This document shows, piece by piece, positions 1 through 64,000 of a DNA stretch of 64,000 bases; within the stretch, counting starts at the first letter, position 1; every line of letters starts with the position of its first letter. This stretch comes from Streptomyces antibioticus (GTDB taxonomy: Bacteria > Actinomycetota > Actinomycetes > Streptomycetales > Streptomycetaceae): assembly GCF_001514065.1 (NCBI RefSeq), contig NZ_KQ948430.1, positions 1 to 64,000 of the forward strand, in the 5' to 3' direction. The position numbers and the translations under genes are program-made. The notes beneath the pieces were generated by a model, which saw nothing but the letters and a program-made list of their open reading frames with translations, did no database searches and had not been told where the DNA came from.

Positions 1-379
1 AAGAGACTCTCTCGGGCTTTCCTCCGGGTGCTTCCCTTCGGTGTTCCAAACTCTATCAGTGTTTTTCCGGCCCTCTGACCACCCTCCCGCAGGCATGCAG
101 AAGGAGATCCAGAGATAGGATCTGACAAGTTTGGTTGCTGCCAGGCAAGGACGCTTGGTGACGTCGCTCAACCCCGGGCAGGAGTACGACTGTACACGGG
201 GCTTCGGAGCACACGCAAATCGATTTGGGCTATGGTCTAGACCACCTGTCGGCGACCGTGCAGCGGGGGCGGGCTCTCACGCGGAACCCGTACTTCATAT
301 GACATACCCTGCTGAACAGTGCGCCGTCCGGTACAGGCAGTGACGGCCCATTCACATCTCCACCCCTGGGAGGCTTCCC
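1..379. other. Upstream region of crr-ptsI
   Basis: This 379-base stretch holds no gene I can support. The first ~130 bases are less GC-rich than the rest of the window and look intergenic; a gene to the left, if any, lies outside. The stretch contains the DasR site annotated separately and, just before crr, the ribosome binding site GGGAGG six bases from the ATG at 380. I could not assign a -10/-35 pair with confidence. Confidence 0.6.
231..246. promoter_or_regulatory. DasR-responsive element (dre) of crr-ptsI
   Basis: The 12-base core TGGTCTAGACCA (233-244) is a perfect palindrome and matches the DasR consensus ACTGGTCTAGACCACT at nearly every position. DasR is the GntR-type N-acetylglucosamine-responsive repressor of Streptomyces, and crr-ptsI is a known target in S. 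coelicolor. The site is about 135 bases upstream of the crr start, consistent with repression of the phosphotransferase operon when no glucosamine-phosphate ligand is present. Confidence 0.9.
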
Positions 380-829
380 ATGACCACCGTGACGTCCCCT
401 CTTGCAGGACGCGCCATCGGACTGGCTTCCGTGCCCGATCCGGTCTTCTCCGGGGCCATGGTCGGCCCGGGTACGGCGATCGATCCCGTGCGTGAGCCTT
501 CCGAGGCTGTCGCGCCCGTCGACGGAGTCATCGTCTCGCTTCACCCGCACGCCTTCGTCGTCGTCGACGACCAGGGCCACGGCGTGCTCACTCACCTCGG
601 TATCGACACCGTGCAGCTCAACGGCGAGGGTTTCGAGCTGCTCGTGAACAAGGGCGACACCGTGACGCGCGGCCAGAGCGTCGTGCGGTGGAACCCGGCT
701 GCCGTGGAGGCGGCCGGAAAGTCGCCGGTCTGCCCGGTCGTGGCGCTCGAGGCCACGGCCGAGGCCCTCTCCGATCTGCGTAACAGCGGCGAGGTGAAGG
801 CCGGCGACAGCCTCTTCGCCTGGGCATAA
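380..829 (+). CDS. crr: PTS glucose-family EIIA component
   Basis: The 149-residue single-domain EIIA protein of the sugar phosphotransferase system accepts phosphate from HPr and passes it to membrane EIIB/EIIC partners, mainly for N-acetylglucosamine in Streptomyces. The EIIA-Glc signature is clear: HPHAFVV around residues 55-61 and HLGIDTVQLNGEGF from residue 72, with His72 matching the phosphorylated histidine of E. coli EIIA-Glc and His57 the second active-site histidine. The ATG start is preceded by GGGAGG. The ptsI gene follows after 79 bases on the same strand, so both probably come from the dre-controlled promoter. Length is normal for a stand-alone EIIA. No HPr gene is in the window. 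Confidence 0.95.
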   Translation: MTTVTSPLAGRAIGLASVPDPVFSGAMVGPGTAIDPVREPSEAVAPVDGVIVSLHPHAFVVVDDQGHGVLTHLGIDTVQLNGEGFELLVNKGDTVTRGQSVVRWNPAAVEAAGKSPVCPVVALEATAEALSDLRNSGEVKAGDSLFAWA

Positions 830-908
830 CGTCGATCCCGTCGTATGACGGCATGTAGTGGCAACCACCGCGGCGGCGGGACCCGCCGCACTATCGGAGA
901 CGGGTGAG

Positions 909-2579
909 ATGGAAGCAACGCTGCGAGGCGTCGGCGTGAGCCACGGTGTGGCCATCGGCGAGGTTCGGCACATGGGAACGGCGGTTCTCGAACCGCCTGC
1001 CAAGCAGATTCCGGCGGAGGACGCGGAGCGCGAACAGGGGCGCGCCCGCAAGGCCGTGGAAGCTGTGGCCGCCGACCTGATGGCGCGCGGCAATCTGGCG
1101 GGTGGTGAGGCCCAGGCCGTGCTCGAGGCCCAGGCCATGATGGCCCAGGACCCGGAGCTGATGGCGGACGTCGACCGGCGTATCGCCGTCGGCAGCACGG
1201 CCGAGCGTGCCGTGTACGACGCGTTCGCGGCGTACCGTGAGCTGCTGGCAGGTGCCGGTGAGTACCTCGCCGGTCGGGTCGCCGACCTCGATGACGTGCG
1301 GAATCGTATCGTCGCTCGTCTGCTCGGGGTTCCCATGCCGGGTGTCCCGGACAGTGACGAGCCCTATGTCCTGGTGGCGCGTGATCTGGCGCCCGCCGAC
1401 ACGGCTCTGTTGGACCCGACGCTGGTTCTCGGTTTTGTGACCGAGGAAGGCGGGCCCACGAGCCACAGCGCGATTCTGGCGCGGGCGCTCGGTGTCCCGG
1501 CTGTCGTTGCTCTGCCGGGCGCCGGTGAGCTGGCCGAAGGCACGGTGATCGCCGTCGACGGCAGCACCGGCGACATCTTCGTCGAGCCGAGCGAGGAGAA
1601 GAAGTCGGAGCTGGAGGCGGCCGCTGCCGAGCGCAAGGCGGCGCTCTCGGCGTCGACCGGGCCGGGTGCCACGGCCGACGGTCACAAGGTGCCGCTGCTG
1701 GCCAACGTCGGTGGTCCGGCGGACGTGCCGGCCGCGGTGGAGGCCGGTGCCGAGGGTGTGGGTCTGTTCCGTACGGAGTTCCTCTTCCTGGACGACAGCA
1801 AGAACGCCCCGTCGGAGGAGAAGCAGGTCGAGGCCTACCGGCAGGTTCTCGAGGCCTTCCCCGAGGGTCGTGTGGTCGTCCGTGTGCTGGATGCCGGCGC
1901 GGACAAGCCGCTGGACTTCCTGACGCCTGGCGACGAGCCGAACCCGGCGCTGGGTGTGCGTGGTCTGCGCACGTTGCTCGACCACCCCGAGGTGCTGCGC
2001 ACGCAGCTGACGGCCTTGGCGAAGGCCGCTGACGGGCTGCCGGTCTATCTCGAGGTCATGGCCCCGATGGTGGCGGACCGTACGGATGCCAAGGCGTTCG
2101 CCGACGCGTGTCGTGCGGCGGGGTTGCAGGCGAAGTTCGGCGCGATGGTGGAGATCCCGTCCGCCGCGCTGCGGGCGCGGTCGATTCTGCAGGAGGTCGA
2201 GTTCCTGTCGCTGGGGACGAACGACCTCGCGCAGTACACCTTCGCCGCGGACCGTCAGGTGGGTGCGGTGTCGCGGCTGCAGGATCCGTGGCAGCCCGCT
2301 CTGCTCGACCTGGTCGCGCTGTCCGCGGAGGCGGCGAAGGCCGAGGGCAAGAGCTGTGGTGTCTGCGGTGAGGCCGCGTCCGACCCGCTGCTCGCCTGTG
2401 TGCTGACCGGTCTGGGGGTCACCTCGCTCTCCATGGGGGCGGCGTCGATTCCTTGTGTACGGGCGACTCTGGCGAAGTACACGCTGGCGCAGTGCGAGCG
2501 TGCCGCTGCTGCCGCGCGTGCTGCGGACAGTGCCGACGAGGCGCGCAATGCCGCTCAGGCGGTGCTGTCCGGCGAGTAG
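909..2579 (+). CDS. ptsI: PTS enzyme I (phosphoenolpyruvate-protein phosphotransferase)
   Basis: Enzyme I takes phosphate from phosphoenolpyruvate and transfers it to HPr, the first step of PTS sugar uptake, in the cytoplasm. The 556-residue protein has the expected order: N-terminal HPr-binding and swivelling phosphohistidine domain with GGPTSHSAI (His186 is the phosphorylated residue), then the C-terminal PEP-binding barrel with MVEIPSAA, LSLGTNDLAQYTFAADR and the GVCGEAASD loop. I chose the ATG at 909 because GGAGACGGGTGAG precedes it; an in-frame GTG at 858 would add 17 residues but has no good ribosome site. It is cotranscribed with crr and followed directly by a strong terminator. Confidence 0.96.
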   Translation: MEATLRGVGVSHGVAIGEVRHMGTAVLEPPAKQIPAEDAEREQGRARKAVEAVAADLMARGNLAGGEAQAVLEAQAMMAQDPELMADVDRRIAVGSTAERAVYDAFAAYRELLAGAGEYLAGRVADLDDVRNRIVARLLGVPMPGVPDSDEPYVLVARDLAPADTALLDPTLVLGFVTEEGGPTSHSAILARALGVPAVVALPGAGELAEGTVIAVDGSTGDIFVEPSEEKKSELEAAAAERKAALSASTGPGATADGHKVPLLANVGGPADVPAAVEAGAEGVGLFRTEFLFLDDSKNAPSEEKQVEAYRQVLEAFPEGRVVVRVLDAGADKPLDFLTPGDEPNPALGVRGLRTLLDHPEVLRTQLTALAKAADGLPVYLEVMAPMVADRTDAKAFADACRAAGLQAKFGAMVEIPSAALRARSILQEVEFLSLGTNDLAQYTFAADRQVGAVSRLQDPWQPALLDLVALSAEAAKAEGKSCGVCGEAASDPLLACVLTGLGVTSLSMGAASIPCVRATLAKYTLAQCERAAAAARAADSADEARNAAQAVLSGE

Positions 2580-2605
2580 TCGGCTCGCTGTCGGTCTTGT
2601 TGATG

Positions 2606-2639
2606 GAGGGGCGCTCCACCTTTCGGTGGGGCGCCCCTC
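2606..2639. terminator. Bidirectional terminator after ptsI
   Basis: A 15-base stem (GAGGGGCGCTCCACC at 2606-2620 with GGTGGGGCGCCCCTC at 2625-2639, one G-U pair) closes a TTTC tetraloop and is followed by a pyrimidine-rich TTCTTCT stretch. It lies between the ptsI stop and the stop of the convergent gene at 2649, so it can serve both strands. Confidence 0.85.
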
Positions 2640-2648
2640 TTCTTCTGC

Positions 2649-3542
2649 TCAGTGGCGGTGTCCTGGCGTCGGGCCTGCCGGTCCGAGGTCCGGCGGTACG
2701 CAGTAGTCGACGTCGGATTCCGGTGAGATGAGGTCGCCGGATTCGACGTCGGTGCAGTAGGCGTCGAACACCTCGCCCGCGGTCAGGGGCTCGAGGCCTT
2801 CGCCGCGCAGCCGCCAGCCGTAGATGCGGTCGGTGGCACCGGGTGCGCTGGTGCGCATGACGAGTCCGCCGGGGCTCTGGGTGGCGAGGCCGAGGGCGAG
2901 GACCGTGGTGAATTCGAGGGCTTCGGCCTCGTCCAGCTGGACGTCTCCGTCGGCGCCCGAGTCCGCGTGGAGGACCGCGATGAGTGTTTCGGGTGCTCCC
3001 GAGACGCTGCAGACGAGGTGTCGGTTGCCTGGAGGTGCGGTGTCGAGGATGCGGGCGAGGAGGCCGGAGGCCCTGGTGAAGGCGGCTCGGCCGATGTCCT
3101 CGCCGCAGGAGGCGCAGGCACCGAGGCGGGCCAGGAGTGTGGATGCGTACTCCCAGGTGGCCTGGCGGACGGCTTCGTCGATCAGGGCCGGCACGAGGTC
3201 GGCCAAGGGGCGGCCGTCGTACGGGATGGTCGGGCCCGTGGCGGCGAGTTCGGCGGTGAAGCGCGTGCGGCTGGACGGGATGTCCGGGTCGAGGCCGGTG
3301 TCCGCGCAGAAGTGGGCGTACTCATCCGGGTCGAACAGGGCGACCGTGGTGTGGCTGCCCTGGGAGGCGCGGGTGCGTAGGAGCGCTTCGACCTGTTGGA
3401 GATAGCGGGTGTGGTCGTCGAAGGTGAAGCTGCGGTAGCGGCGCATGGCCCGGAAGTCGTGCTCGTCGGTGAGCACGCCGATGGTGCCGGCGATTTCGCG
3501 GCGCAGGACGCGTCGCATGGTCTGGTGGTCGGTGTGTGCCAC
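2649..3542 (-). CDS. Hypothetical actinobacterial protein
   Basis: I do not recognise a named family. The 297-residue soluble protein has no signal peptide or membrane segment. A Cys-x2-Cys pair (ACASCGED, about residue 157) in the middle could bind a metal, but there is no second pair nearby. The C-terminal half is acidic. The start is the GTG at 3542, which follows AGGGGGAAAA; a longer reading from 3575 has no better signal. Convergent to ptsI across a shared terminator and upstream of no obvious operon partner. Codon use is typical of the region, so the gene is real; function unknown. Confidence 0.75.
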   Translation of the reverse strand: MAHTDHQTMRRVLRREIAGTIGVLTDEHDFRAMRRYRSFTFDDHTRYLQQVEALLRTRASQGSHTTVALFDPDEYAHFCADTGLDPDIPSSRTRFTAELAATGPTIPYDGRPLADLVPALIDEAVRQATWEYASTLLARLGACASCGEDIGRAAFTRASGLLARILDTAPPGNRHLVCSVSGAPETLIAVLHADSGADGDVQLDEAEALEFTTVLALGLATQSPGGLVMRTSAPGATDRIYGWRLRGEGLEPLTAGEVFDAYCTDVESGDLISPESDVDYCVPPDLGPAGPTPGHRH

Positions 3543-3654
3543 TTTTCCCCCTGTGCACAGACGATCAATGCTCACTCACAGTAATCGGCGGCACTGACAT
3601 CGGGGTCGGCTGGGGATGCCGCCGCCGGCGCGGGGCGTCGGCGGCGGCTTCGGT

Positions 3655-5622
3655 TCAGGCGCGTTTGCGGGCCAGGTCCTCGTAGAAGTGGAGCAGGTCG
3701 AGGTTGTCGATGGAGCCCGGGTTGACTGCCTTGTCCAAGGGGGTGCCCTGGAGCAGCCGCTTGACGGGGACCTCGATGCGCTTCCCGGTGAGGGTGTGCG
3801 GGATGCCGGGCACTTCGATGATCTCGTCGGGGATGTGGCGCGGTGAGAGCTGTTCGCGGATCGTCTGCTTGATGCGGCCGAGGAGGTCCTCGTCCAGCGT
3901 GGTCCCGGGGGTCAGGTGCACGAAGAGGGGCATCCAGTAGCCGCCGTCGGGCTGCTCGATGCCGATGACGAGGGATTCCTTGATCTCGGGGAGGCGCTCG
4001 ACGGCTTCGTAGATGTCGGCCGAGCCCATGCGTACGCCCTGGCGGTTGAGCGTCGAGTCGGAGCGGCCGTGGATGACGACGGAGCCACGGGAGGTGATGG
4101 TGATCCAGTCGCCGTGGCGCCACACGCCGGGGTAGGTGTCGAAGTAGCTGTCGTGGTAGCGGCTGCCGTCGGGGTCGTTCCAGAAGTGGATCGGCATCGA
4201 CGGCATGGGGTTGGTGACGACGAGCTCGCCCACCTCGTCGACGAGGGGCTTTCCGCTGGGGTCCCAGGACTGGAGGTCGGTGCCGAGGCCGGCTGCCTGG
4301 AGTTCGCCCATGTGGACGGGAAGGGTCGGGACGGCGCCGGCGAAGCAGGAGCAGACGTCGGTGCCGCCGCTGACGCTGGCGATCCAGAGGTCGTCGCGGA
4401 CCTCGTCGTGCAGCCAGCGGAATCCGTCGGGTGGCAGGGGTGAGCCGGTGGTGGCCACGCACTGGACCTCGGAGAGGTCGAAGTCGCGGCCGGGGTGCAC
4501 GCCTGCTTTGCGGCAGGCCATGACGTACGCGGCCGAGGTGCCGTAGAGCGTGGCTCCGGTGCGTTCGGCGATCCGCCATTGGGCGCTGGTGTCGGGGTAG
4601 CCGGGGCTGCCGTCGTAGAGGACGATCGTGGTGCCGGTGAGCAGGCCGGAGACGAGGAAGTTCCACATCATCCAGCCGGTCGAGGTGTACCAGAAGAAAC
4701 GGTCCTCGGGGCCGAGGTCGCAGTGCAGGCCGAGTTGTTTGAGGTGCTCGACGAGGATGCCGCCCTGGGACTGGACGATGGCCTTGGGAAGGCCGGTCGT
4801 GCCGGAGGAGTAGAGCACCCACAGCGGGTGGTCGAAAGGCACCTGTTCGAAGGTGGGTTCGACGTCGGCGCTCGTCAGGGCGGACCAGTCCAGGGCGCCT
4901 TCCGGGGCCTCGGTGCCGAGGAGCGGGATGTGGACGACGGCTCGCAGGGTGGGCAGTTCGCGGCGGAGTTCGGCGACGGTGTCGCGGCGGTCGTGCTCCT
5001 TGCCGCCGTAGCGGTAGCCGTCGACGGTGAACAGGACGACGGGTTCGACCTGCTGGAAGCGGTCGAGGACGCTGCGGGCGCCGAAGTCGGGGGCGCAGGA
5101 GGTCCAGACGCCGCCGACCGCGGCCGTGGCGAGGAGGGCGACGACCGCCTGCGGGATGTTGGGGAGGTAGCCGCTGACGCGGTCGCCGGGGCGTACGCCG
5201 AGCGTGCGGAGTTCGGCCGCGAGGGAGCCGACCTGGCGGCGCAGTTCGGACCAGCTGACGGGGCGTGGCTCGTGGGTCTCGTCGACATGCAGGAGGGCCG
5301 GTTCGTCCGCGCGGGTGGTGGCCGCGCGCAGGGCGTGTTCGGCGTAGTTCAGGGTCGCGCCGGGGAACCACTGGGCGCCGGGCATCGAGCGGTGGCCCAG
5401 TACGCGCGCGTAGGGGGTGGAGAACCGTACGTCGAACCATTCCGTGACGGCTTTCCAGAAGGTGTCGAGCTCGTCGACCGACCAGCGGTGCAGTGCGGGA
5501 TAGCCGCCGTCGGAGGGGGCGCCGTGGTGTTCGGCGGCCCAGGCCTGGAAGCTGGTGACCTGTGCCCGTGCGATACGTTCCGGATCGGGCTGCCAGAGCG
5601 GCTGGGGGTTCACGGTCGACAT
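3655..5622 (-). CDS. aacS: Acetoacetate-CoA ligase (acetoacetyl-CoA synthetase)
   Basis: ATP-dependent ligase that activates acetoacetate to acetoacetyl-CoA by way of an acyl-adenylate, feeding ketone bodies or branched-chain degradation products into lipid metabolism. At 655 residues it has the full AacS length. The AMP-binding signature YSSGTTGLPKAIVQSQGG (about residues 275-292) is present, as are a long family-specific N-terminal region with WFPGATLNYAEHAL and the C-terminal domain ending in LTGKRIEVPVKRLLQG, whose lysine is the usual adenylation lysine. The ATG at 5622 starts MSTVNPQPLW; the open frame extends much further upstream but only as antisense to the GH31 gene. Monocistronic and divergent from that gene. 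Confidence 0.92.
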   Translation of the reverse strand: MSTVNPQPLWQPDPERIARAQVTSFQAWAAEHHGAPSDGGYPALHRWSVDELDTFWKAVTEWFDVRFSTPYARVLGHRSMPGAQWFPGATLNYAEHALRAATTRADEPALLHVDETHEPRPVSWSELRRQVGSLAAELRTLGVRPGDRVSGYLPNIPQAVVALLATAAVGGVWTSCAPDFGARSVLDRFQQVEPVVLFTVDGYRYGGKEHDRRDTVAELRRELPTLRAVVHIPLLGTEAPEGALDWSALTSADVEPTFEQVPFDHPLWVLYSSGTTGLPKAIVQSQGGILVEHLKQLGLHCDLGPEDRFFWYTSTGWMMWNFLVSGLLTGTTIVLYDGSPGYPDTSAQWRIAERTGATLYGTSAAYVMACRKAGVHPGRDFDLSEVQCVATTGSPLPPDGFRWLHDEVRDDLWIASVSGGTDVCSCFAGAVPTLPVHMGELQAAGLGTDLQSWDPSGKPLVDEVGELVVTNPMPSMPIHFWNDPDGSRYHDSYFDTYPGVWRHGDWITITSRGSVVIHGRSDSTLNRQGVRMGSADIYEAVERLPEIKESLVIGIEQPDGGYWMPLFVHLTPGTTLDEDLLGRIKQTIREQLSPRHIPDEIIEVPGIPHTLTGKRIEVPVKRLLQGTPLDKAVNPGSIDNLDLLHFYEDLARKRA

Positions 5623-5835
5623 GGGGCGGCTCCCGGACTGTGCGCGTCGTGTGCGTCGTCCGCGCACGGGCGGGGGTGTGCGCGTGACGCGGATGACACG
5701 GACGATGCCATGTGATCGACTTCTGCACCAGGGTGCGCCCCACATAGTCCGTGTCGTGAAGATGTGGTCCCGGCACGGGTGAACGGCAGTTGAACGACAC
5801 GCGCGCGTGGGGCGGTCAGTGGCAGGGTGAACAGC

Positions 5836-8202
5836 ATGAACGGTCGTGACCTGGTGCGTTCGATGAAGGCGGTCGGTTCGGTGGGGGCGGCCCAGAGGTT
5901 GCGTACCGTACGGGCTGCTTGGCGTACGCGGCGTGCCGATGCCGCCGGGCTGCCGGCGCGGGGGGCCGAGCGGGCGCGCGTGCCCGGCCCGGTGCAGGAC
6001 GTGGAACCCGGGCCCGGAGGCGGGGTGATCCGGTTCAGCCGTTCCGAGCTGCGGATCACGGTGGCGGTCAACGGGGCGGTGTTCTGGGGCTGGGACGGTG
6101 CGGATCCCGAGCCGTCGTACGCCTTGGCGGGCCGGTCTCCGGAGCCGGATCCGCGGGCGGTGCTGGAGCCGGACAAGGACGGCGGGTGGCGGGTGGTGGC
6201 CGAGCGGGCCACGGTCGTCGTCTCGCGGCACGGTGCGGTCGAGGTGCAGACGCCCGGCGGGGTGACTCTGCGCCGGGATCTGCCGCCGCGCTGGTGGGAG
6301 CCGGTCGACGGGGGTGCGGGGCGCTGGATGCAGCGGTCGGAGGTCTCGGCGGACGCCCGCTTCTTCGGGCTGGGCGGGCGGGCCTCGGGGCCGCGGCTGC
6401 GGGACGGCACGTACCGGCTGTGGAACACCGACCCCGGGCATGCCTTCGGTCCGGGGGATGACCCGCTGTACCTGACGATGCCGGTGCAGCTGGTGGTGGC
6501 CGACGCGGCCACGCATCTGGTGTTCCACGACACCACGTGGGACGGCACGGTGACCTTGCGGGAGGGCGAGGAGGGGGCCGGTTCCGGGCACGACCGGCCT
6601 GGATCGAGCGAACTGCGGATGTCCGGCGGTCCGTTGCGCTGCTGGGTGATGGTCGGTACTCCCGCGCGCGTGCTGCTCGCCTGGGCCTCGCTCACGGGTG
6701 CGCCGGCGCTGCCGCCGGCTTGGGCGCTGGGCTATCAGCACGCGCGGTGGGGGTTCGGGAGCGAGCAGGAGGTGCGGCGGATCGTCGCGGGCTATCAGGA
6801 GCGCGATCTGCCGTTGGACGCCGTCCATCTGGACATAGACCACTTCCACGAGCACCAGGTGTTCACCGTCGACCACGACCGCTTCCCCAAGCTGCCCCGG
6901 CTCTCCGCGGATCTGCGGCGGGACGGGGTCCGGTTGGTGTCGATCGTCGACCCGGCGGTCCGGGCCGAGCCCGGTAATGCCGTGTTCGACGCCGGGACGG
7001 CCATGGACGCGTTCGTCCGGGACGGGGCGGGGCAGCTGGTGCGGGGCGAGGTGTGGCCCGGGGAGTCGGTCTTTCCCGACTTCACGCACGCGCGCGTGCG
7101 CAAGTGGTGGGGCGGACTGTACGAGGAGCGGCTCGGTCAGGGCTTCGCCGGCTTCTGGCACGACATGAACGAGCCCACGTCGTTCGCCGCCTTCGGGGAG
7201 TCGACGCTGCCGCGTTCGGCCCGGCATGCCCTGGAAGGACGGGGCGGCGATCATCGCGAGGCCCACAACGTCTATGCGCTGTGCATGGCTCGGGCCGCCT
7301 ACGAGGGCCTGCGGGAGCTGGCTCCGCACGCGCGGCCGTTCGTGTTCTCGCGGTCCGGGTGGGCCGGCCTGCAACGCTACGGAGGCGCCTGGTCGGGTGA
7401 CGTGGCCACGGGTTGGCCCGGGCTGCGGGCGTCGCTGTCGTTGGTCATGGGGCTGGGGCTGTGCGGGGTGCCGTACTCGGGGCCGGACGTGGGCGGCTTC
7501 GACGGGAGTCCGTCGCCCGAGCTGTATCTGCGGTGGTTGCAACTGGGCGCGTATCTGCCGCTGTTCCGCACGCATGCGAGTCTGCGGGCGGGGCGCCGGG
7601 AGCCGTGGGAGTTCGGGCCCGAGGTGTTGGAGCACGCGCGCGTGGCGCTCGCGGAGCGGCGGCGGCTGTTGCCGTACTTCATGACGCTGGCGCATCTGGC
7701 GCGGCGCACCGGGACGCCCTATGTGCGGCCGGTGTGGTGGGGCATACCGGAGGACCGGGCGCTGCGCGACTGTGAGGACGCCTTCTTGCTGGGTGACTGT
7801 CTGCTGGTGGCGCCGGTGCTCGACCCGGGCGCGGACCGGCGTGCCGTGCAGTTGCCGCGGGGGCGTTGGTACGACACGGCGACGGGGCGGGCGTACGACG
7901 GGCCGGGGCAGATTCTGGTGGACGCCCCTTTGTCGCGGATTCCGGTGCTCGCGCGCGCGGGTGCCGTCCTTCCCGTGCGCGGGGAGGACGGCGGGCTGGA
8001 GCTGGAGGTGTGGGCGCCGGCGCGCGGACGGACCGGTGGCGGGCTGGTCGTGCCGGATGCGGGTGACGGGTGGGAGGAGCCGGAGATCGAGCGGTACGTC
8101 ACCCGCTGGCAGGGCCGGCGGGTGGTCGTCGAGCGAGAGGGTGAGGACGGCGTGAGCACGCCGCCTCACCCGGTGCGGGTACGAGGTGTCGAGGAGCGCT
8201 GA
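5836..8202 (+). CDS. Glycoside hydrolase family 31 alpha-glucosidase
   Basis: Likely cytoplasmic exo-acting alpha-glucosidase or alpha-xylosidase releasing terminal sugars from oligosaccharides by a retaining mechanism. The 788-residue protein has an N-terminal galactose-mutarotase-like beta domain and the catalytic barrel with WHDMNEPTSF, whose Asp443 is the GH31 nucleophile; downstream are RSGWAGLQRYGGAWSGD and GPDVGGFDG, typical substrate-site blocks, then the C-terminal beta domains. No signal peptide. I prefer the ATG at 5836, six bases after AGGGTGA, over a GTG at 5827. The gene overlaps no neighbour and ends 3 bases before the convergent Nudix gene. Exact substrate cannot be read from sequence. 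Confidence 0.9.
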   Translation: MNGRDLVRSMKAVGSVGAAQRLRTVRAAWRTRRADAAGLPARGAERARVPGPVQDVEPGPGGGVIRFSRSELRITVAVNGAVFWGWDGADPEPSYALAGRSPEPDPRAVLEPDKDGGWRVVAERATVVVSRHGAVEVQTPGGVTLRRDLPPRWWEPVDGGAGRWMQRSEVSADARFFGLGGRASGPRLRDGTYRLWNTDPGHAFGPGDDPLYLTMPVQLVVADAATHLVFHDTTWDGTVTLREGEEGAGSGHDRPGSSELRMSGGPLRCWVMVGTPARVLLAWASLTGAPALPPAWALGYQHARWGFGSEQEVRRIVAGYQERDLPLDAVHLDIDHFHEHQVFTVDHDRFPKLPRLSADLRRDGVRLVSIVDPAVRAEPGNAVFDAGTAMDAFVRDGAGQLVRGEVWPGESVFPDFTHARVRKWWGGLYEERLGQGFAGFWHDMNEPTSFAAFGESTLPRSARHALEGRGGDHREAHNVYALCMARAAYEGLRELAPHARPFVFSRSGWAGLQRYGGAWSGDVATGWPGLRASLSLVMGLGLCGVPYSGPDVGGFDGSPSPELYLRWLQLGAYLPLFRTHASLRAGRREPWEFGPEVLEHARVALAERRRLLPYFMTLAHLARRTGTPYVRPVWWGIPEDRALRDCEDAFLLGDCLLVAPVLDPGADRRAVQLPRGRWYDTATGRAYDGPGQILVDAPLSRIPVLARAGAVLPVRGEDGGLELEVWAPARGRTGGGLVVPDAGDGWEEPEIERYVTRWQGRRVVVEREGEDGVSTPPHPVRVRGVEER

Positions 8203-8205
8203 GGC

Positions 8206-8742
8206 TCAGACGTACCGGCCCTCGAACCAGGCCCGTACCGCGCGCGTGTGCAGCGGGAAAGCAAGCTCCTCGGGCCTGCGCAGGAGGTGCCAGCCCTCTG
8301 TCTCGTCCGTCGCGGCGGACGCGGGCAGGCTCTCCACCGGGCGCTCGGGCAGGGACCCGAACAGCAGGAGGTGCCCGTCGGGTGAGCTCATGGCGTCGAT
8401 GAGGCGTACGTCGCGGCTCGCCGCGTCGATGCCGGTCTCCTCCTTGAGTTCGCGGACGACGGCCTGGCGCCAGTCCTCACGGTCGTCGATGTAGCCGCCG
8501 GGCAGGGCGATGCCCCCGCGCGCGGGGGCGATGGTGCGGGTGATGACGACGAGGCCGGTGCCTTTGGTGTCGTACACGGGCTGGAGGGCCACCGCGACCG
8601 GGAGCGGGTTGCGGTAGGCCACGGTGGCGCAGGCGGGGCAGGTGCGGGGCCAACCGGTGACGCCCTCTCCGAAGGGCGTTCCGCAGCTCGAACAGTGGGA
8701 GTCGGGCGCGGAGTTGGGGGTGGGGTGCTGAGTTTCGGACAC
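8206..8742 (-). CDS. Zinc-ribbon Nudix hydrolase
   Basis: Predicted pyrophosphohydrolase acting on a nucleoside diphosphate-X compound such as NADH, ADP-ribose or an oxidised nucleotide. The 178-residue protein starts with a zinc ribbon (CSSCG about residue 17 and CPAC about residue 36), a layout seen in NudC-like and related enzymes, and then has a complete Nudix box from GGYIDD to REL-EETGI (about residues 81-104). The start is a GTG at 8742 without a strong ribosome site. Convergent with the alpha-glucosidase gene, three bases apart. Substrate is inferred only at class level. Confidence 0.88.
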   Translation of the reverse strand: MSETQHPTPNSAPDSHCSSCGTPFGEGVTGWPRTCPACATVAYRNPLPVAVALQPVYDTKGTGLVVITRTIAPARGGIALPGGYIDDREDWRQAVVRELKEETGIDAASRDVRLIDAMSSPDGHLLLFGSLPERPVESLPASAATDETEGWHLLRRPEELAFPLHTRAVRAWFEGRYV

Positions 8743-8789
8743 GCGGCGGACTGTATCCGATCATCGGAGGGGCGTCTTCCGGGGGCGGC

Positions 8790-9617
8790 TCAGTGTTTGT
8801 CTGAAAGGGACTTCCAGGACACCGGGAAGTCGAAGTAGGTGTCCGGGTAGGGCTCGGGCTTGTAGGTGTAGTGCCACCATTCCTCGGCCAGGTTCACGAA
8901 GCCGAGGCCCTCCAGGGTGGACTTGAGCAGGAGCCGGTTGGCGCGCTGTGTGCCCTGGATGCGGGGGTCGAGGGTGTGGGCGAGGGTGTCGAAGCAGTCG
9001 AATCCGGTGCCCATGTCGACGGAGTTGTCGGGGAAGCGCTGATCCTGGGGCGCGTAGCAGGGTACGAGGGTCTCACCGGGGTGGTAGGGCCGGGTCGGCA
9101 GTGCCGGGAGCTTCACGATCGTGAGGTCCATGGTCGAGCCGCGGCTGTGGCCGGACTTCGCCGCGATGTACCCGTCCTCGAAGAGGCGCGTCTTGTCGAC
9201 GTTCGGGTAGAACTCGCTCTTCATGGCCTGGTCGTCGAGGTCCTCGGCCCAGCGGACGAAGTGGTCGACCGCGCGTTGCGGGCGGTAGCAGTCGTACACC
9301 TTGAGGCTGTAGCCCTGCTTCAGCAGCTTTCCTTGTGCCTTGTGGAGTGCTTCGGCGGCGGGGCGGGTGAGGATGCACAGGGGCTGCCGATAGCCGTCGA
9401 TGCGCTCGCCGACGAAGTTGTGGGGGGTGAAGTAGCGCATCTCCTGGATGATCGTCGGGTCCACGGTTCTGAGCGCGACGAAGTCCTTGGGCGCCTTGGG
9501 TTCCGGCGTCGCCCGGGCGGTCGTGGAGACGGCGGTCACGGTGAGCAGGGCGGCGAGTGCGGTGCCCAGTCCGCGCAGTGCGCGCGAGAGTCGTGTCATG
9601 CCTCTGCCTCTGCCCAT
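8790..9617 (-). CDS. Exported D-alanyl-D-alanine dipeptidase (VanX-like, M15D)
   Basis: Zinc dipeptidase predicted to cleave D-Ala-D-Ala or a related cell-wall dipeptide outside the membrane. The N-terminus has arginines, a hydrophobic stretch (LGTALAALLTVTAVS) and an ARA cleavage site: a secretion signal. The M15 zinc motif SGHSRGSTMD and the downstream EWWHYTY block carry the His/Asp/His ligands and catalytic Glu. At 275 residues it is longer than VanX (about 202) because of the signal peptide and an insert. I chose the ATG at 9617, seven bases after GGGAG; an internal ATG at 9599 is possible. It is alone, without vanH or vanA, so cell-wall turnover is likelier than vancomycin resistance. 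Confidence 0.88.
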   Translation of the reverse strand: MGRGRGMTRLSRALRGLGTALAALLTVTAVSTTARATPEPKAPKDFVALRTVDPTIIQEMRYFTPHNFVGERIDGYRQPLCILTRPAAEALHKAQGKLLKQGYSLKVYDCYRPQRAVDHFVRWAEDLDDQAMKSEFYPNVDKTRLFEDGYIAAKSGHSRGSTMDLTIVKLPALPTRPYHPGETLVPCYAPQDQRFPDNSVDMGTGFDCFDTLAHTLDPRIQGTQRANRLLLKSTLEGLGFVNLAEEWWHYTYKPEPYPDTYFDFPVSWKSLSDKH

Positions 9618-9639
9618 CTCAGGTCTCCCGTGACACACT

Positions 9640-9656
9640 TCTGACGTTCCGTCAGA
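9640..9656. promoter_or_regulatory. Inverted-repeat operator candidate upstream of DUF35-thiolase operon
   Basis: TCTGACG-TTC-CGTCAGA is a perfect 7-base inverted repeat around a 3-base spacer, 20 bases before the TTG start of the DUF35 gene. The core CTGACG-N3-CGTCAG recurs exactly at 57479-57493 in front of another lipid/CoA-type operon. Size and symmetry suit a TetR-family repressor; the regulator is not identified. Confidence 0.7.
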
Positions 9657-9676
9657 TTTGCTGCCGGGGAGGAATC

Positions 9677-10126
9677 TTGTCACGTGCACGCACTCCTGTG
9701 GTCGAGGGATGGTTCGGCGGCGAGGGGGACGCGTTCTCCCTGCTGGGCACCCGCTGCTCCGGCTGCGCCTCGGTCTTCTTCCCCCGCGAGGACGTCCATT
9801 GCCGCAATCCGCGGTGCGCGGGCGGCGAACTGGCCGAGGTGCCGCTGTCGCGGCGGGGGCGCGTGTGGTCCTACACGGACGGCCGGTACCGGCCTCCGTC
9901 ACCCTATGTGACCGATCCGGAACTTCCGTGGGAGCCGTACGCGTTGATCGCTGTGGAGCTGCCGGCGGAGCGGATCGTGGTTCTCGGGCAGGGGGTGCCG
10001 GGGCTGAGCGTCGGCGATCTGGCGGTGGGCATGGAGGTGGAGGTCGTGCCCGGCGTGCTCCATGAGGACGCGGGGACGGTGTGGACGACCTGGCAGTGGC
10101 GGCCGACGAAGGGGGTGAAGGCATGA
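9677..10126 (+). CDS. DUF35 OB-fold protein with zinc ribbon
   Basis: Small partner protein of thiolase-like enzymes. The 149-residue sequence has the rubredoxin-like zinc ribbon CSGCASVFFP...CRNPRC (about residues 27-46) followed by an OB-fold domain with RGRVWSYTD and a C-terminal PGVLHED segment, the DUF35 layout. Proteins of this type bind acyl-CoA and work with adjacent non-condensing thiolases, for example in side-chain retro-aldol or thiolysis steps. The TTG at 9677 is preceded by GGGGAGG; no better start exists. The stop overlaps the ATG of the thiolase gene by four bases (ATGA), so the two are translationally coupled. Confidence 0.87.
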   Translation: MSRARTPVVEGWFGGEGDAFSLLGTRCSGCASVFFPREDVHCRNPRCAGGELAEVPLSRRGRVWSYTDGRYRPPSPYVTDPELPWEPYALIAVELPAERIVVLGQGVPGLSVGDLAVGMEVEVVPGVLHEDAGTVWTTWQWRPTKGVKA

Positions 10127-11313
10127 CCGGTGAGGTGGCGGTGCTCGGCGCGGGGATGCATCCCTGGGGCAAGTGGGGGCGCAGTTTCGTCGAGTACGGG
10201 GCCACGGCGGCCCGCGCGGCGCTCGCCGACGCCGGGCTGGGGTGGCGTGAGGTCGGCTCGATCGTCGGCGCGGACACGGTGCGTGGCGGTTATCCGGGGT
10301 ACGTGGCCGGGGCGACGTTCGCGAAGGCGCTGGGCTGGCAGGGGGCCCGGGTCACGAGCGTGTACGCGGCGTGCGCGTCAGGGGCGCAGGCGGTCAACGC
10401 CGCGCGGGCCCAGATCCTTTCGGGGTTGGCGGACGTGGTGCTCGTGGTGGGGGCGGACGCGGCGCCCAAGGGGTTCTTCCGGCCCGCGGGCGGGGATCGG
10501 CCCGACGACCCCGACTGGCTGCGGTTCCGCGTGCTCGGGGCGACCAATCCGACGTACTTCGGGCTGTACGCGCGGCGGCGGATGGCTGTCCACGGGGACA
10601 CGGTGGAGGACTTCGCACAGGTCAAGGTGAAGAACTCGGCGATGGGCACGCTGAATCCGTACGCGCGCTACCGCAAGCGGGTCACCGGTGAAGAGGTCGC
10701 CGCCTCCGCGGTGGTCGCCGATCCGCTGCGGCTGCTCGACATCTGCGCGACCTCCGACGGCGGGGCCGCGCTGGTGCTGTCCAGCATGGAGTTCGCGCGT
10801 CGCCATGGCGTGGCGGAGCCGGTGCGCATCCGCGCGGTGTCGACGGTGACGCCGCGGTACCCGAACACCGTGCTGGACCTGCCCGACATCGCGACGGACT
10901 CCGCGGTGGCGGTGGAGCCGGCCTCGCAGACGTTCCGGGAGTCGATCGCCGGGGCCGCCTACGAGGAGGCGGGCATCGGCCCTGAGGATCTCTCCCTTGC
11001 CGAGGTCTACGACCTGTCCACCGCCCTGGAGTTGCAGTGGTACGAGGACCTCGGGCTGTGCGGTGCGGGTGAGGGGGCCAAGCTGTTGCGGGAGGGCGCC
11101 ACGAGCCTCGGCGGGCGCATACCCGTGAACCCGAGCGGAGGGCTGGCGTCCTTCGGGGAGGCGGTTCCGGCACAGGCGATCGCCCAAGTGTGCGAGCTCA
11201 CCTGGCAGTTGCGGGGCGATGCAGGCGACCGGCAGGTGGCCGGGGCCCGGGTGGGGATCACGGCGAACCAGGGTCTGTTCGGGCACGGGTCGGCGGTGGT
11301 CGCGGTGCGGTGA
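10123..11313 (+). CDS. Thiolase-superfamily protein (lipid-transfer type)
   Basis: Thiolase-fold protein of 396 residues of the SCP-x/lipid-transfer class, expected to act on a CoA-bound lipid together with the DUF35 protein encoded just upstream. Visible blocks include SVYAACASGAQAVNAA (nucleophile-loop cysteine), DICATSDGGAALVL in the middle and the C-terminal VNPSGGLASFGEAVPAQAI. The C-terminal region ends with GITANQGLFGHGSAVVAV, lacking the usual cysteine of degradative thiolases, which fits the non-canonical DUF35-partnered class. It starts at an ATG overlapping the upstream stop. The substrate, possibly a steroid or branched lipid, cannot be told from sequence alone. Confidence 0.88.
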   Translation: MTGEVAVLGAGMHPWGKWGRSFVEYGATAARAALADAGLGWREVGSIVGADTVRGGYPGYVAGATFAKALGWQGARVTSVYAACASGAQAVNAARAQILSGLADVVLVVGADAAPKGFFRPAGGDRPDDPDWLRFRVLGATNPTYFGLYARRRMAVHGDTVEDFAQVKVKNSAMGTLNPYARYRKRVTGEEVAASAVVADPLRLLDICATSDGGAALVLSSMEFARRHGVAEPVRIRAVSTVTPRYPNTVLDLPDIATDSAVAVEPASQTFRESIAGAAYEEAGIGPEDLSLAEVYDLSTALELQWYEDLGLCGAGEGAKLLREGATSLGGRIPVNPSGGLASFGEAVPAQAIAQVCELTWQLRGDAGDRQVAGARVGITANQGLFGHGSAVVAVR

Positions 11314-11434
11314 AGCCGGCGGCCGGAGCCGGAGGGCAAGGGCTTTCCCGTACGCTGCGTGATCACCCGGGAATCCTGCGTGAACGTCTCATGAACTGGG
11401 CTCGGGCGTGCGCCCGCGGCGCCATCATGCTCCC

Positions 11435-13072
11435 GTGCCCTCCTGGACGGATACTCTCCGCTTCGCCTTCCAACCGGTGGTCAACCTGTCGACCGGCGCG
11501 GTCGCGGGGCTGGAGATACTCGCCCGCCCGGAGACCGGCGACGTCCTCGCCGAGGCCCGTCGTGATCCGGAACTCGACGGCAGGCTTGCGGTCTCGGCGG
11601 TCCGCGCGGCCGCGCGCAAGGAGACGTTGCTTCCGCTGCACGTCAACGTGTTCGCGGCGACCCTCGCCGACCTCGGTGGGCTCACTCCGCTGCACACCGC
11701 GGTGCGGGAGGCGGGCAGGCTGCCGTGGGAGGTGACGGTCGACATCTCGCCGCCGTACACGCACGTGCCGCAGCAGGCGCTCCTGGAGGCCGTGGGCGCG
11801 CTGCGCGGCCAGGGTTTCCGGATCAGTGCGGACGGGGTCGGGGACGGCGACGTACCGCTGCGGCTGCTCACGGACATGGCGCCCGACCTGGTGAAGCTCG
11901 ACGCGTCGCTGCTCGTCCGGCCCGCGGCGGTGCGGGCGATGCGCACGCTGTGCGAGCAGCTCGGGGCGCTGTTGTCGGTGGAGGGGGTGGAGACGGAACT
12001 CCAGTGCGCTGCCGCGGTGGCGGCCGGTGCGCAGCTGGCGCAGGGCGAGTTGTTCGCGCCGCCGGCCCGGCTGCCCGCCGCGGACGTATACGTTCCGCCC
12101 CGCTCCCCCGGTGCCGCCGCGCTGCCGCGGTCGGGGCCTTCGGTGCGGCAGTTCGTGCGGCCCGCCGCGTTGCTGCCCGTCACCGCGTCGGCGGGGCAGG
12201 TGCGGGCGCTGCTGACGGGGTCGCCGGAGGTGTCCGGGGTGCTGCTCGTGGACGCGCACGGGGTGCCGGTCCGATCGGTGCACCGGTCCCGGTTCCTGCT
12301 GTCGATGTCCGGGCGGTACGGGCACGCCCTCTACGCCGACCGGCCGGCCGCCAAGCTGGGCGACGCGCCTCGCACGGTGGGTGTCGACGCCACCGCGTGG
12401 GAGGTCCTGGACGTGGTGGCGGTCGGTGGGCGGGACCGTACGTCGGACGATGTGGCCGTCGTGGACCGGTACGGCCGGTGCGTGGGCGTCGTCCGTCTCG
12501 CGGACCTGGTGCGGGCGCTGGCCGAGTCCCGGGTGGAGGAGGCGGTCGGGCTCAATCCGCTGACCCGGCTGCCGGGTTCGGACGCGATCACCGGCGAAGT
12601 GGACCGGCGGATCGCGGACGGGCGGGCGTTCGCGCTGAGCTGGCTGGACGTGGACCACTTCAAGCAGGTCAACGACGGGGCCGGCTTCGCGGCGGGCGAC
12701 GAGCTGATCCGGTCGGTGGGACGGGCGTTGCAGCGTTCGGCGTCCGACAGGACGCGCGTGGGTCACATCGGCGGCGACGACTTCCTGGTCCTGGCCGATC
12801 CGGAGGGGCTGGATCCGGTGGCGGTGTCCATGCTGGACGCGCCCTGGTCGGCGGGTGGCCGTCCCGTGTCGTTGTCCCTGGCCACGGTGGTGTGCGCACC
12901 GGGCAGCGTCACGGACCACCGGCAGGCGGCCGCGTGTCTCGCGCCGCTCAAGAAGGCCGCGAAGTCACTGAGCGGGGCCAGCTGGGTCCTGGGGCACGCG
13001 GGGCTGCCCGGGCACCAGATCCGGCGAGGGGCGGACGCCGCCACCCCGGCGGGGTTCCCCGGCCCCCGCTGA
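11435..13072 (+). CDS. EAL-GGDEF cyclic-di-GMP protein with degenerate EAL domain
   Basis: Soluble signalling protein of 545 residues, in the unusual order EAL, CBS-like middle, GGDEF. The N-terminal EAL domain has EIL instead of EAL, VDIS where the ExxES block should be, and ADGVGDG instead of DDFGTG, losing at least one metal-binding aspartate, so phosphodiesterase activity is doubtful; VEGVET and KLD are kept. The C-terminal domain has LDVDHFKQVND, GDELI and the active-site loop GGDDF, close to the GGDEF consensus and possibly active as a cyclase. The start is uncertain: GTG 11435 fits the domain edge, GTG 11408 is also in frame, and neither has a clear ribosome site. Confidence 0.85.
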   Translation: MPSWTDTLRFAFQPVVNLSTGAVAGLEILARPETGDVLAEARRDPELDGRLAVSAVRAAARKETLLPLHVNVFAATLADLGGLTPLHTAVREAGRLPWEVTVDISPPYTHVPQQALLEAVGALRGQGFRISADGVGDGDVPLRLLTDMAPDLVKLDASLLVRPAAVRAMRTLCEQLGALLSVEGVETELQCAAAVAAGAQLAQGELFAPPARLPAADVYVPPRSPGAAALPRSGPSVRQFVRPAALLPVTASAGQVRALLTGSPEVSGVLLVDAHGVPVRSVHRSRFLLSMSGRYGHALYADRPAAKLGDAPRTVGVDATAWEVLDVVAVGGRDRTSDDVAVVDRYGRCVGVVRLADLVRALAESRVEEAVGLNPLTRLPGSDAITGEVDRRIADGRAFALSWLDVDHFKQVNDGAGFAAGDELIRSVGRALQRSASDRTRVGHIGGDDFLVLADPEGLDPVAVSMLDAPWSAGGRPVSLSLATVVCAPGSVTDHRQAAACLAPLKKAAKSLSGASWVLGHAGLPGHQIRRGADAATPAGFPGPR

Positions 13073-13390
13073 GCGCGGGCTCCCTGCGCGTCGCCGAGGT
13101 CGCCCTCAACGGTTGTCGTCCGCGTCCTTGACGCCCCCTGGACACCGGTGAACACTTCCGATGTCAGTCGACATCGCCGTACATTCTCGGCGTATCCACG
13201 CACTGCGCCAGGCAGGCTCAGCTGCTCCGAGGCCCGTTCCCCCACGGGCGATTCGACTGCGACGGCACGCTCGTCACGGATGCCGGGCGGGGCGCGGGAC
13301 CTCCTCGTCCCCGGCTGAAGTCGCTGTGGGAAACGCACCCTGCACGAAGGACCGGGGTCGAACACCCCGGGCCGGGGCCAAGGAGCCGCC
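13073..13390. promoter_or_regulatory. Control region of glpFK
   Basis: This 318-base gap has no gene. It contains an inverted repeat CGATGTC-AGTC-GACATCG (13159-13176), about 215 bases before glpF, which could be a repressor site, and a small hairpin CCGGGG-N7-CCCCGG (13352-13370) in the probable leader, ending eight bases before the AAGGAG ribosome site of glpF (13379-13384). In S. coelicolor the glycerol operon is controlled by GylR, but no gylR-like gene is next to this copy. Confidence 0.55.
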
Positions 13391-14116
13391 ATGAGCAACG
13401 GAGACATATTTGTCGGTGAGATCATCGGCACCGCGATCCTGATCCTGTTCGGCACCGGAGTGGTCGCCGCCGTCGTACTCAACTACTCGAAGGCGAAGGA
13501 CGCGGGCTGGGTGGTCATCGCGTTCGGCTGGGGTTTCGGCGTGCTCGCCGGCGCCTACACGGCCGCGCCGCTGTCCGGGGGCCATCTCAATCCGGCCGTG
13601 ACCATCGGTATCGCCGTCGACACCGGCGACTGGGACAAGGTGCCGATCTACATCGCGGGGCAGATGGTCGGCGCCGTTCTCGGCGCGGTGCTGTGCTGGC
13701 TGGTGTACTACGCGCAGTTCCAGGCCAACGCCGAGGAGGACCTGGCCCAGCCGACGCTGGGGATCTTCTCCACGGCGCCCGCGATCCGCAATCCCGTCGC
13801 CAACCTCGTCACCGAGATCATCGCGACCATCGGGCTGGTGCTGCCCATCCTGGCGTTCGGCCTGACCAAGGGGCTCGGCGAGTCCGGCACCGCGATCCTG
13901 ATCGTCGCGTTCCTGGTGACCGGCATCGGTCTGTCCCTCGGCGGCCCCACGGGTTACGCCATCAACCCGGCCCGTGACCTGGGCCCGCGCATCACCCACG
14001 CCTTGCTCCCGATCCCCAACAAGGGCACGTCGGACTGGGGTTACGCGTGGATCCCGGTGGTGGGACCGCTGATCGGCGGCGCGCTGTCCGGGCTCATCTT
14101 CAACGCAGCCTTCTGA
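13391..14116 (+). CDS. glpF: Glycerol uptake facilitator (aquaglyceroporin)
   Basis: Membrane channel of the MIP family allowing glycerol to diffuse into the cell. The 241-residue protein has six hydrophobic helices and both half-helix NPA motifs: HLNPAVT (about residues 66-72) and [12 protein letters not shown] (about residues 191-202). The aspartate right after the second NPAR is the usual mark of glycerol facilitators over water-only channels. The ATG is preceded by AAGGAG. The glycerol kinase gene follows after 22 bases. Unlike the classical gylCABX operon, neither a gylR gene upstream nor a glycerol-3-phosphate dehydrogenase gene downstream is present. Confidence 0.94.
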
Positions 14117-14138
14117 AGGAACCGACGAAGGGGACGTC

Positions 14139-15650
<1,512 letters not shown>

Positions 15651-15705
15651 CCGCACGCGCGCGTGCGGTCGTAGCACCGGCCTCACGCGCGTGCGGCCGT
15701 GAGCG

Positions 15706-15739
15706 CGGCCCGTACCCCGGTCGGCGGGGGTACGGGCCG
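15706..15739. terminator. Bidirectional terminator between glpK and cvnD
   Basis: Perfect 13-base stem CGGCCCGTACCCC (15706-15718) with GGGGTACGGGCCG (15727-15739) and an 8-base loop, lying between the convergent stops of glpK and the conservon GTPase gene. A CG-rich palindrome (CCGCACGCGCGCGTGCGG) at 15651-15668 sits just upstream and may be a second, weaker hairpin. Confidence 0.85.
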
Positions 15740-15754
15740 TTCCCGTGTCGACTG

Positions 15755-16363
15755 TCAGCTCGTGACGGCGGCTCTGCGGCGCTCCGCCGCCTGTGCCATC
15801 GCGTGCCGGACGACACCGATGAGGACCTCCTTGACCGACTCGCGGTCCCGGGCGTCGGTCAGCACCAGCGGCACGTCCTGGTCCAGGTCGAGGGCCTGGC
15901 GGACGTCCTCGGTCGGGTAACGGGCCGCTCCTTCGAAGCAGTTGACGCCGACCAGGAAGGGTATGGAGCGCCGCTCGAAGTAGTCGATCGCGGCGAAGCT
16001 GTCCTCCAGGCGGCGCGTGTCGGCGAGGACGACGGCTCCGAGGGCGCCCTCGGAGAGCTCGTCCCACATGAACCAGAACCGCTCCTGGCCGGGTGTGCCG
16101 AAGAGGTACAGCACCAGGTCCTCGCGCAGGGTGATGCGCCCGAAGTCCATGGCCACGGTGGTGGTGCGCTTGCCTTCCACGCCGCTGGTGTCGTCGACCG
16201 GGCGTCCTGCCTCGGTGAGCAGTTCCTCGGTGCGCAGCGGTCTGATCTCGCTGACCGCGCCGACGAGCGTGGTCTTGCCCACGCCGAAGCCGCCGGCCAC
16301 GAGGATCTTGAGCGTGACGGGCTCGACCGGGGGCTTTCCGCGCTCAGAACGCCCGAAGATCAT
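15755..16363 (-). CDS. cvnD: Conservon small GTPase (CvnD-type)
   Basis: Ras-like/MglA-related GTP-binding protein of 202 residues, the D member of actinobacterial conservons, believed to act with the CvnA sensor, CvnB roadblock and CvnC proteins in a membrane-associated switch. The G1 loop [15 protein letters not shown], the G3 motif [16 protein letters not shown] and VNCFEGA (G4-like) are visible. The ATG at 16363 is preceded by GGAGAAGAGATCA and lies within the last codons of the oxoprolinase gene (20-base overlap), so its translation is probably coupled to that gene. Normally cvnD follows cvnC directly; here a 3.7-kb gene separates them. Confidence 0.92.
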
Positions 16364-19300
16364 TGATCTCTTCTCCTGCTGGATGGGGGTGGGGCGACGG
16401 TGGGCCGTAGCCTCCACCGCCGGGGGTTTCGATGACAAGTACATCGCCGGGACGGACGTCGGCCGCGTCGCTGCCGCCGAGCCTCGTGACCGTCCCGTCG
16501 GCACGCTCCACGCGGTTGGCGCCCAGTGCACCGGGTTCGCCGCCTTCCATGCCGTACGGCGGGACCCGGCGGTGCTGGGACAGCGTGGAGACGGTCATGG
16601 GCTCCAGGAAGCGGATGCGGCGCACCGCGCCGTCGCCGCCGCGCCAGCGTCCGGCGCCGCCGCTGCCCTCCCGGACGGCGAACTCGTCGAGCCGCACGGG
16701 CAGTCGCCACTCCAGGACCTCGGGGTCGGTGAGCCGCGAGTTGGTCATGTGGGTCTGTACGACGGGCGCGCCCGGGAAGCCGTCGCCCGCGCCGGAGCCG
16801 GACGCGACCGTCTCGTAGTACTGGTGGCGGGCGTTGCCGAAGGTCACGTTGTTCATGGTCCCGGAGCCCTCGGCCTGGACGCCGAGCGCCGCGTACAGGG
16901 CGCCGGTGATGGCCTGCGAGGTCTCGACGTTGCCGGCGACGACCGCGGCGGGTGGCTCGGGGGCGAGCATGGAGCCGGGCGGCACGATGATCCGCAGGGG
17001 CCTCAGACAGCCGTCGTTGAGGGGGATGTCGTCGGCGACGAGGGTGCGGAAGACGTACAGCACCGCGGCGTTGACCACCGCGAACGGGGCGTTGAAGTTG
17101 CTGTCCAGCTGCGCGGACGAGCCCGTGAAGTCGACCGTCGCGGAGCGGTTCTCGCGGTCCACGCGCACGCGTACCCGGATCGTCGCGCCGGAGTCGGTCT
17201 CGTACGCGTACTCGCCGTCGTCGAGGGTGTCGACGACCCGGCGCACCGATTCCTCGGCGTTGTCCTGGACGTGGCGCATGTAGGCCTGGACGACGTCGAG
17301 TCCGTACGTCTCGATCATGCGGGTGACTTCGTCGACGCCCTTGCGGTTGGCAGCGATCTGGGCCCGCAGGTCGGCGAGGTTGGTCCTCGGGTTGCGGGAG
17401 GGGTAGCGCGTCTCCGTGAGCAGGCGGAGGGTCTCCTCCTCGCGGAAGCGGCCGTTCTCGGCGAGGAGCCAGTTGTCGAAGAGGATGCCCTCCTCCTCGA
17501 TGCTGCGGCTGTCGGCCGGCATGGAGCCCGGGGCGATGCCGCCGATCTCGGCGTGGTGGCCGCGGGAGGCGACGTAGAAGAGGACCTCGCGGTCACTCTC
17601 CGTGTCTCCGGGGGCCGACGCGTCGAAGACCGGGGTGATCACCGTGACGTCCGGCAGGTGTGTGCCGCCGTGGTACGGATCGTTGACGGCGTAGGTGTCA
17701 CCCGGTCGCATCGCCGAGCCGCGACGCCGGATGACCTCCTTGACGCTGGTGCCCATCGACCCCAGGTGGACGGGGATGTGCGGGGCGTTGGCCACCAGGT
17801 TTCCGTCCGGGTCGAAGAGCGCGCAGGAGAAGTCGAGGCGTTCCTTGATGTTGACGGACTGGGCCGTGGACTCCAGCCGGGCGCCCATCTGTTCGGCGAT
17901 GGACATGAAGAGGTTGTTGAAGACCTCGAGAATAACCGGGTCGACTCTCGTGTCGAGATCGGAACTCTGCGTGACCGCCACGCGTTCCATGACCAGATGC
18001 CCGTCGTCTCGCGCCACGGCCTGCCAGCCGTCGTCGACGACGGTCGTGGCACTGGCCTCGGTGATGATCGCCGGGCCGGTGACGGTCTCGCCGGGAGGCA
18101 GTTCCTCGCGGCGGTGGAGGGGGACGTCGCGCCAGGTGCCGCCCGTGTGGAGGCGGACGGTCTCGGGGGCGGCGGGGCGGCCTTCGTACGGGGCGAGGGC
18201 CGACAGATCGGGGGGTTGAGTGATGCCGGTGGCTTCCACGGAGAGGGCTTCGACGACGATCGGGCGGTCGAGCGTGAAGGAGTACGTGGCGCGATGACGT
18301 GCTTCGAAGGCGTCGCGCATCACGGCGGGTTCGGTCAGCTCGACGGTGAGGGCGGTGTCGGTTCCGTCGTAGCGGAGCTGGGCGCGGCGGGTGATCCGGA
18401 CACGGTCGTCGGGGACGTCCTCGGCGCGGAGTTCGGCGCGGGCGGCGCTCTCCAGGTCGTCGGCGGTCTTGAGGACGCCCGGCATCGAGGCGGCCTCCAG
18501 AGGTGCCTCGACAGACTGTTCGCGCATGGCGGTGGTGTCGGCGAGGCCGATGCCGAGCGCGGAGAGGACCCCGGCCATGGGGGGTACGAGGACGGTGCGC
18601 ATGCCGAGCGAGTCGGCGACCATGCAGGCGTGCTGGCCGCCGGCTCCGCCGAAGGTGGTGAGCGCGTAGCGGGTGACGTCGTGGCCCTTCTGGACGGAGA
18701 TCCGCTTGACGGCGTTGGCGATGTTGGCGACCGCGATCTGGAGGTAGCCCTCGGCGACCTGTTCGGGGGTGCGGTCGTCGCCGGTCCGTTCGCGGATCTC
18801 GCGCGTGAGGGCGGCGAAGCGGTCGCGGACGAGTTGCGCGTCCAGGGGCTGGTCGCCGTCGGGGCCGAACACGTTGGGGAAATGGGCGGGTTGGATGCGG
18901 CCGAGCATGACGTTGGCGTCGGTGACGGCGAGCGGGCCGCCCGCGCGGTAGCAGGCGGGGCCCGGGTCCGCGCCCGCCGAGTCCGGCCCTACGCGGTAGC
19001 GGGAGCCGTCGAAGTGGAGGACCGAACCGCCGCCGGCCGCGACGGTGTGGATGTCGAGCATGGGGGCGCGCAGCCGGACTCCGGCGATCTGCGTGGTGAA
19101 GACCCGTTCGTACTCGCCCGCGTAGTGCGAGACGTCGGTCGACGTGCCGCCCATGTCGAAGCCGATGACCCGGTCGAAGCCCGCGAGCTGCGACATCCGG
19201 GCCATGCCGACGATGCCACCGGCGGGCCCGGACAGGATGGCGTCCTTGCCGCGGAACTGACCGGCCTCGGTGAGACCGCCGTTGGACTGCATGAACATCA

Positions 19301-20009
19301 GCCGCACACCGTCGAGTTCACCGGCGACCCGCTCGACGTACCGGCGCAGGACGGGCGAGAGGTAGGCGTCGACGACGGCGGTGTCCCCGCGCGGGACGAG
19401 CTTCATCAGGGGGCTGACCTCACTGGAGAGCGAGATCTGCGGGAATCCGATGCGGGCGGCGAGCGCGCCGACGGCCTGTTCGTGGGCGGGGTGGAGGTGG
19501 CTGTGCATGCAGACGACGGCGACCGCGCGGATCCCGTCGTCGTAGGCCTGCCGAAGGGGCTCGGCGAGGGCGTCCAGGTCGGGGGTGCGCAGGACGGTGC
19601 CGTCGGCGGCGATGCGTTCGTCGACCTCGATCACACGCTCGTGGAGCAGTTCGGGCAGTTCGATGCGCCGGGCGAAGATGCGGGGCCGGTTCTGGTAGGC
19701 GATGCGCAGGGCGTCGCGGAAGCCGCGGGTGACGATCAGGAGGGTGCGCTCGCCCTTGCGCTCCAGCAGGGCGTTGGTGGCGACGGTGGTGCCCATGCGG
19801 ACGGCTTCCACCGGGTCCTGGGAGCCGCCCAGGAGGTGGGTCACTCCGGTGACGGCCGCGTCTGCGACGGAGGGCTCGTCCCTCGTGCGGGCCGGGGCGG
19901 GGCTGTCGGAGAGCAGCTTGTGGATGAGCAGCCGGCCGTCCGGGCGGCGCGCGACGATGTCGGTGAAGGTGCCGCCCCGGTCGACCCAGAACTGCCAGCC
20001 TGTCGTCAC
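16344..20009 (-). CDS. Fused 5-oxoprolinase/hydantoinase (HyuA-HyuB type)
   Basis: ATP-dependent amidohydrolase of 1221 residues in the OPLAH/hydantoinase family, predicted to open 5-oxo-L-proline to glutamate or a hydantoin to its carbamoyl acid. The A half starts [18 protein letters not shown] and contains [16 protein letters not shown], the actin-like ATPase loops; the B half begins near [20 protein letters not shown] and has IPVHLGSMG and HYGGT-type metal-site blocks ([12 protein letters not shown]). Both halves are in one chain, as in eukaryotic 5-oxoprolinase. The GTG at 20009 has GGGGAGACGGAC before it. The gene sits inside a conservon, 141 bases after cvnC, and overlaps cvnD by 20 bases. 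The true substrate is open. Confidence 0.9.
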
Positions 20010-20150
20010 GTCCGTCTCCCCGATCGTGCTGTTCGGCACCGTGTCCGCGGGCCGGCGGCCGGCCGCCCGCGGAGGTCGTCGACGATCAGTCGGATCATAT
20101 CGGGAGGGCTGTGCCGGCGCCCGCCCGCTCCGCGCGGGCAGGGCCTTGCC

Positions 20151-20546
20151 TCACAGCGCCCTGAGGCCGTTGATCACGTCCCGCAGGATGCTCTCGTCCG
20201 GCAGCTCCGCGGGCGGCACGGGCCGGTTCACGTGGACGAACTCCCCGTCCACGAGGTCACCGATGAGAACCCGCACCACGCCGATGGGCAGGTCGAGTTC
20301 GGAGGACAGCTCGGCGACCGACTGCGGGGTCTCGCGGCACAGGTCGACGATGTCCACGTGCTCCGGGGACAGCGAGTGGTCGCGTTCCGGGTCGTCCGCC
20401 TGGGGCTCCGTGACGACCACCGCGATGAGGTCCAGGCGGTGCTGGGCCGCACTGGTGGTGCGGCCGCGTGTCATGGCGTACGGACGGACGACCGGTCCGG
20501 CCTCGTCGTCGAACCAGTGACTTCTTCCCTGACCGTCAGTGCTCAT
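20151..20546 (-). CDS. cvnC: Conservon DUF742 protein (CvnC-type)
   Basis: DUF742 protein of 131 residues, third gene of actinobacterial conservons. The pattern is typical: an N-terminal VRPYAMTRGRT block, then a winged-helix-like region with CRETPQSVAELSSELDLPIGVVRVLIGDL and the FVHV end. It is thought to bridge the roadblock protein and the GTPase, possibly with DNA-binding capacity through its helix-turn-helix. The ATG is 9 bases after the cvnB stop, so the two are cotranscribed. The gene after it in the operon is the oxoprolinase rather than the expected GTPase. Confidence 0.93.
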   Translation of the reverse strand: MSTDGQGRSHWFDDEAGPVVRPYAMTRGRTTSAAQHRLDLIAVVVTEPQADDPERDHSLSPEHVDIVDLCRETPQSVAELSSELDLPIGVVRVLIGDLVDGEFVHVNRPVPPAELPDESILRDVINGLRAL

Positions 20547-20555
20547 GTCATCCCA

Positions 20556-20993
20556 CTACCCGCCCTGAGGCAGATCGGTGCGTGGAGCGGACGCGAGATG
20601 TGCACCGACTCGCTTGACCAGGAGCGTCATCTCGTAGGCGACCAGGCCGACGTCGGAGTCCGCGTCGGAGAGGACGGCGAGGCAGCTGCCGTCGCCGGCG
20701 GCGGTCACGAACAGGAAGGCGTCGTCGAGTTCGACGACCGTCTGCCGGACGCTGCCCGCCTCGAAGTGCCGGCCCACGCCCTTGGCGAGACTGTGGAACC
20801 CGGAGGCGACGGCGGCCAGGTGCTCGCTGTCCTCCCGGGTCAGGTCCTTGGAGACCCCCGTGGGCAGTCCGTCGCCGGAGAGCACGACGGCCTTGCGGAT
20901 GCTGGCGACGCGGTCCACCAGTTCGTCCAGGAGCCAGTTGAGCTCGCCGGACCTGGTCGTCGCGGTGTGGCCGGTCGTCTTCGGTGCGGTCAT
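20556..20993 (-). CDS. cvnB: Roadblock/LC7 domain protein (CvnB-type)
   Basis: Roadblock/LC7 protein of 145 residues, likely a GTPase-activating partner of the conservon GTPase. It shows the family pattern LNWLLDELVDRVASIRKAVVLSGDGLP near the N-terminus, LAAVASGFHSLAKGVG in the middle and the hydrophobic strand segments LFVTAAGDGSCLAVL and VGLVAYEMTLLVKRVG. Its ATG overlaps the TGA of cvnA by four bases (ATGA), which indicates translational coupling with the sensor kinase, the standard conservon arrangement. Confidence 0.94.
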   Translation of the reverse strand: MTAPKTTGHTATTRSGELNWLLDELVDRVASIRKAVVLSGDGLPTGVSKDLTREDSEHLAAVASGFHSLAKGVGRHFEAGSVRQTVVELDDAFLFVTAAGDGSCLAVLSDADSDVGLVAYEMTLLVKRVGAHLASAPRTDLPQGG

Positions 20994-23875
20994 CGACCGT
21001 CCCCCTTAGTTCCTCGTGGTGCTGTGCCGCTGTGGGCGTCCTCGCCCGCGGCGTTCTCGTCACGGCCGCGCTGCCAGCCACGCTGGAGCGAAGCCATGCG
21101 GCTGCGTACTTGGTCGGCGTCCCGCTCCTCGAACCCGGCTTCCTGGTCGGTGGGGCGCTCGGGGCTCTGCTTGAGCTGCGGTGCCAGGTTGGCCTGCCGG
21201 ACACGCCGGGGCAGCGGGGCCGTGCCGGAGGCGTCCTGCCGTGGCTCGGGACCGCCGGCGCGCCCGGCCCCGGGGGCGTTGCCGCCGGCGAGCGGTGTTT
21301 CGAAGTCTGCGCCGGGGTGGGTCTCGGTGCTGCCGGTGAGGCGCGTGGCGTCGCCCGAACCGCCGCTGGACGCGATTTCGGCGCGCCGAGTGCGCCGGGG
21401 CAGGGCGGAGGCTCCGGGTTCCGGCGTCTCCTGCTCGTCGAGGCGGTCGGCGACGCCGGCGGTGCGGCGCTGCGGGCCCGTGGCGCGCCTGCGGGCGGGG
21501 AGCGGGGGCGGTGTGGCGGAGAGCGACCGGTTCGCGCCGCGTACGGGCTCCTCGTCCGGGTCCGGGCGCCGCGCGGGCTGCTCGGTCACCGGTCGGCCGT
21601 GCGAGCTGACCAGCTTGGGCGTGCGCCGCTGGGGCAGGGGCACCGGGGCGTTCAGGTCGTCGTCGGCGTGCCGCTCGAAGAGGTCGGGGGTCTCGCGGGA
21701 TTCACCGCCGGTGCTGTCCTCGGTGCGGACGAGGCCGCGCCGGGGGCGGAACAGGCCACCGCGTTCGCTGTCCTCGTCGTCGAGGGCGCCCGGGAAGTCG
21801 TCGATGGCGTCCAGGTCGACGGGGGCCTCCAACTCGACGGGGCCGTCCAGGAGAGCCGCCGAGAGACCCGGCAACTGCACGGGCACATGGGCGAGTTCGG
21901 CCCGGCGGGCCTCCTCCAGCTCGGCCTCCTTGGAGGGCTGGGGGCGGTCGAGGCGGAAGCCGATGCCGTTGGTGTCCGGGACGTCGTCCGTCAGCAGGGT
22001 GTTGGGGATGAAGACGACGGCCGTCGTGCCGCCGTACGGCGAAGGCTGGAGGGAGACCCGGACGTTCTGCCGCTGGGCGAGCCGGCTGACCACGAAGAGG
22101 CCGAGCCGGTCGGTGTCGGACAGTTCGAACTCCGGTGTCTCGGCGAGCCGGAGGTTGGCGTCCAGCAGGGCGTCGGCCGCCATGCCGAGACCGCGGTCGT
22201 GGATCTCCAGGGTGAAGCCGTTGGCGACCCGCTCGCCCAGGACCTGGACGGCGGTGTGCGGCGGGGAGAACACCGTGGCGTTCTCCAGGAGTTCGGCGAC
22301 GAGATGGGTGAGGTCGGCGACGGCCGGGCCGGTGACCGCGACCCTGGGCAGACGGCGGACCTCGATGCGCTCGTAGTCCTCGACCTCGGCGACGGCAGCC
22401 CGGACGACGTCCATGAGCTGGACGGGCTTGCGCCACTGCCGGGAGGGGGCGGCGCCGGAGAGGATCACCAGGCCCTCGGCGTGCCGTCGCATACGGGTGG
22501 TCAGGTGGTCGAGGCGGAACAGGTCGGCGAGCTCGTCGGTGTCCTCGGTCCGGCGCTCCATGGTGTCGAGCAGGGTGAGCTGCTTATGCAGCAGCACCTG
22601 GCTGCGGCGGGCGAGGTTGACGAAGACCTCGGCGATCCCGGCGCGCAGTTCGGCCTGTTTGACGGCGGCCTCGACGGCCGCGCGCTGCAAGGTGTTGAGG
22701 GCCTGGCCGACCTCGCCGATCTCGTTCTTGTCGTACTCCAGACGCGGGACCTCGGTCTCCACGTCGACCTGTTCACCGGCGGAGAGCCGGCGCATGACGC
22801 TGGGCAGTCGCACGCCGGACGCCTCGTGGGCCTCCAGGCGCAACTGGCGCAGGTCGCGGATGAGGCCACGGCCGACGCGTACCGAGAGGAAGATCGAGAA
22901 GAGCAGGGCGAGCAGGCCGAACGCGCCGGCGACGGCGGCCTTGACGATGACGCCCACCGCGACCGGCTCCACGCGGTCCTGGTAGCGGTCGACCGCCTGG
23001 TCGTCGAGGGTGGCGAGCCCGTCGAGCACGCCGGCCGCTGCGGCGTCCCAGCTCTTGGCGGTGAGGGCGCCGGGCGGGCCGGGTTCGGAGCCGATGACGG
23101 TCCGCTCGGCGGAGCGCAGGGACGCGGTGGAGGCGTTCTTCCAGAACCCGTCGTAGCGCTGGCGTTCGGTCGAGGGCAGCACCGGCAGGCTGATGTCGTA
23201 CAGCATGTCGCGCTGCGCGATGAGGTCGGAGACGTCCCGGATCTCCTCACGGGTGAGTCTGCCGACCACCAGTGCGGATCCGAGCAGGGCGTCCTCGCGG
23301 GAGAGCAGTTCGCGGGCGCGGGCGACGTTGACCAAGGCGCGGGCCTGCTTGTCCATCTCCACGTTGTTGTCCACCCCGTCGAGGGAGGCCAGGAGGGCGT
23401 AGCAGGGGTCCACGAGCCGGTTGTAGCGGCCGAGGGCCTGGGCCCGGGTCACCGTGCCCTCCTCGACGCTGCGGCGCAGGGAGCCGACGCTGTCGAACGC
23501 GTCCAGGACGGTGGTCAGGAGCTCGTCGTCATCCGCGTCCAGTCCGTCGCGGACATCGGGGTCCTGCGCGTTCTTGCGGAACTTGGCGATGGCTTCGTCG
23601 GAGGCGGTGCGGGCGGTGCGCAGCGCGGAGAGCGCGTCCGACGCGCGCGGGTCGGCGAGATAGACGAGGGTCTGGCGCCGCTCCTGCTGGAGGATCCGGA
23701 CGGTGTCCTCGGTGGGGTACCCGATGTGCTCCACGGCCCTCGAGACCTGGAACAGCTGAGTGACCGCGCGTCCCGTGAGTACCGTGGCGAAGCCCCAGAC
23801 CGCGGCCAGGGACACCAGCGGCACGAGAAGCAGCGCCACGATCTTCCGGCGGATCGACTTCCCGCGAAAGCGCAT
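20990..23875 (-). CDS. cvnA: Conservon sensor histidine kinase with nitrate-sensor-like domain (CvnA-type)
   Basis: Membrane sensor-kinase-like protein of 961 residues. A transmembrane helix (about residues 15-35) is followed by an extracytoplasmic NIT-type helical domain, a second helix (about 320-345), a HAMP-like stretch and a HATPase domain with ELLENATVFSPP (N box) and DRGLGM (G box). The C-terminal ~300 residues are disordered, rich in Pro, Arg, Glu and Asp, typical of CvnA. The classical phospho-accepting H box is not obvious. The ATG at 23875 has GGGGGAGG before it. It heads the operon cvnA-cvnB-cvnC-oxoprolinase-cvnD. The signal sensed is unknown. Confidence 0.92.
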   Translation of the reverse strand: MRFRGKSIRRKIVALLLVPLVSLAAVWGFATVLTGRAVTQLFQVSRAVEHIGYPTEDTVRILQQERRQTLVYLADPRASDALSALRTARTASDEAIAKFRKNAQDPDVRDGLDADDDELLTTVLDAFDSVGSLRRSVEEGTVTRAQALGRYNRLVDPCYALLASLDGVDNNVEMDKQARALVNVARARELLSREDALLGSALVVGRLTREEIRDVSDLIAQRDMLYDISLPVLPSTERQRYDGFWKNASTASLRSAERTVIGSEPGPPGALTAKSWDAAAAGVLDGLATLDDQAVDRYQDRVEPVAVGVIVKAAVAGAFGLLALLFSIFLSVRVGRGLIRDLRQLRLEAHEASGVRLPSVMRRLSAGEQVDVETEVPRLEYDKNEIGEVGQALNTLQRAAVEAAVKQAELRAGIAEVFVNLARRSQVLLHKQLTLLDTMERRTEDTDELADLFRLDHLTTRMRRHAEGLVILSGAAPSRQWRKPVQLMDVVRAAVAEVEDYERIEVRRLPRVAVTGPAVADLTHLVAELLENATVFSPPHTAVQVLGERVANGFTLEIHDRGLGMAADALLDANLRLAETPEFELSDTDRLGLFVVSRLAQRQNVRVSLQPSPYGGTTAVVFIPNTLLTDDVPDTNGIGFRLDRPQPSKEAELEEARRAELAHVPVQLPGLSAALLDGPVELEAPVDLDAIDDFPGALDDEDSERGGLFRPRRGLVRTEDSTGGESRETPDLFERHADDDLNAPVPLPQRRTPKLVSSHGRPVTEQPARRPDPDEEPVRGANRSLSATPPPLPARRRATGPQRRTAGVADRLDEQETPEPGASALPRRTRRAEIASSGGSGDATRLTGSTETHPGADFETPLAGGNAPGAGRAGGPEPRQDASGTAPLPRRVRQANLAPQLKQSPERPTDQEAGFEERDADQVRSRMASLQRGWQRGRDENAAGEDAHSGTAPRGTKGDGR

Positions 23876-24293
23876 GGCCTCCCCCAGCTGGTCCCCCGCC
23901 GGCCGGGGGTACACATGTGCGTCAATAAACGCCGCGAGCCTACTACCGACGCACAGTTAACTCGAAGACCCTTCCGGAGGGCGAACTTCCGCACTGGTGG
24001 CGAGAGATGGGGAGTTGTCCGGGCATTGCGGGAGATTGCCTCCCGCATTTGAGGGGCTGCGGCCCGCGCGGATCCGGCCGACAGAGGTGGGCAGTTGGCC
24101 AGAATTTTTCGTTTCCTGGGAATCTTCGGGGCGGTTTGTTCGTCGTTCTCTTCAGGAAATGGGGGCGGAATCGGCCACACGAGCCGCATCCCGCAACCGG
24201 GCGGCGTAAAACAGCGCAAGCCGGGCAGCCACTGGGGAGCCGTGTGTTCGAGCACGGGTAAGCGGTCTGCTGGCGGTGGGGAGTGACACCTTG
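23876..24293. promoter_or_regulatory. Divergent promoter region of the conservon
   Basis: This 418-base intergenic stretch separates cvnA from a rightward small membrane-protein gene and is noticeably AT-richer than its surroundings. It contains a hairpin TGCGGGAG-ATTGC-CTCCCGCA (24027-24047). No ORF with Streptomyces-like codon use is evident. Promoters for both directions must lie here but I cannot pin their boxes. Confidence 0.55.
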
Positions 24294-24848
24294 ATGGGCA
24301 CGGCGGAGCGGCAAGAGACGTCCACGGCGGGCGATGCGGCGCACCTGAGGGCGCGGCGCGACCCCGAGGCACCGGATCGCGACATTCCGGCGGACGCCGG
24401 CGCGGCCGGGCCCGGTGCACAGGCCGCAGTGCGGGAACCGGCTCAGGAACAGCCGTACTACCGCCAGTTGTGGGTCGAGGAGCCGGCTCGCCGGCGCCGG
24501 ATGCCCGATCCGGTGCGTAGGGCGGCGGTGCGGGCGGTACTGATCATCGCGGTGACGCTGGTCCAGGCGATAGTGGCGTTCCTGTGCACGCTGGCCGGAT
24601 CATGGCTGGCGTTCCCGATGGTCCTCAGCAGCGTGGCGAGCACCGTGGTGGCGACCTGGGGCGCCCTCGACGTGTGGGTGACCCGGCAGGTCTGGAACCA
24701 GCGCAACGGCGTGGTGTCGGCGCCGAGCAGCACCGCGCGCGCCCTGCGGCGCGAGCGGCGCAAGGCGCGGCGACAGGCCAGGGCGGCCGAGCGGGCGCAG
24801 GGGCGGATACGCCGGCGCGGCGGGGCGGGCCAGCTGTCCCACCCCTGA
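24294..24848 (+). CDS. Small membrane protein, unknown function
   Basis: Predicted inner-membrane protein of 184 residues. The N-terminal ~75 residues are hydrophilic and Ala/Pro-rich; two hydrophobic segments follow (AVLIIAVTLVQAIVAFLCTLAG, about residues 82-103, and WLAFPMVLSSVASTVVATWGAL, about 105-126), and the C-terminus is strongly basic (many Arg), so it probably faces the cytoplasm. Starts at TTG 24291 or GTG 24276 are also possible after GGGGAG. It is convergent with the SMC operon and divergent from the conservon. No family recognised. Confidence 0.65.
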   Translation: MGTAERQETSTAGDAAHLRARRDPEAPDRDIPADAGAAGPGAQAAVREPAQEQPYYRQLWVEEPARRRRMPDPVRRAAVRAVLIIAVTLVQAIVAFLCTLAGSWLAFPMVLSSVASTVVATWGALDVWVTRQVWNQRNGVVSAPSSTARALRRERRKARRQARAAERAQGRIRRRGGAGQLSHP

Positions 24849-24935
24849 ACCCGGCCGAGGCCTCGCCGAACCCCGGCCGAGACCCTCTGCCCCGGTCGAA
24901 GACAGGCCCCCGTCAAGGCGCCGCCTGACGCGCCG

Positions 24936-27900
24936 TTACGACGCGCTCGGTGCCGGTCGCTTGAACATCCGCGTGGCCGTGATCTCGCTGTGCACCGCTT
25001 CCTCGGACTGCGGCTGCTGCGGCAGCCCCGGACGAAGGTGCTCCTCCACGCTGATGTACTTCAGCCCGGCCCTGAGGTCGGCGTCGTTGCGCAGCCGGAT
25101 GACCAGCGGGAACTCAGCAAGGGCCGTCGTGTCGAACAGGCCTGTGGTGTAAAGGAGTTGGACACCGAGGGCGTCCGAGACGGCGCGCTGGAGCTCCAGC
25201 AGATACGTGGCGTTGGCGCGACCGATGGGGTTGTCGAGGAACAGCGTGCCCGCGTGCCGGTGCTTGTCGCGGCCGCGGTCGTTGGAGCGCAGAGCGGCCA
25301 TCGTGCAGTACAGGGCGATGGCCGCCGTGAGCAGCTGACCGCCCGAGAACACGTCGCCCATCTGCCCGACCGGCACCCGCTCGGCGCGCAGCACCGCGTC
25401 CGGCTTGAGGATCTCCACCGCGACACCCTTGGGCTGAAGGGCCGCGCCGACGCCCCTCAGCAGCAGGGACATGCCGTCGCGCCGCAGGTCGGAATTCTTC
25501 TTCACGGCCGCGCGGGTCGCCTCGTCGATGACCTCGCCCAGCCGCTCGGTGAGGGTCGCCTGGTCGGGCTCCTCGAAGCGGATGCGCAGGAACTCCTGCC
25601 CGGACCACTCGCCGAGCCCTTCGGGCAGCCGGGACAGCCGCTGGGCGGACCTCAGGGTCGCCAGCGCAGACTCCACGAGCCCGCGCAGCCGGTCCACGAT
25701 CGAGTCCCGGTTCCGCTCCAGCTGCGCCAACTCGTCGGTGAGGACACGGAGTCGGGGGGCGAAGGCGTCGGCCCACTTCTGCGCGTGCTCCGGCAGCGCG
25801 GAGGCGGGCAGTTCGCGGATCTGCTGGCGGGCGGGGGTGCGGACCTGCTCGTAGCGGGTGGAGTTGGCGTGCCGGACCAGGACGTCGCTCGCCTCGCGCA
25901 CGGCGGCCTCGGCGGCGGACAGGTCGGCCGCGCAGCCGCGCAGCGACCGGCGGGCCTCGGCGGCGGACTGCCGGGCCTCCTCGGGGCTGCCCGGGTAAAC
26001 CTCGGTGTCGTCCTGCTCGTCCTCCGAGGCGTGTTCGCGCAGCAGGTCGCGGAGCATCGCGGCGATCTCGTCGAAACCGCCGGCCGCGTCCTCGGCGGCC
26101 CGGTGGGAGTCCAGGAGCTCGGCGTGCGCCTCCCGGGCCTGCGTCAACGCCTCGGTGCGGGAGGCCAGTTCGGCGGTCGCCGTGCGCAGCAGCGCCTGCG
26201 CGTGGTCGGCGTCGCGCGGCTGGAGGTCCTCCGCCAGTTCGGTGTGCGCCTCACCCTCCTCGGGCGCGTGCCGCTCGGCCTCGCCGCGCAGCCGGCCGAG
26301 CTGCTCGCTCGCGCTGGACATCCGCGTCTCGAGAAGCTGCACCAGCTCCTCGGCGCGGGCCGCGGCGGCCTGCCGGGACGGCCCGTCGGAGCCGTCGGGC
26401 GACTGGAGCAGCGCCTCGGCGCGGGTGCGGACCTTGTTGCTCAGCCGGTCCAGCTCGGCCAGGGAGGCACTTTCGTCGCTCTCCGCGCGCGCCTGCTCGG
26501 CGCGCAGGTCGGCGCCGACCCCGACCTTCTCGTACAGCTGGGAAGCGGCCCGGTAGGCCTCGCGGAGCGCCGGCAGGGACACCTTCGGCGCGTCCGCGTC
26601 GCCGGCCGGTACGTCGTCGGGGGCGCCGGCGATCTCGGCGCGCTCGGCGCGCAGCGCACGGGCGGTGCGGCGGGCGTCGTCGGCGGCACGCTGAGCGGCA
26701 CGCCGGTCCTCGTCGGCGGCGCGCGCCCGCTCCAGGCAGGTCTGGGCGCGGGCCTCCGACTCGGTGGCCTCGTCGGCCAGTTCACGGAGCTTGACCTGCC
26801 AGCCGACGCGCTCCCGCAACCGGAAGGCGAGCCCCGCGAGGGCGTCGGCGGCCCGTCGCGCCTTCTGCGCGGCCTCCTGCCGCTCCTCGCGCACCAGCGT
26901 GGCCTCGGCGGCGGCCTCGTCGGCCTCGGCCCGGACAGTCCGCGCCTCGGCCAGCTCGGCCTCGGACTCCTCGGCGAACGCGCGTGCCTCGCGCGCGGCC
27001 TGGGCCAGCTCGACGAGCCGACCGGCCGGGCAGCCGGTGCGCCAGGAGGCTAGCCGCGCCGCCAGCTCCCGGTCCTTGCCGAGCCGTGCCGCGAGGGAGC
27101 GGATCTCCTCGTCGCGCTCGGTGGCCCGGGCGCGCAGCGCCTGCCGCTCCTCGTCGGCGGCGTGCTCGTCGTGCATGGCGGGGTTCGGCGGGACGAGGAA
27201 CACGCCCTCGCTCCCCGAGCCGGACGCGGGCGTCGGCGCGAGGAGGGCGGCCGCGGTGCCGACGGCGACGGCGGAGCGCGGCAGCAGCGCCGCCTCGCTC
27301 AGCGCATCGCGGGCCCGCGCGTGCGTGTCCGGGTCGGTGATGATCACGCCGTCGACCAGTTCGGGCCGGGCGGCCAGCACGCGCGCGTGGTCGGTGGGGT
27401 CGACGGCCTGGGCGAGATAGCGCCAGCCGGGCAACGCCGGGATGCCGTGCTCACCGAGGTACTCCACGGTCGCCAGCACGTCCGGACCGGGCGGCAGCAG
27501 CCCGCCGTCACCGAGCGCGCCGAGGATGCGGGAGTCGTCGGCGGCCGCGGTGCGCAGCTCGAAGAGCTGGCGTTCGGCGGAGGAGACGGCGTCGTCGAGC
27601 AGCTCGCGCAGTTCGTCGGCGAAGCGGTCGAGGTCTTCGGGCGCCAGGGTGCCCTCGGTGTCACCGGGCTCCGCCGAGCCGCCCTGCGGGGAGCCGTCGG
27701 AACCCGCCCTCGGCACCGGCACTCCCCCGCGCCCCGCGCCGGACGCGCCCGTCAGGCCCAGCAGCTCCACCAGCCGCGGCTCGGCCGCCAGTGCCTCGGC
27801 GAGCCGCCGCTCGGCGTCGTAGGACCGCTCCGCCGCGGCGGCGGCGTCCGCCGCTCGGGCCGCCGTCAGCTCGGCGCGCGACTCCGCGGCACCCGCCTCG

Positions 27901-29591
27901 CGCGCGTGCTCGGTGGCCCGGCGGGCCGTCTCCCGGGCGGTGTCCCAGGCGGCGACCGCGGTCTTCTCGGCGTCGCTGGCGGCGAGCGCCGCGCGCGCGG
28001 GGTCGGCGTCGGGCGCGCTGTCGTCGAGCCAGCCGGCCCGGACGGCCTCGGCGGTCTCCTGCTCGACCTCGCTGAGACGCTGGCGCAGATGCCCGACCTC
28101 GCTGCGGGCGCGCTGGGCCTCGGTGGCGGCGGCGGTGGAGTCCCGATGCGCGGACTCGCCGACCTCCTGAAGGGCGGCGGAGCGCTCCTCCTCCTCGTTG
28201 GCGAGGGTCTCGGCGCTCTCCGCAGCCGCGTGCAGGGCCCGTACGAGGTCCACGGCGGCCTTGGCGCGGGCGGCCAGCGCGGGGGCCGCGTCCCGCTCGG
28301 CCTCCTGGATCGCGGCGGACACGCGCGCGACGCGGTCGGCGGCGGCGCGGTGGCGCAGTACGGCCTCGGCGGCCTGCCAGGCCGAGTGCAGGGTCCGGGC
28401 GTCGGCGAGCTCGCGCTTCTGCGCGGCGGCGGACTTCTCGGCCCCGGCGAGCGCCAAGGAGGCGTGCCGGTAGGCGAGTTCGGCGGCGATCAGCGCGCTG
28501 CGCTCGCGCGCTCCCTCGGCATGGGTGACGGCGTACGCCGCCGCGGTGACCCGCTGGGCGAGGTCGGCGGCCCGCACCCGCTCCTGGGCGCCGCGCGCGG
28601 AGAGCCGCCGGGCCAGCGTCCGGGTACGGCGCTCGGCTCCGGCGTGGATGTCACGCGCGCGGGCCCGGGCCTCGGCCGCCTCGACGATCCGCCCGAGCAG
28701 GTCGACCGACCCGGCCGTGAAGTCCCGTTCCGCCATCAGTTCGGCGCGTCGGCCCAGCTTGTTGCCGAAGCCGCTGACCAGGTCGGCGAGCCCGTCGGTG
28801 TCCCGGGTGTCGGTCACGGCCCGCAGCAGCAGGTCGGTGAAGTCGGAGTCCTTCTTGACCGCGAAGAGTCCTGCGGCCTCACCCTCGTCGGCGTTCATCT
28901 CCCGCTGGTAGCGGAAGAGTTCGGGGTCGAGACCGAGGTCGCCGAGGTGCTCGATCCAGCGGTCGTGGATCTCCTCCCAGTGCACCTCCAGGTGCGGATA
29001 CGCCTTGCCCGCCTCGGTGATGGCGTCCCGGAAGCCCTTCATGGTGCGCCGACGGCCCTGCGCGCCGGACGCGCCCTCGACGGGCGGGCGCACGGCCGTG
29101 GACTCGGCGACGGGCAGGTTGTCCAGGGAGAGCCCGGGGCCGGGCCGGAAGGAGTACCAGGCCTCGGCGAACTTCCGCGGGTCGTTGGAGACCTGCCGCC
29201 CCCGCCACTCGCTGACCTTGCCGACGACCACGCACTCACCGGTGAGCGTGTGCTGCCACTCCAGGGCGACATGCCCGCAGTCGTCGGCGAGCAGGAACTT
29301 CCGCAGCACGCCGGAGCTGGCGCCGCCGAGGGTGTTGCGATGGCCCGGCAGCATCACCGAGAAGATCAGCTTGAGCAGTACGGACTTGCCGCCGCCGTTC
29401 TCCAGGAAGAGCACGCCGGCGGGTGCGGGGCGGCGCGGCGGGCCGGCCGGCTCCTCCTCGAAGAACTCCGCCTGGGTGGGCGCGGGGTCGGGCACGACGT
29501 CGCCCACACCCCGCAGGTCAAGCACGGTGTCGGCGTAGCGCGCACCGGCGGGACCGATGGAGTAGAGGCGGACCCGGGACAGCTCGTACAT
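24936..29591 (-). CDS. Large SMC-like coiled-coil ATPase (MukB/JetC-like)
   Basis: Protein of 1551 residues with an SMC/Rad50-type layout. The N-terminal ATPase half has LFLENGGGKSVLL (Walker A, Lys69-Ser70); about 1100 residues of Ala/Arg/Glu heptad coiled coil follow, broken near residues 680-790 by a non-coil domain that could be a hinge; the C-terminal half carries VFSGGQLLTAAIAL (signature, Gln1419) and TLFLDNP (Walker B, Asp1453). It would dimerise and embrace DNA. Asn1454 occupies the position of the usual catalytic glutamate. It is the last gene of a three-gene operon with kleisin-like and kite-like candidates upstream, the order of MukBEF or Wadjet JetABC. No nuclease gene follows. 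Confidence 0.85.
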   Translation of the reverse strand: MYELSRVRLYSIGPAGARYADTVLDLRGVGDVVPDPAPTQAEFFEEEPAGPPRRPAPAGVLFLENGGGKSVLLKLIFSVMLPGHRNTLGGASSGVLRKFLLADDCGHVALEWQHTLTGECVVVGKVSEWRGRQVSNDPRKFAEAWYSFRPGPGLSLDNLPVAESTAVRPPVEGASGAQGRRRTMKGFRDAITEAGKAYPHLEVHWEEIHDRWIEHLGDLGLDPELFRYQREMNADEGEAAGLFAVKKDSDFTDLLLRAVTDTRDTDGLADLVSGFGNKLGRRAELMAERDFTAGSVDLLGRIVEAAEARARARDIHAGAERRTRTLARRLSARGAQERVRAADLAQRVTAAAYAVTHAEGARERSALIAAELAYRHASLALAGAEKSAAAQKRELADARTLHSAWQAAEAVLRHRAAADRVARVSAAIQEAERDAAPALAARAKAAVDLVRALHAAAESAETLANEEEERSAALQEVGESAHRDSTAAATEAQRARSEVGHLRQRLSEVEQETAEAVRAGWLDDSAPDADPARAALAASDAEKTAVAAWDTARETARRATEHAREAGAAESRAELTAARAADAAAAAERSYDAERRLAEALAAEPRLVELLGLTGASGAGRGGVPVPRAGSDGSPQGGSAEPGDTEGTLAPEDLDRFADELRELLDDAVSSAERQLFELRTAAADDSRILGALGDGGLLPPGPDVLATVEYLGEHGIPALPGWRYLAQAVDPTDHARVLAARPELVDGVIITDPDTHARARDALSEAALLPRSAVAVGTAAALLAPTPASGSGSEGVFLVPPNPAMHDEHAADEERQALRARATERDEEIRSLAARLGKDRELAARLASWRTGCPAGRLVELAQAAREARAFAEESEAELAEARTVRAEADEAAAEATLVREERQEAAQKARRAADALAGLAFRLRERVGWQVKLRELADEATESEARAQTCLERARAADEDRRAAQRAADDARRTARALRAERAEIAGAPDDVPAGDADAPKVSLPALREAYRAASQLYEKVGVGADLRAEQARAESDESASLAELDRLSNKVRTRAEALLQSPDGSDGPSRQAAAARAEELVQLLETRMSSASEQLGRLRGEAERHAPEEGEAHTELAEDLQPRDADHAQALLRTATAELASRTEALTQAREAHAELLDSHRAAEDAAGGFDEIAAMLRDLLREHASEDEQDDTEVYPGSPEEARQSAAEARRSLRGCAADLSAAEAAVREASDVLVRHANSTRYEQVRTPARQQIRELPASALPEHAQKWADAFAPRLRVLTDELAQLERNRDSIVDRLRGLVESALATLRSAQRLSRLPEGLGEWSGQEFLRIRFEEPDQATLTERLGEVIDEATRAAVKKNSDLRRDGMSLLLRGVGAALQPKGVAVEILKPDAVLRAERVPVGQMGDVFSGGQLLTAAIALYCTMAALRSNDRGRDKHRHAGTLFLDNPIGRANATYLLELQRAVSDALGVQLLYTTGLFDTTALAEFPLVIRLRNDADLRAGLKYISVEEHLRPGLPQQPQSEEAVHSEITATRMFKRPAPSAS

Positions 29592-29628
29592 GGCGGACTC
29601 TCGTAAGTCTTCGGCAGGTGGGGGGAGT

Positions 29629-30519
29629 TCAGGACGAGGACGACGCGTGGAACGGCAGTCCGGCGTCGGCCGCCAGCTCCAGGTCCTCGGTGTTCTCGGC
29701 GGGCAGCAGCGTCGGCGTGCCGTCGGTCACGGGGACGACGCCCAGTTCCAGCAGCTCGGCCATGGCGGCGCTGCCGGCCATGTCCCGCACCTGGAGCTGG
29801 TAGCGGGCCGTCGTTCGGTACGTACCGCCGTTGTCGTCGCCGGTGCGCTGGAGGAAGCCGGAGTCGGTGAGGAAGGCGACGGCCTTGCCGATGATGCCGG
29901 TGGTGGACCCGGCGAGGCGGCGCGCGTCCTTGGTGGCGCCGGTGGCGCTGCGTCTCGCCCAGATCCGCCAGGCGGCCTCCAGGCCGGGCGCCTCGGTGGC
30001 GGGGTCGGTGTTCTCCCCCACCTCCTCGGCGCGCTCCTCCAGGCGCCGGCAGGCCTGCCGGACGAAGGCGTCGACGCCGTTGACACTGACGCGTCCGATG
30101 TAGCCGTCGTCGGCGAGGTCCTCGGGCCGCGGGAACGCCAGGGCGGCGACGGCCAGATGGGCCAGGCCGTGCAGGAACCGGTCGCTGCCGTCGGCGGAGG
30201 TCCGGCGCGCGTAGTCGCCCATGCGCACGGCGAAGACGGAGTCCTCGGCGGCGGTGACCGCCATCCCCGCGCGGGGGGACACCTCCAGGACGACGAGCCC
30301 CAGTCCGGCGGCCACGGCGTCGGCGAGCCGCGCGAACGCCCCGTCCTCCCGGTAGCGCCGCAGCAGTTCGGTGTACTCCTGGTCGCGCGCGGGCTGCAGT
30401 TTGGGCTGGAGCCCGAAGGCGACGAGCCGCGCCGCGTCGGCGGCGTCGGCGGGGGTGACGGCGGCGGGGGCCGGAGCGGGTCCGGCTTCCGGCTCACTCC
30501 ACTCGACGTGCTCGGTCAC
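29629..30519 (-). CDS. Kite-like accessory subunit candidate of SMC complex (MukE/JetB position)
   Basis: Protein of 296 residues with no named domain that I recognise. The position between the large upstream protein and the SMC-like ATPase, its acidic soluble character and helix-rich segments (LLRRYREDGAFARLADAVAA, FVRQACRRLEERAEEV) fit the kite subunits of MukBEF/JetABC complexes, which consist of two winged helices. A region around residues 195-245 (AGSTTGIIGKAVAFLTDSGF ... TARYQLQVRDM) resembles a winged-helix domain. The GTG at 30519 follows GAGGAGACCGACC. It ends 37 bases before the ATPase start. The assignment is by context and fold inference, not by sequence match. Confidence 0.55.
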   Translation of the reverse strand: MTEHVEWSEPEAGPAPAPAAVTPADAADAARLVAFGLQPKLQPARDQEYTELLRRYREDGAFARLADAVAAGLGLVVLEVSPRAGMAVTAAEDSVFAVRMGDYARRTSADGSDRFLHGLAHLAVAALAFPRPEDLADDGYIGRVSVNGVDAFVRQACRRLEERAEEVGENTDPATEAPGLEAAWRIWARRSATGATKDARRLAGSTTGIIGKAVAFLTDSGFLQRTGDDNGGTYRTTARYQLQVRDMAGSAAMAELLELGVVPVTDGTPTLLPAENTEDLELAADAGLPFHASSSS

Positions 30520-30550
30520 GGTCGGTCTCCTCGGTCCACTGTGCTTCGGC

Positions 30551-32077
30551 TCATGCTGCTTCTGTCCTGTCCGCCGCCATCCCCGCCGCGTCCAGCAGGG
30601 CGGTGCCGACAATGAGATCCGCGCCGCCGAACTCTGGATCGTCCAGCTCGGTGCCGTCGTCCACGGCGAACAGCAGCTTCTCCTCGCCCTGCCGGTAGGC
30701 GGTGCCCACCGCCGGGCTGGCCGCGTGCACGGCCAGCAGGGCCACGAGATACGGCAGGTCGGGGTCCTGGCGGCGGGCCTCGGCCAGCAGCCCGGACAGC
30801 CGCCGGGGCGCGTCGGCCGGGAGGTCGAGGAGTTCCATGGCCGCCGCCAGCTGCTCCTCGCTGAACCGGCTGTCGTCCGGTGTGGCGATGAGGTCCGGCT
30901 CCGGCATCTCAGCGCCGAGGTGCTCGCGCTCGACCGGCGGCGTCAGCAGTATGTCGACGAGGTCGCCCACCCGCACCGACACCGGCGTCCGCATGCCGGT
31001 GCCGCGCGCGAAGAACGCGTCGGTGACCTTGACCGCCTGCTCCTGGGGCAGCGGCAGCAGCGGAGCGACCAAGTGACCGTAGAGGTCTATTCCCGACGTC
31101 GTGAGCGGCGTCGCGAAGGCCTGCCGGTCCTGCTCCGCGCGGAACAGCGGGCCGGCCTCCAGCAGGCGGGACTGGAGCTGGGTGTGGCGCCGGATGCAGT
31201 CCTTGACGATGTCGACGAGCTCGGCGGCCCGGCGCTTCTGCTCCGGGTCCTCGGACTCGTCGCGCGCCTTGCGGATGTTGGTGAGGATCGCGTTCTCGTG
31301 GCGGTAGCGGTCGGCGACATGGTCGAGGGCCTCGGTGATCATGTCCGGGACGGCGTTCAGCCAGTCCACCGCGCGGACGTTGCGCCGTGTGGCGTCCAGG
31401 GCGCGGCGCAGCGTCTCCGAGTACTGCACGGTCCGGTACCGGGCCTGCTCGGCGGCCAGCTGGGCGTCCGCGAGGCGGCCCCGGCTGATCAGCACCTCCA
31501 GCTTGACCTCGGCGGCGATCTGGGCGCTGGTGACGTCGGTGTCGAGGGCGCCCACGAGGACGTTGACCGCCTCGTCCGTCGTACGGAGGTACACCGAGCC
31601 GCCGGGGCCGGGCACCTCCTCGATCAGCTTGAAGTCGTAGTCACGGCGCACATAGGTGCCGTCCGGCGCGAACGTGCCGTACACGGCCCGGAAGCCGCGG
31701 TCGACGCTGCCGACGTTGATCAGGTTCTCCAGCACCCAGCGGGCCACCCGCTCATGCTCGGCGACGGACCGCTGGGGGGCCTGCGCGGCGATGCGCGGGA
31801 TGAGGCGGGCGACGATCTGGTCGTGGTCGGCACCGGTGTCGAAGTCCATGTTCAGGGTGACCAGGTCGATGGCGGCGAGGGCGACCTCCGCCATGCCGTA
31901 CACCGAGTACTCACCCGCGAGGTTCGCCTTGCGCGCGTCCAGGTCGTGCAACGGCGCGGTGCACGCGAGCGCGCGCAGCCGCCGCGCCAGTCCCTCGTCG
32001 GCGGCCGGGCCCGGAGCGGGACGGGACGCTGCGCTGAGCTGGGGCGGAACGCTGTCCGTCGGTGCAGGCGAAGTCAC
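30551..32077 (-). CDS. Kleisin-like subunit candidate of SMC complex (MukF/JetA position)
   Basis: First gene of the operon, encoding a 508-residue soluble protein. It has a long helical middle (about residues 170-300, with QAAEQARYRTVQYSETLRRAL-type heptads and ENAILTNIRKARDESED) flanked by globular ends, as in MukF- and JetA-type kleisins, where the ends bind the two ATPase heads. I see no catalytic motif. The start is probably GTG 32077; no good ribosome site precedes it, and a TTG at 32107 is also open. It is 31 bases from the next gene. Identity as a kleisin is inferred from gene order and secondary-structure pattern. Confidence 0.5.
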   Translation of the reverse strand: MTSPAPTDSVPPQLSAASRPAPGPAADEGLARRLRALACTAPLHDLDARKANLAGEYSVYGMAEVALAAIDLVTLNMDFDTGADHDQIVARLIPRIAAQAPQRSVAEHERVARWVLENLINVGSVDRGFRAVYGTFAPDGTYVRRDYDFKLIEEVPGPGGSVYLRTTDEAVNVLVGALDTDVTSAQIAAEVKLEVLISRGRLADAQLAAEQARYRTVQYSETLRRALDATRRNVRAVDWLNAVPDMITEALDHVADRYRHENAILTNIRKARDESEDPEQKRRAAELVDIVKDCIRRHTQLQSRLLEAGPLFRAEQDRQAFATPLTTSGIDLYGHLVAPLLPLPQEQAVKVTDAFFARGTGMRTPVSVRVGDLVDILLTPPVEREHLGAEMPEPDLIATPDDSRFSEEQLAAAMELLDLPADAPRRLSGLLAEARRQDPDLPYLVALLAVHAASPAVGTAYRQGEEKLLFAVDDGTELDDPEFGGADLIVGTALLDAAGMAADRTEAA

Positions 32078-32157
32078 GGTGCACAGACTAGGTCCTCGGT
32101 CTGACAACGACTAAAACGACGCAGAACAGACCCCTGGCGACCGGCGTGATCCCGACG

Positions 32158-32853
32158 CTAGTCGTCCTCTCCCACCCGGCGCCGGTACACCTCGACCACC
32201 CGCTCCAGCGAGTCCTCCAGATAGACCGCGAGCAGCTTCTCGGCCGCGTCCTTGTCGCCCGCTTCCAGGGCCCGGAGGATCTGCTGGTTGCGCGCCAGGT
32301 ACGGCTCGTGCAGCCGACGCGGGTCATCGGCCACGTGGAACGCGAGCCGCAGCTCGGCGAAGACACTGCGCATGAGCTCGTCGGTGCGCTCGCTGCCCGC
32401 CAGCGCGACCAGTTCCCGGTGGAAGTGGATGTTGGCCGTACCCAACCCTTTCCAGTCACCTTCGCGCACCGCTCGCAGGCCCTCCTCGACGGCCTCCGCG
32501 GGCCCGTCGAGTGCGTACGGCGGCTCACCCAGCCCCCGCACCACCGCGCACTCCACCAGCCGTCGGGTGCGGTAGATGTCCTCCACGTCCTCCACCGTCA
32601 GGACCCGCACGAACACCCCCCGGTTCAGCTCGTGGACGAGCAGGCGTTCGTGGGTGAGCAGCCGGAACGACTCGCGCAGGGTGTTGCGGGAGACCCCGAG
32701 CGCGCCGCCGATGCTGTCCTCCGACAGCCGGGTGCCGGGCGGGAAATAGCCCTCGGCGATACGGCTCCTGAGGATGTCCGAGACCCGCTCCGCCGTGCTG
32801 GTACGGCCCAGGAGGGCGCGGTCGTCGGCCAGTCCGCTCAGCTGCTCTGCCAT
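32158..32853 (-). CDS. GntR-family (FadR subgroup) transcription regulator
   Basis: DNA-binding regulator of 231 residues: the N-terminal GntR winged helix has RVSDILRSRIAEGYFPPGTRLSE and LGVSRNTLRESFRLLTHERL (recognition helix), and the C-terminal all-helical FCD domain carries histidines (NIHFHRELV, HVADDPRRLHEPYLARN) that bind a metal and carboxylate ligand in this subgroup. It is divergent from the transporter-pxp operon, and a perfect palindrome lies between them (32902-32920), so it most likely controls that operon with 5-oxoproline or a related acid as ligand. Ligand identity is inference. Confidence 0.9.
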   Translation of the reverse strand: MAEQLSGLADDRALLGRTSTAERVSDILRSRIAEGYFPPGTRLSEDSIGGALGVSRNTLRESFRLLTHERLLVHELNRGVFVRVLTVEDVEDIYRTRRLVECAVVRGLGEPPYALDGPAEAVEEGLRAVREGDWKGLGTANIHFHRELVALAGSERTDELMRSVFAELRLAFHVADDPRRLHEPYLARNQQILRALEAGDKDAAEKLLAVYLEDSLERVVEVYRRRVGEDD

Positions 32854-32901
32854 GCCCGGAATTCAACCGCAGACACGAGAACGAAACAACAGGGGTATTG
32901 A

Positions 32902-32920
32902 AGGATCGTTCAACGATCCT
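32902..32920. promoter_or_regulatory. Probable GntR operator
   Basis: AGGATCGTT-C-AACGATCCT is a perfect 9-base inverted repeat around one base, 48 bases from the regulator start and 66 bases from the transporter start. It contains the GTTCAAC centre compatible with FadR-type half-sites (GT...AC). It is the only long palindrome in the 133-base divergent region, so it is the likely binding site for the adjacent regulator. Confidence 0.75.
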
Positions 32921-32986
32921 CTACCTTCTGAGAACTCACCGCACGGCTCAGTCCCGCACCCTCCGTCCTCCCACTGCGAGGTGCAC

Positions 32987-34282
32987 ATGAGCACGACTCC
33001 CCCCTCCCAAGCCCTCACCGCTTCCCCCACTCAGACCGAACGCCCCGCCGACGACGGGGCGTTGGGCTGGTTCCGGGCCCTCGGTCCGCGCGGCCGGCGC
33101 GCCTTCACCGGCGCGTTCGGCGGCTACGCCCTCGACTCCTACGACTACTTCACGCTCCCCCTGAGCATGGTCGCGCTGGCCGCGTACTTCGGCCTGGACA
33201 GCGGCCAGACCGGCCTGTTCACCACCGTCACGCTGCTCGCCTCCGGGGTCGGCGGCGCCCTGGCGGGCGTGCTGGCCGACCGGGCCGGACGGGTCAGGGC
33301 CCTGATGATCACGGTGATCACGTACGCGATCTTCACCGTGGCCTGTGGTTTCGCGCCCAACTTCGAGTCACTGCTGGTCTTCCGCGCGCTCCAGGGGCTC
33401 GGCTTCGGCGGCGAGTGGGCGGTCGGCGCGATCCTGGTCGCCGAGTACGCGAGCGCGAAGCACCGGGGCCGCACCCTCGGCGCCATCCAGAGCTCGTGGG
33501 CGGTGGGCTGGGCACTGGCCGCCGTCGTCTACACGCTGGTGTTCTCGTTCCTCGACGACGACCTGGCCTGGCGCGTGATGTTCTGGACGGGCGCGCTGCC
33601 CGCGTTGCTCGTCGTCTGGCTGCGCCGCCGCGTCCAGGACGCGCCCGAGGCGATCGCGGTACGGGAGAAGAGCGGCGGGAAGACCTCGTTCACGGCGATC
33701 TTCAAGCCGGGGCTGCTGCGGACGACGATCTTCGCGGGGCTGCTGTCGACCGGCGTCCAGGGCGGCTACTACACGCTCGCCACCTGGGTGCCGACGTATC
33801 TGAAGAGCGATCGCGGACTGTCGGTCGTCGGCACGGGCGGCTATCTGACCTTCCTGATCTCCGGCGCCTTCCTCGGCTATCTGACCGGCGGTTACCTCAC
33901 CGACCGCCTGGGCCGCCGCCGCAACATCTGGCTCTTCGCCCTGCTGTCGGCGATCTGCATCCTGGCGTACGCCAACATCCCGGACGGCGCCAACACCCTG
34001 CTCCTCGTGCTCGGCTTCCCGCTCGGGTTCTGCATGTCGGCCATCTTCAGCGGCTTCGGCTCCTTCCTGGCCGAGCTGTACCCGACGGCGGTGCGCGGTA
34101 CGGGACAGGGCTTCACGTACAACGCCGGACGCGCCGTGGGCGCCGTCTTCCCCACCACGGTCGGCTTCCTGGCCGACAGCTGGGGTGTAGGCGGCGCGCT
34201 GGTCTTCGGCGCCCTCGGTTACGCGCTCGCCGCACTGGCCCTGATCGGGCTGCCGGAGACCCGTGGGAAGGAACTCGCGTGA
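32987..34282 (+). CDS. MFS transporter, metabolite:H+ symporter type
   Basis: Membrane transporter of 431 residues with about 12 hydrophobic helices. The MFS loop motif [14 protein letters not shown] lies between helices 2 and 3 and its repeat [14 protein letters not shown] in the second half. The [16 protein letters not shown] segment resembles the carboxylate/aromatic acid and sialate-type symporters. As first gene of the DUF1445-pxpABC operon and under the divergent GntR regulator, it probably imports 5-oxoproline, D-glutamate or a close acid. The ATG at 32987 follows GCGAGGTGCAC. Its TGA overlaps the GTG of the next gene. Confidence 0.87.
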
Positions 34283-35124
34283 ACCGTACGGAAGACCGCC
34301 TGACGACCGTCTCGGAAGACCGCCCCGTCACCCTCGTCGACGAGCACGCGCACGCGTGGAGCCCGCAAGCGGCCCGCACCCGCTTCCGGGCCGGCCTCAC
34401 GGGCCCCACGGCCGGGGTCGCCGCGGGCCACACCCAGGTCAACCTGATCTCGGTGCCCGCGGACTGGGCGTACGACATGCTCCTGTTCTGCCAGCGCAAT
34501 CCCAAGCCGTGCCCGGTGCTCGACGTCACCGACGCAGGGTCTCCTACGACGGCGCTGGCGCCCGGCGCCGACCTGCGCACCGACCTGCCGCGCTACCGGG
34601 TGTGGCAGGACGGCGAGCTCGTGGACGAGCCGACCGATGTGCGGGCGCACTGGCGGGACGACCTGGTGTCGTTCCTGATCGGGTGCAGCTTCACCTTCGA
34701 GTGGGCGCTGACCGAGGCGGGCGTCCCGATCCGGCACCTGGAGCAGGGGCGCAACGTCCCGATGTACGAGACCAGTTGGCAGTGCCGCCCGGCCGGGCGG
34801 ATCCACGGCCCGATGGTGGTGTCGATGCGGCCGGTGCCGCCGCAGCATCTGTCGGCGGCGATCCGGGAGAGCAGCCTGCTCCCCGCGGTGCACGGCGGCC
34901 CGGTGCACTGCGGCGATCCGTCGACCCTCGGCATCGAGGATCTGGGCCGCCCCGACTTCGGCGACCCGGTGGACCTCCAGCCGGACGACATCCCGGTGTT
35001 CTGGGGCTGCGGGGTGACCCCGCAGGCCGCGGTGATGGCCTCACGGCCACCGTTCGCCCTCACCCACGCGCCGGGCCAGATGTTCCTCGCCGACGCCCGC
35101 GACCAGCAGTACCGCGTGGCCTGA
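34279..35124 (+). CDS. DUF1445 protein, D-glutamate cyclase-like
   Basis: Protein of 281 residues of the DUF1445 ('putative hydro-lyase') family, whose mitochondrial relative DGLUCY converts D-glutamate into 5-oxo-D-proline. Recognisable blocks are [30 protein letters not shown] near the N-terminus, [13 protein letters not shown] in the middle, and [14 protein letters not shown]-like plus [10 protein letters not shown] near the end. The GTG at 34279 overlaps the transporter stop (GTGA), and pxpA follows after 42 bases. In this operon it would supply 5-oxoproline to PxpABC; in other bacteria DUF1445 genes also sit next to lamB/ycsF genes. Activity here is inference from the family. Confidence 0.87.
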
Positions 35125-35166
35125 GCAGGGCCCAGGCACTCACCCAGAAGGAGACAGGGAAGTTCC

Positions 35167-35925
35167 ATGACCTCGATCGATCTCAACGCCGACCTCGGCG
35201 AAGGCTTCGGCCGCTGGCGGCTGACCGACGACGAGGAGCTGCTGTCCGTCGTCACCAGCGCCAACGTGGCCTGCGGCTTCCACGCCGGGGACGCGGCCAC
35301 CATGCGGCGGGTGTGCGAGCAGGCGGCCGAGCGCGGCGTACGGATCGGGGCGCAGGTGTCGTACCGCGACCTGGCCGGGTTCGGGCGGCGCGCCATGGAC
35401 GTGCCGCCCGCCGAGCTGGCGGCCGAGCTGGCGTACCAGATCGGCGCCCTGGAGGTCTTCGCGCGCGCGGCCGGCTCGCGCGTGTCGTACGTCAAACCGC
35501 ACGGCGCGCTCTACAACCGCGTCGTGCACGACGAGGAGCAGGCCGGCGCGGTCGTCGAGGGCGTCCGCCTCGCGGACGCCTCCCTGCCCGTGCTCGGCCT
35601 GCCCGGCTCGCGTCTGCTGGAGCTGGCGGGCAAGTCGGGCCTGCCGACCGTCACTGAGGCGTTCGCGGACCGCGCGTACACCGCCGAGGGCACGCTGGTG
35701 TCGCGCCGCGAGGAGGGGGCGGTGGTGACCGACCCGGAGGCCGTGGTGAACCGCTCGGTGGGCCTGGCCCGGGACGGCGTGGTCACCTCGCACTCCGGCG
35801 CCCGCATCGAGGTCCGGGCGCGCTCGCTGTGCCTGCACGGGGACACGCCGGGCGCCGTGGAACTGGCCCGCCGGGTGCGGGAGCGGCTGACGGAGTCCGG
35901 CGTGCGCGTGGAGGCCTTCGCATGA
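35167..35925 (+). CDS. pxpA: 5-oxoprolinase subunit PxpA (LamB/YcsF family)
   Basis: Subunit A of the prokaryotic ATP-dependent 5-oxoprolinase, which converts 5-oxo-L-proline to L-glutamate. The 252-residue protein has the classical start IDLNADLGEGFGRW, the ANVACGFHAGD block with metal-binding His, VKPHGALYN in the middle, and LCLHGDTPGAV at the end. The ribosome site AAGGAGACAGGGAAGTTCC precedes the ATG. Its TGA overlaps an ATG (ATGA, 35922-35925) that opens a 30-codon reading frame leading into pxpB, a local duplication described separately. Confidence 0.95.
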   Translation: MTSIDLNADLGEGFGRWRLTDDEELLSVVTSANVACGFHAGDAATMRRVCEQAAERGVRIGAQVSYRDLAGFGRRAMDVPPAELAAELAYQIGALEVFARAAGSRVSYVKPHGALYNRVVHDEEQAGAVVEGVRLADASLPVLGLPGSRLLELAGKSGLPTVTEAFADRAYTAEGTLVSRREEGAVVTDPEAVVNRSVGLARDGVVTSHSGARIEVRARSLCLHGDTPGAVELARRVRERLTESGVRVEAFA

Positions 35926-36014
35926 GCACGAGGGCGAGGGCGAGGGCGAGGGCGAGAGCGACGGCGCTGCCCGGCAGCACGGCATCAGGCGTACGCATGG
36001 AGGCCCTCGCATGA
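35922..36014 (+). CDS. Thirty-codon bridging ORF in duplicated pxpA-pxpB junction
   Basis: A 30-residue frame opens at an ATG overlapping the pxpA stop and ends at a TGA overlapping the pxpB start, so both ends make ATGA junctions. Its sequence arises from an imperfect copy of the pxpA-end/pxpB-start region: GGAGGCCTTCGCATGAGCAC at 35910 versus GGAGGCCCTCGCATGAGCAT at 35999. The first copy has an inserted run of GAGGGC repeats that encodes alternating Arg-Ala. A functional peptide is unlikely; it may just keep ribosomes moving to pxpB. Confidence 0.45.
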   Translation: MSTRARARARARATALPGSTASGVRMEALA

Positions 36015-36640
36015 GCATGAGGGCGCTGCCCGTCGGCGACGCGGCCCTGCTCGTCGAGGTGTCGTCGGGCGAGGAGGCGCAGGCACTGCACGCGGAGCTG
36101 CTGCGCCGCCGCGCGGAGGGCTCCCTGTCCGTGCGCGAGATCGTTCCCGCGGCCCGCACGGTCCTCCTCGACGGCCTCACCGACCCGGCCCGCCTCGCGG
36201 CCGAACTGAGCGTCGCCGACATCCCGCCCGCTCCCCCACGCGCGCGTGCCGTCGTCGAACTCCCTGTGCGCTACGACGGCCCGGACCTGGCCGACGTGGC
36301 CGCGCACTGGGGCGTGGCGCCGCACGAGGTGGCCCGCATCCACGCGGCCACCGAGTTCAGCGTCGCCTTCTGCGGGTTCGCCCCCGGCTTCGGCTATCTC
36401 ACCGGCCTGCCGGAGCGGTACGACGTCCCACGCCGAGCCACCCCGCGCACGGCCGTCCCCGCCGGTGCGGTGGCATTGGCGGGGCCCTACACGGGCGTCT
36501 ACCCCCGCTCCTCGCCCGGCGGTTGGCAACTGATCGGCACCACGGAGGCCGTGCTGTGGGACCACGCGCGCGTACCGGCCGCGCTGCTGTCGCCGGGCAC
36601 GCGCGTGAGGTTCGTACCGGTGGGGGCGGTGGGAGCATGA
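36011..36640 (+). CDS. pxpB: 5-oxoprolinase subunit PxpB (KipI-like)
   Basis: Subunit B of 5-oxoprolinase, 209 residues, cyclophilin-like fold related to B. subtilis KipI. It shows the family blocks PVGDAALLVEV at the start, FSVAFCGFAPGFGYLTGLP (about residues 116-134) and RSSPGGWQLIGTT (about residues 165-177). With PxpC it forms the ATP-binding part that activates 5-oxoproline. It starts at the second ATGA junction (36011-36014) and its own stop overlaps the pxpC start by four bases, so expression of B and C is coupled. Confidence 0.94.
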   Translation: MSMRALPVGDAALLVEVSSGEEAQALHAELLRRRAEGSLSVREIVPAARTVLLDGLTDPARLAAELSVADIPPAPPRARAVVELPVRYDGPDLADVAAHWGVAPHEVARIHAATEFSVAFCGFAPGFGYLTGLPERYDVPRRATPRTAVPAGAVALAGPYTGVYPRSSPGGWQLIGTTEAVLWDHARVPAALLSPGTRVRFVPVGAVGA

Positions 36641-37506
36641 CGGACCGTGCCCTCGCCGTCGTGCGCGCCGGAGCGCTGACCACCGTGCAGGACCTGGGCC
36701 GCCCCGGCCACGCGCACCTGGGCGTGCCCCGCGCGGGAGCCCTGGACGGCCCCGCGGCGGCCCTCGTCAACCGGCTGGTCGGCAACCCGCCGGAGGCGGC
36801 CGTCCTGGAGGCCACGCTCAACGGCTGTTCCCTACGGCCGCGTTCGGCGGTCACCGTGGCCGTCGGCGGCGCTCCCTGCCCGGTCAGGGTGGACGGACGC
36901 CCGGTCGCGTGGGGTGCGCCGGTACGCGTGCCCGCCGGGGCGCTCCTGGACGTCGGAAGCGCCCTGCGCGGAGTACGGAGCTATGTGGGCGTCTCGGGCG
37001 GCATCACCGTCGAGCCGGTGCTCGGCAGCCGATCCACGGATCTCCTCTCCGGCCTGGGCCCGGCCCCGCTCACGGACGGCACTGTCCTGCCCCTGGGCAG
37101 CCCGACGCACCTCCACGCGCGCGTGGATGTCGCCCCGCAGCCGGCACCTCCGACGGAACTCGTCCTCCGGGTGACGCTCGGCCCGCGCGACGACTGGTTC
37201 ACGCCGGAGGCGGTACGGGTCTTCACGTCCCGCACGTACCGGGTGTCCCCGGCCGGCAATCGCATCGGCCTGCGCACGGAAGGTCCGGCCCTGGAGCGGG
37301 CCCGGCCGGGTGAACTCCCCAGCGAGGGCATGGTCCTGGGCGCGGTCCAGGTGCCGCCGGACGGCCGGCCGGTGGTGTTCCTGGCGGACCACCCGACGAC
37401 GGGCGGTTATCCCGTGATCGCGGTGGTGCGCACCGAAGACCTCGCGGCGGCGGCCCAGGCGGTACCTGGAACGCCGGTCCGTTTCCTGGGAGTGCGCAGG
37501 CGCTGA
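36637..37506 (+). CDS. pxpC: 5-oxoprolinase subunit PxpC (KipA-like)
   Basis: Subunit C of 5-oxoprolinase, 289 residues, with the biotin-dependent-carboxylase-like fold of KipA/AHS2. Visible signatures are AGALTTVQDLGRPGHAHLGVPRAGALD at the N-terminus, YVGVSGGITVEPVLGSRSTDLLSGLGP-like stretch in the middle (about residues 111-140), and FLADHPTTGGYPVIA near the end. It ends the operon MFS-DUF1445-pxpA-pxpB-pxpC. A hairpin follows at 37520-37551. No biotin or nucleotide P-loop is expected or seen. Confidence 0.94.
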   Translation: MTDRALAVVRAGALTTVQDLGRPGHAHLGVPRAGALDGPAAALVNRLVGNPPEAAVLEATLNGCSLRPRSAVTVAVGGAPCPVRVDGRPVAWGAPVRVPAGALLDVGSALRGVRSYVGVSGGITVEPVLGSRSTDLLSGLGPAPLTDGTVLPLGSPTHLHARVDVAPQPAPPTELVLRVTLGPRDDWFTPEAVRVFTSRTYRVSPAGNRIGLRTEGPALERARPGELPSEGMVLGAVQVPPDGRPVVFLADHPTTGGYPVIAVVRTEDLAAAAQAVPGTPVRFLGVRRR

Positions 37507-37519
37507 CCACCCCCGCAGA

Positions 37520-37551
37520 CGCGTGGGAGCTGCCCGACCGGCTCCCACGCG
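37520..37551. terminator. Bidirectional terminator after pxpC
   Basis: Perfect 11-base stem CGCGTGGGAGC / GCTCCCACGCG with a 10-base loop (37520-37551), placed between the convergent stops of pxpC and the SGNH hydrolase gene. No U-run follows, as is common for Streptomyces terminators. Confidence 0.8.
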
Positions 37552-37567
37552 CCCTCGGCGAGAACCA

Positions 37568-38404
37568 CTACGCCGCCTCCGGCAGGGACAGGGCGGACAA
37601 CGCCGCCGAGACCGCGGCAGCCGCCCCGAGATCCAGCCGCGCGCTCGTCCCCCGGACCCGATGACGCATCTCGTCCATCGCCAGCCGGAGCAACTGCGGC
37701 AACAGATCCGTGCACCGCCGGGCCACCCACCCCGTCCCCGCCGTGGCCAGCCACCACAGACTCGCCGACTTCGTGGGCTGCGTGAACTCGGGCTCGGGGG
37801 AAGGCGCCGCCCCCGTCGCGAGCCCGGCCTCCGCCAGCACCGCGTGGAACCGTACGGCCAGCTGCCGGTGCCCTCGCTCGCCCGGGTGGAGCCGATCCGC
37901 GCTCCACATCGCGCGGTCGGTGATCCAGGCCCCTTCGGCGGCGTGCAGATGCACCGCCCCGTACCGCTCGGACAGCGCGTGGACCACGGAGTTGACCGCC
38001 CGCTGCCGCCGGGCCAGCGGGCTCGCCAGCGCCCCCGGCAGCCCGAGCATCGCGCCGGGGTCGGGCAAGCAGGCCGTGAGCAGCAGCGCGCCCTGCGCGG
38101 CGAAGGCGGCGTACACCGCGTCGAGCCGGGCGGCCACGGCGTGGATGTCGAAGGTGCAGCGGAGGGTGTCGTTGACGCCGACGACGACGGAGACGACGTC
38201 CGGGCGCTGGGCCAGCCCGGCGGGCAGCTGACGTTCCAGCACGTCCCGGGTCTGCGCCCCGCTGACCGCGAGGTTGGTGAACTCCACGGCCGGGCCGAGC
38301 CCGTCGGCGAGCAGGGCGGCCCAGCCCCGCCAGCCGTCGCCGACGGGGTCGCCCACCCCCTCGGTCAACGAGTCACCGAGGGCGACGAACCGCAGGGGTC
38401 TCAT
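37568..38404 (-). CDS. SGNH/GDSL-family hydrolase
   Basis: Esterase/lipase-type serine hydrolase of 278 residues. The GDSLTEG block (Ser about residue 12), the glycine and asparagine oxyanion residues in block III (VVGVNDT) and the DRLHPGERGH block with the catalytic Asp and His are all visible. There is no signal peptide. A C-terminal extension of about 85 residues after the catalytic core has no recognised domain. The ATG overlaps the stop of the upstream glycosyltransferase gene (ATGA at 38401-38404), so it belongs to a three-gene operon. Substrate unknown; deacylation of a glycolipid made by the upstream enzymes is only a guess. Confidence 0.87.
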   Translation of the reverse strand: MRPLRFVALGDSLTEGVGDPVGDGWRGWAALLADGLGPAVEFTNLAVSGAQTRDVLERQLPAGLAQRPDVVSVVVGVNDTLRCTFDIHAVAARLDAVYAAFAAQGALLLTACLPDPGAMLGLPGALASPLARRQRAVNSVVHALSERYGAVHLHAAEGAWITDRAMWSADRLHPGERGHRQLAVRFHAVLAEAGLATGAAPSPEPEFTQPTKSASLWWLATAGTGWVARRCTDLLPQLLRLAMDEMRHRVRGTSARLDLGAAAAVSAALSALSLPEAA

Positions 38405-39708
38405 CGCAGGCCCCCGCCGCCCAGAACGCCATCCTGAAGGCCGCCCTGAACACCGCCCAGGACGCCATCCTCAACATCACTCTGAACAGCCCCCGGAACG
38501 CCACTCCGCACACCGCCCGGAACGCCGCCCTGAGGGCCGCCCCCACGCACCCTCACCGGCGCATCGTGCGCGGCGAGGAACGCCTCCACGGCAGCCCCCC
38601 ACCCGAAACACTCCGCACGCGCGCGTGCGTCCCTCCGGCGCTCGTCGAAAGGACGGTCGAGCAGCATCTCCACGGCGTCCGCGAACGCAGCCCCGTGATC
38701 CGCCGCGACCGCCCCCGCCGCCCCGATCACCTCGGGCAGCGCGGAGGAGGCGCTCACGACGACGGGCGTGCCGCAGGCCATCGCCTCCAGCGCGGCGAGC
38801 CCGAACGTCTCGGCGGGCCCGGGGGCCAGGCACACGTCGGCGGACGCCTGGAGGGCGCCCAGCAGCCCACGGTCGGTGACGTGCCCGAGGAAGACGGCCG
38901 GCAACCCGCGCTCCCGCGCCCGCTGTTCGAGCCGCGGCCGCAAGGGGCCGTCCCCGGCCACCACCAGCACCGCCCGCCGCCCCCGCCGTACGAGCGCCTC
39001 CAGGGCGTCCAACGCGGTGCCGGGTCGTTTCTCCACCGACAGCCGGGTGCACGTCACCAGCAGCGTCTCGTCCACGCGCGCGTAGACGCCACGCAGCCGC
39101 GCGTCGCGCAGCGCCGGGTGCCGTTCGGACAGATCGACGCCGAGGGGCGCCCGTACGACATTGCGTGCGCCGATCCGGACGAACTCCCGCTCGGCGAACT
39201 CGGTGGTGCACACCACGCGCGCGTAGGTGTGTGCGGTACGGACGTTCAGCGCGTCGGCGGCGCGCCTGGCCGCGCCCTCGGGGACGCCCCAGGTGCGCAG
39301 CACGCCGTCGGCGGTCTCGTGGGAGACCATCACGGCCGGCACCCGCGCGCGTCGCGCCCACTTGCCGGTCCACCTCAGGGTCGTACGGTCGGAGACCTCC
39401 AGGCGGTCGGGGGCCAGCGCCTCCAGGAGCCGGGTCACCCGCCGCCGGTCGGCGAGCACGCGGTAGCCGCCGGTGCCCGGCAGCAGCGGCCCGGGCAGGG
39501 TGATCACCCGCCCCTGTTCGGTCTCCACGTCGCTGACCCGCTCACCCGGCACGACGAGCACGGGCTCGTGCCCGGCCGCCTTGTAGCCCTTGCCGAGCTC
39601 ACGCAGCGCGGTGCGCAGGCCGCCCGAGGCGGGCGCGACGAAGTTCGCGAGCCGGACGATCCGCAGGGGCCGGGCGTCGCCCCCGCCGGCGGTCCATGAT
39701 CCGGTCAT
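38401..39708 (-). CDS. GT4-family glycosyltransferase with Gly/Val repeat tail
   Basis: GT-B fold retaining glycosyltransferase of 435 residues using a nucleotide sugar. It has the N-terminal block RIVRLANFVAPASGGLRTALREL, a VSHETAD acceptor-side segment, and the C-terminal nucleotide-sugar site CTRLSVEKRPG and APGPAETFGLAALEAMACGTPVVVS, with the E-x7-E motif of GT4. The last 47 residues form a low-complexity Gly/Val/Gln tail made of an 8-residue repeat (see repeat feature). Its ATG overlaps the stop of the next upstream glycosyltransferase gene and its stop overlaps the SGNH gene. Probably makes a mannosylated or glucosylated lipid; not provable from sequence. Confidence 0.88.
   Translation of the reverse strand: MTGSWTAGGGDARPLRIVRLANFVAPASGGLRTALRELGKGYKAAGHEPVLVVPGERVSDVETEQGRVITLPGPLLPGTGGYRVLADRRRVTRLLEALAPDRLEVSDRTTLRWTGKWARRARVPAVMVSHETADGVLRTWGVPEGAARRAADALNVRTAHTYARVVCTTEFAEREFVRIGARNVVRAPLGVDLSERHPALRDARLRGVYARVDETLLVTCTRLSVEKRPGTALDALEALVRRGRRAVLVVAGDGPLRPRLEQRARERGLPAVFLGHVTDRGLLGALQASADVCLAPGPAETFGLAALEAMACGTPVVVSASSALPEVIGAAGAVAADHGAAFADAVEMLLDRPFDERRRDARARAECFGWGAAVEAFLAAHDAPVRVRGGGPQGGVPGGVRSGVPGAVQSDVEDGVLGGVQGGLQDGVLGGGGLR
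38404..38544 (-). repeat. 24-base degenerate tandem repeat in glycosyltransferase 3' end
   Basis: About five imperfect copies of a 24-base unit (GGCGTTCTGGGCGGTGTTCAG-like) encode an 8-residue Gly-Val-x-Gly-Gly-Val-x-x pattern. It extends the glycosyltransferase beyond its catalytic core, so copy number could vary between strains without harming the enzyme. Confidence 0.7.
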
Positions 39709-40832
39709 GCCGCCACCACCATCCGCCGGTCGGCCAGCACACCCGCGTAGTGCCCCAGCAACTGGTCCCCGACGGCCGCCCAGGTGCGCCCCTCGACCGT
39801 CGCCCGTCCCGCGGCGCCGTACGCGGCCCGCAGTCCGGGATCGGCGGCCAGGGCCCACACGGCGTCCCGTACCGCGGCCGCGTCGCGCGGCGGGACCAGC
39901 AGGCCGGTGCGGCCGTGGGCGACCAGGTCCAGCGGGCCGCCCGCGGCCGGTGCGACCACGGGCACCCCGCTGGCCATGGCCTCCTGCACGGTCTGGCAGA
40001 AGGTCTCGAAGGGGCCGGTGTGCGCGAAGACGTCGAAGGAGGCGAAGATCCGGGCCAGTTCGTCGCCGGTGCGGCGGCCCAGGAAGACCGCGCCGGGCAA
40101 GGTCTCCGCCAGCGCCGGCCGGCTCGGCCCGTCGCCCACCACGACCACGCGGACGCCTTCCAGGCCGCAGACGCCCGAGAGCAGTTCGACCTGCTTCTCG
40201 GGGGCGAGCCGGCCGACGTAGCCGACGATCAGCTCACCGTTCGGGGCGAGTTCGCGGCGCAGTGCCTCGTCGCGCAGCGCGGGACGGAAGCGGGCGGTGT
40301 CCACGCCGCGCGGCCACAGCCGCACCCGGGGGACGCCGTGGGACTCCAGGTCGTGCAGGGCGGCGCTGGACGGGGCGAGGGTGAGGTCGGCGGCGGCGTG
40401 GACGGAGCGGATACGGCGCCACGCGGCGGCCTCACCGGCGTGGACATAGGTGCGGGCGTATCCCGCGAGGTCGGTCTGGTAGACGGCGACGGCGGGGAGG
40501 CCGAGCCGGGCGGCCGCCGCCATGCCGCGGACGCCGAGGACGAAGGGGCTGGCCAGGTGGACGAGGTCCGCGCGGTGCTCGGCGATGGCCGCGGCGACGC
40601 GCCGGCTGGGGAGGGCGACCCGGACCTGGGGGTAGCCCGGCAGGGGGAGGGAGGGGACACGGACGACGGGGCACGGCGCGGAGGCGTCGGGCCCGGTACC
40701 GGCCGCGGTGGCCGGCGCGACGACGAGCGGGGAATGACCGCGATCCACGAGGTGCCGGGCGGTCTGGAGCGCGCAGTGGGCCACGCCGTTCACGTCGGGG
40801 GGAAAGGATTCGGTCACGATGACGACACGCAT
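39705..40832 (-). CDS. GT4-family glycosyltransferase (MgtA/PimB-like)
   Basis: First gene of the operon: a 375-residue GT-B enzyme starting with RVVIVTESFPPDVNGVAHCA, having the DLVHLASPFVLGVRG segment, the sugar-nucleotide block VGYVGRLAPEKQVELL and the motif HTGPFETFCQTVQEAMASGVPVVAPAAGG. The ETFCQTVQEA motif is typical of actinobacterial mannosyltransferases such as MgtA, which mannosylates glucuronosyl-diacylglycerol. No membrane helix; such enzymes act at the inner face of the membrane. The ATG at 40832 begins the operon and the stop overlaps the next gene by four bases. Donor GDP-mannose is inferred. Confidence 0.88.
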   Translation of the reverse strand: MRVVIVTESFPPDVNGVAHCALQTARHLVDRGHSPLVVAPATAAGTGPDASAPCPVVRVPSLPLPGYPQVRVALPSRRVAAAIAEHRADLVHLASPFVLGVRGMAAAARLGLPAVAVYQTDLAGYARTYVHAGEAAAWRRIRSVHAAADLTLAPSSAALHDLESHGVPRVRLWPRGVDTARFRPALRDEALRRELAPNGELIVGYVGRLAPEKQVELLSGVCGLEGVRVVVVGDGPSRPALAETLPGAVFLGRRTGDELARIFASFDVFAHTGPFETFCQTVQEAMASGVPVVAPAAGGPLDLVAHGRTGLLVPPRDAAAVRDAVWALAADPGLRAAYGAAGRATVEGRTWAAVGDQLLGHYAGVLADRRMVVAA

Positions 40833-40991
40833 ACCGGTGTTGTCGCCGCACCGGACGTGAACGCGTCAACGTGGATCTTTCCGGCCGGGGAACGTCCCGT
40901 GAGCGTTAGCTCGCACACCCGCGCAGGTCAGGCCCTGTCCATACGCGCCTGACCCGCGGGTCGTCCCGAGTTCACCCTGAGGGCGGTGCCG

Positions 40992-42413
40992 TCACATGGC
41001 TGCGGTGTCCGGAGGGCCGATCCGGCTGCGTACGGCGGTCTGGACCTCGGCCTCCTCGGCCGGGTCGGCGGCGAGCCGGCGGAGCTGCTCGACGACGCGG
41101 GCGTCGGCGGTCTCGGCGTGCCGGGCGGCGATCTCGCGGGTGGTCTCCTCGCAGTCCCAGAGGCACTCGACGGCGAAGCCGGTGGCGAAGGAGGGGTCGG
41201 TGGCGGCGAGGGCCCGGGCGGCCCGGCCGCGGAGATGGGACGAGGCCGTCTCGCGGTAGACATGGCGTAGTACGGGGGCGGCGCAGGCGATGCCGAGCCG
41301 TCCGGTGCCGTCGACGAGGGTCCACAGGGTCGGTGCGTCCGGCCCCTCGCCCCGTACGGCCTCCCGCAGGGCGGCGAGGACCAGGTCCTTGTCCTCGGCT
41401 CCGCCGCGGCAGGCGAGCATGCGTCCGGCGGCGGCGCCCAGCGGATCGGGCCGGTGGGCCCAGCTGCGGGCGCGGTCGACGGCGGCGATGCTGCGCATCC
41501 GTTCGAAGGCGTCGACGGCGGCCTCCACGACCGGTGCCGAGCCGGTGACCACGGCCGCCTCGATCAGATCGAGGGCGTCGGGATCATTGCCGTCGGCGAG
41601 GTAGCGCAGCGCGGTGCAGCGGGCCCCCTCGGTGCCGTCCTTGGCGGCGGCGACGATCTCGGGCCGGTCCTCGGGTCCGGCGACCGCCATGAGGCAGCGC
41701 GCGGCGGGGACATGGAGCGCGGCGCCGCGTTCGACGCCCTGCTCGGCCCACTCGAAGACCGCCTGCACGCTCCACCCCGGACGGGGCCCGGTAGGTCGCA
41801 TCTGCCGTTGCCAGCGGTCGAAGCAGCCGGCCTCCTGAGCGGCACGCACGCGCGTGGCGATCGCTTCGCGCGGATCCTCGGCCCACAGCCGCCAGGGCCG
41901 GGGTTCGAAGGCGTCGCGCACGGTGGCGGCCAGTTCGGCCTCGCCCTCGGCGTCGGTGCCGAAACGGGCCAGCACAGGAGCGGCGAGGGCGCGCAGCCCG
42001 GCGTCGTCGTCCCTGAGGGCCAGCTCGTCCAGGGCCCAGGCCCAGTTGGAGCCTGTGGCGGCGTACCTGCGCAGCAGTTCGAGCGCGTCCCGCCGGCCGT
42101 AGGAGGCGAGGTGCCCGAGGACCGCCAGGGCGAGGCCGGTCCGTGACTCCTCGTCGTCGAAGTGGTCCTCGACGTCGAAGAGGTGGGCCTCGATGCGGTC
42201 CAGCTCGCCGTCGAGGTCGAGGTAGAGACGGGCGTAGTAAAGGGAGCGGTTCTCCACCTGCCAGTCGTGGCGGGGATCCCGCACCACACAGTGGTTCAGC
42301 GCCGCGAGCGCTTCGGCCCGCGGGGCGGTGAGCGCGTGCAGCGTACCGTCGCCGCGGCCCCGCTGGAGCAGGCCGAGCAGCGTACCGCTGGGCGCTATGA
42401 CCGGTTCGAACAT
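40992..42413 (-). CDS. HEAT-repeat protein
   Basis: Soluble helical-repeat protein of 473 residues with no catalytic motif. Alternating helix pairs of the HEAT type run through most of the chain, for example CTALRYLADGNDPDALDLIEAA, PVVEAAVDAFERMRS and HLRGRAARALAATDPSFATGFAVE, separated by 30-40 residues. Such proteins are protein-binding scaffolds; partner unknown. The ATG at 42413 (MFEPVIAP) fits the codon pattern; upstream extension to 42596 is not supported. A GAGG lies ten bases before it. The gene stands alone on the minus strand. Confidence 0.78.
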   Translation of the reverse strand: MFEPVIAPSGTLLGLLQRGRGDGTLHALTAPRAEALAALNHCVVRDPRHDWQVENRSLYYARLYLDLDGELDRIEAHLFDVEDHFDDEESRTGLALAVLGHLASYGRRDALELLRRYAATGSNWAWALDELALRDDDAGLRALAAPVLARFGTDAEGEAELAATVRDAFEPRPWRLWAEDPREAIATRVRAAQEAGCFDRWQRQMRPTGPRPGWSVQAVFEWAEQGVERGAALHVPAARCLMAVAGPEDRPEIVAAAKDGTEGARCTALRYLADGNDPDALDLIEAAVVTGSAPVVEAAVDAFERMRSIAAVDRARSWAHRPDPLGAAAGRMLACRGGAEDKDLVLAALREAVRGEGPDAPTLWTLVDGTGRLGIACAAPVLRHVYRETASSHLRGRAARALAATDPSFATGFAVECLWDCEETTREIAARHAETADARVVEQLRRLAADPAEEAEVQTAVRSRIGPPDTAAM

Positions 42414-42715
42414 GGGAAACAGCCTCACATCAAGCGTCGACGCAACCGGGGGTTCTTGCTTCACCTGGCCGCGTGACAACACGTCGGGGCGCCCGCCGTT
42501 TCCTGCTTGCTGTAGACCATTTTCCTCTGCCTCTCGTCGGTGGCCCATGCGGACCGCATCACGGCCCGCGCGGTGCGGCAACACCTGCCCAGCCATCGCG
42601 TCCGTGAATCACGACGTCATGATGACTCGGCACTTACATCTGCCGCGACCGAAATTTCGGCGGCCCTTTACCGCCTCCCCCGTTTTCTGTGTTTTCGCTG
42701 GTCAGAGCGTTCGGA
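42414..42715. other. Intergenic region between HEAT and ankyrin genes
   Basis: A 302-base, locally AT-richer stretch without a supportable gene. It contains a perfect 12-base palindrome CCGAAATTTCGG (42649-42660), just downstream of the ankyrin-gene stop, and a 16-base near-palindrome ATCACGACGTCATGAT (42608-42623). Both lie upstream of the leftward HEAT gene and could be operators; evidence is symmetry only. Confidence 0.5.
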
Positions 42716-43108
42716 TCAGTGTGCGCCGAACAATTCGAGGAGTTCGGCCTTGCCGAACATCCGAGCGGTGTCGATGGCCGACGGGGTCCCCGCGGCCGGA
42801 TCGGCGCCACCCTCCAGAAGTGCCTTGATGACTTCCGTCTCCCCCTTGAAGACCGCCCCGGCGAGCGGGGTCTGGCCTCGGTCGTTGACCTCGTCGGCCG
42901 CGGCCCCGCGCGCGAGCAGCGCCTGCACCGCCTCGGCGTGGCCGTGATAGGCCGCGAGCATCACGAGGGAGTCACCGCGGTCGTTGGTGAGGTTGGCCGG
43001 AACGCCTGCGTCGACGTACGACACAAGGGCCTCGGTCTGCCCCCTGCGGGCCAGATCGAAGATCTTGGTCGCCAGCTCCACGACCTCGGGGTCGGGGGCT
43101 TCACTCAT
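42716..43108 (-). CDS. Ankyrin-repeat protein
   Basis: Small soluble scaffold of 130 residues. Three ankyrin repeats are readable: the first around DARRGQTEALVSYVDAGVP-type sequence, then NDRGDSLVMLAAYHGHAEAV and NDRGQTPLAGAVFKGETEVI, each with the DxxG-TPL-A-xxGH-E-V pattern, and a partial fourth ending in AELLELFG. Such short ankyrin proteins are common in Streptomyces and bind other proteins. The ATG at 43108 has GAGAGGCGG before it. Divergent from the small membrane protein/FtsK-like pair; no functional partner visible. Confidence 0.9.
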   Translation of the reverse strand: MSEAPDPEVVELATKIFDLARRGQTEALVSYVDAGVPANLTNDRGDSLVMLAAYHGHAEAVQALLARGAAADEVNDRGQTPLAGAVFKGETEVIKALLEGGADPAAGTPSAIDTARMFGKAELLELFGAH

Positions 43109-43255
43109 CGGCCGGACCGCCTCTCATACAACCGTTCAGGTGAATCGCCAGGGTACTGGCTCGCGCGGCACATGACCCGATGTGCCGGAGGTAAAGATCA
43201 CCACTGACCCGGTCGGACGCAAGTCCCCTGCTCATCCGGCCCAAGCCACCCCGGT

Positions 43256-43290
43256 CAAGCGGGTGAAACATCCCGAATTTCACCCGCTTG
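43256..43290. promoter_or_regulatory. Perfect 13-base inverted repeat upstream of the FtsK-like operon
   Basis: CAAGCGGGTGAAA (43256-43268) and TTTCACCCGCTTG (43278-43290) are exact inverted repeats around a 9-base loop. The right arm overlaps a -35-like TTGCAC (43288-43293), and AT-rich sequence with ATACAT follows, so it looks like a repressor operator for the rightward pair. A CCTTTT run just after it means a terminator-like hairpin is also possible. Confidence 0.65.
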
Positions 43291-43368
43291 CACCTTTTAT
43301 CGTATGGATACATCCTGTGAGCCTGGAAGTACTCATGGTGACTGTCCCCCCGAACCAGGAGACCTCAA

Positions 43369-43563
43369 ATGATCCTGTCCATCTCAGGCGTGGTCCTGCT
43401 CGGCATCATCGTCTTCCTCTTCTTCCGCAAGGACGGACTCAAGGCATCGCATGCCTTTGTCGCCGCCCTCTTCGGCTTCTATCTCGCGAGCACCGCCATC
43501 GCTCCGAGCATCAGAGCCGGCGGGGAGAGCCTGGCGAGCCTGCTCGGCGGCATCAAGTTCTGA
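43369..43563 (+). CDS. Small membrane protein (64 aa)
   Basis: A 64-residue protein with an N-terminal hydrophobic helix (ILSISGVVLLGIIVFLFF) followed by RKDG and a second, weaker hydrophobic stretch (AFVAALFGFYLASTAI). The ribosome site GGAGACCTCAA precedes the ATG. An FtsK-like protein gene follows 67 bases later on the same strand, and both share the inverted-repeat region upstream. Short membrane proteins of this kind often sit beside FtsK-like genes in Streptomyces; role unknown. Confidence 0.82.
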   Translation: MILSISGVVLLGIIVFLFFRKDGLKASHAFVAALFGFYLASTAIAPSIRAGGESLASLLGGIKF

Positions 43564-43630
43564 CGCCGCTTCCTCCGACGCCCCTTCCCCAGGCGTCCCT
43601 CCCTTCCGTACGCACATTCAGGAGACTGCA

Positions 43631-45193
43631 GTGGCCCGGCGCCCCCTCCCCCGCATCCTGAGCACAGGCAGCGCGCAGATCGCCCGGAGCCGGGAGCTGG
43701 CCCGGACGGCGGCCGACAGCGCCACCGACGTCCTCCACCCGTTGATCACGATCACCCGCGGACTGCGCCGGCTGGCCTCGGCCGGGCGGCGCAAGTGGGC
43801 CCACACCCCCAAGGACAAGCGCGGGCCGCTGCTTTTCCTGGTGGCGTCGGTGGTCCTGGTCGTGGCCCTCGTGCCGTACGGTCCGCTGCTCGCCGTCATC
43901 ATCCTGATGGCGGCGGCAGCATGGCAGGGCCGGGACCGCACCCCGCCCGCGCCGGACGGCCCGGACGAGTCGCAGACCCAGCGGCTGAAGTCCCTCTACG
44001 AAGCCCTGGTGCCGTACTTCTCGGCGGCCGAGGACCCGGCTCCGCTCTACGCCCACGGCGGCGAGTGGGAGAAGGCCTTCCCGGAGTACGAGTTCGACGA
44101 GACGAGCCGCATCACCCAGCTGGTGATCCGCTACCCCGCCTACTTCACCGACGGCGAGGCCGACGCACGCGCGCGGATCGAGCAGTTGCTGCACGCCAAG
44201 TCGGGCCGCGGCCGCGAGTACCGCTTCACGTGGGACGAGGAGGGCAACCAGCTCTCCGTCACCGTCCTGCCGCCGCTGCCCAACGACATCGCCGCCCAGC
44301 GATTCGTCACGGCTCCCGGCGAGACGGTCCTCGGCTTCACCGACCCCACCGAGGTCCAGCGCACCCTGCCCCTCACCCACGGCGAGGAGCAGCGCGACGT
44401 ACCCCCCGTCGTCTGGCGCACCGGCGTCCGCTCCACGGAACCCCATCTGCTGGTCATGGGCCAGCCGGGCACCGGCACCTCGACCCTGCTGCGCTCCATC
44501 GCCCTCCAGGCGCTGCCCTACGGTGACGTCGTCATCGTCGACGGCGGCGGCACCGGCGAGTACGCGTGCCTGACCGGCCGGGACGGCGTCCTGGCCGTCG
44601 AGTGCGGGCTCACCGGCGCCCTGGCGAGCCTCGAATGGGCCGCCACCGAGACCGAGCGGCGCCTGATCGCCATGAACCGGGCCCGCCAGGCGGGCCACCC
44701 GCCGCCGGACGACACCCGGCGCCCGCTGTGGATCCTCCTGGACCGCCCCAGCGCCTTCACGCACCTGGCCGTTGCTGACGGCCACCGGGACCCGCAGTCC
44801 CTCCTCCAGGTCCCGCTGCGGCACGGCCGGGCGGCGGGCGTCACCGTCGTCGTGGCCGACCAGTTCGACAGCTCGGACGCGCTGAGTGACGCGGTACGAC
44901 AGCACACGCGCGCGCGTGTCGTCCTCGGCCCGGCCACGCCCGGGCAGGTGGAGGCGGTGCTGGGCGCTCCCCCGCACACCACACCGGTCGCCGACGTCCC
45001 GCCGGGCCGGGGTTACGCCCGCCTAGGTTCGGGGCCGGTGCATCGCCTTCAGGTGCCGTCGACGCCGGATCCGTACGACGACGAGACGAGCGAAGCGGAC
45101 CGGCAGGCGGTGCTTGCGCTGTTGCCGCCCAGGACGACGCCGGTGGACGCGGAGTCCGTCCCGGTGGAGGCGGTGGTCGCCGAAGCGCCGTAG
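43631..45193 (+). CDS. FtsK/SpoIIIE-like membrane protein with altered Walker A
   Basis: Protein of 520 residues with a hydrophobic segment pair (GPLLFLVASVVLVVALVPYGPLLAVIILMAAAAW, about residues 70-103) and a C-terminal FtsK-like P-loop domain. The Walker A equivalent reads GQPGTGTSTLLR: the essential lysine is replaced by Thr283, so ATP binding or hydrolysis is doubtful. The following VVIVDGGGTG and PLWILLDRPSAF resemble Walker B and neighbouring segments. The GTG at 43631 has AGGAG six bases upstream. It probably forms an operon with the 64-residue membrane protein. Not a true DNA translocase by motif; possibly a structural or regulatory relative of FtsK. Confidence 0.78.
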   Translation: MARRPLPRILSTGSAQIARSRELARTAADSATDVLHPLITITRGLRRLASAGRRKWAHTPKDKRGPLLFLVASVVLVVALVPYGPLLAVIILMAAAAWQGRDRTPPAPDGPDESQTQRLKSLYEALVPYFSAAEDPAPLYAHGGEWEKAFPEYEFDETSRITQLVIRYPAYFTDGEADARARIEQLLHAKSGRGREYRFTWDEEGNQLSVTVLPPLPNDIAAQRFVTAPGETVLGFTDPTEVQRTLPLTHGEEQRDVPPVVWRTGVRSTEPHLLVMGQPGTGTSTLLRSIALQALPYGDVVIVDGGGTGEYACLTGRDGVLAVECGLTGALASLEWAATETERRLIAMNRARQAGHPPPDDTRRPLWILLDRPSAFTHLAVADGHRDPQSLLQVPLRHGRAAGVTVVVADQFDSSDALSDAVRQHTRARVVLGPATPGQVEAVLGAPPHTTPVADVPPGRGYARLGSGPVHRLQVPSTPDPYDDETSEADRQAVLALLPPRTTPVDAESVPVEAVVAEAP

Positions 45194-45214
45194 GTGGTTG
45201 CGGTAGCCGTGCGA

Positions 45215-45257
45215 CTGCGGGTGCGTGGGGGCTGATCGCGCAGTTCCCCGCGCCCCT
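45215..45257 (+). repeat. Copy of a dispersed Streptomyces intergenic repeat
   Basis: The stretch from CTGCGG to CGCGCCCCT contains GTGGGGGCTGATCGCGCAG and TTCCCCGCGCCCC, a sequence I recognise as occurring many times between genes in Streptomyces genomes. GGGG and CCCC runs allow it to fold. It lies between convergent stops (FtsK-like and MocR genes), a typical location, and may act as terminator. Confidence 0.6.
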
Positions 45258-45274
45258 AAAAACTACAGGCGCCC

Positions 45275-46774
45275 CTAGGCCACAAACGTACGCGGCGCCT
45301 CCCCGCCTCCCGTCCCCCCGCTCTCCACGATCCGCGCCGCCGCCGCCAACCGCGCCGCCGCCTCGTCCGCCACCGCGCCCCCCACGGTGAACGGCAGCCG
45401 CACATACCCCTCGAAGGCCCCGTCGACCCCGAAGCGCGGCCCGGACGGCACCCGCACCCCGACCCGCTCCCCCGCCTCGGCCAGCCGCGACCCGGACAGG
45501 CCGCCCGCCTTCACCCACAGCGTCAGCCCACCGCGCGGCACGTCGAACTCCCACGACGGCAGCTCCCGGCGCACCGCCGCCACCAAGGCGTCCCGGTTCT
45601 CCCGCCCCTGGACCCGCCGCACATCCACGGCCTGCTCCCAGCCCCCCGTGCTGAACAGCCAGTTCACGGCCAGCTGCTCCAGCACCGGCGTCCCCAGGTC
45701 GGCATAGGCCCGCGCGGCGACGAGGCTGCGGATCACGTCAGGCGCCGCCCGCACCCACCCGATCCGCATCCCGGCCCAGAACGCCTTGCTGGCCGAGCCG
45801 ACGGTGATCACGGTGGATCCGGCGGGGTCGAAGCCGCACACGGGCCGCGGCATCTCGACGTCCTCGTCCAGCCACAGCTCCGTCATCGTCTCGTCGGCGA
45901 CCAGCACGGTCCCCGCGGAGCGCGCCGCGTCCACCAGTTGCCGCCGCTGGTCGTCGTCGGCGAGGGCGCCGGTCGGGTTGTGGAAGTCGGCGACGACATA
46001 GGCGATCCGGGGCGCCGCGTCCCGCAGCACCTGCCGCCAGCGGTCCATGTCCCAGCCGGCCAGCCCGTCGGCCATCGCGACCGGCACCAGCCGCGCCCCT
46101 GCCTCCCGCATCAGCTGGAGGATGTTGGCGTACGACGGCGACTCGACGGCGATGCGCTCGCCCCGGCCTCCGAAGAGATGGCAGATGGCGTCGATGGCGC
46201 CCATCGCGCCGGTCGTCACCATGATCTGCTCGGGCATGGTCGGGATGCCCCGCGCGGTGTACCGCTCGGCGATCATCGAGCGCAGCGCGGGCAGCCCGGC
46301 GGGATAGTCGCCGTGCGTGTGGGCGTACGGCGGCAGCTCCTCCAGGGCGCCCTGCACCGCTCGGGTCAGCCACGGCTCCGGCGCGGGCAGGGCCGCGCAG
46401 CCGAGGTCGATCATCGAGCCGAGCGCCTCGGGCGGCAGGGGTTCAAGACCCCGCGCGGGAAGCGGGTTCCCGGCCGGTACCGCCGTCCAGCTCCCGGCCC
46501 CGCGCCGGGACTCCAGGAATCCCTCGGTGCGCAGGGCCTCGTAGGCCGCCGCCACCGTCGTACGGCTGACGGACAGGGCCAGGGCCAGTTCGCGTTCTGC
46601 GGGCAGGCGGGCGGCCACCGGGACGCGGCCTTCGAGGACCAGCAGGCGGATGCCGTCGGCGAGGGCGCGGTAGGCGGGCGGGCGGCGGGTGCCGGGGCCG
46701 GCCGGACGGTCCTGCTGGGAGTTGAGCAGCCGGGCGAGCTGCACCGGTCCCACCGCCGAGGTCCACTGCGCCAT
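45275..46774 (-). CDS. MocR/PdxR-type regulator (GntR domain fused to aminotransferase-like domain)
   Basis: Chimeric transcription factor of 499 residues: an N-terminal GntR winged helix (ALADGIRLLVLEGRVPVAARLPAERELA...SRTTVAAAYEAL, about residues 38-85) joined to a fold-type I aminotransferase-like domain. The PLP lysine lies in VGSASKAFWAGMRIGW and the FHNPTG motif is present. Such proteins sense PLP or amino acids. It is divergent from a YczE-family membrane protein gene, a pairing often seen for MocR regulators, so that gene is its probable target. The ATG at 46774 is chosen from the conserved AQW... start; the ribosome site is weak. Confidence 0.9.
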   Translation of the reverse strand: MAQWTSAVGPVQLARLLNSQQDRPAGPGTRRPPAYRALADGIRLLVLEGRVPVAARLPAERELALALSVSRTTVAAAYEALRTEGFLESRRGAGSWTAVPAGNPLPARGLEPLPPEALGSMIDLGCAALPAPEPWLTRAVQGALEELPPYAHTHGDYPAGLPALRSMIAERYTARGIPTMPEQIMVTTGAMGAIDAICHLFGGRGERIAVESPSYANILQLMREAGARLVPVAMADGLAGWDMDRWRQVLRDAAPRIAYVVADFHNPTGALADDDQRRQLVDAARSAGTVLVADETMTELWLDEDVEMPRPVCGFDPAGSTVITVGSASKAFWAGMRIGWVRAAPDVIRSLVAARAYADLGTPVLEQLAVNWLFSTGGWEQAVDVRRVQGRENRDALVAAVRRELPSWEFDVPRGGLTLWVKAGGLSGSRLAEAGERVGVRVPSGPRFGVDGAFEGYVRLPFTVGGAVADEAAARLAAAARIVESGGTGGGEAPRTFVA

Positions 46775-46873
46775 GGAAATCAGTCCACCTTCCCCGAATT
46801 GGCCATGGATGATGCTTCCACCCAAGCCCCAGGGTGTCATGGACCAGGCCACCGCGACCACAGGGGGCACCAC

Positions 46874-47527
46874 TTGTCCACCCAGCGCCGACTCGGGCGT
46901 CGGCTGATCCAGCTGTATGTCGGTCTCGCCCTCTATGGCGCGAGTTCCGCGCTGCTCGTCGAGGCGGGCCTGGGCCTTGAGCCCTGGAACGTGCTGCACC
47001 AGGGGCTCGCCGAGCTGACGGGCCTGACGATCGGTGTCGTGTCGATCATCGTGGGCGCGGCGGTGCTGCTCCTGTGGATCCCGCTGCGCCAGCGGCCCGG
47101 CCTCGGCACCGTCTCCAATGTCTTCGTGGTCGGCATCGCGATGGACGGCACGCTCGCGGCGGTGCCGGAGGCGCACGCCCTGGCCGTGCGGATCCCCCTG
47201 CTCGTCGCCGGCATCGTCCTCAACGGCGCGGCCACCGGCCTCTACATCGCCGCCCGCTTCGGGCCCGGCCCCCGGGACGGCCTGATGACCGGCCTGCACC
47301 GGCGCACGGGGCGCTCGATCCGGCTGATGCGGACGGCCGTCGAGATCGCGGTCGTCGCCACCGGCTTCCTGCTCGGCGGCACGATCGGCGTCGGGACGGC
47401 GCTGTACGCGGTCTCCATCGGCCCGCTGGCTCAACTGTTCCTGCGCGTGTTCGATATCCCCTCGGCATCGGACCGCAGCTCGGTCGTTGCCGGCGGGCAA
47501 CCCCGCAGGGCGATACTGCGTCCGTGA
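46874..47527 (+). CDS. YczE/YitT-type membrane protein
   Basis: Membrane protein of 217 residues with about five hydrophobic helices. Conserved YczE-family segments are LYVGLALYGASSALLVEAGLGLEPWNVLHQGL and the GPGPRDGLMTGLHRRTG loop (about residues 134-150). The TTG at 46874 follows AGGGGGCACCAC. The stop overlaps the GTG of the GDPD gene (GTGA). It is divergent from the MocR regulator, which probably controls it. Transport of a B6 vitamer or amino acid is speculated in the literature for this pair; substrate unproven. Confidence 0.82.
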   Translation: MSTQRRLGRRLIQLYVGLALYGASSALLVEAGLGLEPWNVLHQGLAELTGLTIGVVSIIVGAAVLLLWIPLRQRPGLGTVSNVFVVGIAMDGTLAAVPEAHALAVRIPLLVAGIVLNGAATGLYIAARFGPGPRDGLMTGLHRRTGRSIRLMRTAVEIAVVATGFLLGGTIGVGTALYAVSIGPLAQLFLRVFDIPSASDRSSVVAGGQPRRAILRP

Positions 47528-48291
47528 GCACCCGGATACGTCACCCCTATCTCGACCACCCCGGCCCGATCCCCTTCGCCCACCGGGGCGGGGCGGCGGA
47601 CGGTCTGGAGAACACCCTGCTGCAGTTCCGGCGCGCGGTGGAGACGGGTTACCGCTATCTGGAGACCGACGTCCACGCCACGGCGGACGGGAAGCTCGTC
47701 GCGTTCCACGACGCGACCCTGGACCGGGTGACGGACGGGGCGGGCCGGATCGCGGACCTGCCCTGGAGGGACGTGAGCCACGCGCGCGTGGCGGGCAAGG
47801 AGCCGGTGCCGCTGTTCGAGGAGCTCCTGGAGACGTTCCCCGACGCCCGCTGGAACGTCGACCTCAAGGCCGAGTCGGCCCTGCACCCGTTCCTGGACCT
47901 GGTCGAGCGCACCGACACCTGGGACCGCATCTGCGTCGGTTCCTTCTCCGAGGCGCGGGTGGTCCGCGCCCAGCGTCTCGCGGGCCCGCGCCTGGCCACG
48001 TCGTACGGCACCCGGGGCGTCCTCAATCTGCGGATGCGCTCCTGGGGCGTGCCCGCCGCACTGCGCCGCTCCGCGGTCGCGGCCCAGGTGCCGGAGGCCC
48101 AGTCGGGCATCCAGGTCGTCGACCACCGTTTCGTCCGCGCCGCCCACGCGCGCGGGCTGCACGTGCACGTGTGGACCATCAACGATCCCGATCGCATGCA
48201 CCGTCTTCTGGACCTGGGAGTCGATGGCATCATGACCGATCACATCGACACGTTGCGCAAGGTCATGGAGGACCGCGGCGTCTGGGTCTGA
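47524..48291 (+). CDS. Glycerophosphodiester phosphodiesterase
   Basis: GDPD-family barrel enzyme of 255 residues hydrolysing glycerophosphodiesters to glycerol 3-phosphate and an alcohol. HRGGAADGLENTL carries the first catalytic His, ETDVHATADGKLVAFHDATLDR the metal-binding Glu/Asp and second His, and NVDLKAES the next metal site; VHVWTINDPDRMHRLLDLGVDGIMTD closes the barrel. No signal peptide, so cytoplasmic. The GTG overlaps the YczE stop. Its product glycerol 3-phosphate would join the glpK product pool. Confidence 0.92.
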   Translation: MSTRIRHPYLDHPGPIPFAHRGGAADGLENTLLQFRRAVETGYRYLETDVHATADGKLVAFHDATLDRVTDGAGRIADLPWRDVSHARVAGKEPVPLFEELLETFPDARWNVDLKAESALHPFLDLVERTDTWDRICVGSFSEARVVRAQRLAGPRLATSYGTRGVLNLRMRSWGVPAALRRSAVAAQVPEAQSGIQVVDHRFVRAAHARGLHVHVWTINDPDRMHRLLDLGVDGIMTDHIDTLRKVMEDRGVWV

Positions 48292-48345
48292 CCGACCTTG
48301 CGCCCCCGGAACCGCCACCCGCGCGCGGGACCAGCGAGGGGCGGG

Positions 48346-49680
48346 ATGGGCACGGAGACCCTGGTGGCGGAGGCCGCCGACCGGCGGCGCGAGCAGCGCG
48401 GCTGGTACTTCTACGACTGGGCGTGCTCCGTCTACTCGACGAGCGTGCTCACCGTGTTCCTCGGCCCCTATCTGACGTCGGTCGCCGAGGACGCCGCCGA
48501 CGCGGACGGCTATGTCCACCCCCTGGGCGTCCCGGTCCGCGCGGGGTCGTTCTTCGCGTACTCGGTGTCCCTGTCGGTGATCGTGGCGGTGCTGCTGATG
48601 CCGCTGGTCGGCGCGGCGGCCGACCGCACGGGCCGCAAGAAGCCGCTCCTGGCGGCCGCCGCCTACACGGGCGCCGCGGCCACGACGGCGATGTTCTTCC
48701 TCGGCGGCGACCGCTATCTGCTCGGCGGTCTGCTGCTGATCGTCGCGAACGCGGCGTCGGCCGTCGGGGCGATGCTCTACAACTCCTACCTCCCGCAGAT
48801 CGCCCCGCCCGAGGAGCGGGACGCGGTCTCCTCCCGCGGCTGGGCCTTCGGCTACGCGGCGGGCTCCCTCGTCCTGGTCGTCAACCTGATCCTCTACACC
48901 GCCCACGACTCCTTCGGCCTGTCCGAGGGCATGGCCGTCCGGATCTGCCTGGCCTCGGCGGGTCTGTGGTGGGGCGCCTTCACCCTCGTACCGCTACGAC
49001 GGCTGCGCGACCGCCGGACACCGGCGAAGGAAGCGACGGCCCCGGGCTTCCGGCAGCTGGCGGCCACCGTCCGCGACATGCGCCGCCACCCGCTGACGCT
49101 CGCCTTCCTGCTGGCGTACCTCGTCTACAACGACGGCATCCAGACCGTGATCTCCCAGGCGTCGATCTACGGCTCCGAGGAACTGGACCTCGGCCAGTCG
49201 ACACTCATCGGGGCGGTGCTGCTGGTCCAGGTGCTCGCGGTCGCGGGCGCGTTGGGGATGGGCCGGTTGGCCCGCATCCACGGGGCCAAGCGGACGATCC
49301 TCGGCTCGCTGGTGGCATGGGCGGTAACGCTGGCGGCCGGGTACTTCCTGCCCGCAGGAGCGCCGGTGTGGTTCTTCGTGCTGGCCGCCGGGATCGGCCT
49401 CGTCCTCGGCGGCAGCCAGGCCCTGTCCCGCTCCCTGTTCTCCCATCTCGTACCGCCCGGCAAGGAGGCCGAATACTTCTCGGCGTACGAGATGAGCGAC
49501 CGGGGCATGAGCTGGCTGGGACCCCTGCTGTTCGGGCTCACCTACCAGCTGACCGGAAGTTATCGGGACGCGATCATCTCCCTGGTGGCCTTCTTCGCGC
49601 TCGGGTTCGTCCTGCTGGCGCGGGTTCCGGTGCGGCAGGCGATCCGCGACGCGGGCAACGCCGTTCCGGAGAAGATTTAG
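48346..49680 (+). CDS. MFS transporter, UMF1/Atg22-like
   Basis: Membrane transporter of 444 residues with about 12 hydrophobic helices, starting with the family-typical RGWYFYDWACSVYSTSVLTVFLGPYL. The loop GAAADRTGRKKPLL is the MFS motif; later LVYNDGIQTVISQASIYG and FGLTYQLTGSYRDAI are UMF1-like blocks. Relatives include yeast Atg22 amino-acid effluxer and bacterial YxiO. Substrate unknown. The ATG at 48346 lies behind GAGGGGCGGG and 54 bases after the GDPD stop, so cotranscription is possible. Confidence 0.88.
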   Translation: MGTETLVAEAADRRREQRGWYFYDWACSVYSTSVLTVFLGPYLTSVAEDAADADGYVHPLGVPVRAGSFFAYSVSLSVIVAVLLMPLVGAAADRTGRKKPLLAAAAYTGAAATTAMFFLGGDRYLLGGLLLIVANAASAVGAMLYNSYLPQIAPPEERDAVSSRGWAFGYAAGSLVLVVNLILYTAHDSFGLSEGMAVRICLASAGLWWGAFTLVPLRRLRDRRTPAKEATAPGFRQLAATVRDMRRHPLTLAFLLAYLVYNDGIQTVISQASIYGSEELDLGQSTLIGAVLLVQVLAVAGALGMGRLARIHGAKRTILGSLVAWAVTLAAGYFLPAGAPVWFFVLAAGIGLVLGGSQALSRSLFSHLVPPGKEAEYFSAYEMSDRGMSWLGPLLFGLTYQLTGSYRDAIISLVAFFALGFVLLARVPVRQAIRDAGNAVPEKI

Positions 49681-49766
49681 CGTTCGACGGCAAAGGGCGG
49701 TAGTGTACGCGTTTGGCCTGCCTGGCGTACCGTTACTGCGCGTCAAAGATGCCGAAACGCTGGGTG

Positions 49767-49784
49767 ACATCTGCTAGCAGATGT
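49767..49784. promoter_or_regulatory. Perfect 18-base palindrome upstream of rbpA
   Basis: ACATCTGCTAGCAGATGT reads the same on both strands with no spacer. It lies 64 bases upstream of the SigR -35 box and 87 bases after the MFS stop. It could be an operator for a second regulator of rbpA, or part of a terminator of the MFS gene. No regulator is assigned. Confidence 0.6.
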
Positions 49785-49847
49785 GACAAACCGGGCGCCG
49801 GTGGGTACAACAAGGGGCGGCTACGACGGCGACGCATGACCCGGAAC

Positions 49848-49874
49848 GGGAATCTTTACCGCCGACCGGACGTT
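49848..49874 (+). promoter_or_regulatory. SigR-type promoter of rbpA
   Basis: GGGAAT (49848-49853) and GTT (49872-49874) are separated by exactly 18 bases, the consensus of the disulphide-stress sigma factor SigR in Streptomyces (GGGAAT-N18-GTT). rbpA is a known SigR target in S. coelicolor. The promoter is about 62 bases upstream of the rbpA ATG. Confidence 0.85.
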
Positions 49875-49935
49875 GACCGGATGACGACGACAGCGACACC
49901 TGTCCTGTGGGCGACAAGCCCGGGAGGCACGATTC

Positions 49936-50310
49936 ATGAGTGAGCGAGCTCTTCGCGGCACGCGCCTCGTGGTGACCAGCTACGAGACGGACCGCGGCAT
50001 CGACCTGGCCCCGCGCCAGGCCGTGGAGTACGCATGCGAGAAGGGGCACCGGTTTGAGATGCCCTTCTCGGTCGAGGCGGAGATCCCGCCGGAGTGGGAG
50101 TGCAAGGTCTGCGGGGCCCAGGCACTCCTCGTTGACGGCGACGGCCCTGAAGAGAAGAAGGCCAAGCCCGCGCGTACGCATTGGGACATGCTGATGGAGC
50201 GGCGCACCCGCGAGGAACTCGAAGAGGTCCTCGAGGAGCGTCTGGCGGTTCTCCGCTCGGGGGCGATGAACATCGCCGTTCACCCGCGCGACAGCCGCAA
50301 GTCCGCGTAG
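49936..50310 (+). CDS. rbpA: RNA polymerase-binding protein RbpA
   Basis: Actinobacterial transcription factor of 124 residues that binds the principal sigma factor and RNA polymerase and stabilises the open complex. It matches the family throughout: RALRGTRLVVTSYETDRGIDLAPRQ at the N-terminus, the zinc-type core with CEKGHRFEMPF and PPEWECKVCG, and the C-terminal sigma-interaction domain ARTHWDMLMERRTREELEEVLEERLAVLR. It is preceded by a SigR promoter and followed by a strong terminator, so it is transcribed alone. Conserved neighbours are fxsA and ppm1. Confidence 0.98.
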   Translation: MSERALRGTRLVVTSYETDRGIDLAPRQAVEYACEKGHRFEMPFSVEAEIPPEWECKVCGAQALLVDGDGPEEKKAKPARTHWDMLMERRTREELEEVLEERLAVLRSGAMNIAVHPRDSRKSA

Positions 50311-50351
50311 TCCCTGCGGGGCCTGAGCGGGAACACAGCGCACGTAAACAG

Positions 50352-50392
50352 CCGCGGGCGCCGTACGTGAGGTTTGCGTACGGCGCCCGCGG
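50352..50392. terminator. Strong terminator between rbpA and fxsA
   Basis: Perfect 16-base stem CCGCGGGCGCCGTACG / CGTACGGCGCCCGCGG with a 9-base loop (50352-50392), followed by GTTGTTG. It separates the convergent genes rbpA and fxsA. Confidence 0.9.
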
Positions 50393-50437
50393 TTGTTGCG
50401 TTGGGGCCGCTGCCGGGCGGCGGCCCTTCCGCCGAGC

Positions 50438-50992
50438 TCAGCCTGTCAGCGGACGGCGCGGGTCCTGCGGTGTGTCCCGCGGTTCGTCCCGGATGACCTC
50501 GCCCTGGACCACCTTGCCGTCCGGGCGGTGCATCCGGGCCTGCTGGAAGGCGTCACCCAGGGTGCCCGGTGCGGCCTCGCGCAGCCGGCGCTCGACCGTC
50601 CGCTCCGTGTAGCGGCTGAGGGCCTTCTGGACCGGCGGGATCAGCAGCACCAGGCCGACCACGTCCGAGATCAGGCCCGGGATCATCAGGAGCAGGCCGC
50701 CCAGCATCATCAGGCCGTTGCCACCGCCGCCGGCCGGGGCCGTGCCGCGCTGGAGCGCCTGGTTGAGGTTCTGGAAGGCACGGCGGCCCGCCCGCTTGAT
50801 GACCACCGCGCCGAGCACGAAGCCGGCGAGCAGCAGCAGGAACACCGTGAACCCGCTCGCGGCGCCGGCGACCACGGTCAGCAGCCAGATCTCCAGCACC
50901 AGCCACGCCGCGACCCCCAGCGGCAGGAAGGTGCGCAGCCGGGAGCGCGGGGGTCGGGCAGGGTACGTGGGGGTCTGAGCGCCACTCGTCAT
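50438..50992 (-). CDS. fxsA: FxsA-family membrane protein
   Basis: Membrane protein of 184 residues. Two neighbouring hydrophobic helices near the N-terminus (FLPLGVAAWLVLEIWLLTVVA and FTVFLLLLAGFVLGAVVIKR) and a third (MMLGGLLLMIPGLISDVVGLVLLIPP) match the FxsA fold and its conserved IPG-DVVGL segment. E. coli FxsA lowers exclusion of phage T7; the actinobacterial role is unclear. The C-terminal ~50 residues are hydrophilic. Converges on rbpA and lies downstream of ppm1 on the same strand, 87 bases apart. Confidence 0.93.
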   Translation of the reverse strand: MTSGAQTPTYPARPPRSRLRTFLPLGVAAWLVLEIWLLTVVAGAASGFTVFLLLLAGFVLGAVVIKRAGRRAFQNLNQALQRGTAPAGGGGNGLMMLGGLLLMIPGLISDVVGLVLLIPPVQKALSRYTERTVERRLREAAPGTLGDAFQQARMHRPDGKVVQGEVIRDEPRDTPQDPRRPLTG

Positions 50993-51079
50993 GCGTCCAG
51001 TGTGCCTGGGCCCGGCTCAACACGGGATAAGGGGCTGATCAACGGGACTTGCGGGGGCGTATGCCCCCACCCGGTGCGG

Positions 51080-51862
51080 TCAGGCCTTCTTGTCGCGGCC
51101 CAGCACCTTGCCGACCCGCTCCCCCACGCCCCACGTGGTGACCCGCCACAGGGCCTCCACCAGGATGTCGCGGCTCATCTTGGAGTCGCCGAGTTCGCGC
51201 TCGACGAACGTGATGGGCACCTCGACGACGTGGTAGCCGGCCTTGATCGCGCGGCGGGCCAGGTCGACCTGGAAGCAGTAGCCCTGGGAGGCGACCTCGT
51301 CGAGGCCGAGGCCCTCCAGGGTCTCGCGGCGGAAGGCGCGGTAGCCGCCGGTGACGTCGCGGATGGGGACGTCGAGCAGGACGCGCGAGTAGAGGCTGCC
51401 GCCGCGGGAGATGAACTCGCGGGACTTGGGCCAGTTCACGACCCGGCCGCCCGGCACCCAGCGGGAGCCGAGGACGAGGTCGGCGCCCTTGAGGGCGGTC
51501 AGCAGCCGGGGCAGTTCCTCGGGCTGGTGGGAGCCGTCGGCGTCCATCTCGACCAGGACGCCGTAGCCGTTGTCCAGACCCCAGCGGAAGCCCGCGAGGT
51601 AGGCGGCGCCGAGGCCCTCCTTGCCCTTGCGGTGCAGGACCTGGACGTGGTCGTCGACCGCGGCGAGCTCGTCGGCGAGCTTGCCGGTGCCGTCGGGGCT
51701 GTTGTCGTCGGCGACGAGGATGTGCGCGTCGGGGACCGCCTTGCGGACCCGGTCGACGATCTTCTTGATGTTCTCGGCCTCGTTGTAGGTCGGGATGATC
51801 ACCAAGGCCGTGCCGAGCGGGCCGAACCGCCTCCCCGCGAGGGTCTCGTCGCCGTCGTTCAC
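51080..51862 (-). CDS. ppm1: Polyprenyl-phosphate mannose synthase (dolichol-P-mannose synthase-like)
   Basis: GT2 glycosyltransferase of 260 residues making polyprenyl-phosphate-mannose from GDP-mannose, the donor for membrane mannosyltransferases and protein O-mannosylation. It has the full GT2 DPM1 pattern: VIIPTYNEAENI, VADDNSPDGTG, LVEMDADGSHQPEELP (DxD-type metal site) and VTGGYRAFRRETLEGL, without the C-terminal membrane domain of some relatives. The GTG at 51862 follows GAAGGGGCAGTA. In S. coelicolor this gene is needed for phage phiC31 receptor glycosylation. It is transcribed toward fxsA. Confidence 0.94.
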   Translation of the reverse strand: MNDGDETLAGRRFGPLGTALVIIPTYNEAENIKKIVDRVRKAVPDAHILVADDNSPDGTGKLADELAAVDDHVQVLHRKGKEGLGAAYLAGFRWGLDNGYGVLVEMDADGSHQPEELPRLLTALKGADLVLGSRWVPGGRVVNWPKSREFISRGGSLYSRVLLDVPIRDVTGGYRAFRRETLEGLGLDEVASQGYCFQVDLARRAIKAGYHVVEVPITFVERELGDSKMSRDILVEALWRVTTWGVGERVGKVLGRDKKA

Positions 51863-52398
51863 TACTGCCCCTTCAGTCCGTACGCAGGCGTCCACCATAG
51901 TCGGCGGCGCGTACGACGACGTGACAGGACGTTCGTATGGTGGTGTCGTTTTAACAAGAGCCGGGTAAGGACGACGTTCTCGGCACCCGTGCGTGCGGCG
52001 GATGGGGGCCCGGCGCCCTTCGGGCCGACCTGGGACCCGCTGGCTGCGGGTCGACCGAAAGCCGTTGTCTACTGAGCGCCCGGGCCCCACCCGGGTCACA
52101 CCTCCCCGACCGGCCGGAACGTTCCCTCGCAGCGGCGCGGGCGCTGAGCCTGGCTCCCAGTGACGGTGCCCCGGTGCGGCACACCGTCCCTGACCCAGCG
52201 GCGCGGCGACGAGTTCGCGGACGTTCCCCGGTAGGGCGTCCGGTGGTGGACTGGGCCGAACCTACCGGCCCCCTGCCGTCGCCTGTCAACAGCCGTTTGA
52301 CCTGCACGTCTTTCCTCAATGCCCAGGTCAGTGCGGAGGATGCGCAGGTCGCGAGACGGGGTGGCGGCAGCCGTTCGGAGCCGCGCCACCCCGGGAGA
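51863..52398. other. Non-coding gap between ppm1 and amidohydrolase genes
   Basis: A 536-base stretch without a gene I can support; the open frames in it lack proper start sites. It holds two adjacent small hairpins (GGCCCG-N8-CGGGCC at 52007-52026 and GACCCGC-TGGCT-GCGGGTC at 52034-52052), about 150-190 bases upstream of ppm1 on its transcription side, and the amidohydrolase terminator at 52357-52393. The AT-richer segment near 51930-51960 is the best place for the ppm1 promoter. Confidence 0.5.
52357..52393 (-). terminator. Terminator after amidohydrolase gene
   Basis: Perfect 10-base stem CGGGGTGGCG (52357-52366) with CGCCACCCCG (52384-52393) and a 17-base loop, beginning six bases after the amidohydrolase stop on the minus strand. 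Confidence 0.8.
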
Positions 52399-53997
52399 TC
52401 ACTCGCTCGGCCGCACGAACACCGTCCGTCCGCCCACCACCGTGCGCAGGCAGACGGGCAGGTCGACGCCCGGGGAGAGGTCGGGCAGACCGGGGGTGCC
52501 GGAGCGGGGGTCGGTGGACCAGCGGGCGACGCGGTCGTCTGGGGCCTGGACGATCAGCTCCTCGGTGCGCCAGACCGCGTAGTCGGCCGGTGCGCCCGGC
52601 ACCAGGACGCCCGCGTCGTCCCGGCCGATCGCCCGCCAGCCGCCCCGCGTGTGGGCCGTGAACGCGGCACGGACGGAGATCCGGTGCTCGGGTGTGCGGT
52701 GGAAGGCGGCGGCGCGGACGGTGCCCCAGGGGTCGAGCGGGGTGACCGGGCTGTCGGAGCCGAAGGCGAGGGGCACGCCGGCCCGCAGGAGGGCCGCGAA
52801 GGGGTTCAGGGTGCGGGCCCGCTCGGCGCCCAGGCGCTGCGCGTACATGCCCTCCTCACCGCCCCACAGCGCGTCGAACGCAGGCTGCACGGAGGCGGTG
52901 AGACCCAGCTCGGCGAAGGCGGCGATCGTCCCGGGCGTGAGCATCTCGGCGTGCTCGACGCGGTGCCGGGCGGCGCGGACGCGGGCCAGGCCGACCTTCT
53001 CCGCGGCGGCCCGCACGCCTTCGACCACGGCGGACACGGCGGCGTCGCCGATCGCGTGGAAGCCCGCCTGAAGGCCCGCCTCGGTGCATTCGGCGACGTG
53101 GGCCGCGACGGCGGCCGCGTCCAGGTAGGCGGTGCCGGTGTGCTCGGCGTCGGTGTAGGGACCGTGCAGACAGGCGGTGTGGGAGCCGAGGGCGCCGTCG
53201 ACGAAGAGGTCCCCGGCGGCGCCGAGCGCGCCCAGCTCCCGCACCTTGTCGACGTCCCGCTCGGCCCAGTAGCCGACGACCCGCGGCCCGGCCTCCTCGG
53301 CGGCGAGCCGCAGCAGTCCGGTGAAGTCGTCCTCGGAGGAGATGTCCGGTCCGGCGCACTCGTGCACCGATCCGATGCCGAGGGAGGCGGCGTGGGCGAG
53401 GGCGGTGCGCTGGGCCTCGACGCGCTGGGCCGGGGTGATGGCACCGAGTGCGGTGGCGCGTACGGCGTGGTGGGCGTCGGCGGTGAGCGGACCGTCCACG
53501 TGCCCGAGGGACGTCATGTCGAGCAGGGCCGTCGTCACGACCGCCGAGTGGACGTCGATGCGGGAGAGGTAGAGGGGGCGGCCGCCGGTGGCCGCGTCGA
53601 GCTCCGCGCGCGTGGGCGGGCGTCCGCCGGGCCAGCGGGCGGCGTCCCAGCCGTGGCCGAGCAGGACGCGGTCCTCCGGGCGGGCGGCGGCGAAGTCCCG
53701 TACGAGGGCGAGGGCCGCCTCCAGGGAGGGCGCGTCGGAAAGGTCGAGGCCGGTCAGGGCGAGGCCGGTAGCGGTGGTGTGGACGTGGGCGTCGGTGAAC
53801 GCGGGGGTGACCAGGGCACCGTCGAGGTCCACGACCTCGTCCACACCGTCCGCGAATGCGTCCGCGGCGCCTTCGGAGCCCACCCAGGCGACCTGGCCGC
53901 TCTCGACGACCATCGCGGTGGCGAAGGGGTCGGCGGGGCTGTGGACCTCTCCTCGGCGGAGCAGGACGGTCTTGGGCGCGGCGGTGGACTCACTCAT
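52399..53997 (-). CDS. YtcJ-like metal-dependent amidohydrolase
   Basis: Amidohydrolase-superfamily enzyme of 532 residues, cytoplasmic. The first metal-binding motif TDAHVHTTATG (HxH) follows the small beta-sandwich N-terminal domain; further blocks are HAIGDAAVSAVVEGVR, HRVEHAEMLTP (metal-binding His) and AFGSDSPVTPLDPW (active-site Asp), all typical of the YtcJ/NfdA group, which hydrolyses N-substituted formamides or similar amides. Length is normal for the group. The ATG at 53997 begins MSESTAA. A terminator follows the stop. Natural substrate unknown. Confidence 0.9.
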   Translation of the reverse strand: MSESTAAPKTVLLRRGEVHSPADPFATAMVVESGQVAWVGSEGAADAFADGVDEVVDLDGALVTPAFTDAHVHTTATGLALTGLDLSDAPSLEAALALVRDFAAARPEDRVLLGHGWDAARWPGGRPPTRAELDAATGGRPLYLSRIDVHSAVVTTALLDMTSLGHVDGPLTADAHHAVRATALGAITPAQRVEAQRTALAHAASLGIGSVHECAGPDISSEDDFTGLLRLAAEEAGPRVVGYWAERDVDKVRELGALGAAGDLFVDGALGSHTACLHGPYTDAEHTGTAYLDAAAVAAHVAECTEAGLQAGFHAIGDAAVSAVVEGVRAAAEKVGLARVRAARHRVEHAEMLTPGTIAAFAELGLTASVQPAFDALWGGEEGMYAQRLGAERARTLNPFAALLRAGVPLAFGSDSPVTPLDPWGTVRAAAFHRTPEHRISVRAAFTAHTRGGWRAIGRDDAGVLVPGAPADYAVWRTEELIVQAPDDRVARWSTDPRSGTPGLPDLSPGVDLPVCLRTVVGGRTVFVRPSE

Positions 53998-54043
53998 GGG
54001 GAACAGTCTCGCGCCTGGCGGGGACCGCTCCGCACGCAGGTGG

Positions 54044-54484
54044 TCAGATGCGGGGAGGCCTGGCCTCGTAGGGGGTCGACAGCACCACCGTGGTCCGGGT
54101 CGAGACGCCTGCCAGCGACCGCAGCCGCGCCAGCAGCTCCTCCAGCTCGTGCGGGGTGGCCACCCGCACCTTGAGGATGTAGTTCTCGTCGCCCGCGACG
54201 CTGTGGCAGGCCTCGATCTCGGGCACGCCGGCCAGGCGGTCCGCGATGTCGTCGGGGGCGCTGGGGTCGAACGGTTTCACCGAGATGAAAGCCGTCATGG
54301 GCAGCCCGACGGCCTCCGGGTCGACGACCGCGGCATATCCACGAATGACGCCACGCTGCTCCAGCCGGCGCACCCGCTGGTGCACGGCCGACGTGGACAG
54401 GCCCGTGGCCTTGCCGAGGTCTGTGTAACTCATCCGCCCGTCCTTGACGAGCAGCTGCACGATCTGACGGTCCAGCTCCTCCAT
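54044..54484 (-). CDS. Lrp/AsnC-family transcription regulator
   Basis: Regulator of 146 residues, normal for the family: an N-terminal helix-turn-helix with LDRQIVQLLVKDGRMSYTDLGKATGLSTSAVHQRVRRLEQRGVIRGY-type sequence, then the RAM ligand-binding domain (AFISVKPFDPSA, VAGDENYILKVRV, ELLARLRSLAGVSTRTTVVL). It probably senses an amino acid. The ATG at 54484 has no ribosome site, but TAAGTT nine bases upstream could be a -10 box of a leaderless transcript. It lies 46 bases upstream of the amidohydrolase start on the same strand, so cotranscription or regulation is possible. Confidence 0.92.
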   Translation of the reverse strand: MEELDRQIVQLLVKDGRMSYTDLGKATGLSTSAVHQRVRRLEQRGVIRGYAAVVDPEAVGLPMTAFISVKPFDPSAPDDIADRLAGVPEIEACHSVAGDENYILKVRVATPHELEELLARLRSLAGVSTRTTVVLSTPYEARPPRI

Positions 54485-54752
54485 GACGCAAGAACTTACA
54501 GCGCCCGTGATCTCCTCCGATACCTCGGCGGCCCAGGTCATGCCCGGTTCGTGATGTGGCGGAGAGCGGCCTGTGAGCCGGCTGGGGGACAAAAGGGCCG
54601 CGCCGGGCACCTGCGTGCGGCATGTGACGAACGCCACAGCCCCCGAACGGTCTCCGTGATGTTCTCGTGATTACCCCCGAGACGGGGCGGGAAGTGCTTG
54701 CTGTGGTCGAGGCCGCAGCGCCTTCACGGCCCAGCCCGAGGGGGAGAATCCC

Positions 54753-55187
54753 ATGCAGAGTCTTAAGCGCCCTGGTCGTACCGCACCCAAGCGACTCCAG
54801 GCGGTCGCCGATCCCGAGCCGGAGGGCGTCGAACCCGACGCCCTCGACGACGAGCTCGACGCGTACGAGTCCTTCGAGATGTTCCGGGTGGTCTGCCCTG
54901 ACTGCGCGCAGCCCATCGCCCTCCTGGCGGACGAGGAGGTGCTTCCGGAGCACGCGCTGTGCGCCTCGCCCTGGAACCCCTTCGGCCTCACGGTCTGCGC
55001 CGGTACCGGCCGCCGGGCCGCCGACGCGCGGCCGGCCGACGAGGACGTCCAGCCCCAGGAGCAGGACACCGCCCTGCTGTTGACGCTCCCTCAGGGGCTC
55101 GACTGGCGGACCCAGCCCTTCTCGCACGTCGGCGGACCGGGCTCGCGCCCCATGCAGGTCCCCGCGATGCGGCGCCAGGCCGCCTGA
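54753..55187 (+). CDS. Conserved hypothetical protein with Cys-x2-Cys
   Basis: Soluble protein of 144 residues, family not recognised. A VCPDCAQPIALL segment (about residues 47-58) has one Cys-x2-Cys pair, with CASPW and CAGTG cysteines 20-30 residues later, which could complete a zinc site. The N-terminus is Asp/Glu-rich. The ATG follows GGGGGAGAATCCC, an excellent ribosome site, so the gene is real. It is convergent with the phosphotransferase gene. Confidence 0.72.
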   Translation: MQSLKRPGRTAPKRLQAVADPEPEGVEPDALDDELDAYESFEMFRVVCPDCAQPIALLADEEVLPEHALCASPWNPFGLTVCAGTGRRAADARPADEDVQPQEQDTALLLTLPQGLDWRTQPFSHVGGPGSRPMQVPAMRRQAA

Positions 55188-55209
55188 GCGCGCCCCCGAG
55201 AGGCACCGC

Positions 55210-56304
55210 TCAATCCCAGTAGCTGCCCTGCACCATGGCTCGCAGGCTGCCGTGGTGCAGGATCAGTGTGTCCGGGTCGGCCGGGACGACGACTTCACCG
55301 AAGTGCACCTGCCGGTAGGCGACGCGCAGCATGACGATCGCCTGCCGCAGAGCGGCGTACAGGGTGTAGAAGTCCATGTCGCGCGGGATGTGACCGGTGA
55401 GTTCGGCGTAGCGCGCCTCGACGCGGTCGCGGCGCAGGAGGTCCGGCAGTCCGCGCTGGCCGAAGGCTTCGGTGAGGTCCTGGAAGAAGCGGTGCAGATA
55501 CACGGTCCAGCCGAGGTCGACCTCGCGTGGGGCGAGCGCCGCCATCTCCCAGTCGAGGACGGCTGCGGGGGCGAAGCCGTCGTAGACGACGTTCCCGATG
55601 CGCGCGTCACCCCAGTTGAGGACGGGCGGGCCGGGTTCGCGCGGCCAGGTCTCCGCCAGCCGGTCGAAGGCCGCCTCGATGAGCGGTGAGCGGGCGACAC
55701 CGTCGACGACCCAGTCGTAGTAGGCCCGTTGGGCGGCGACATGGCGGCGCAGCGCGTCGCCCTCTCCGGGGAGTGCCAGGAACTGGGCTTCGGCCAACGG
55801 CACTTGATCGTGCAGCCGGGCCAACAACCCTATGGAGGCCACCTCCAGGCGCTCCCGCTCCTCGTCGCTCGCCGCGTGCAGCCAGTTGCCGTCATAGGTG
55901 TACGGCATGACGTCCGGCGGGACGCGGCCCGCCACGCGCTCCATCACGAAGAAGGGCGCGCCGAGCGGGCCGGGGTCCTCCTCCAGCCACAGCACTTTCG
56001 GCACCGGCAGGTCGGAGTGCTCCCCCACCACACGCATCGTCCGGTACTGGCGGACCATGTCGTAGACCGGGAAGACGGTGTACGCCGCCGGGTCCGCCGC
56101 AAGCCTCAACACGCAGGCCCTCAAGGGTGGTTCGGGATGCTCGATGTCGAAGAGGAGGGTCTCGCTGGACATCCCGTTGGAGGCGGGGACGGTCACGCCG
56201 ACGGCCTTCGCGCCGGGGAGCCGGGTGTCGAGCCAGGCGGTGAGGCGGCGCGCGAGGTCCTCCGGGTCACGGGTGGTCGTACGGGGCCGAGGCGCCGTGG
56301 CCAT
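55210..56304 (-). CDS. APH/ACAD10-type phosphotransferase family protein
   Basis: Protein-kinase-like phosphotransferase of 364 residues, related to aminoglycoside phosphotransferases and to the N-terminal kinase domain of mammalian ACAD10/11. Visible are PASNGMSSETLLFDIE (nucleotide loop), FFVMERVAGRVPP (hinge), VLNWGDARIGNVVYDG (catalytic loop; Asp in the HGD position reads WGD) and VLDWEMAALAPREVDLGWTVY (metal Asp, D-W-E). ACAD11-type kinases phosphorylate 4-hydroxy acyl-CoA. Strong ribosome site AAGGAGG before the ATG. It follows the DUF7064-like gene by 47 bases and is probably its operon partner, suggesting lipid-acid catabolism rather than antibiotic resistance. Confidence 0.87.
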   Translation of the reverse strand: MATAPRPRTTTRDPEDLARRLTAWLDTRLPGAKAVGVTVPASNGMSSETLLFDIEHPEPPLRACVLRLAADPAAYTVFPVYDMVRQYRTMRVVGEHSDLPVPKVLWLEEDPGPLGAPFFVMERVAGRVPPDVMPYTYDGNWLHAASDEERERLEVASIGLLARLHDQVPLAEAQFLALPGEGDALRRHVAAQRAYYDWVVDGVARSPLIEAAFDRLAETWPREPGPPVLNWGDARIGNVVYDGFAPAAVLDWEMAALAPREVDLGWTVYLHRFFQDLTEAFGQRGLPDLLRRDRVEARYAELTGHIPRDMDFYTLYAALRQAIVMLRVAYRQVHFGEVVVPADPDTLILHHGSLRAMVQGSYWD

Positions 56305-56351
56305 GGGGCAACCTCCTTGTGGAACAACGGAGAGGGACGTGGCGCAGCCGC

Positions 56352-57452
56352 CTAAGGGGCGACGGAGTCGAAGCCGGTGAAGCCGCTCGGGTCGTGCCGT
56401 CCGAACGAGCCGTGTTCGAAGATGCCGTGCCCGACCTGTCCGTCGAGGCGGAAGCGGGCGGCGTGGTCGGTGACCCCGTACGCGGCCAGGGTGTGCGGCT
56501 CAGCGAGGTCGTAGGTACGGCGGTCGGTCCAGCCGTGGCCGTGCCAGGTGCCGTGCTGCCAGTCGTCGGCGGGCGGGTAGCCGGCGCCGAGCGCGAGCGG
56601 GGAGGAGGTGAGGATCTCCACCTCCAGCTCCTGGGGCTTGCGCGGGTCTCCGAGGTGGAGGAGCGCTCGTTCGGGGTGCCGGGTGCCGGGGCGGTAGGTG
56701 ATCTCGGCCTGCGGCCAGCCGAGTTGGCGGTCGCGCCGGCCGGGACGGACCAGGGTGGCGTCGTTGAGGGTGCGGTAGCCGTCGGCGTCCTCCTGGACGA
56801 TCACCATCAGGAAGCGGTCCGCGAATCGGACGGGGCACCAGATCCAGTGGAAGCCCTCGGTGGGATGTTCCGCCGCGAGCCGGCCGCCTTCCTCGCCCGG
56901 TATCGGCCGCACACCCCAGCTGCGGTCCCGGGTGCCGGTCCACCCCTCCGGCGTGACCCGGAACTCCTCGCCGGCCGCGCGCACGACACCCGCCACGCTC
57001 CCGGCCTGCACGAACCGCCGCCCCTCCAGGGTGAGCCGGTCACCCCGGCGCTGGACGTGATGGGGTTCCCACAGGGCCGGGAAGCCGGCGGTCCAGGAGA
57101 GGTCGTACGACAACGTCTCGTCGTCGCAGACCAGGCGCAGCCGGCGCAGTGGCTCCTCGACCTCGATCCGGAGCGGGCCGACCTCCAGGCGCATCCGGTC
57201 CTCGCCGAGCGCGTCCGAGGCGCGCACCGCGTGCAGGACCTGACCGGTGCGCAAGGTGGCGTACGCGTCGATCACACCCAGGTTCGGATACACCCCGAGC
57301 CCGAGGATCAGCAGCGCACGGCCCTCGTGGTCCAGGACGTGGAAGATGCAGCGGTCGTAGGCGTTCCGGTCACCGGTCGCCACGTGCTTCATGGAGAGGG
57401 GCACCTGGTGCACCGGGTACTCGTCGAGCGGTACGGGGCGGTCGTCGGCCAC
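56352..57452 (-). CDS. DUF7064/CrtC-AttH-like lipocalin-type protein
   Basis: Protein of 366 residues with an all-beta look: repeated Gly/Asp turns and aromatic strands (RSWGVRPIPGEEGG, FHWIWCPVRFADRFLMVIVQED) as in the CrtC/AttH-like lipocalin proteins (DUF7064/7065) that often accompany steroid and long-chain acid catabolic genes. I assign the fold with moderate confidence only. The GTG at 57452, right after AGGGAGGCTTGCC, is the best start; a frame from 57497 is open but lacks a ribosome site. First gene of a pair with the phosphotransferase; the inverted repeat CTGACGGTACGTCAG lies 27 bases upstream. Confidence 0.75.
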   Translation of the reverse strand: MADDRPVPLDEYPVHQVPLSMKHVATGDRNAYDRCIFHVLDHEGRALLILGLGVYPNLGVIDAYATLRTGQVLHAVRASDALGEDRMRLEVGPLRIEVEEPLRRLRLVCDDETLSYDLSWTAGFPALWEPHHVQRRGDRLTLEGRRFVQAGSVAGVVRAAGEEFRVTPEGWTGTRDRSWGVRPIPGEEGGRLAAEHPTEGFHWIWCPVRFADRFLMVIVQEDADGYRTLNDATLVRPGRRDRQLGWPQAEITYRPGTRHPERALLHLGDPRKPQELEVEILTSSPLALGAGYPPADDWQHGTWHGHGWTDRRTYDLAEPHTLAAYGVTDHAARFRLDGQVGHGIFEHGSFGRHDPSGFTGFDSVAP

Positions 57453-57478
57453 GGCAAGCCTCCCTGGAGACGGCTGGG

Positions 57479-57493
57479 CTGACGGTACGTCAG
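57479..57493. promoter_or_regulatory. CTGACG-N3-CGTCAG operator candidate
   Basis: CTGACG-GTA-CGTCAG is a perfect inverted repeat 27 bases before the DUF7064-like gene start. The same half-sites and spacer length occur at 9641-9655 before the DUF35-thiolase operon. This suggests a common TetR-type regulator of lipid/CoA genes. Confidence 0.7.
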
Positions 57494-57587
57494 ACATCCG
57501 TCGGAGGCCAGACCCGGAGACGCCCGTGAACTCACGCTCGATTCAGCCGACGGGTGACCTGCCCGACCGCCCCGGCGTTGCCCTGGT

Positions 57588-57830
57588 ATGACCCCCACAT
57601 ATGCAGCGACCGGGCGTCAGCGCCGAGTGTTCGTGCCGCCGCCCGCAGAATCGGTTCCGCCGCCACAGCAGCCGGATCCGCCGATCTACCGCGACCTGAT
57701 GCGGACGTGGGCCGACCGGGGCCGGACCCTGCCCGGGCGCCACGACCCGGAGTGGGTCAGGCTCGCGGCGCCGCAGGTCAGACCCGGTCAGTTCAGCGCG
57801 TCTCCGGCCCCGCCAGGTGACGGGCGATGA
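57588..57830 (+). CDS. Small proline-rich protein, overlapping acyl-CoA dehydrogenase gene
   Basis: An 80-residue frame with Streptomyces-type third-position GC. The first third is Pro-rich (VPPPAESVPPPQQPDPP); the rest, with RDLMRTWADRGRTLPG and HDPEWVRLA, is not low-complexity. It has no strong ribosome site. Its last 38 bases overlap the 3' end of the convergent acyl-CoA dehydrogenase gene. Short proteins of this appearance are common beside this locus in Streptomyces, but I cannot confirm it; it may be a chance frame. Confidence 0.5.
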   Translation: MTPTYAATGRQRRVFVPPPAESVPPPQQPDPPIYRDLMRTWADRGRTLPGRHDPEWVRLAAPQVRPGQFSASPAPPGDGR

Positions 57831-58965
57831 CCATCCGCTGGATCTGGTTGGTGCCCTCGACGATCTGCAGGACCTTGGCCTCGCGCATATAGCGCTCCAC
57901 CGGGAAGTCCGCGGTGTAGCCGTACCCACCGAGCACCTGGACGGCGTCCGTGGTGACCTTCATCGCCGTGTCCGTGCAGTGCAGCTTGGCCATCGCCGCC
58001 TGCTTGGCGAACGGCCGGCCCGCGTCCCGCAGCCGCGCCGCCGACAGGTACAGGGCGCGGCCCGCCTCGATCTGGGTCGCCATGTCGGCGAGCATGAAGC
58101 GCAGCCCCTGGAAGTCGGCGATGGGCTTGCCGAACTGCCGCCGCTGCGTCGCGTACCCCACGGCCGCGTCCAGCGCCGCCTGGGCCACGCCGATCGCGCA
58201 GGCCGCGATGCCGAGCCGCCCGGAGTCGAGTGCGGCGAGGGCGATCGCGAAGCCCTGGCCCTCGTCGCCGATCCGCCGGTCGTCGCCGACGCGCACGCCG
58301 TCGAAGTGGACCTGGGCGGTGGGCGAGCCCTTCATGCCCATCTTCTTCTCCGGCAGCGCCCCGCTGAGGCCCGCCGTGTCACCGGGCACCAGGAAGGCCG
58401 TGATCCCGCGGGCACCCTCCTCGCCGGTGCGGGCCATGACGGTGTAGAAGTCGGCGATGCCGCCGTGCGTGATCCAGGCCTTGGTGCCCGCGATGACCCA
58501 GTCGTCGCCATCCCGGACCGCCCTGGTCCGCAGGGACGCGGCGTCCGAGCCGGACGCCGGCTCGGAGAGGCAGTACGCGCCGAGCAGGCCGCCGCCGAGC
58601 ATTGCGGGCAGGTGCTCGACCTGCTGCTCCTTGGTGCCGTAGGCCGCCAGGGCGTAGGAGGCGAGGGTGTGCACGCTAACCCCGAGGCCGACGGTGAGCC
58701 GGGCCGCGGCGAGCTCTTCGAGGACCTGGAGGTAGACCTCGTAGGGCTGGTCGCCGCCGCCGTACTCGGCGTCGTAGGGCAGTCCGAGCAGTCCGGACTC
58801 CGAGAGCAGGGTGAAGACCTCGCGCGGGAAGTGTCCCGCGTCCTCCTCCTCGGCCGCCTTCGGGGCGATCTCTCGCTGCGCGATGTCGCGGACGAGCGAG
58901 ATCAGGTCCCGGGCCTCGTCCGTGGGCAGTTGCCGGTCCACCGGCTGCGGGGCGCGCTCAGGCAT
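57793..58965 (-). CDS. Acyl-CoA dehydrogenase
   Basis: FAD-dependent acyl-CoA dehydrogenase of 390 residues for the first step of beta-oxidation or amino-acid-derived acyl-CoA degradation. Family blocks are YCLSEPASGSDAASL (FAD contact), WITHGGIADFYTVMART, QRRQFGKPIADFQGLRFMLADM and the C-terminal VLGGYGYTADFPVERYMREAKVLQIVEGTNQIQ, in which Glu370 of IVEGTNQ is the catalytic base. The ATG at 58965 lies nine bases after GGAGGAG; the in-frame extension to 58992 is not needed. Monocistronic, about 340 bases from the divergent chitinase gene. Chain-length preference cannot be told. Confidence 0.93.
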   Translation of the reverse strand: MPERAPQPVDRQLPTDEARDLISLVRDIAQREIAPKAAEEEDAGHFPREVFTLLSESGLLGLPYDAEYGGGDQPYEVYLQVLEELAAARLTVGLGVSVHTLASYALAAYGTKEQQVEHLPAMLGGGLLGAYCLSEPASGSDAASLRTRAVRDGDDWVIAGTKAWITHGGIADFYTVMARTGEEGARGITAFLVPGDTAGLSGALPEKKMGMKGSPTAQVHFDGVRVGDDRRIGDEGQGFAIALAALDSGRLGIAACAIGVAQAALDAAVGYATQRRQFGKPIADFQGLRFMLADMATQIEAGRALYLSAARLRDAGRPFAKQAAMAKLHCTDTAMKVTTDAVQVLGGYGYTADFPVERYMREAKVLQIVEGTNQIQRMVIARHLAGPETR

Positions 58966-59302
58966 GGCGACGCTCTCCTCCCTGTCGGGCACATCGACGG
59001 ACGCGCGCCTTGGGTGGGGCGACTCCGCCGGGGTCTGGCTGAGGGCTGTGCCGATGCTCGCACCCCCGGGTCTCGGAAGCTGCTGACCAGCGGCTCTGCG
59101 CTGTGAGTATGCCCGATCGGCGGCACCGAGTCACCAGTTAACGACCGCTTACTTCAGGAAACCTGGAGCGGAGCTCAAGGGGCACGAAATTGGTCCGAAC
59201 CATTGACGTACTGGTCTAGTCCTCCTACGGTGACGGATCAACGCCTTACCGCGTTCATGCCAATCGGCGCATGCTCCCCTCTCCCCCACGAGGAGACACC
59301 CG
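58966..59302. promoter_or_regulatory. Divergent control region of acyl-CoA dehydrogenase and chitinase
   Basis: A 337-base gap without a gene. The half near the chitinase carries two DasR-like sites (59189-59225), annotated separately, and the chitinase ribosome site GAGGAGACACCCG. The other half serves the acyl-CoA dehydrogenase; no clear operator was found there. Confidence 0.6.
59189..59225 (+). promoter_or_regulatory. Chitinase promoter direct repeats / DasR-like sites
   Basis: Two imperfect repeats of the form TGGTCyrrrCC: ATTGGTCCGAACCATT (59189-59204) and ACTGGTCTAGTCCTCC (59210-59225), 19 bases apart centre to centre. They match the DasR consensus ACTGGTCTAGACCACT and the paired direct repeats found before many Streptomyces chitinase genes, about 78-114 bases upstream of the ATG. 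DasR and possibly a second factor would give chitin induction and glucose repression. Confidence 0.82.
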
Positions 59303-60538
<1,236 letters not shown>

Positions 60539-60558
60539 CAGCAGGGACGGGGACCTCG

Positions 60559-60584
60559 GGGCGGAGGCGCGGAAGTCTCCGCCC
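60559..60584. terminator. Terminator between chitinase and TetR gene
   Basis: Eight-base stem GGGCGGAG (60559-60566) / CTCCGCCC (60577-60584) with a 10-base loop, between the convergent stops of the chitinase and the TetR regulator genes. Confidence 0.7.
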
Positions 60585-60588
60585 TCCG

Positions 60589-61251
60589 TCAGCCCTCGTC
60601 GCGGCGGGCCGGTTCCGGGGCCGGGTAGGAAGGGTCGAGCTCCTCGATGGCGCGCAGCGCGCCGCCCAGGGTCTTCACCAGGAGCTCGCGCATGGTGTCG
60701 CGGGGCAGTTCGGGGCGGTCGATCCAGTCGAGGGTGGCGCCCTCGACGCTGCACACCCAGGACACCAGGCCCATGCGGGCCAGCGGGGCGATGTCGGTGC
60801 GGCCGTAGGCGCCTTCGGCGATGGTCGCCACGATCGCCTCGCGCACCCCGTCCCGGATGGCGTGCACCTCGGTGTCGAAGCCGACGCCGCCGCTGACCAC
60901 CGTGCGGTAGGCGGCCTGGTTGTGCTCGGCGTAGCGCAGATAGCTGTCGATCGTGCGCTGCACCCGGTCCACCTGGGGCAGTTGGAGGCCGCTCGCCGCG
61001 AAGGTGACCAGGTCGGCGACGGAGTCCTGGATGATCGCCAGGTAGTAGCCGCGCTTGGACTGGAAGTAGTAGTAGATCAGCCCCTTGGCGACGTGCGCCT
61101 GACGGGCGATGTCGTCCATGGAGAGCGCGTCGTACGACGTGTCGGCGAACAACCGCCGCCCGATCGCGATGAGTTCGGCGCGGCGTGCGACCGAGCGCTC
61201 GGTGCCGCGCGCCCGTGGCCGGGCGGCTGCACGCTGATCACTGATATTCAA
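60589..61251 (-). CDS. TetR-family transcription regulator
   Basis: Regulator of 220 residues: an N-terminal helix-turn-helix (LIAIGRRLFADTSYDALSMDDIARQAHVAKGLIYYYFQSKRG, about residues 27-70) and a C-terminal ligand-binding helical domain of normal size. The start is TTG 61251 after AGGGTCGAAA. It is convergent with the chitinase and upstream is a 48-residue membrane-protein gene on the same strand. Target unknown; it could control the small protein or nearby genes, and it is a candidate, not a proven match, for the CTGACG-N3-CGTCAG sites. Confidence 0.9.
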   Translation of the reverse strand: MNISDQRAAARPRARGTERSVARRAELIAIGRRLFADTSYDALSMDDIARQAHVAKGLIYYYFQSKRGYYLAIIQDSVADLVTFAASGLQLPQVDRVQRTIDSYLRYAEHNQAAYRTVVSGGVGFDTEVHAIRDGVREAIVATIAEGAYGRTDIAPLARMGLVSWVCSVEGATLDWIDRPELPRDTMRELLVKTLGGALRAIEELDPSYPAPEPARRDEG

Positions 61252-61316
61252 TTTCGACCCTGGTCTCGGGCTGATGGCGGGACACCCGCAGTATGTCAGG
61301 TCAAGCAGGAGTCAGG

Positions 61317-61463
61317 TCACAGAAGGCCGAGCTGGGTCACGAGCATCGCGATCACCACGACGAGCGTCCAGCCCGCGATGTGTTCGAGGACCTTGGGGCC
61401 GTCGTCCTGGGGGCCGCCGGTACGGGTGCGGGCCCGGGCGGCGGTGGTTGTTGATGCGGTCAT
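61317..61463 (-). CDS. Small membrane protein (48 aa)
   Basis: A 48-residue reading frame beginning with ATG at 61463, four bases after AAGGTGG. It has a Thr/Arg-rich N-terminus, DDGPKVLEHIAG, and one hydrophobic helix at the C-terminus (WTLVVVIAMLVTQLGLL). Strong third-position GC bias and the good ribosome site make it convincing despite its size. It is too short for most gene finders. It lies 65 bases upstream of the TetR gene on the same strand, so the two may be cotranscribed. Function unknown. Confidence 0.75.
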   Translation of the reverse strand: MTASTTTAARARTRTGGPQDDGPKVLEHIAGWTLVVVIAMLVTQLGLL

Positions 61464-61547
61464 TCGTCCACCTTGCCACCGGCCGGGGCTTTTGCGGCCG
61501 AGACCTTGGTCACAGGGCCCCGGCGCGCACCGGGGCCCCGTTCCGCC

Positions 61548-62903
61548 TCAGCGCACTCCCACCGCCGCGAGCGCCTTGCACTGCCGCGGGGTCGGCCGGG
61601 CCGGGAAGTACAGGTAGCAGACGCCGCCTGTGCCGGAGACCACCTTGCCGCTGGCGTTGTACCGCTTGGTACGGAGCCAGATCTTCTCCCACTCGGCCCT
61701 CTTGTAGACCCTGCGCACCGCCTCGTCGCTCGGCGAGGCCGGGTCGTTGGCGATCACATCGCCCTCGGCGGTGAAGCCGATGACGGTCATCAGGTGCCCG
61801 GAGGTGCCGTACCCCGCCCCGGTGAGCTCCTCCTTGAGGAACGACTGGGACGTTATGGCCGGGATGCCGGCCGCGATCAGCGTCTCCAGGTCGGTGAGCG
61901 AGCCGAGCCGGGTGACCACGCCCTGGAGCCCGTCGAAGGTGGCCGCGTAGGCCGCGTTGAACGGCCAGTTGCCGCAGCCCGCGTACTGGTAGTCGAACGT
62001 GTACCGGGCCGCGTGGCACACCTGCGGATCGGCGTACGTGGGGTCGACCCAGGCCAGTTGCTCCGGGGTGAGCCGGCCGCCCCAGTACTCGATGATCATC
62101 TGCGAGGAGGTGGGGCTGCACCAGGCCTCGCCGCCGTTGTCGTACTCGGGGTACTGGCCGGCGTGGATCTCCTGCGAGTACCGCGGGACGCTCAGCTCCT
62201 GGGCCAGCCCGGGCGTGGAGGCCGGGACGGTGAAGCGGTCGGGGATGTCGGAGCCCATCGCGCCGAGCCGCCAGACGGTGGGGGTCTTCTTGGTGCCCGG
62301 CTTGCGGTAGAGGGTCAGCCGCAGGCGGTACGAGGTGAGGCGCAGCCCCGTCGCCGGGTCGTCGATCGCGAAGGTATCCGTCCAGATGCTGCTCTTGTCG
62401 TCCGTCTGGTCGTCCACCGAGGTCCGCCGGATGTCCTGGTCCCCGGCCGCCCAGCGGCCCATGACGTACCAGGGGGTGTCGGTGCCGTCGGAGTACGTGC
62501 CCTTCAGCTCCACCTGGAGCCAGGTGCCGTCCGGGGTGTGCGCGTTCCAGGACGCGATCGCCTCGGTCGAGGGGACGGCGAGCTTGTGGACGGGCGACGT
62601 CCAGCTCGCGTACTCCCAGTCGGCCGTCTTGCCGGTGTGCGGGTCGGTGTACCCGACGGTGCCCGCGGCGGTCCCGATGACCAGGCCCGGACGGGCGCCC
62701 GCGACGGCACGCGTGCCCTTGGCGAGACCGCCGCGCCAGTCGGCGTACGACGTCCAGAAACGGTTGTCGACGAGGCGGGCGGAGGCCTGGGCGGGACCTC
62801 CGGCACCGCTCGTGGCGACGGCCGGGCCCGCGCTGCCCGCGACCGCGGCGACGACCGCGGCGGTCAGAACGGCTCTCCGGGACGGCTGTTCGGCTCTGCT
62901 CAT
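61548..62903 (-). CDS. Exported C39-like cysteine peptidase
   Basis: Exported protein of 451 residues. The N-terminus has a twin-arginine signal (SRRAVLTAAVVAAVAGSAGPAVA), then a roughly 200-residue beta-rich N-terminal region and a C-terminal papain-like C39-family domain: GGEAWCSPTSSQMIIEYWG has the catalytic Cys and its oxyanion Gln, and SGHLMTVIGF the catalytic His. Members of this family process or degrade secreted proteins. The start is ATG 62903 (MSRAEQP); ATG 62921 is a longer alternative and neither has a strong ribosome site. Not linked to a bacteriocin ABC exporter. Confidence 0.86.
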   Translation of the reverse strand: MSRAEQPSRRAVLTAAVVAAVAGSAGPAVATSGAGGPAQASARLVDNRFWTSYADWRGGLAKGTRAVAGARPGLVIGTAAGTVGYTDPHTGKTADWEYASWTSPVHKLAVPSTEAIASWNAHTPDGTWLQVELKGTYSDGTDTPWYVMGRWAAGDQDIRRTSVDDQTDDKSSIWTDTFAIDDPATGLRLTSYRLRLTLYRKPGTKKTPTVWRLGAMGSDIPDRFTVPASTPGLAQELSVPRYSQEIHAGQYPEYDNGGEAWCSPTSSQMIIEYWGGRLTPEQLAWVDPTYADPQVCHAARYTFDYQYAGCGNWPFNAAYAATFDGLQGVVTRLGSLTDLETLIAAGIPAITSQSFLKEELTGAGYGTSGHLMTVIGFTAEGDVIANDPASPSDEAVRRVYKRAEWEKIWLRTKRYNASGKVVSGTGGVCYLYFPARPTPRQCKALAAVGVR

Positions 62904-63104
62904 GGACGGAACGACCCCCATAGTGTGTCCGAGTTCGGGCAGGTCCACTGCTCGTTCGTGCGCCAACTATGACCACAATCGACAGCCTCCTGCCAGCACT
63001 TCGAGCCATGCCACGCCCACGAATATTGGCCTACACCACTGGCATGACCTGCGACGGCTAAAGTGCACAGCGCTCACGCTCCCCCGACCCCCAGGAAACC
63101 GGCC

Positions 63105-63725
63105 ATGCGCGACCTCGTCTCCCGGCTCCGCCGGCTCCCCCCTTCCTGCGGGCCGGTCCGGCTGGTCGGTGTCGACGGACACGCCGGCTCGGGGAAGTCC
63201 ACGTTCGCCGGGCGGTTGGCGGCGGAGCTCGGCGGGGCGCCGGTGCTGCACCTCGACGACATCGCGAGCCACGCGGAGTTGTTCGACTGGACCGGGCGGC
63301 TGCTGGAGCAGGTGATCGAGCCGTGGCGGCGGGGCGAGAGCGCGCACTACGCCCCCTACGACTGGCACGCCCGGCGCTTCGGACCGCCACGGGATCTGCC
63401 CCCGGCCCCCGTGGTCCTCGTCGAAGGTGTCGGGGCCGGGCGGCGCGCCCTGCGACCGCACCTCGCCCAGCTGCTGTGGATGGAGTTGCCCCGCGAGGAG
63501 TCCTGGACCCGGGGGCGCTCCCGGGACGGAGCGGAGCAGCGGGAGTTCTGGGAGGGGTGGGTCCGGGCGGAACGCGCGCACTTCGCGGACGACCCTTCTC
63601 GGCCGTTCGCCGATCTTCTGGTGCGGCAGATGGAGAAGGGGTACGAGGTGCTCACCGGGCCTGCCGGGACCGTTGGACCGGACCAGAAAATCACTCAGGG
63701 TGAGGGACCATCCGCAGTGTGCTGA
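63105..63725 (+). CDS. P-loop kinase, uridine-kinase-like
   Basis: P-loop NTPase of 206 residues with VGVDGHAGSGKSTFAGRLA (Walker A) and the kinase motif VLHLDDIASHAELFDW, then VVLVEGVGAGRRALRPHL, the Walker B-type segment of uridine kinase/phosphoribulokinase relatives. A C-terminal region with arginines (ESWTRGRSRDGAEQREFWEGW) may form the LID. Substrate not certain: nucleoside or pantothenate-type. ATG 63105 is chosen from the start of the domain with AGGAAACCGGCC upstream; an in-frame GTG at 63063 would add 14 residues. Confidence 0.87.
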   Translation: MRDLVSRLRRLPPSCGPVRLVGVDGHAGSGKSTFAGRLAAELGGAPVLHLDDIASHAELFDWTGRLLEQVIEPWRRGESAHYAPYDWHARRFGPPRDLPPAPVVLVEGVGAGRRALRPHLAQLLWMELPREESWTRGRSRDGAEQREFWEGWVRAERAHFADDPSRPFADLLVRQMEKGYEVLTGPAGTVGPDQKITQGEGPSAVC

Positions 63726-63774
63726 ACTTGTGAAGACCCTTGCGGCCGAACTTCCCGGAGTGCTTCAACTCGGC

Positions 63775-63876
63775 TTGACCGACTGGCCGTACAGGACTTA
63801 CGTTCTCAATGTGCGGCCTTTCGCAGCCGCCCGCAGTCGCGAAGCCCCCGGTTGTTCCCCCGTGATCGGGGGCTTC
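63775..63876 (+). promoter_or_regulatory. Promoter, leaderless 18-codon ORF and terminator (attenuator-like unit)
   Basis: TTGACC (63775-63780) and TACGTT (63799-63804), 18 bases apart, form a good promoter. An ATG at 63809 falls where transcription should start, opening an 18-codon frame (MCGLSQPPAVAKPPVVPP) whose TGA (63863-63865) lies inside a hairpin. The hairpin GAAGCCCCCG / CGGGGGCTTC (63841-63850 and 63867-63876) is a perfect 10-base terminator stem; the second CCCCCG at 63857-63862 can pair instead with CGGGGG in a 6-base stem with a TGAT loop. Two exclusive structures plus a leader peptide resemble an attenuator of a gene beyond the window. It may also be a small RNA. Confidence 0.55.
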
Positions 63877-64000
63877 GTTCTGCCCTCAACTCCCTTTTCG
63901 GGCGCTCCGAGGCGCGATTCGCTCACCCTCGGTCACCATGCGGAATGCGCCCCATCTGCTCCCACCTCGCCAAACGGCCTGTGCGGCACCCTACGGCGGG

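What the first reader, a model, noticed from the sequence alone, without database searches (positions are those of the whole stretch)
24936..32077. Three-gene SMC-like ATPase operon with MukBEF/JetABC order but no nuclease gene
A 508-aa helical protein, a 296-aa winged-helix-like protein and a 1551-aa coiled-coil ATPase lie 31 and 37 bases apart in the same order as kleisin-kite-SMC in Wadjet and MksBEF systems. The defence versions end with the topoisomerase-like nuclease JetD/MksG. Here the next gene is convergent and no Toprim or nuclease protein is encoded in the other 57 kb. It could be a chromosome-organising condensin beside the usual SMC-ScpAB, a plasmid-restriction system using a distant nuclease, or an undescribed DNA-sensing complex. 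The two small proteins are assigned by context only.
Basis: partly seen in the sequence, partly recalled or inferred. Interest (0 to 1): 0.8.

Follow-up and report, generated by a model that had tools for sequence, protein, structure and literature searches.

The report
Nuclease-free Wadjet-type complex in Streptomycetaceae
Streptomyces-family bacteria nearly all carry what looks like the motor of a plasmid-killing machine without its cutting part, behind what looks like a DNA-damage switch, so a weapon may have become a tool for the cell's own chromosome.

Summary
The three genes exist as described. They are the JetABC half of a type III Wadjet system: PADLOC scores the ATPase as JetC3 (1407 bits) and the 508-aa protein as JetA3 (621 bits); the 296-aa protein models like MukE/JetB. 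JetA matches in 198 of 200 Streptomycetaceae genomes, 17 of 17 genera; JetD3 above 160 bits occurs in 18 of those 200 and not in this genome. At the core locus JetD is absent in 62 of 62 loci that could be decided. ATPase motifs are kept, dN/dS is low, and JetB has a lineage-specific tail (62 of 67 core, 0 of 70 others). jetA sits behind a RecA-NDp-type (DNA-damage) promoter in 56 of 67 core loci, the type found before recA in 20 of 20 scored. Best reading: a Wadjet-derived, nuclease-free loop extruder domesticated for genome maintenance under DNA damage, beside SMC. Identity is well supported; function is inferred. Published precedent: Pseudomonas MksBEF.

The parts
32085..32107 (-). RecA-NDp-type promoter element of jetA: TTGTCAGAC-N8-TAGTCT, ending 7 nt before the GTG start (mRNA possibly leaderless, inferred)
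   Evidence: pattern match 32085-32106, sequence; TGTCRG-N10-TANNNT in 56 of 67 core loci; published consensus tTGTCRgtg - 8 nt - TannnT (PMC5656591, passage)
30551..32077 (-). jetA-like gene (putative kleisin, 508 aa)
   Evidence: PADLOC JetA3 PDLC00567, 620.6 bits; five of the top seven Foldseek rows are MukF or MukBEF entries, but E 0.10-0.39 on a poor model
29629..30519 (-). jetB-like gene (KITE, 296 aa) with C-terminal AGLPFH tail, residues 286-291
   Evidence: top 12 Foldseek rows all from MukE-MukF, MukEF-gp5.9, MukBEF or JetABC entries; tail in 62 of 67 core JetB, 0 of 70 others
24936..29591 (-). jetC-like gene (SMC-type ATPase, 1551 aa); Walker A LENGGGKS, signature SGGQ, Walker B LFLDNPIG
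   Evidence: PADLOC JetC3 PDLC00588, 1407.5 bits; sequence; motifs kept in relatives
24276..24848 (+). convergent neighbour, 190 aa, no Pfam match, standing where JetD would follow
   Evidence: found downstream of core JetC in 52 of 62 loci; Pfam none

Best explanation
It is the JetABC motor of a type III Wadjet system that has no nuclease JetD and is a near-universal chromosomal gene set of Streptomycetaceae. [quoted passage not shown] Inferred: JetC dimers, closed by JetA and carrying JetB, bind and extrude loops of the cell's own DNA using ATP, as Wadjet does on plasmids, but without cutting. Transcription rises when DNA damage activates the PafBC pathway, so extra loop extrusion or tethering helps hold, compact or segregate damaged or entangled chromosomes while RecA-dependent repair proceeds. 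The conserved JetB tail would dock a host partner in place of JetD.
For: Family. JetB fold. Presence: JetA in 198 of 200 family genomes, 17 of 17 genera; JetA, JetB and JetC head each in 37 of 37 same-genus genomes. JetD: none in own genome; absent in 62 of 62 decided core loci. The three same-genus genomes with JetD3 above 160 bits (G007, G022, G032) have it next to a second, divergent JetABC and also keep the core copy. ATPase motifs kept; dN/dS JetA 0.05-0.19, JetB 0.13-0.21, JetC 0.11-0.29. Promoter element upstream of jetA in 56 of 67 core loci; over all loci 66 jetA-upstream hits against 17 elsewhere in 5.2 million strand-bases; recA positive control 20 of 20 scored. JetB tail 62 of 67 against 0 of 70, codons vary synonymously. 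Canonical SMC also present. Precedent: P. [quoted passage not shown]
Against: No expression, binding or phenotype data. The JetA model is poor (mean pLDDT 52.5) and its MukF matches are not significant. An S. venezuelae study states that an initial motif search suggested the M. smegmatis PafBC motif is not conserved there (PMC9380542, passage), although S. coelicolor SCO6735 has a RecA-NDp promoter and is UV-induced (PMC5087735, passages). The element is also seen at 3 of 14 JetD-bearing copies and 3 of 3 undecided other copies, so it does not mark loss of the nuclease, and it is not conserved in the other nuclease-poor clades (f18 1 of 17, Pseudonocardiaceae 1 of 33). Deleting SCO6735 gave no UV or MMS sensitivity, so the promoter alone does not prove a repair role. 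In 4 of the 18 family genomes with JetD3 above 160 bits only one JetA match was found, so a JetD working with the core copy in trans is not excluded there.
Confidence: 0.58

Rival explanations
1. Still a defence system: JetABC recognises incoming plasmid or phage DNA and either recruits a nuclease encoded elsewhere or silences and traps the DNA without cutting. The damage-type promoter would respond to incoming single-stranded DNA during conjugation.
For: The sequence family is a defence family. A paper title in the listing says single-stranded DNA binding triggers PafBC (PMC11804915, title and abstract start only). The promoter element also precedes 3 of 14 JetD-bearing copies.
Against: JetA is in 198 of 200 family genomes, the neighbouring sensor kinase was found in 12 of 14 core loci, relatives lie on only 5 plasmid records, all under 60% identity, and on no phage record. 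176 of 200 family genomes show no JetD3 match.
Confidence: 0.17
2. A constitutive or developmental condensin, for example for sporulation or for folding the large linear chromosome, with the promoter giving basal expression rather than damage induction.
For: Near-universal in a family of mycelial sporulating bacteria. P. aeruginosa MksBEF contributes to chromosome organisation. Nuclease-poor clades in Pseudonocardiaceae and family f18 lack the damage-type promoter.
Against: In the upstream sequences shown for the core loci the best-conserved stretch contains the RecA-NDp-type element.
Confidence: 0.2
3. A decaying remnant of a Wadjet operon that has lost its effector and has no function.
For: JetD is gone.
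Against: Conserved ATPase motifs, 81-97% identity across the genus for JetA and the JetC head, low dN/dS, family-wide retention.
Confidence: 0.02

Closest known systems
Wadjet type III (JetABCD, PADLOC JetA3/JetC3/JetD3)
   Same: Gene order and the JetA3 and JetC3 sequence families; second copies in the same genus at 47-53% identity (JetA, JetB, JetC head of G007 and G032) form complete JetABCD operons
   Different: No JetD found anywhere in the genome; genes 31 and 37 nt apart, whereas those of L075 and L076 overlap by a few bases; near-universal rather than patchy; C-terminal JetB tail
MksBEF of Pseudomonas aeruginosa
   Same: [quoted passage not shown] beside canonical SMC (recalled)
   Different: That complex is described as MukBEF-like; this one belongs to the type III sequence family, in actinomycetes, with a RecA-NDp-type promoter
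MukBEF of enterobacteria
   Same: Kleisin-KITE-SMC architecture; the JetB model matches MukE entries
   Different: No MukBEF or JetABC chain in the PDB sequence searches at E up to 10 or 1; MukBEF replaces SMC (PMC10586767, passage), whereas this genome keeps SMC
MksBEFG/EptABCD of Corynebacterium and Mycobacterium
   Same: Actinobacterial Wadjet relatives
   Different: Those carry MksG/JetD and act against plasmids (PMC10123090 and PMC10586767, passages); PF09983 rings in C. glutamicum but not here

Membership tests
Wadjet type III | JetC3 ATPase | tested here: met
   PDLC00588, 1407.5 bits
Wadjet type III | JetA3 protein | tested here: met
   PDLC00567, 620.6 bits
Wadjet type III | JetB3 protein | tested here: inconclusive
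   No PADLOC JetB3 hit for this protein; of three JetBs of JetD-bearing systems tested, two had none and one 17.1 bits. Homologous to those JetBs (49-52% identity in G032 and G007); fold matches JetB/MukE entries
Wadjet type III | JetD nuclease in the operon | tested here: not met
   none at the locus or in the genome
Wadjet type III | restriction of small circular plasmids | not testable with these tools
   needs plasmid assays
MksBEF-like nuclease-free condensin | kleisin, KITE and SMC subunits without a nuclease gene | tested here: met
   by sequence family for JetA and JetC, by fold for JetB, no JetD
MksBEF-like nuclease-free condensin | kleisin fold of the 508-aa protein shown by structure | tested here: inconclusive
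   model of low confidence, matches not significant
MksBEF-like nuclease-free condensin | coexists with canonical SMC | tested here: met
   TIGR02168, 934.9 bits, one match over the cut-off
MksBEF-like nuclease-free condensin | acts on chromosome organisation or segregation | not testable with these tools
   needs Hi-C, ChIP, deletion
RecA-NDp (PafBC-type) promoter | tTGTCRgtg - 8 nt - TannnT upstream of the gene | tested here: met
   window TTGTCAGAC-N8-TAGTCT matches all capital letters of the consensus and one of the three lower-case letters of gtg; 56 of 67 core loci match TGTCRG-N10-TANNNT, 23 of 67 TTGTCRGTG-N8-TANNNT
RecA-NDp (PafBC-type) promoter | PafBC-dependent induction by DNA damage | not testable with these tools
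   needs expression data

The most novel reading that the evidence does not exclude
Streptomycetaceae carry a previously undescribed second SMC complex, a domesticated nuclease-free Wadjet III, wired into the RecA-independent DNA-damage response: a damage-induced loop extruder, functionally comparable to Smc5/6, which docks a host partner through a new JetB C-terminal tail. Wadjet III operons were disarmed separately in at least two or three actinomycete lineages.
Probability: 0.42. Interest if true: 0.86.

Novelty: new variant of a known kind. Interest (0 to 1): 0.74.

Why it matters
The passages on MukB, MksB, SMC-like proteins and Wadjet in two Streptomyces SMC papers name no second SMC-type complex in the genus. 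A near-universal one with a damage-type promoter would change how smc deletion phenotypes are read, and would give a natural set of disarmed and armed sister complexes in one genus for asking how an immune machine becomes a chromosome organiser. It also warns that defence-gene models can score a core operon as Wadjet parts.

Tried and rejected

Correction: an earlier count said PF09983 occurs in 7 of 37 same-genus genomes; the count is 6 of 37.

Limits: trees are FastTree on concatenated JetA, JetB and JetC-head segments with a root I chose. Two pairs of loci carry identical JetA (L148/L212 in the core, L123/L166 in Pseudonocardiaceae) and are counted twice in the locus counts. f18 is an unnamed family. 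Loci are related by descent, so counts are not independent events.

Full report
What is there. Three genes on the minus strand, 32077 to 24936, encode 508, 296 and 1551 residues with gaps of 31 and 37 nt. The window is part of a 10.1 Mb genome (G000). Named relatives whose JetA scores over 900 bits are mostly Streptomyces, so the source is very likely a Streptomyces (inference).

How widespread it is. In 61 genomes, JetB, the JetC head and JetA each match in 37 of 37 same-genus genomes; outside the genus, JetB and the JetC head match in 1 of 24 and JetA in 2 of 24. In 200 genomes of the family JetA matches in 198, in 17 of 17 genera; G134 and G197 have no match and G069 only a weak one (E 1.9e-16) (the list of places was cut, so identities of the weaker matches were not seen). 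In 393 genomes of the class it matches in 63: 44 of the own genus, 18 of family f18 and one of f43. Relatives occur on 5 plasmid records, all under 60% identity, and on no phage record. Around the operon, the neighbouring sensor kinase was found in 12 of 14 core loci and the convergent 190-aa neighbour in 52 of 62.

Where the nuclease is. Pfam JetD_C matches 11 of 61 genomes, 6 of 37 in the genus and not G000. JetD3 PDLC00594 matches 11 of 61 genomes, 8 of 37 in the genus, of which only G007, G022 and G032 exceed 160 bits (the other five 21-32 bits); in these three it follows a second JetABC at a different place. In the 200 family genomes it matches 24, 18 of them above 160 bits; 14 of these 18 also show a second JetA match, 4 do not. 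By locus: core Streptomycetaceae 62 of 62 decided loci without JetD (7 more could not be decided because the JetC end was not found in the locus); f18 10 of 11 decided (8 undecided); Amycolatopsis, Prauserella, Actinophytocola and Qaidamihabitans 32 of 33 decided (1 undecided); one Cellulomonas and one Pseudonocardia locus without; JetD present in 8 of 12 other copies (4 undecided), in 2 of 2 Actinoallomurus or Streptosporangiaceae-MAG loci and in one Micromonosporaceae MAG. In 19 f18 and f43 genomes JetD3 above 160 bits is in 3.

Evolution. In the tree of 86 taxa the Streptomycetaceae core (18 taxa) is one clade (support 1.0; 0.967 in the first tree) with no JetD; 18 f18 loci without a seen JetD form another (1.0); a Pseudonocardiaceae clade has no JetD except in Amycolatopsis rifamycinica, which has it with similar neighbours. 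JetD-bearing copies lie between and outside these clades. Some deeper nodes are weak (0.35-0.60). With the root I placed among distant copies, JetD looks ancestral and lost in at least two or three lineages; regain in A. rifamycinica, or another rooting, cannot be excluded.

Signs of function. In JetC segments not assigned to a JetD-bearing copy, the SGGQ signature and the LDNPIG Walker B are kept in 41 of 41 and 68 of 68, and Walker A in 46 of 47 and 72 of 73 (two sets). dN/dS in four comparisons is 0.05-0.19 (JetA), 0.13-0.21 (JetB) and 0.11-0.29 (JetC), against 0.30-0.44 (three comparisons) for the neighbouring sensor kinase, 0.13-0.38 for GntR and 0.19-0.39 for LamB. JetB ends in an AGLPFH tail in 62 of 67 core proteins and 0 of 70 others; its codons vary synonymously; of the five misses three read AGLPFF and two look out of frame.

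The promoter. Upstream of jetA most core loci share TTGTCRGTG-N8-TANNNT or a near form. In the window it reads TTGTCAGAC-N8-TAGTCT, 7 nt before the GTG; the pattern TGTCRG-N10-TANNNT has two matches in 64 kb against 0.08 expected. That pattern is found in 56 of 67 core loci and the full consensus in 23 of 67; f18 1 of 17, Pseudonocardiaceae 1 of 33, JetD-bearing copies 3 of 14, undecided other copies 3 of 3, Cellulomonas and Pseudonocardia 0 of 2; 3 loci with too short an upstream stretch were left out. Over all loci 66 hits are upstream of jetA and 17 elsewhere in 5.2 million strand-bases; of the 11 core misses 8 differ from the pattern at one position and 3 at two (by eye). The published RecA-independent DNA-damage consensus is tTGTCRgtg - 8 nt - TannnT (PMC5656591, passage); it is called RecA-NDp, and PafBC activates its targets through it (PMC6789036 and PMC8223512, passages). 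As a positive control the pattern stands upstream of recA in 20 of 20 loci scored, 19 with the full consensus (10 of 30 loci were not scored because my recA start pattern missed them). In S. coelicolor a RecA-NDp gene is UV-induced, but its deletion gave no UV or MMS sensitivity (PMC5087735, passages). Against a PafBC link, PMC9380542 (passage) reports that an initial search suggested the M. smegmatis PafBC motif is not conserved in S. venezuelae.

Reading. The genome has canonical SMC. A nuclease-free, near-universal, selected JetABC with a damage-type promoter most likely acts on the cell's own chromosome. The review PMC10586767 (passages) gives the precedent: P. aeruginosa MksBEF, likely JetABCD without JetD, contributes to chromosome organisation and segregation. 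Loop extrusion here is inferred from the family, not shown.

Literature. Ten searches showed, in the titles and abstract starts listed, no paper that describes a nuclease-free JetABC in Streptomyces; some lists were cut, and the library lacks most subscription papers and all bioRxiv preprints. PMC10482375 (passages) reports Wadjet in Streptomyces, found with DefenseFinder, as enriched towards the chromosome ends.

Noticed in passing
3578-3599 (-), gene 2649-3575 (-): A second RecA-NDp-like site (ATGTCAGTG-N8-TACTGT) directly before a 308-aa gene without a Pfam match: a candidate DNA-damage gene.
   Followed up: partly
L183 16554-17771: Amycolatopsis rifamycinica has JetD after JetC with similar neighbours to those of its sister species without JetD.
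   Followed up: partly
L134, L135, L152 upstream of jetA; L131: Three JetD-bearing copies and one undecided copy also have a RecA-NDp-like promoter, so complete Wadjet III may be damage-inducible too.
   Followed up: no
24936-29591 and relatives: Type III JetC reads LDNP at Walker B, with and without JetD, where SMC proteins usually have an acidic residue after the D (that comparison is recalled).
   Followed up: no
L153, L154, L162, L123, L165: In several Pseudonocardiaceae the operon lies upstream of gap-type and, in some, pgk/tpi-type genes; in L165 it follows YvcK- and WhiA-like genes (names by eye).
   Followed up: no
L112, L115, L118, L119, L127 and others of L111-L130: In family f18 the operon often has a TerD-like gene upstream and a convergent conserved protein (GRHRSPWG...ILPIRW) downstream (names by eye).
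   Followed up: no
G069: A family member with no clear core JetA but with a JetD3 of 174 bits and a weak JetA match.
   Followed up: no
G012: JetA, JetB and JetC matches lie 0.1 to 3 Mb apart on one contig and are partial; possibly an assembly fault.
   Followed up: no
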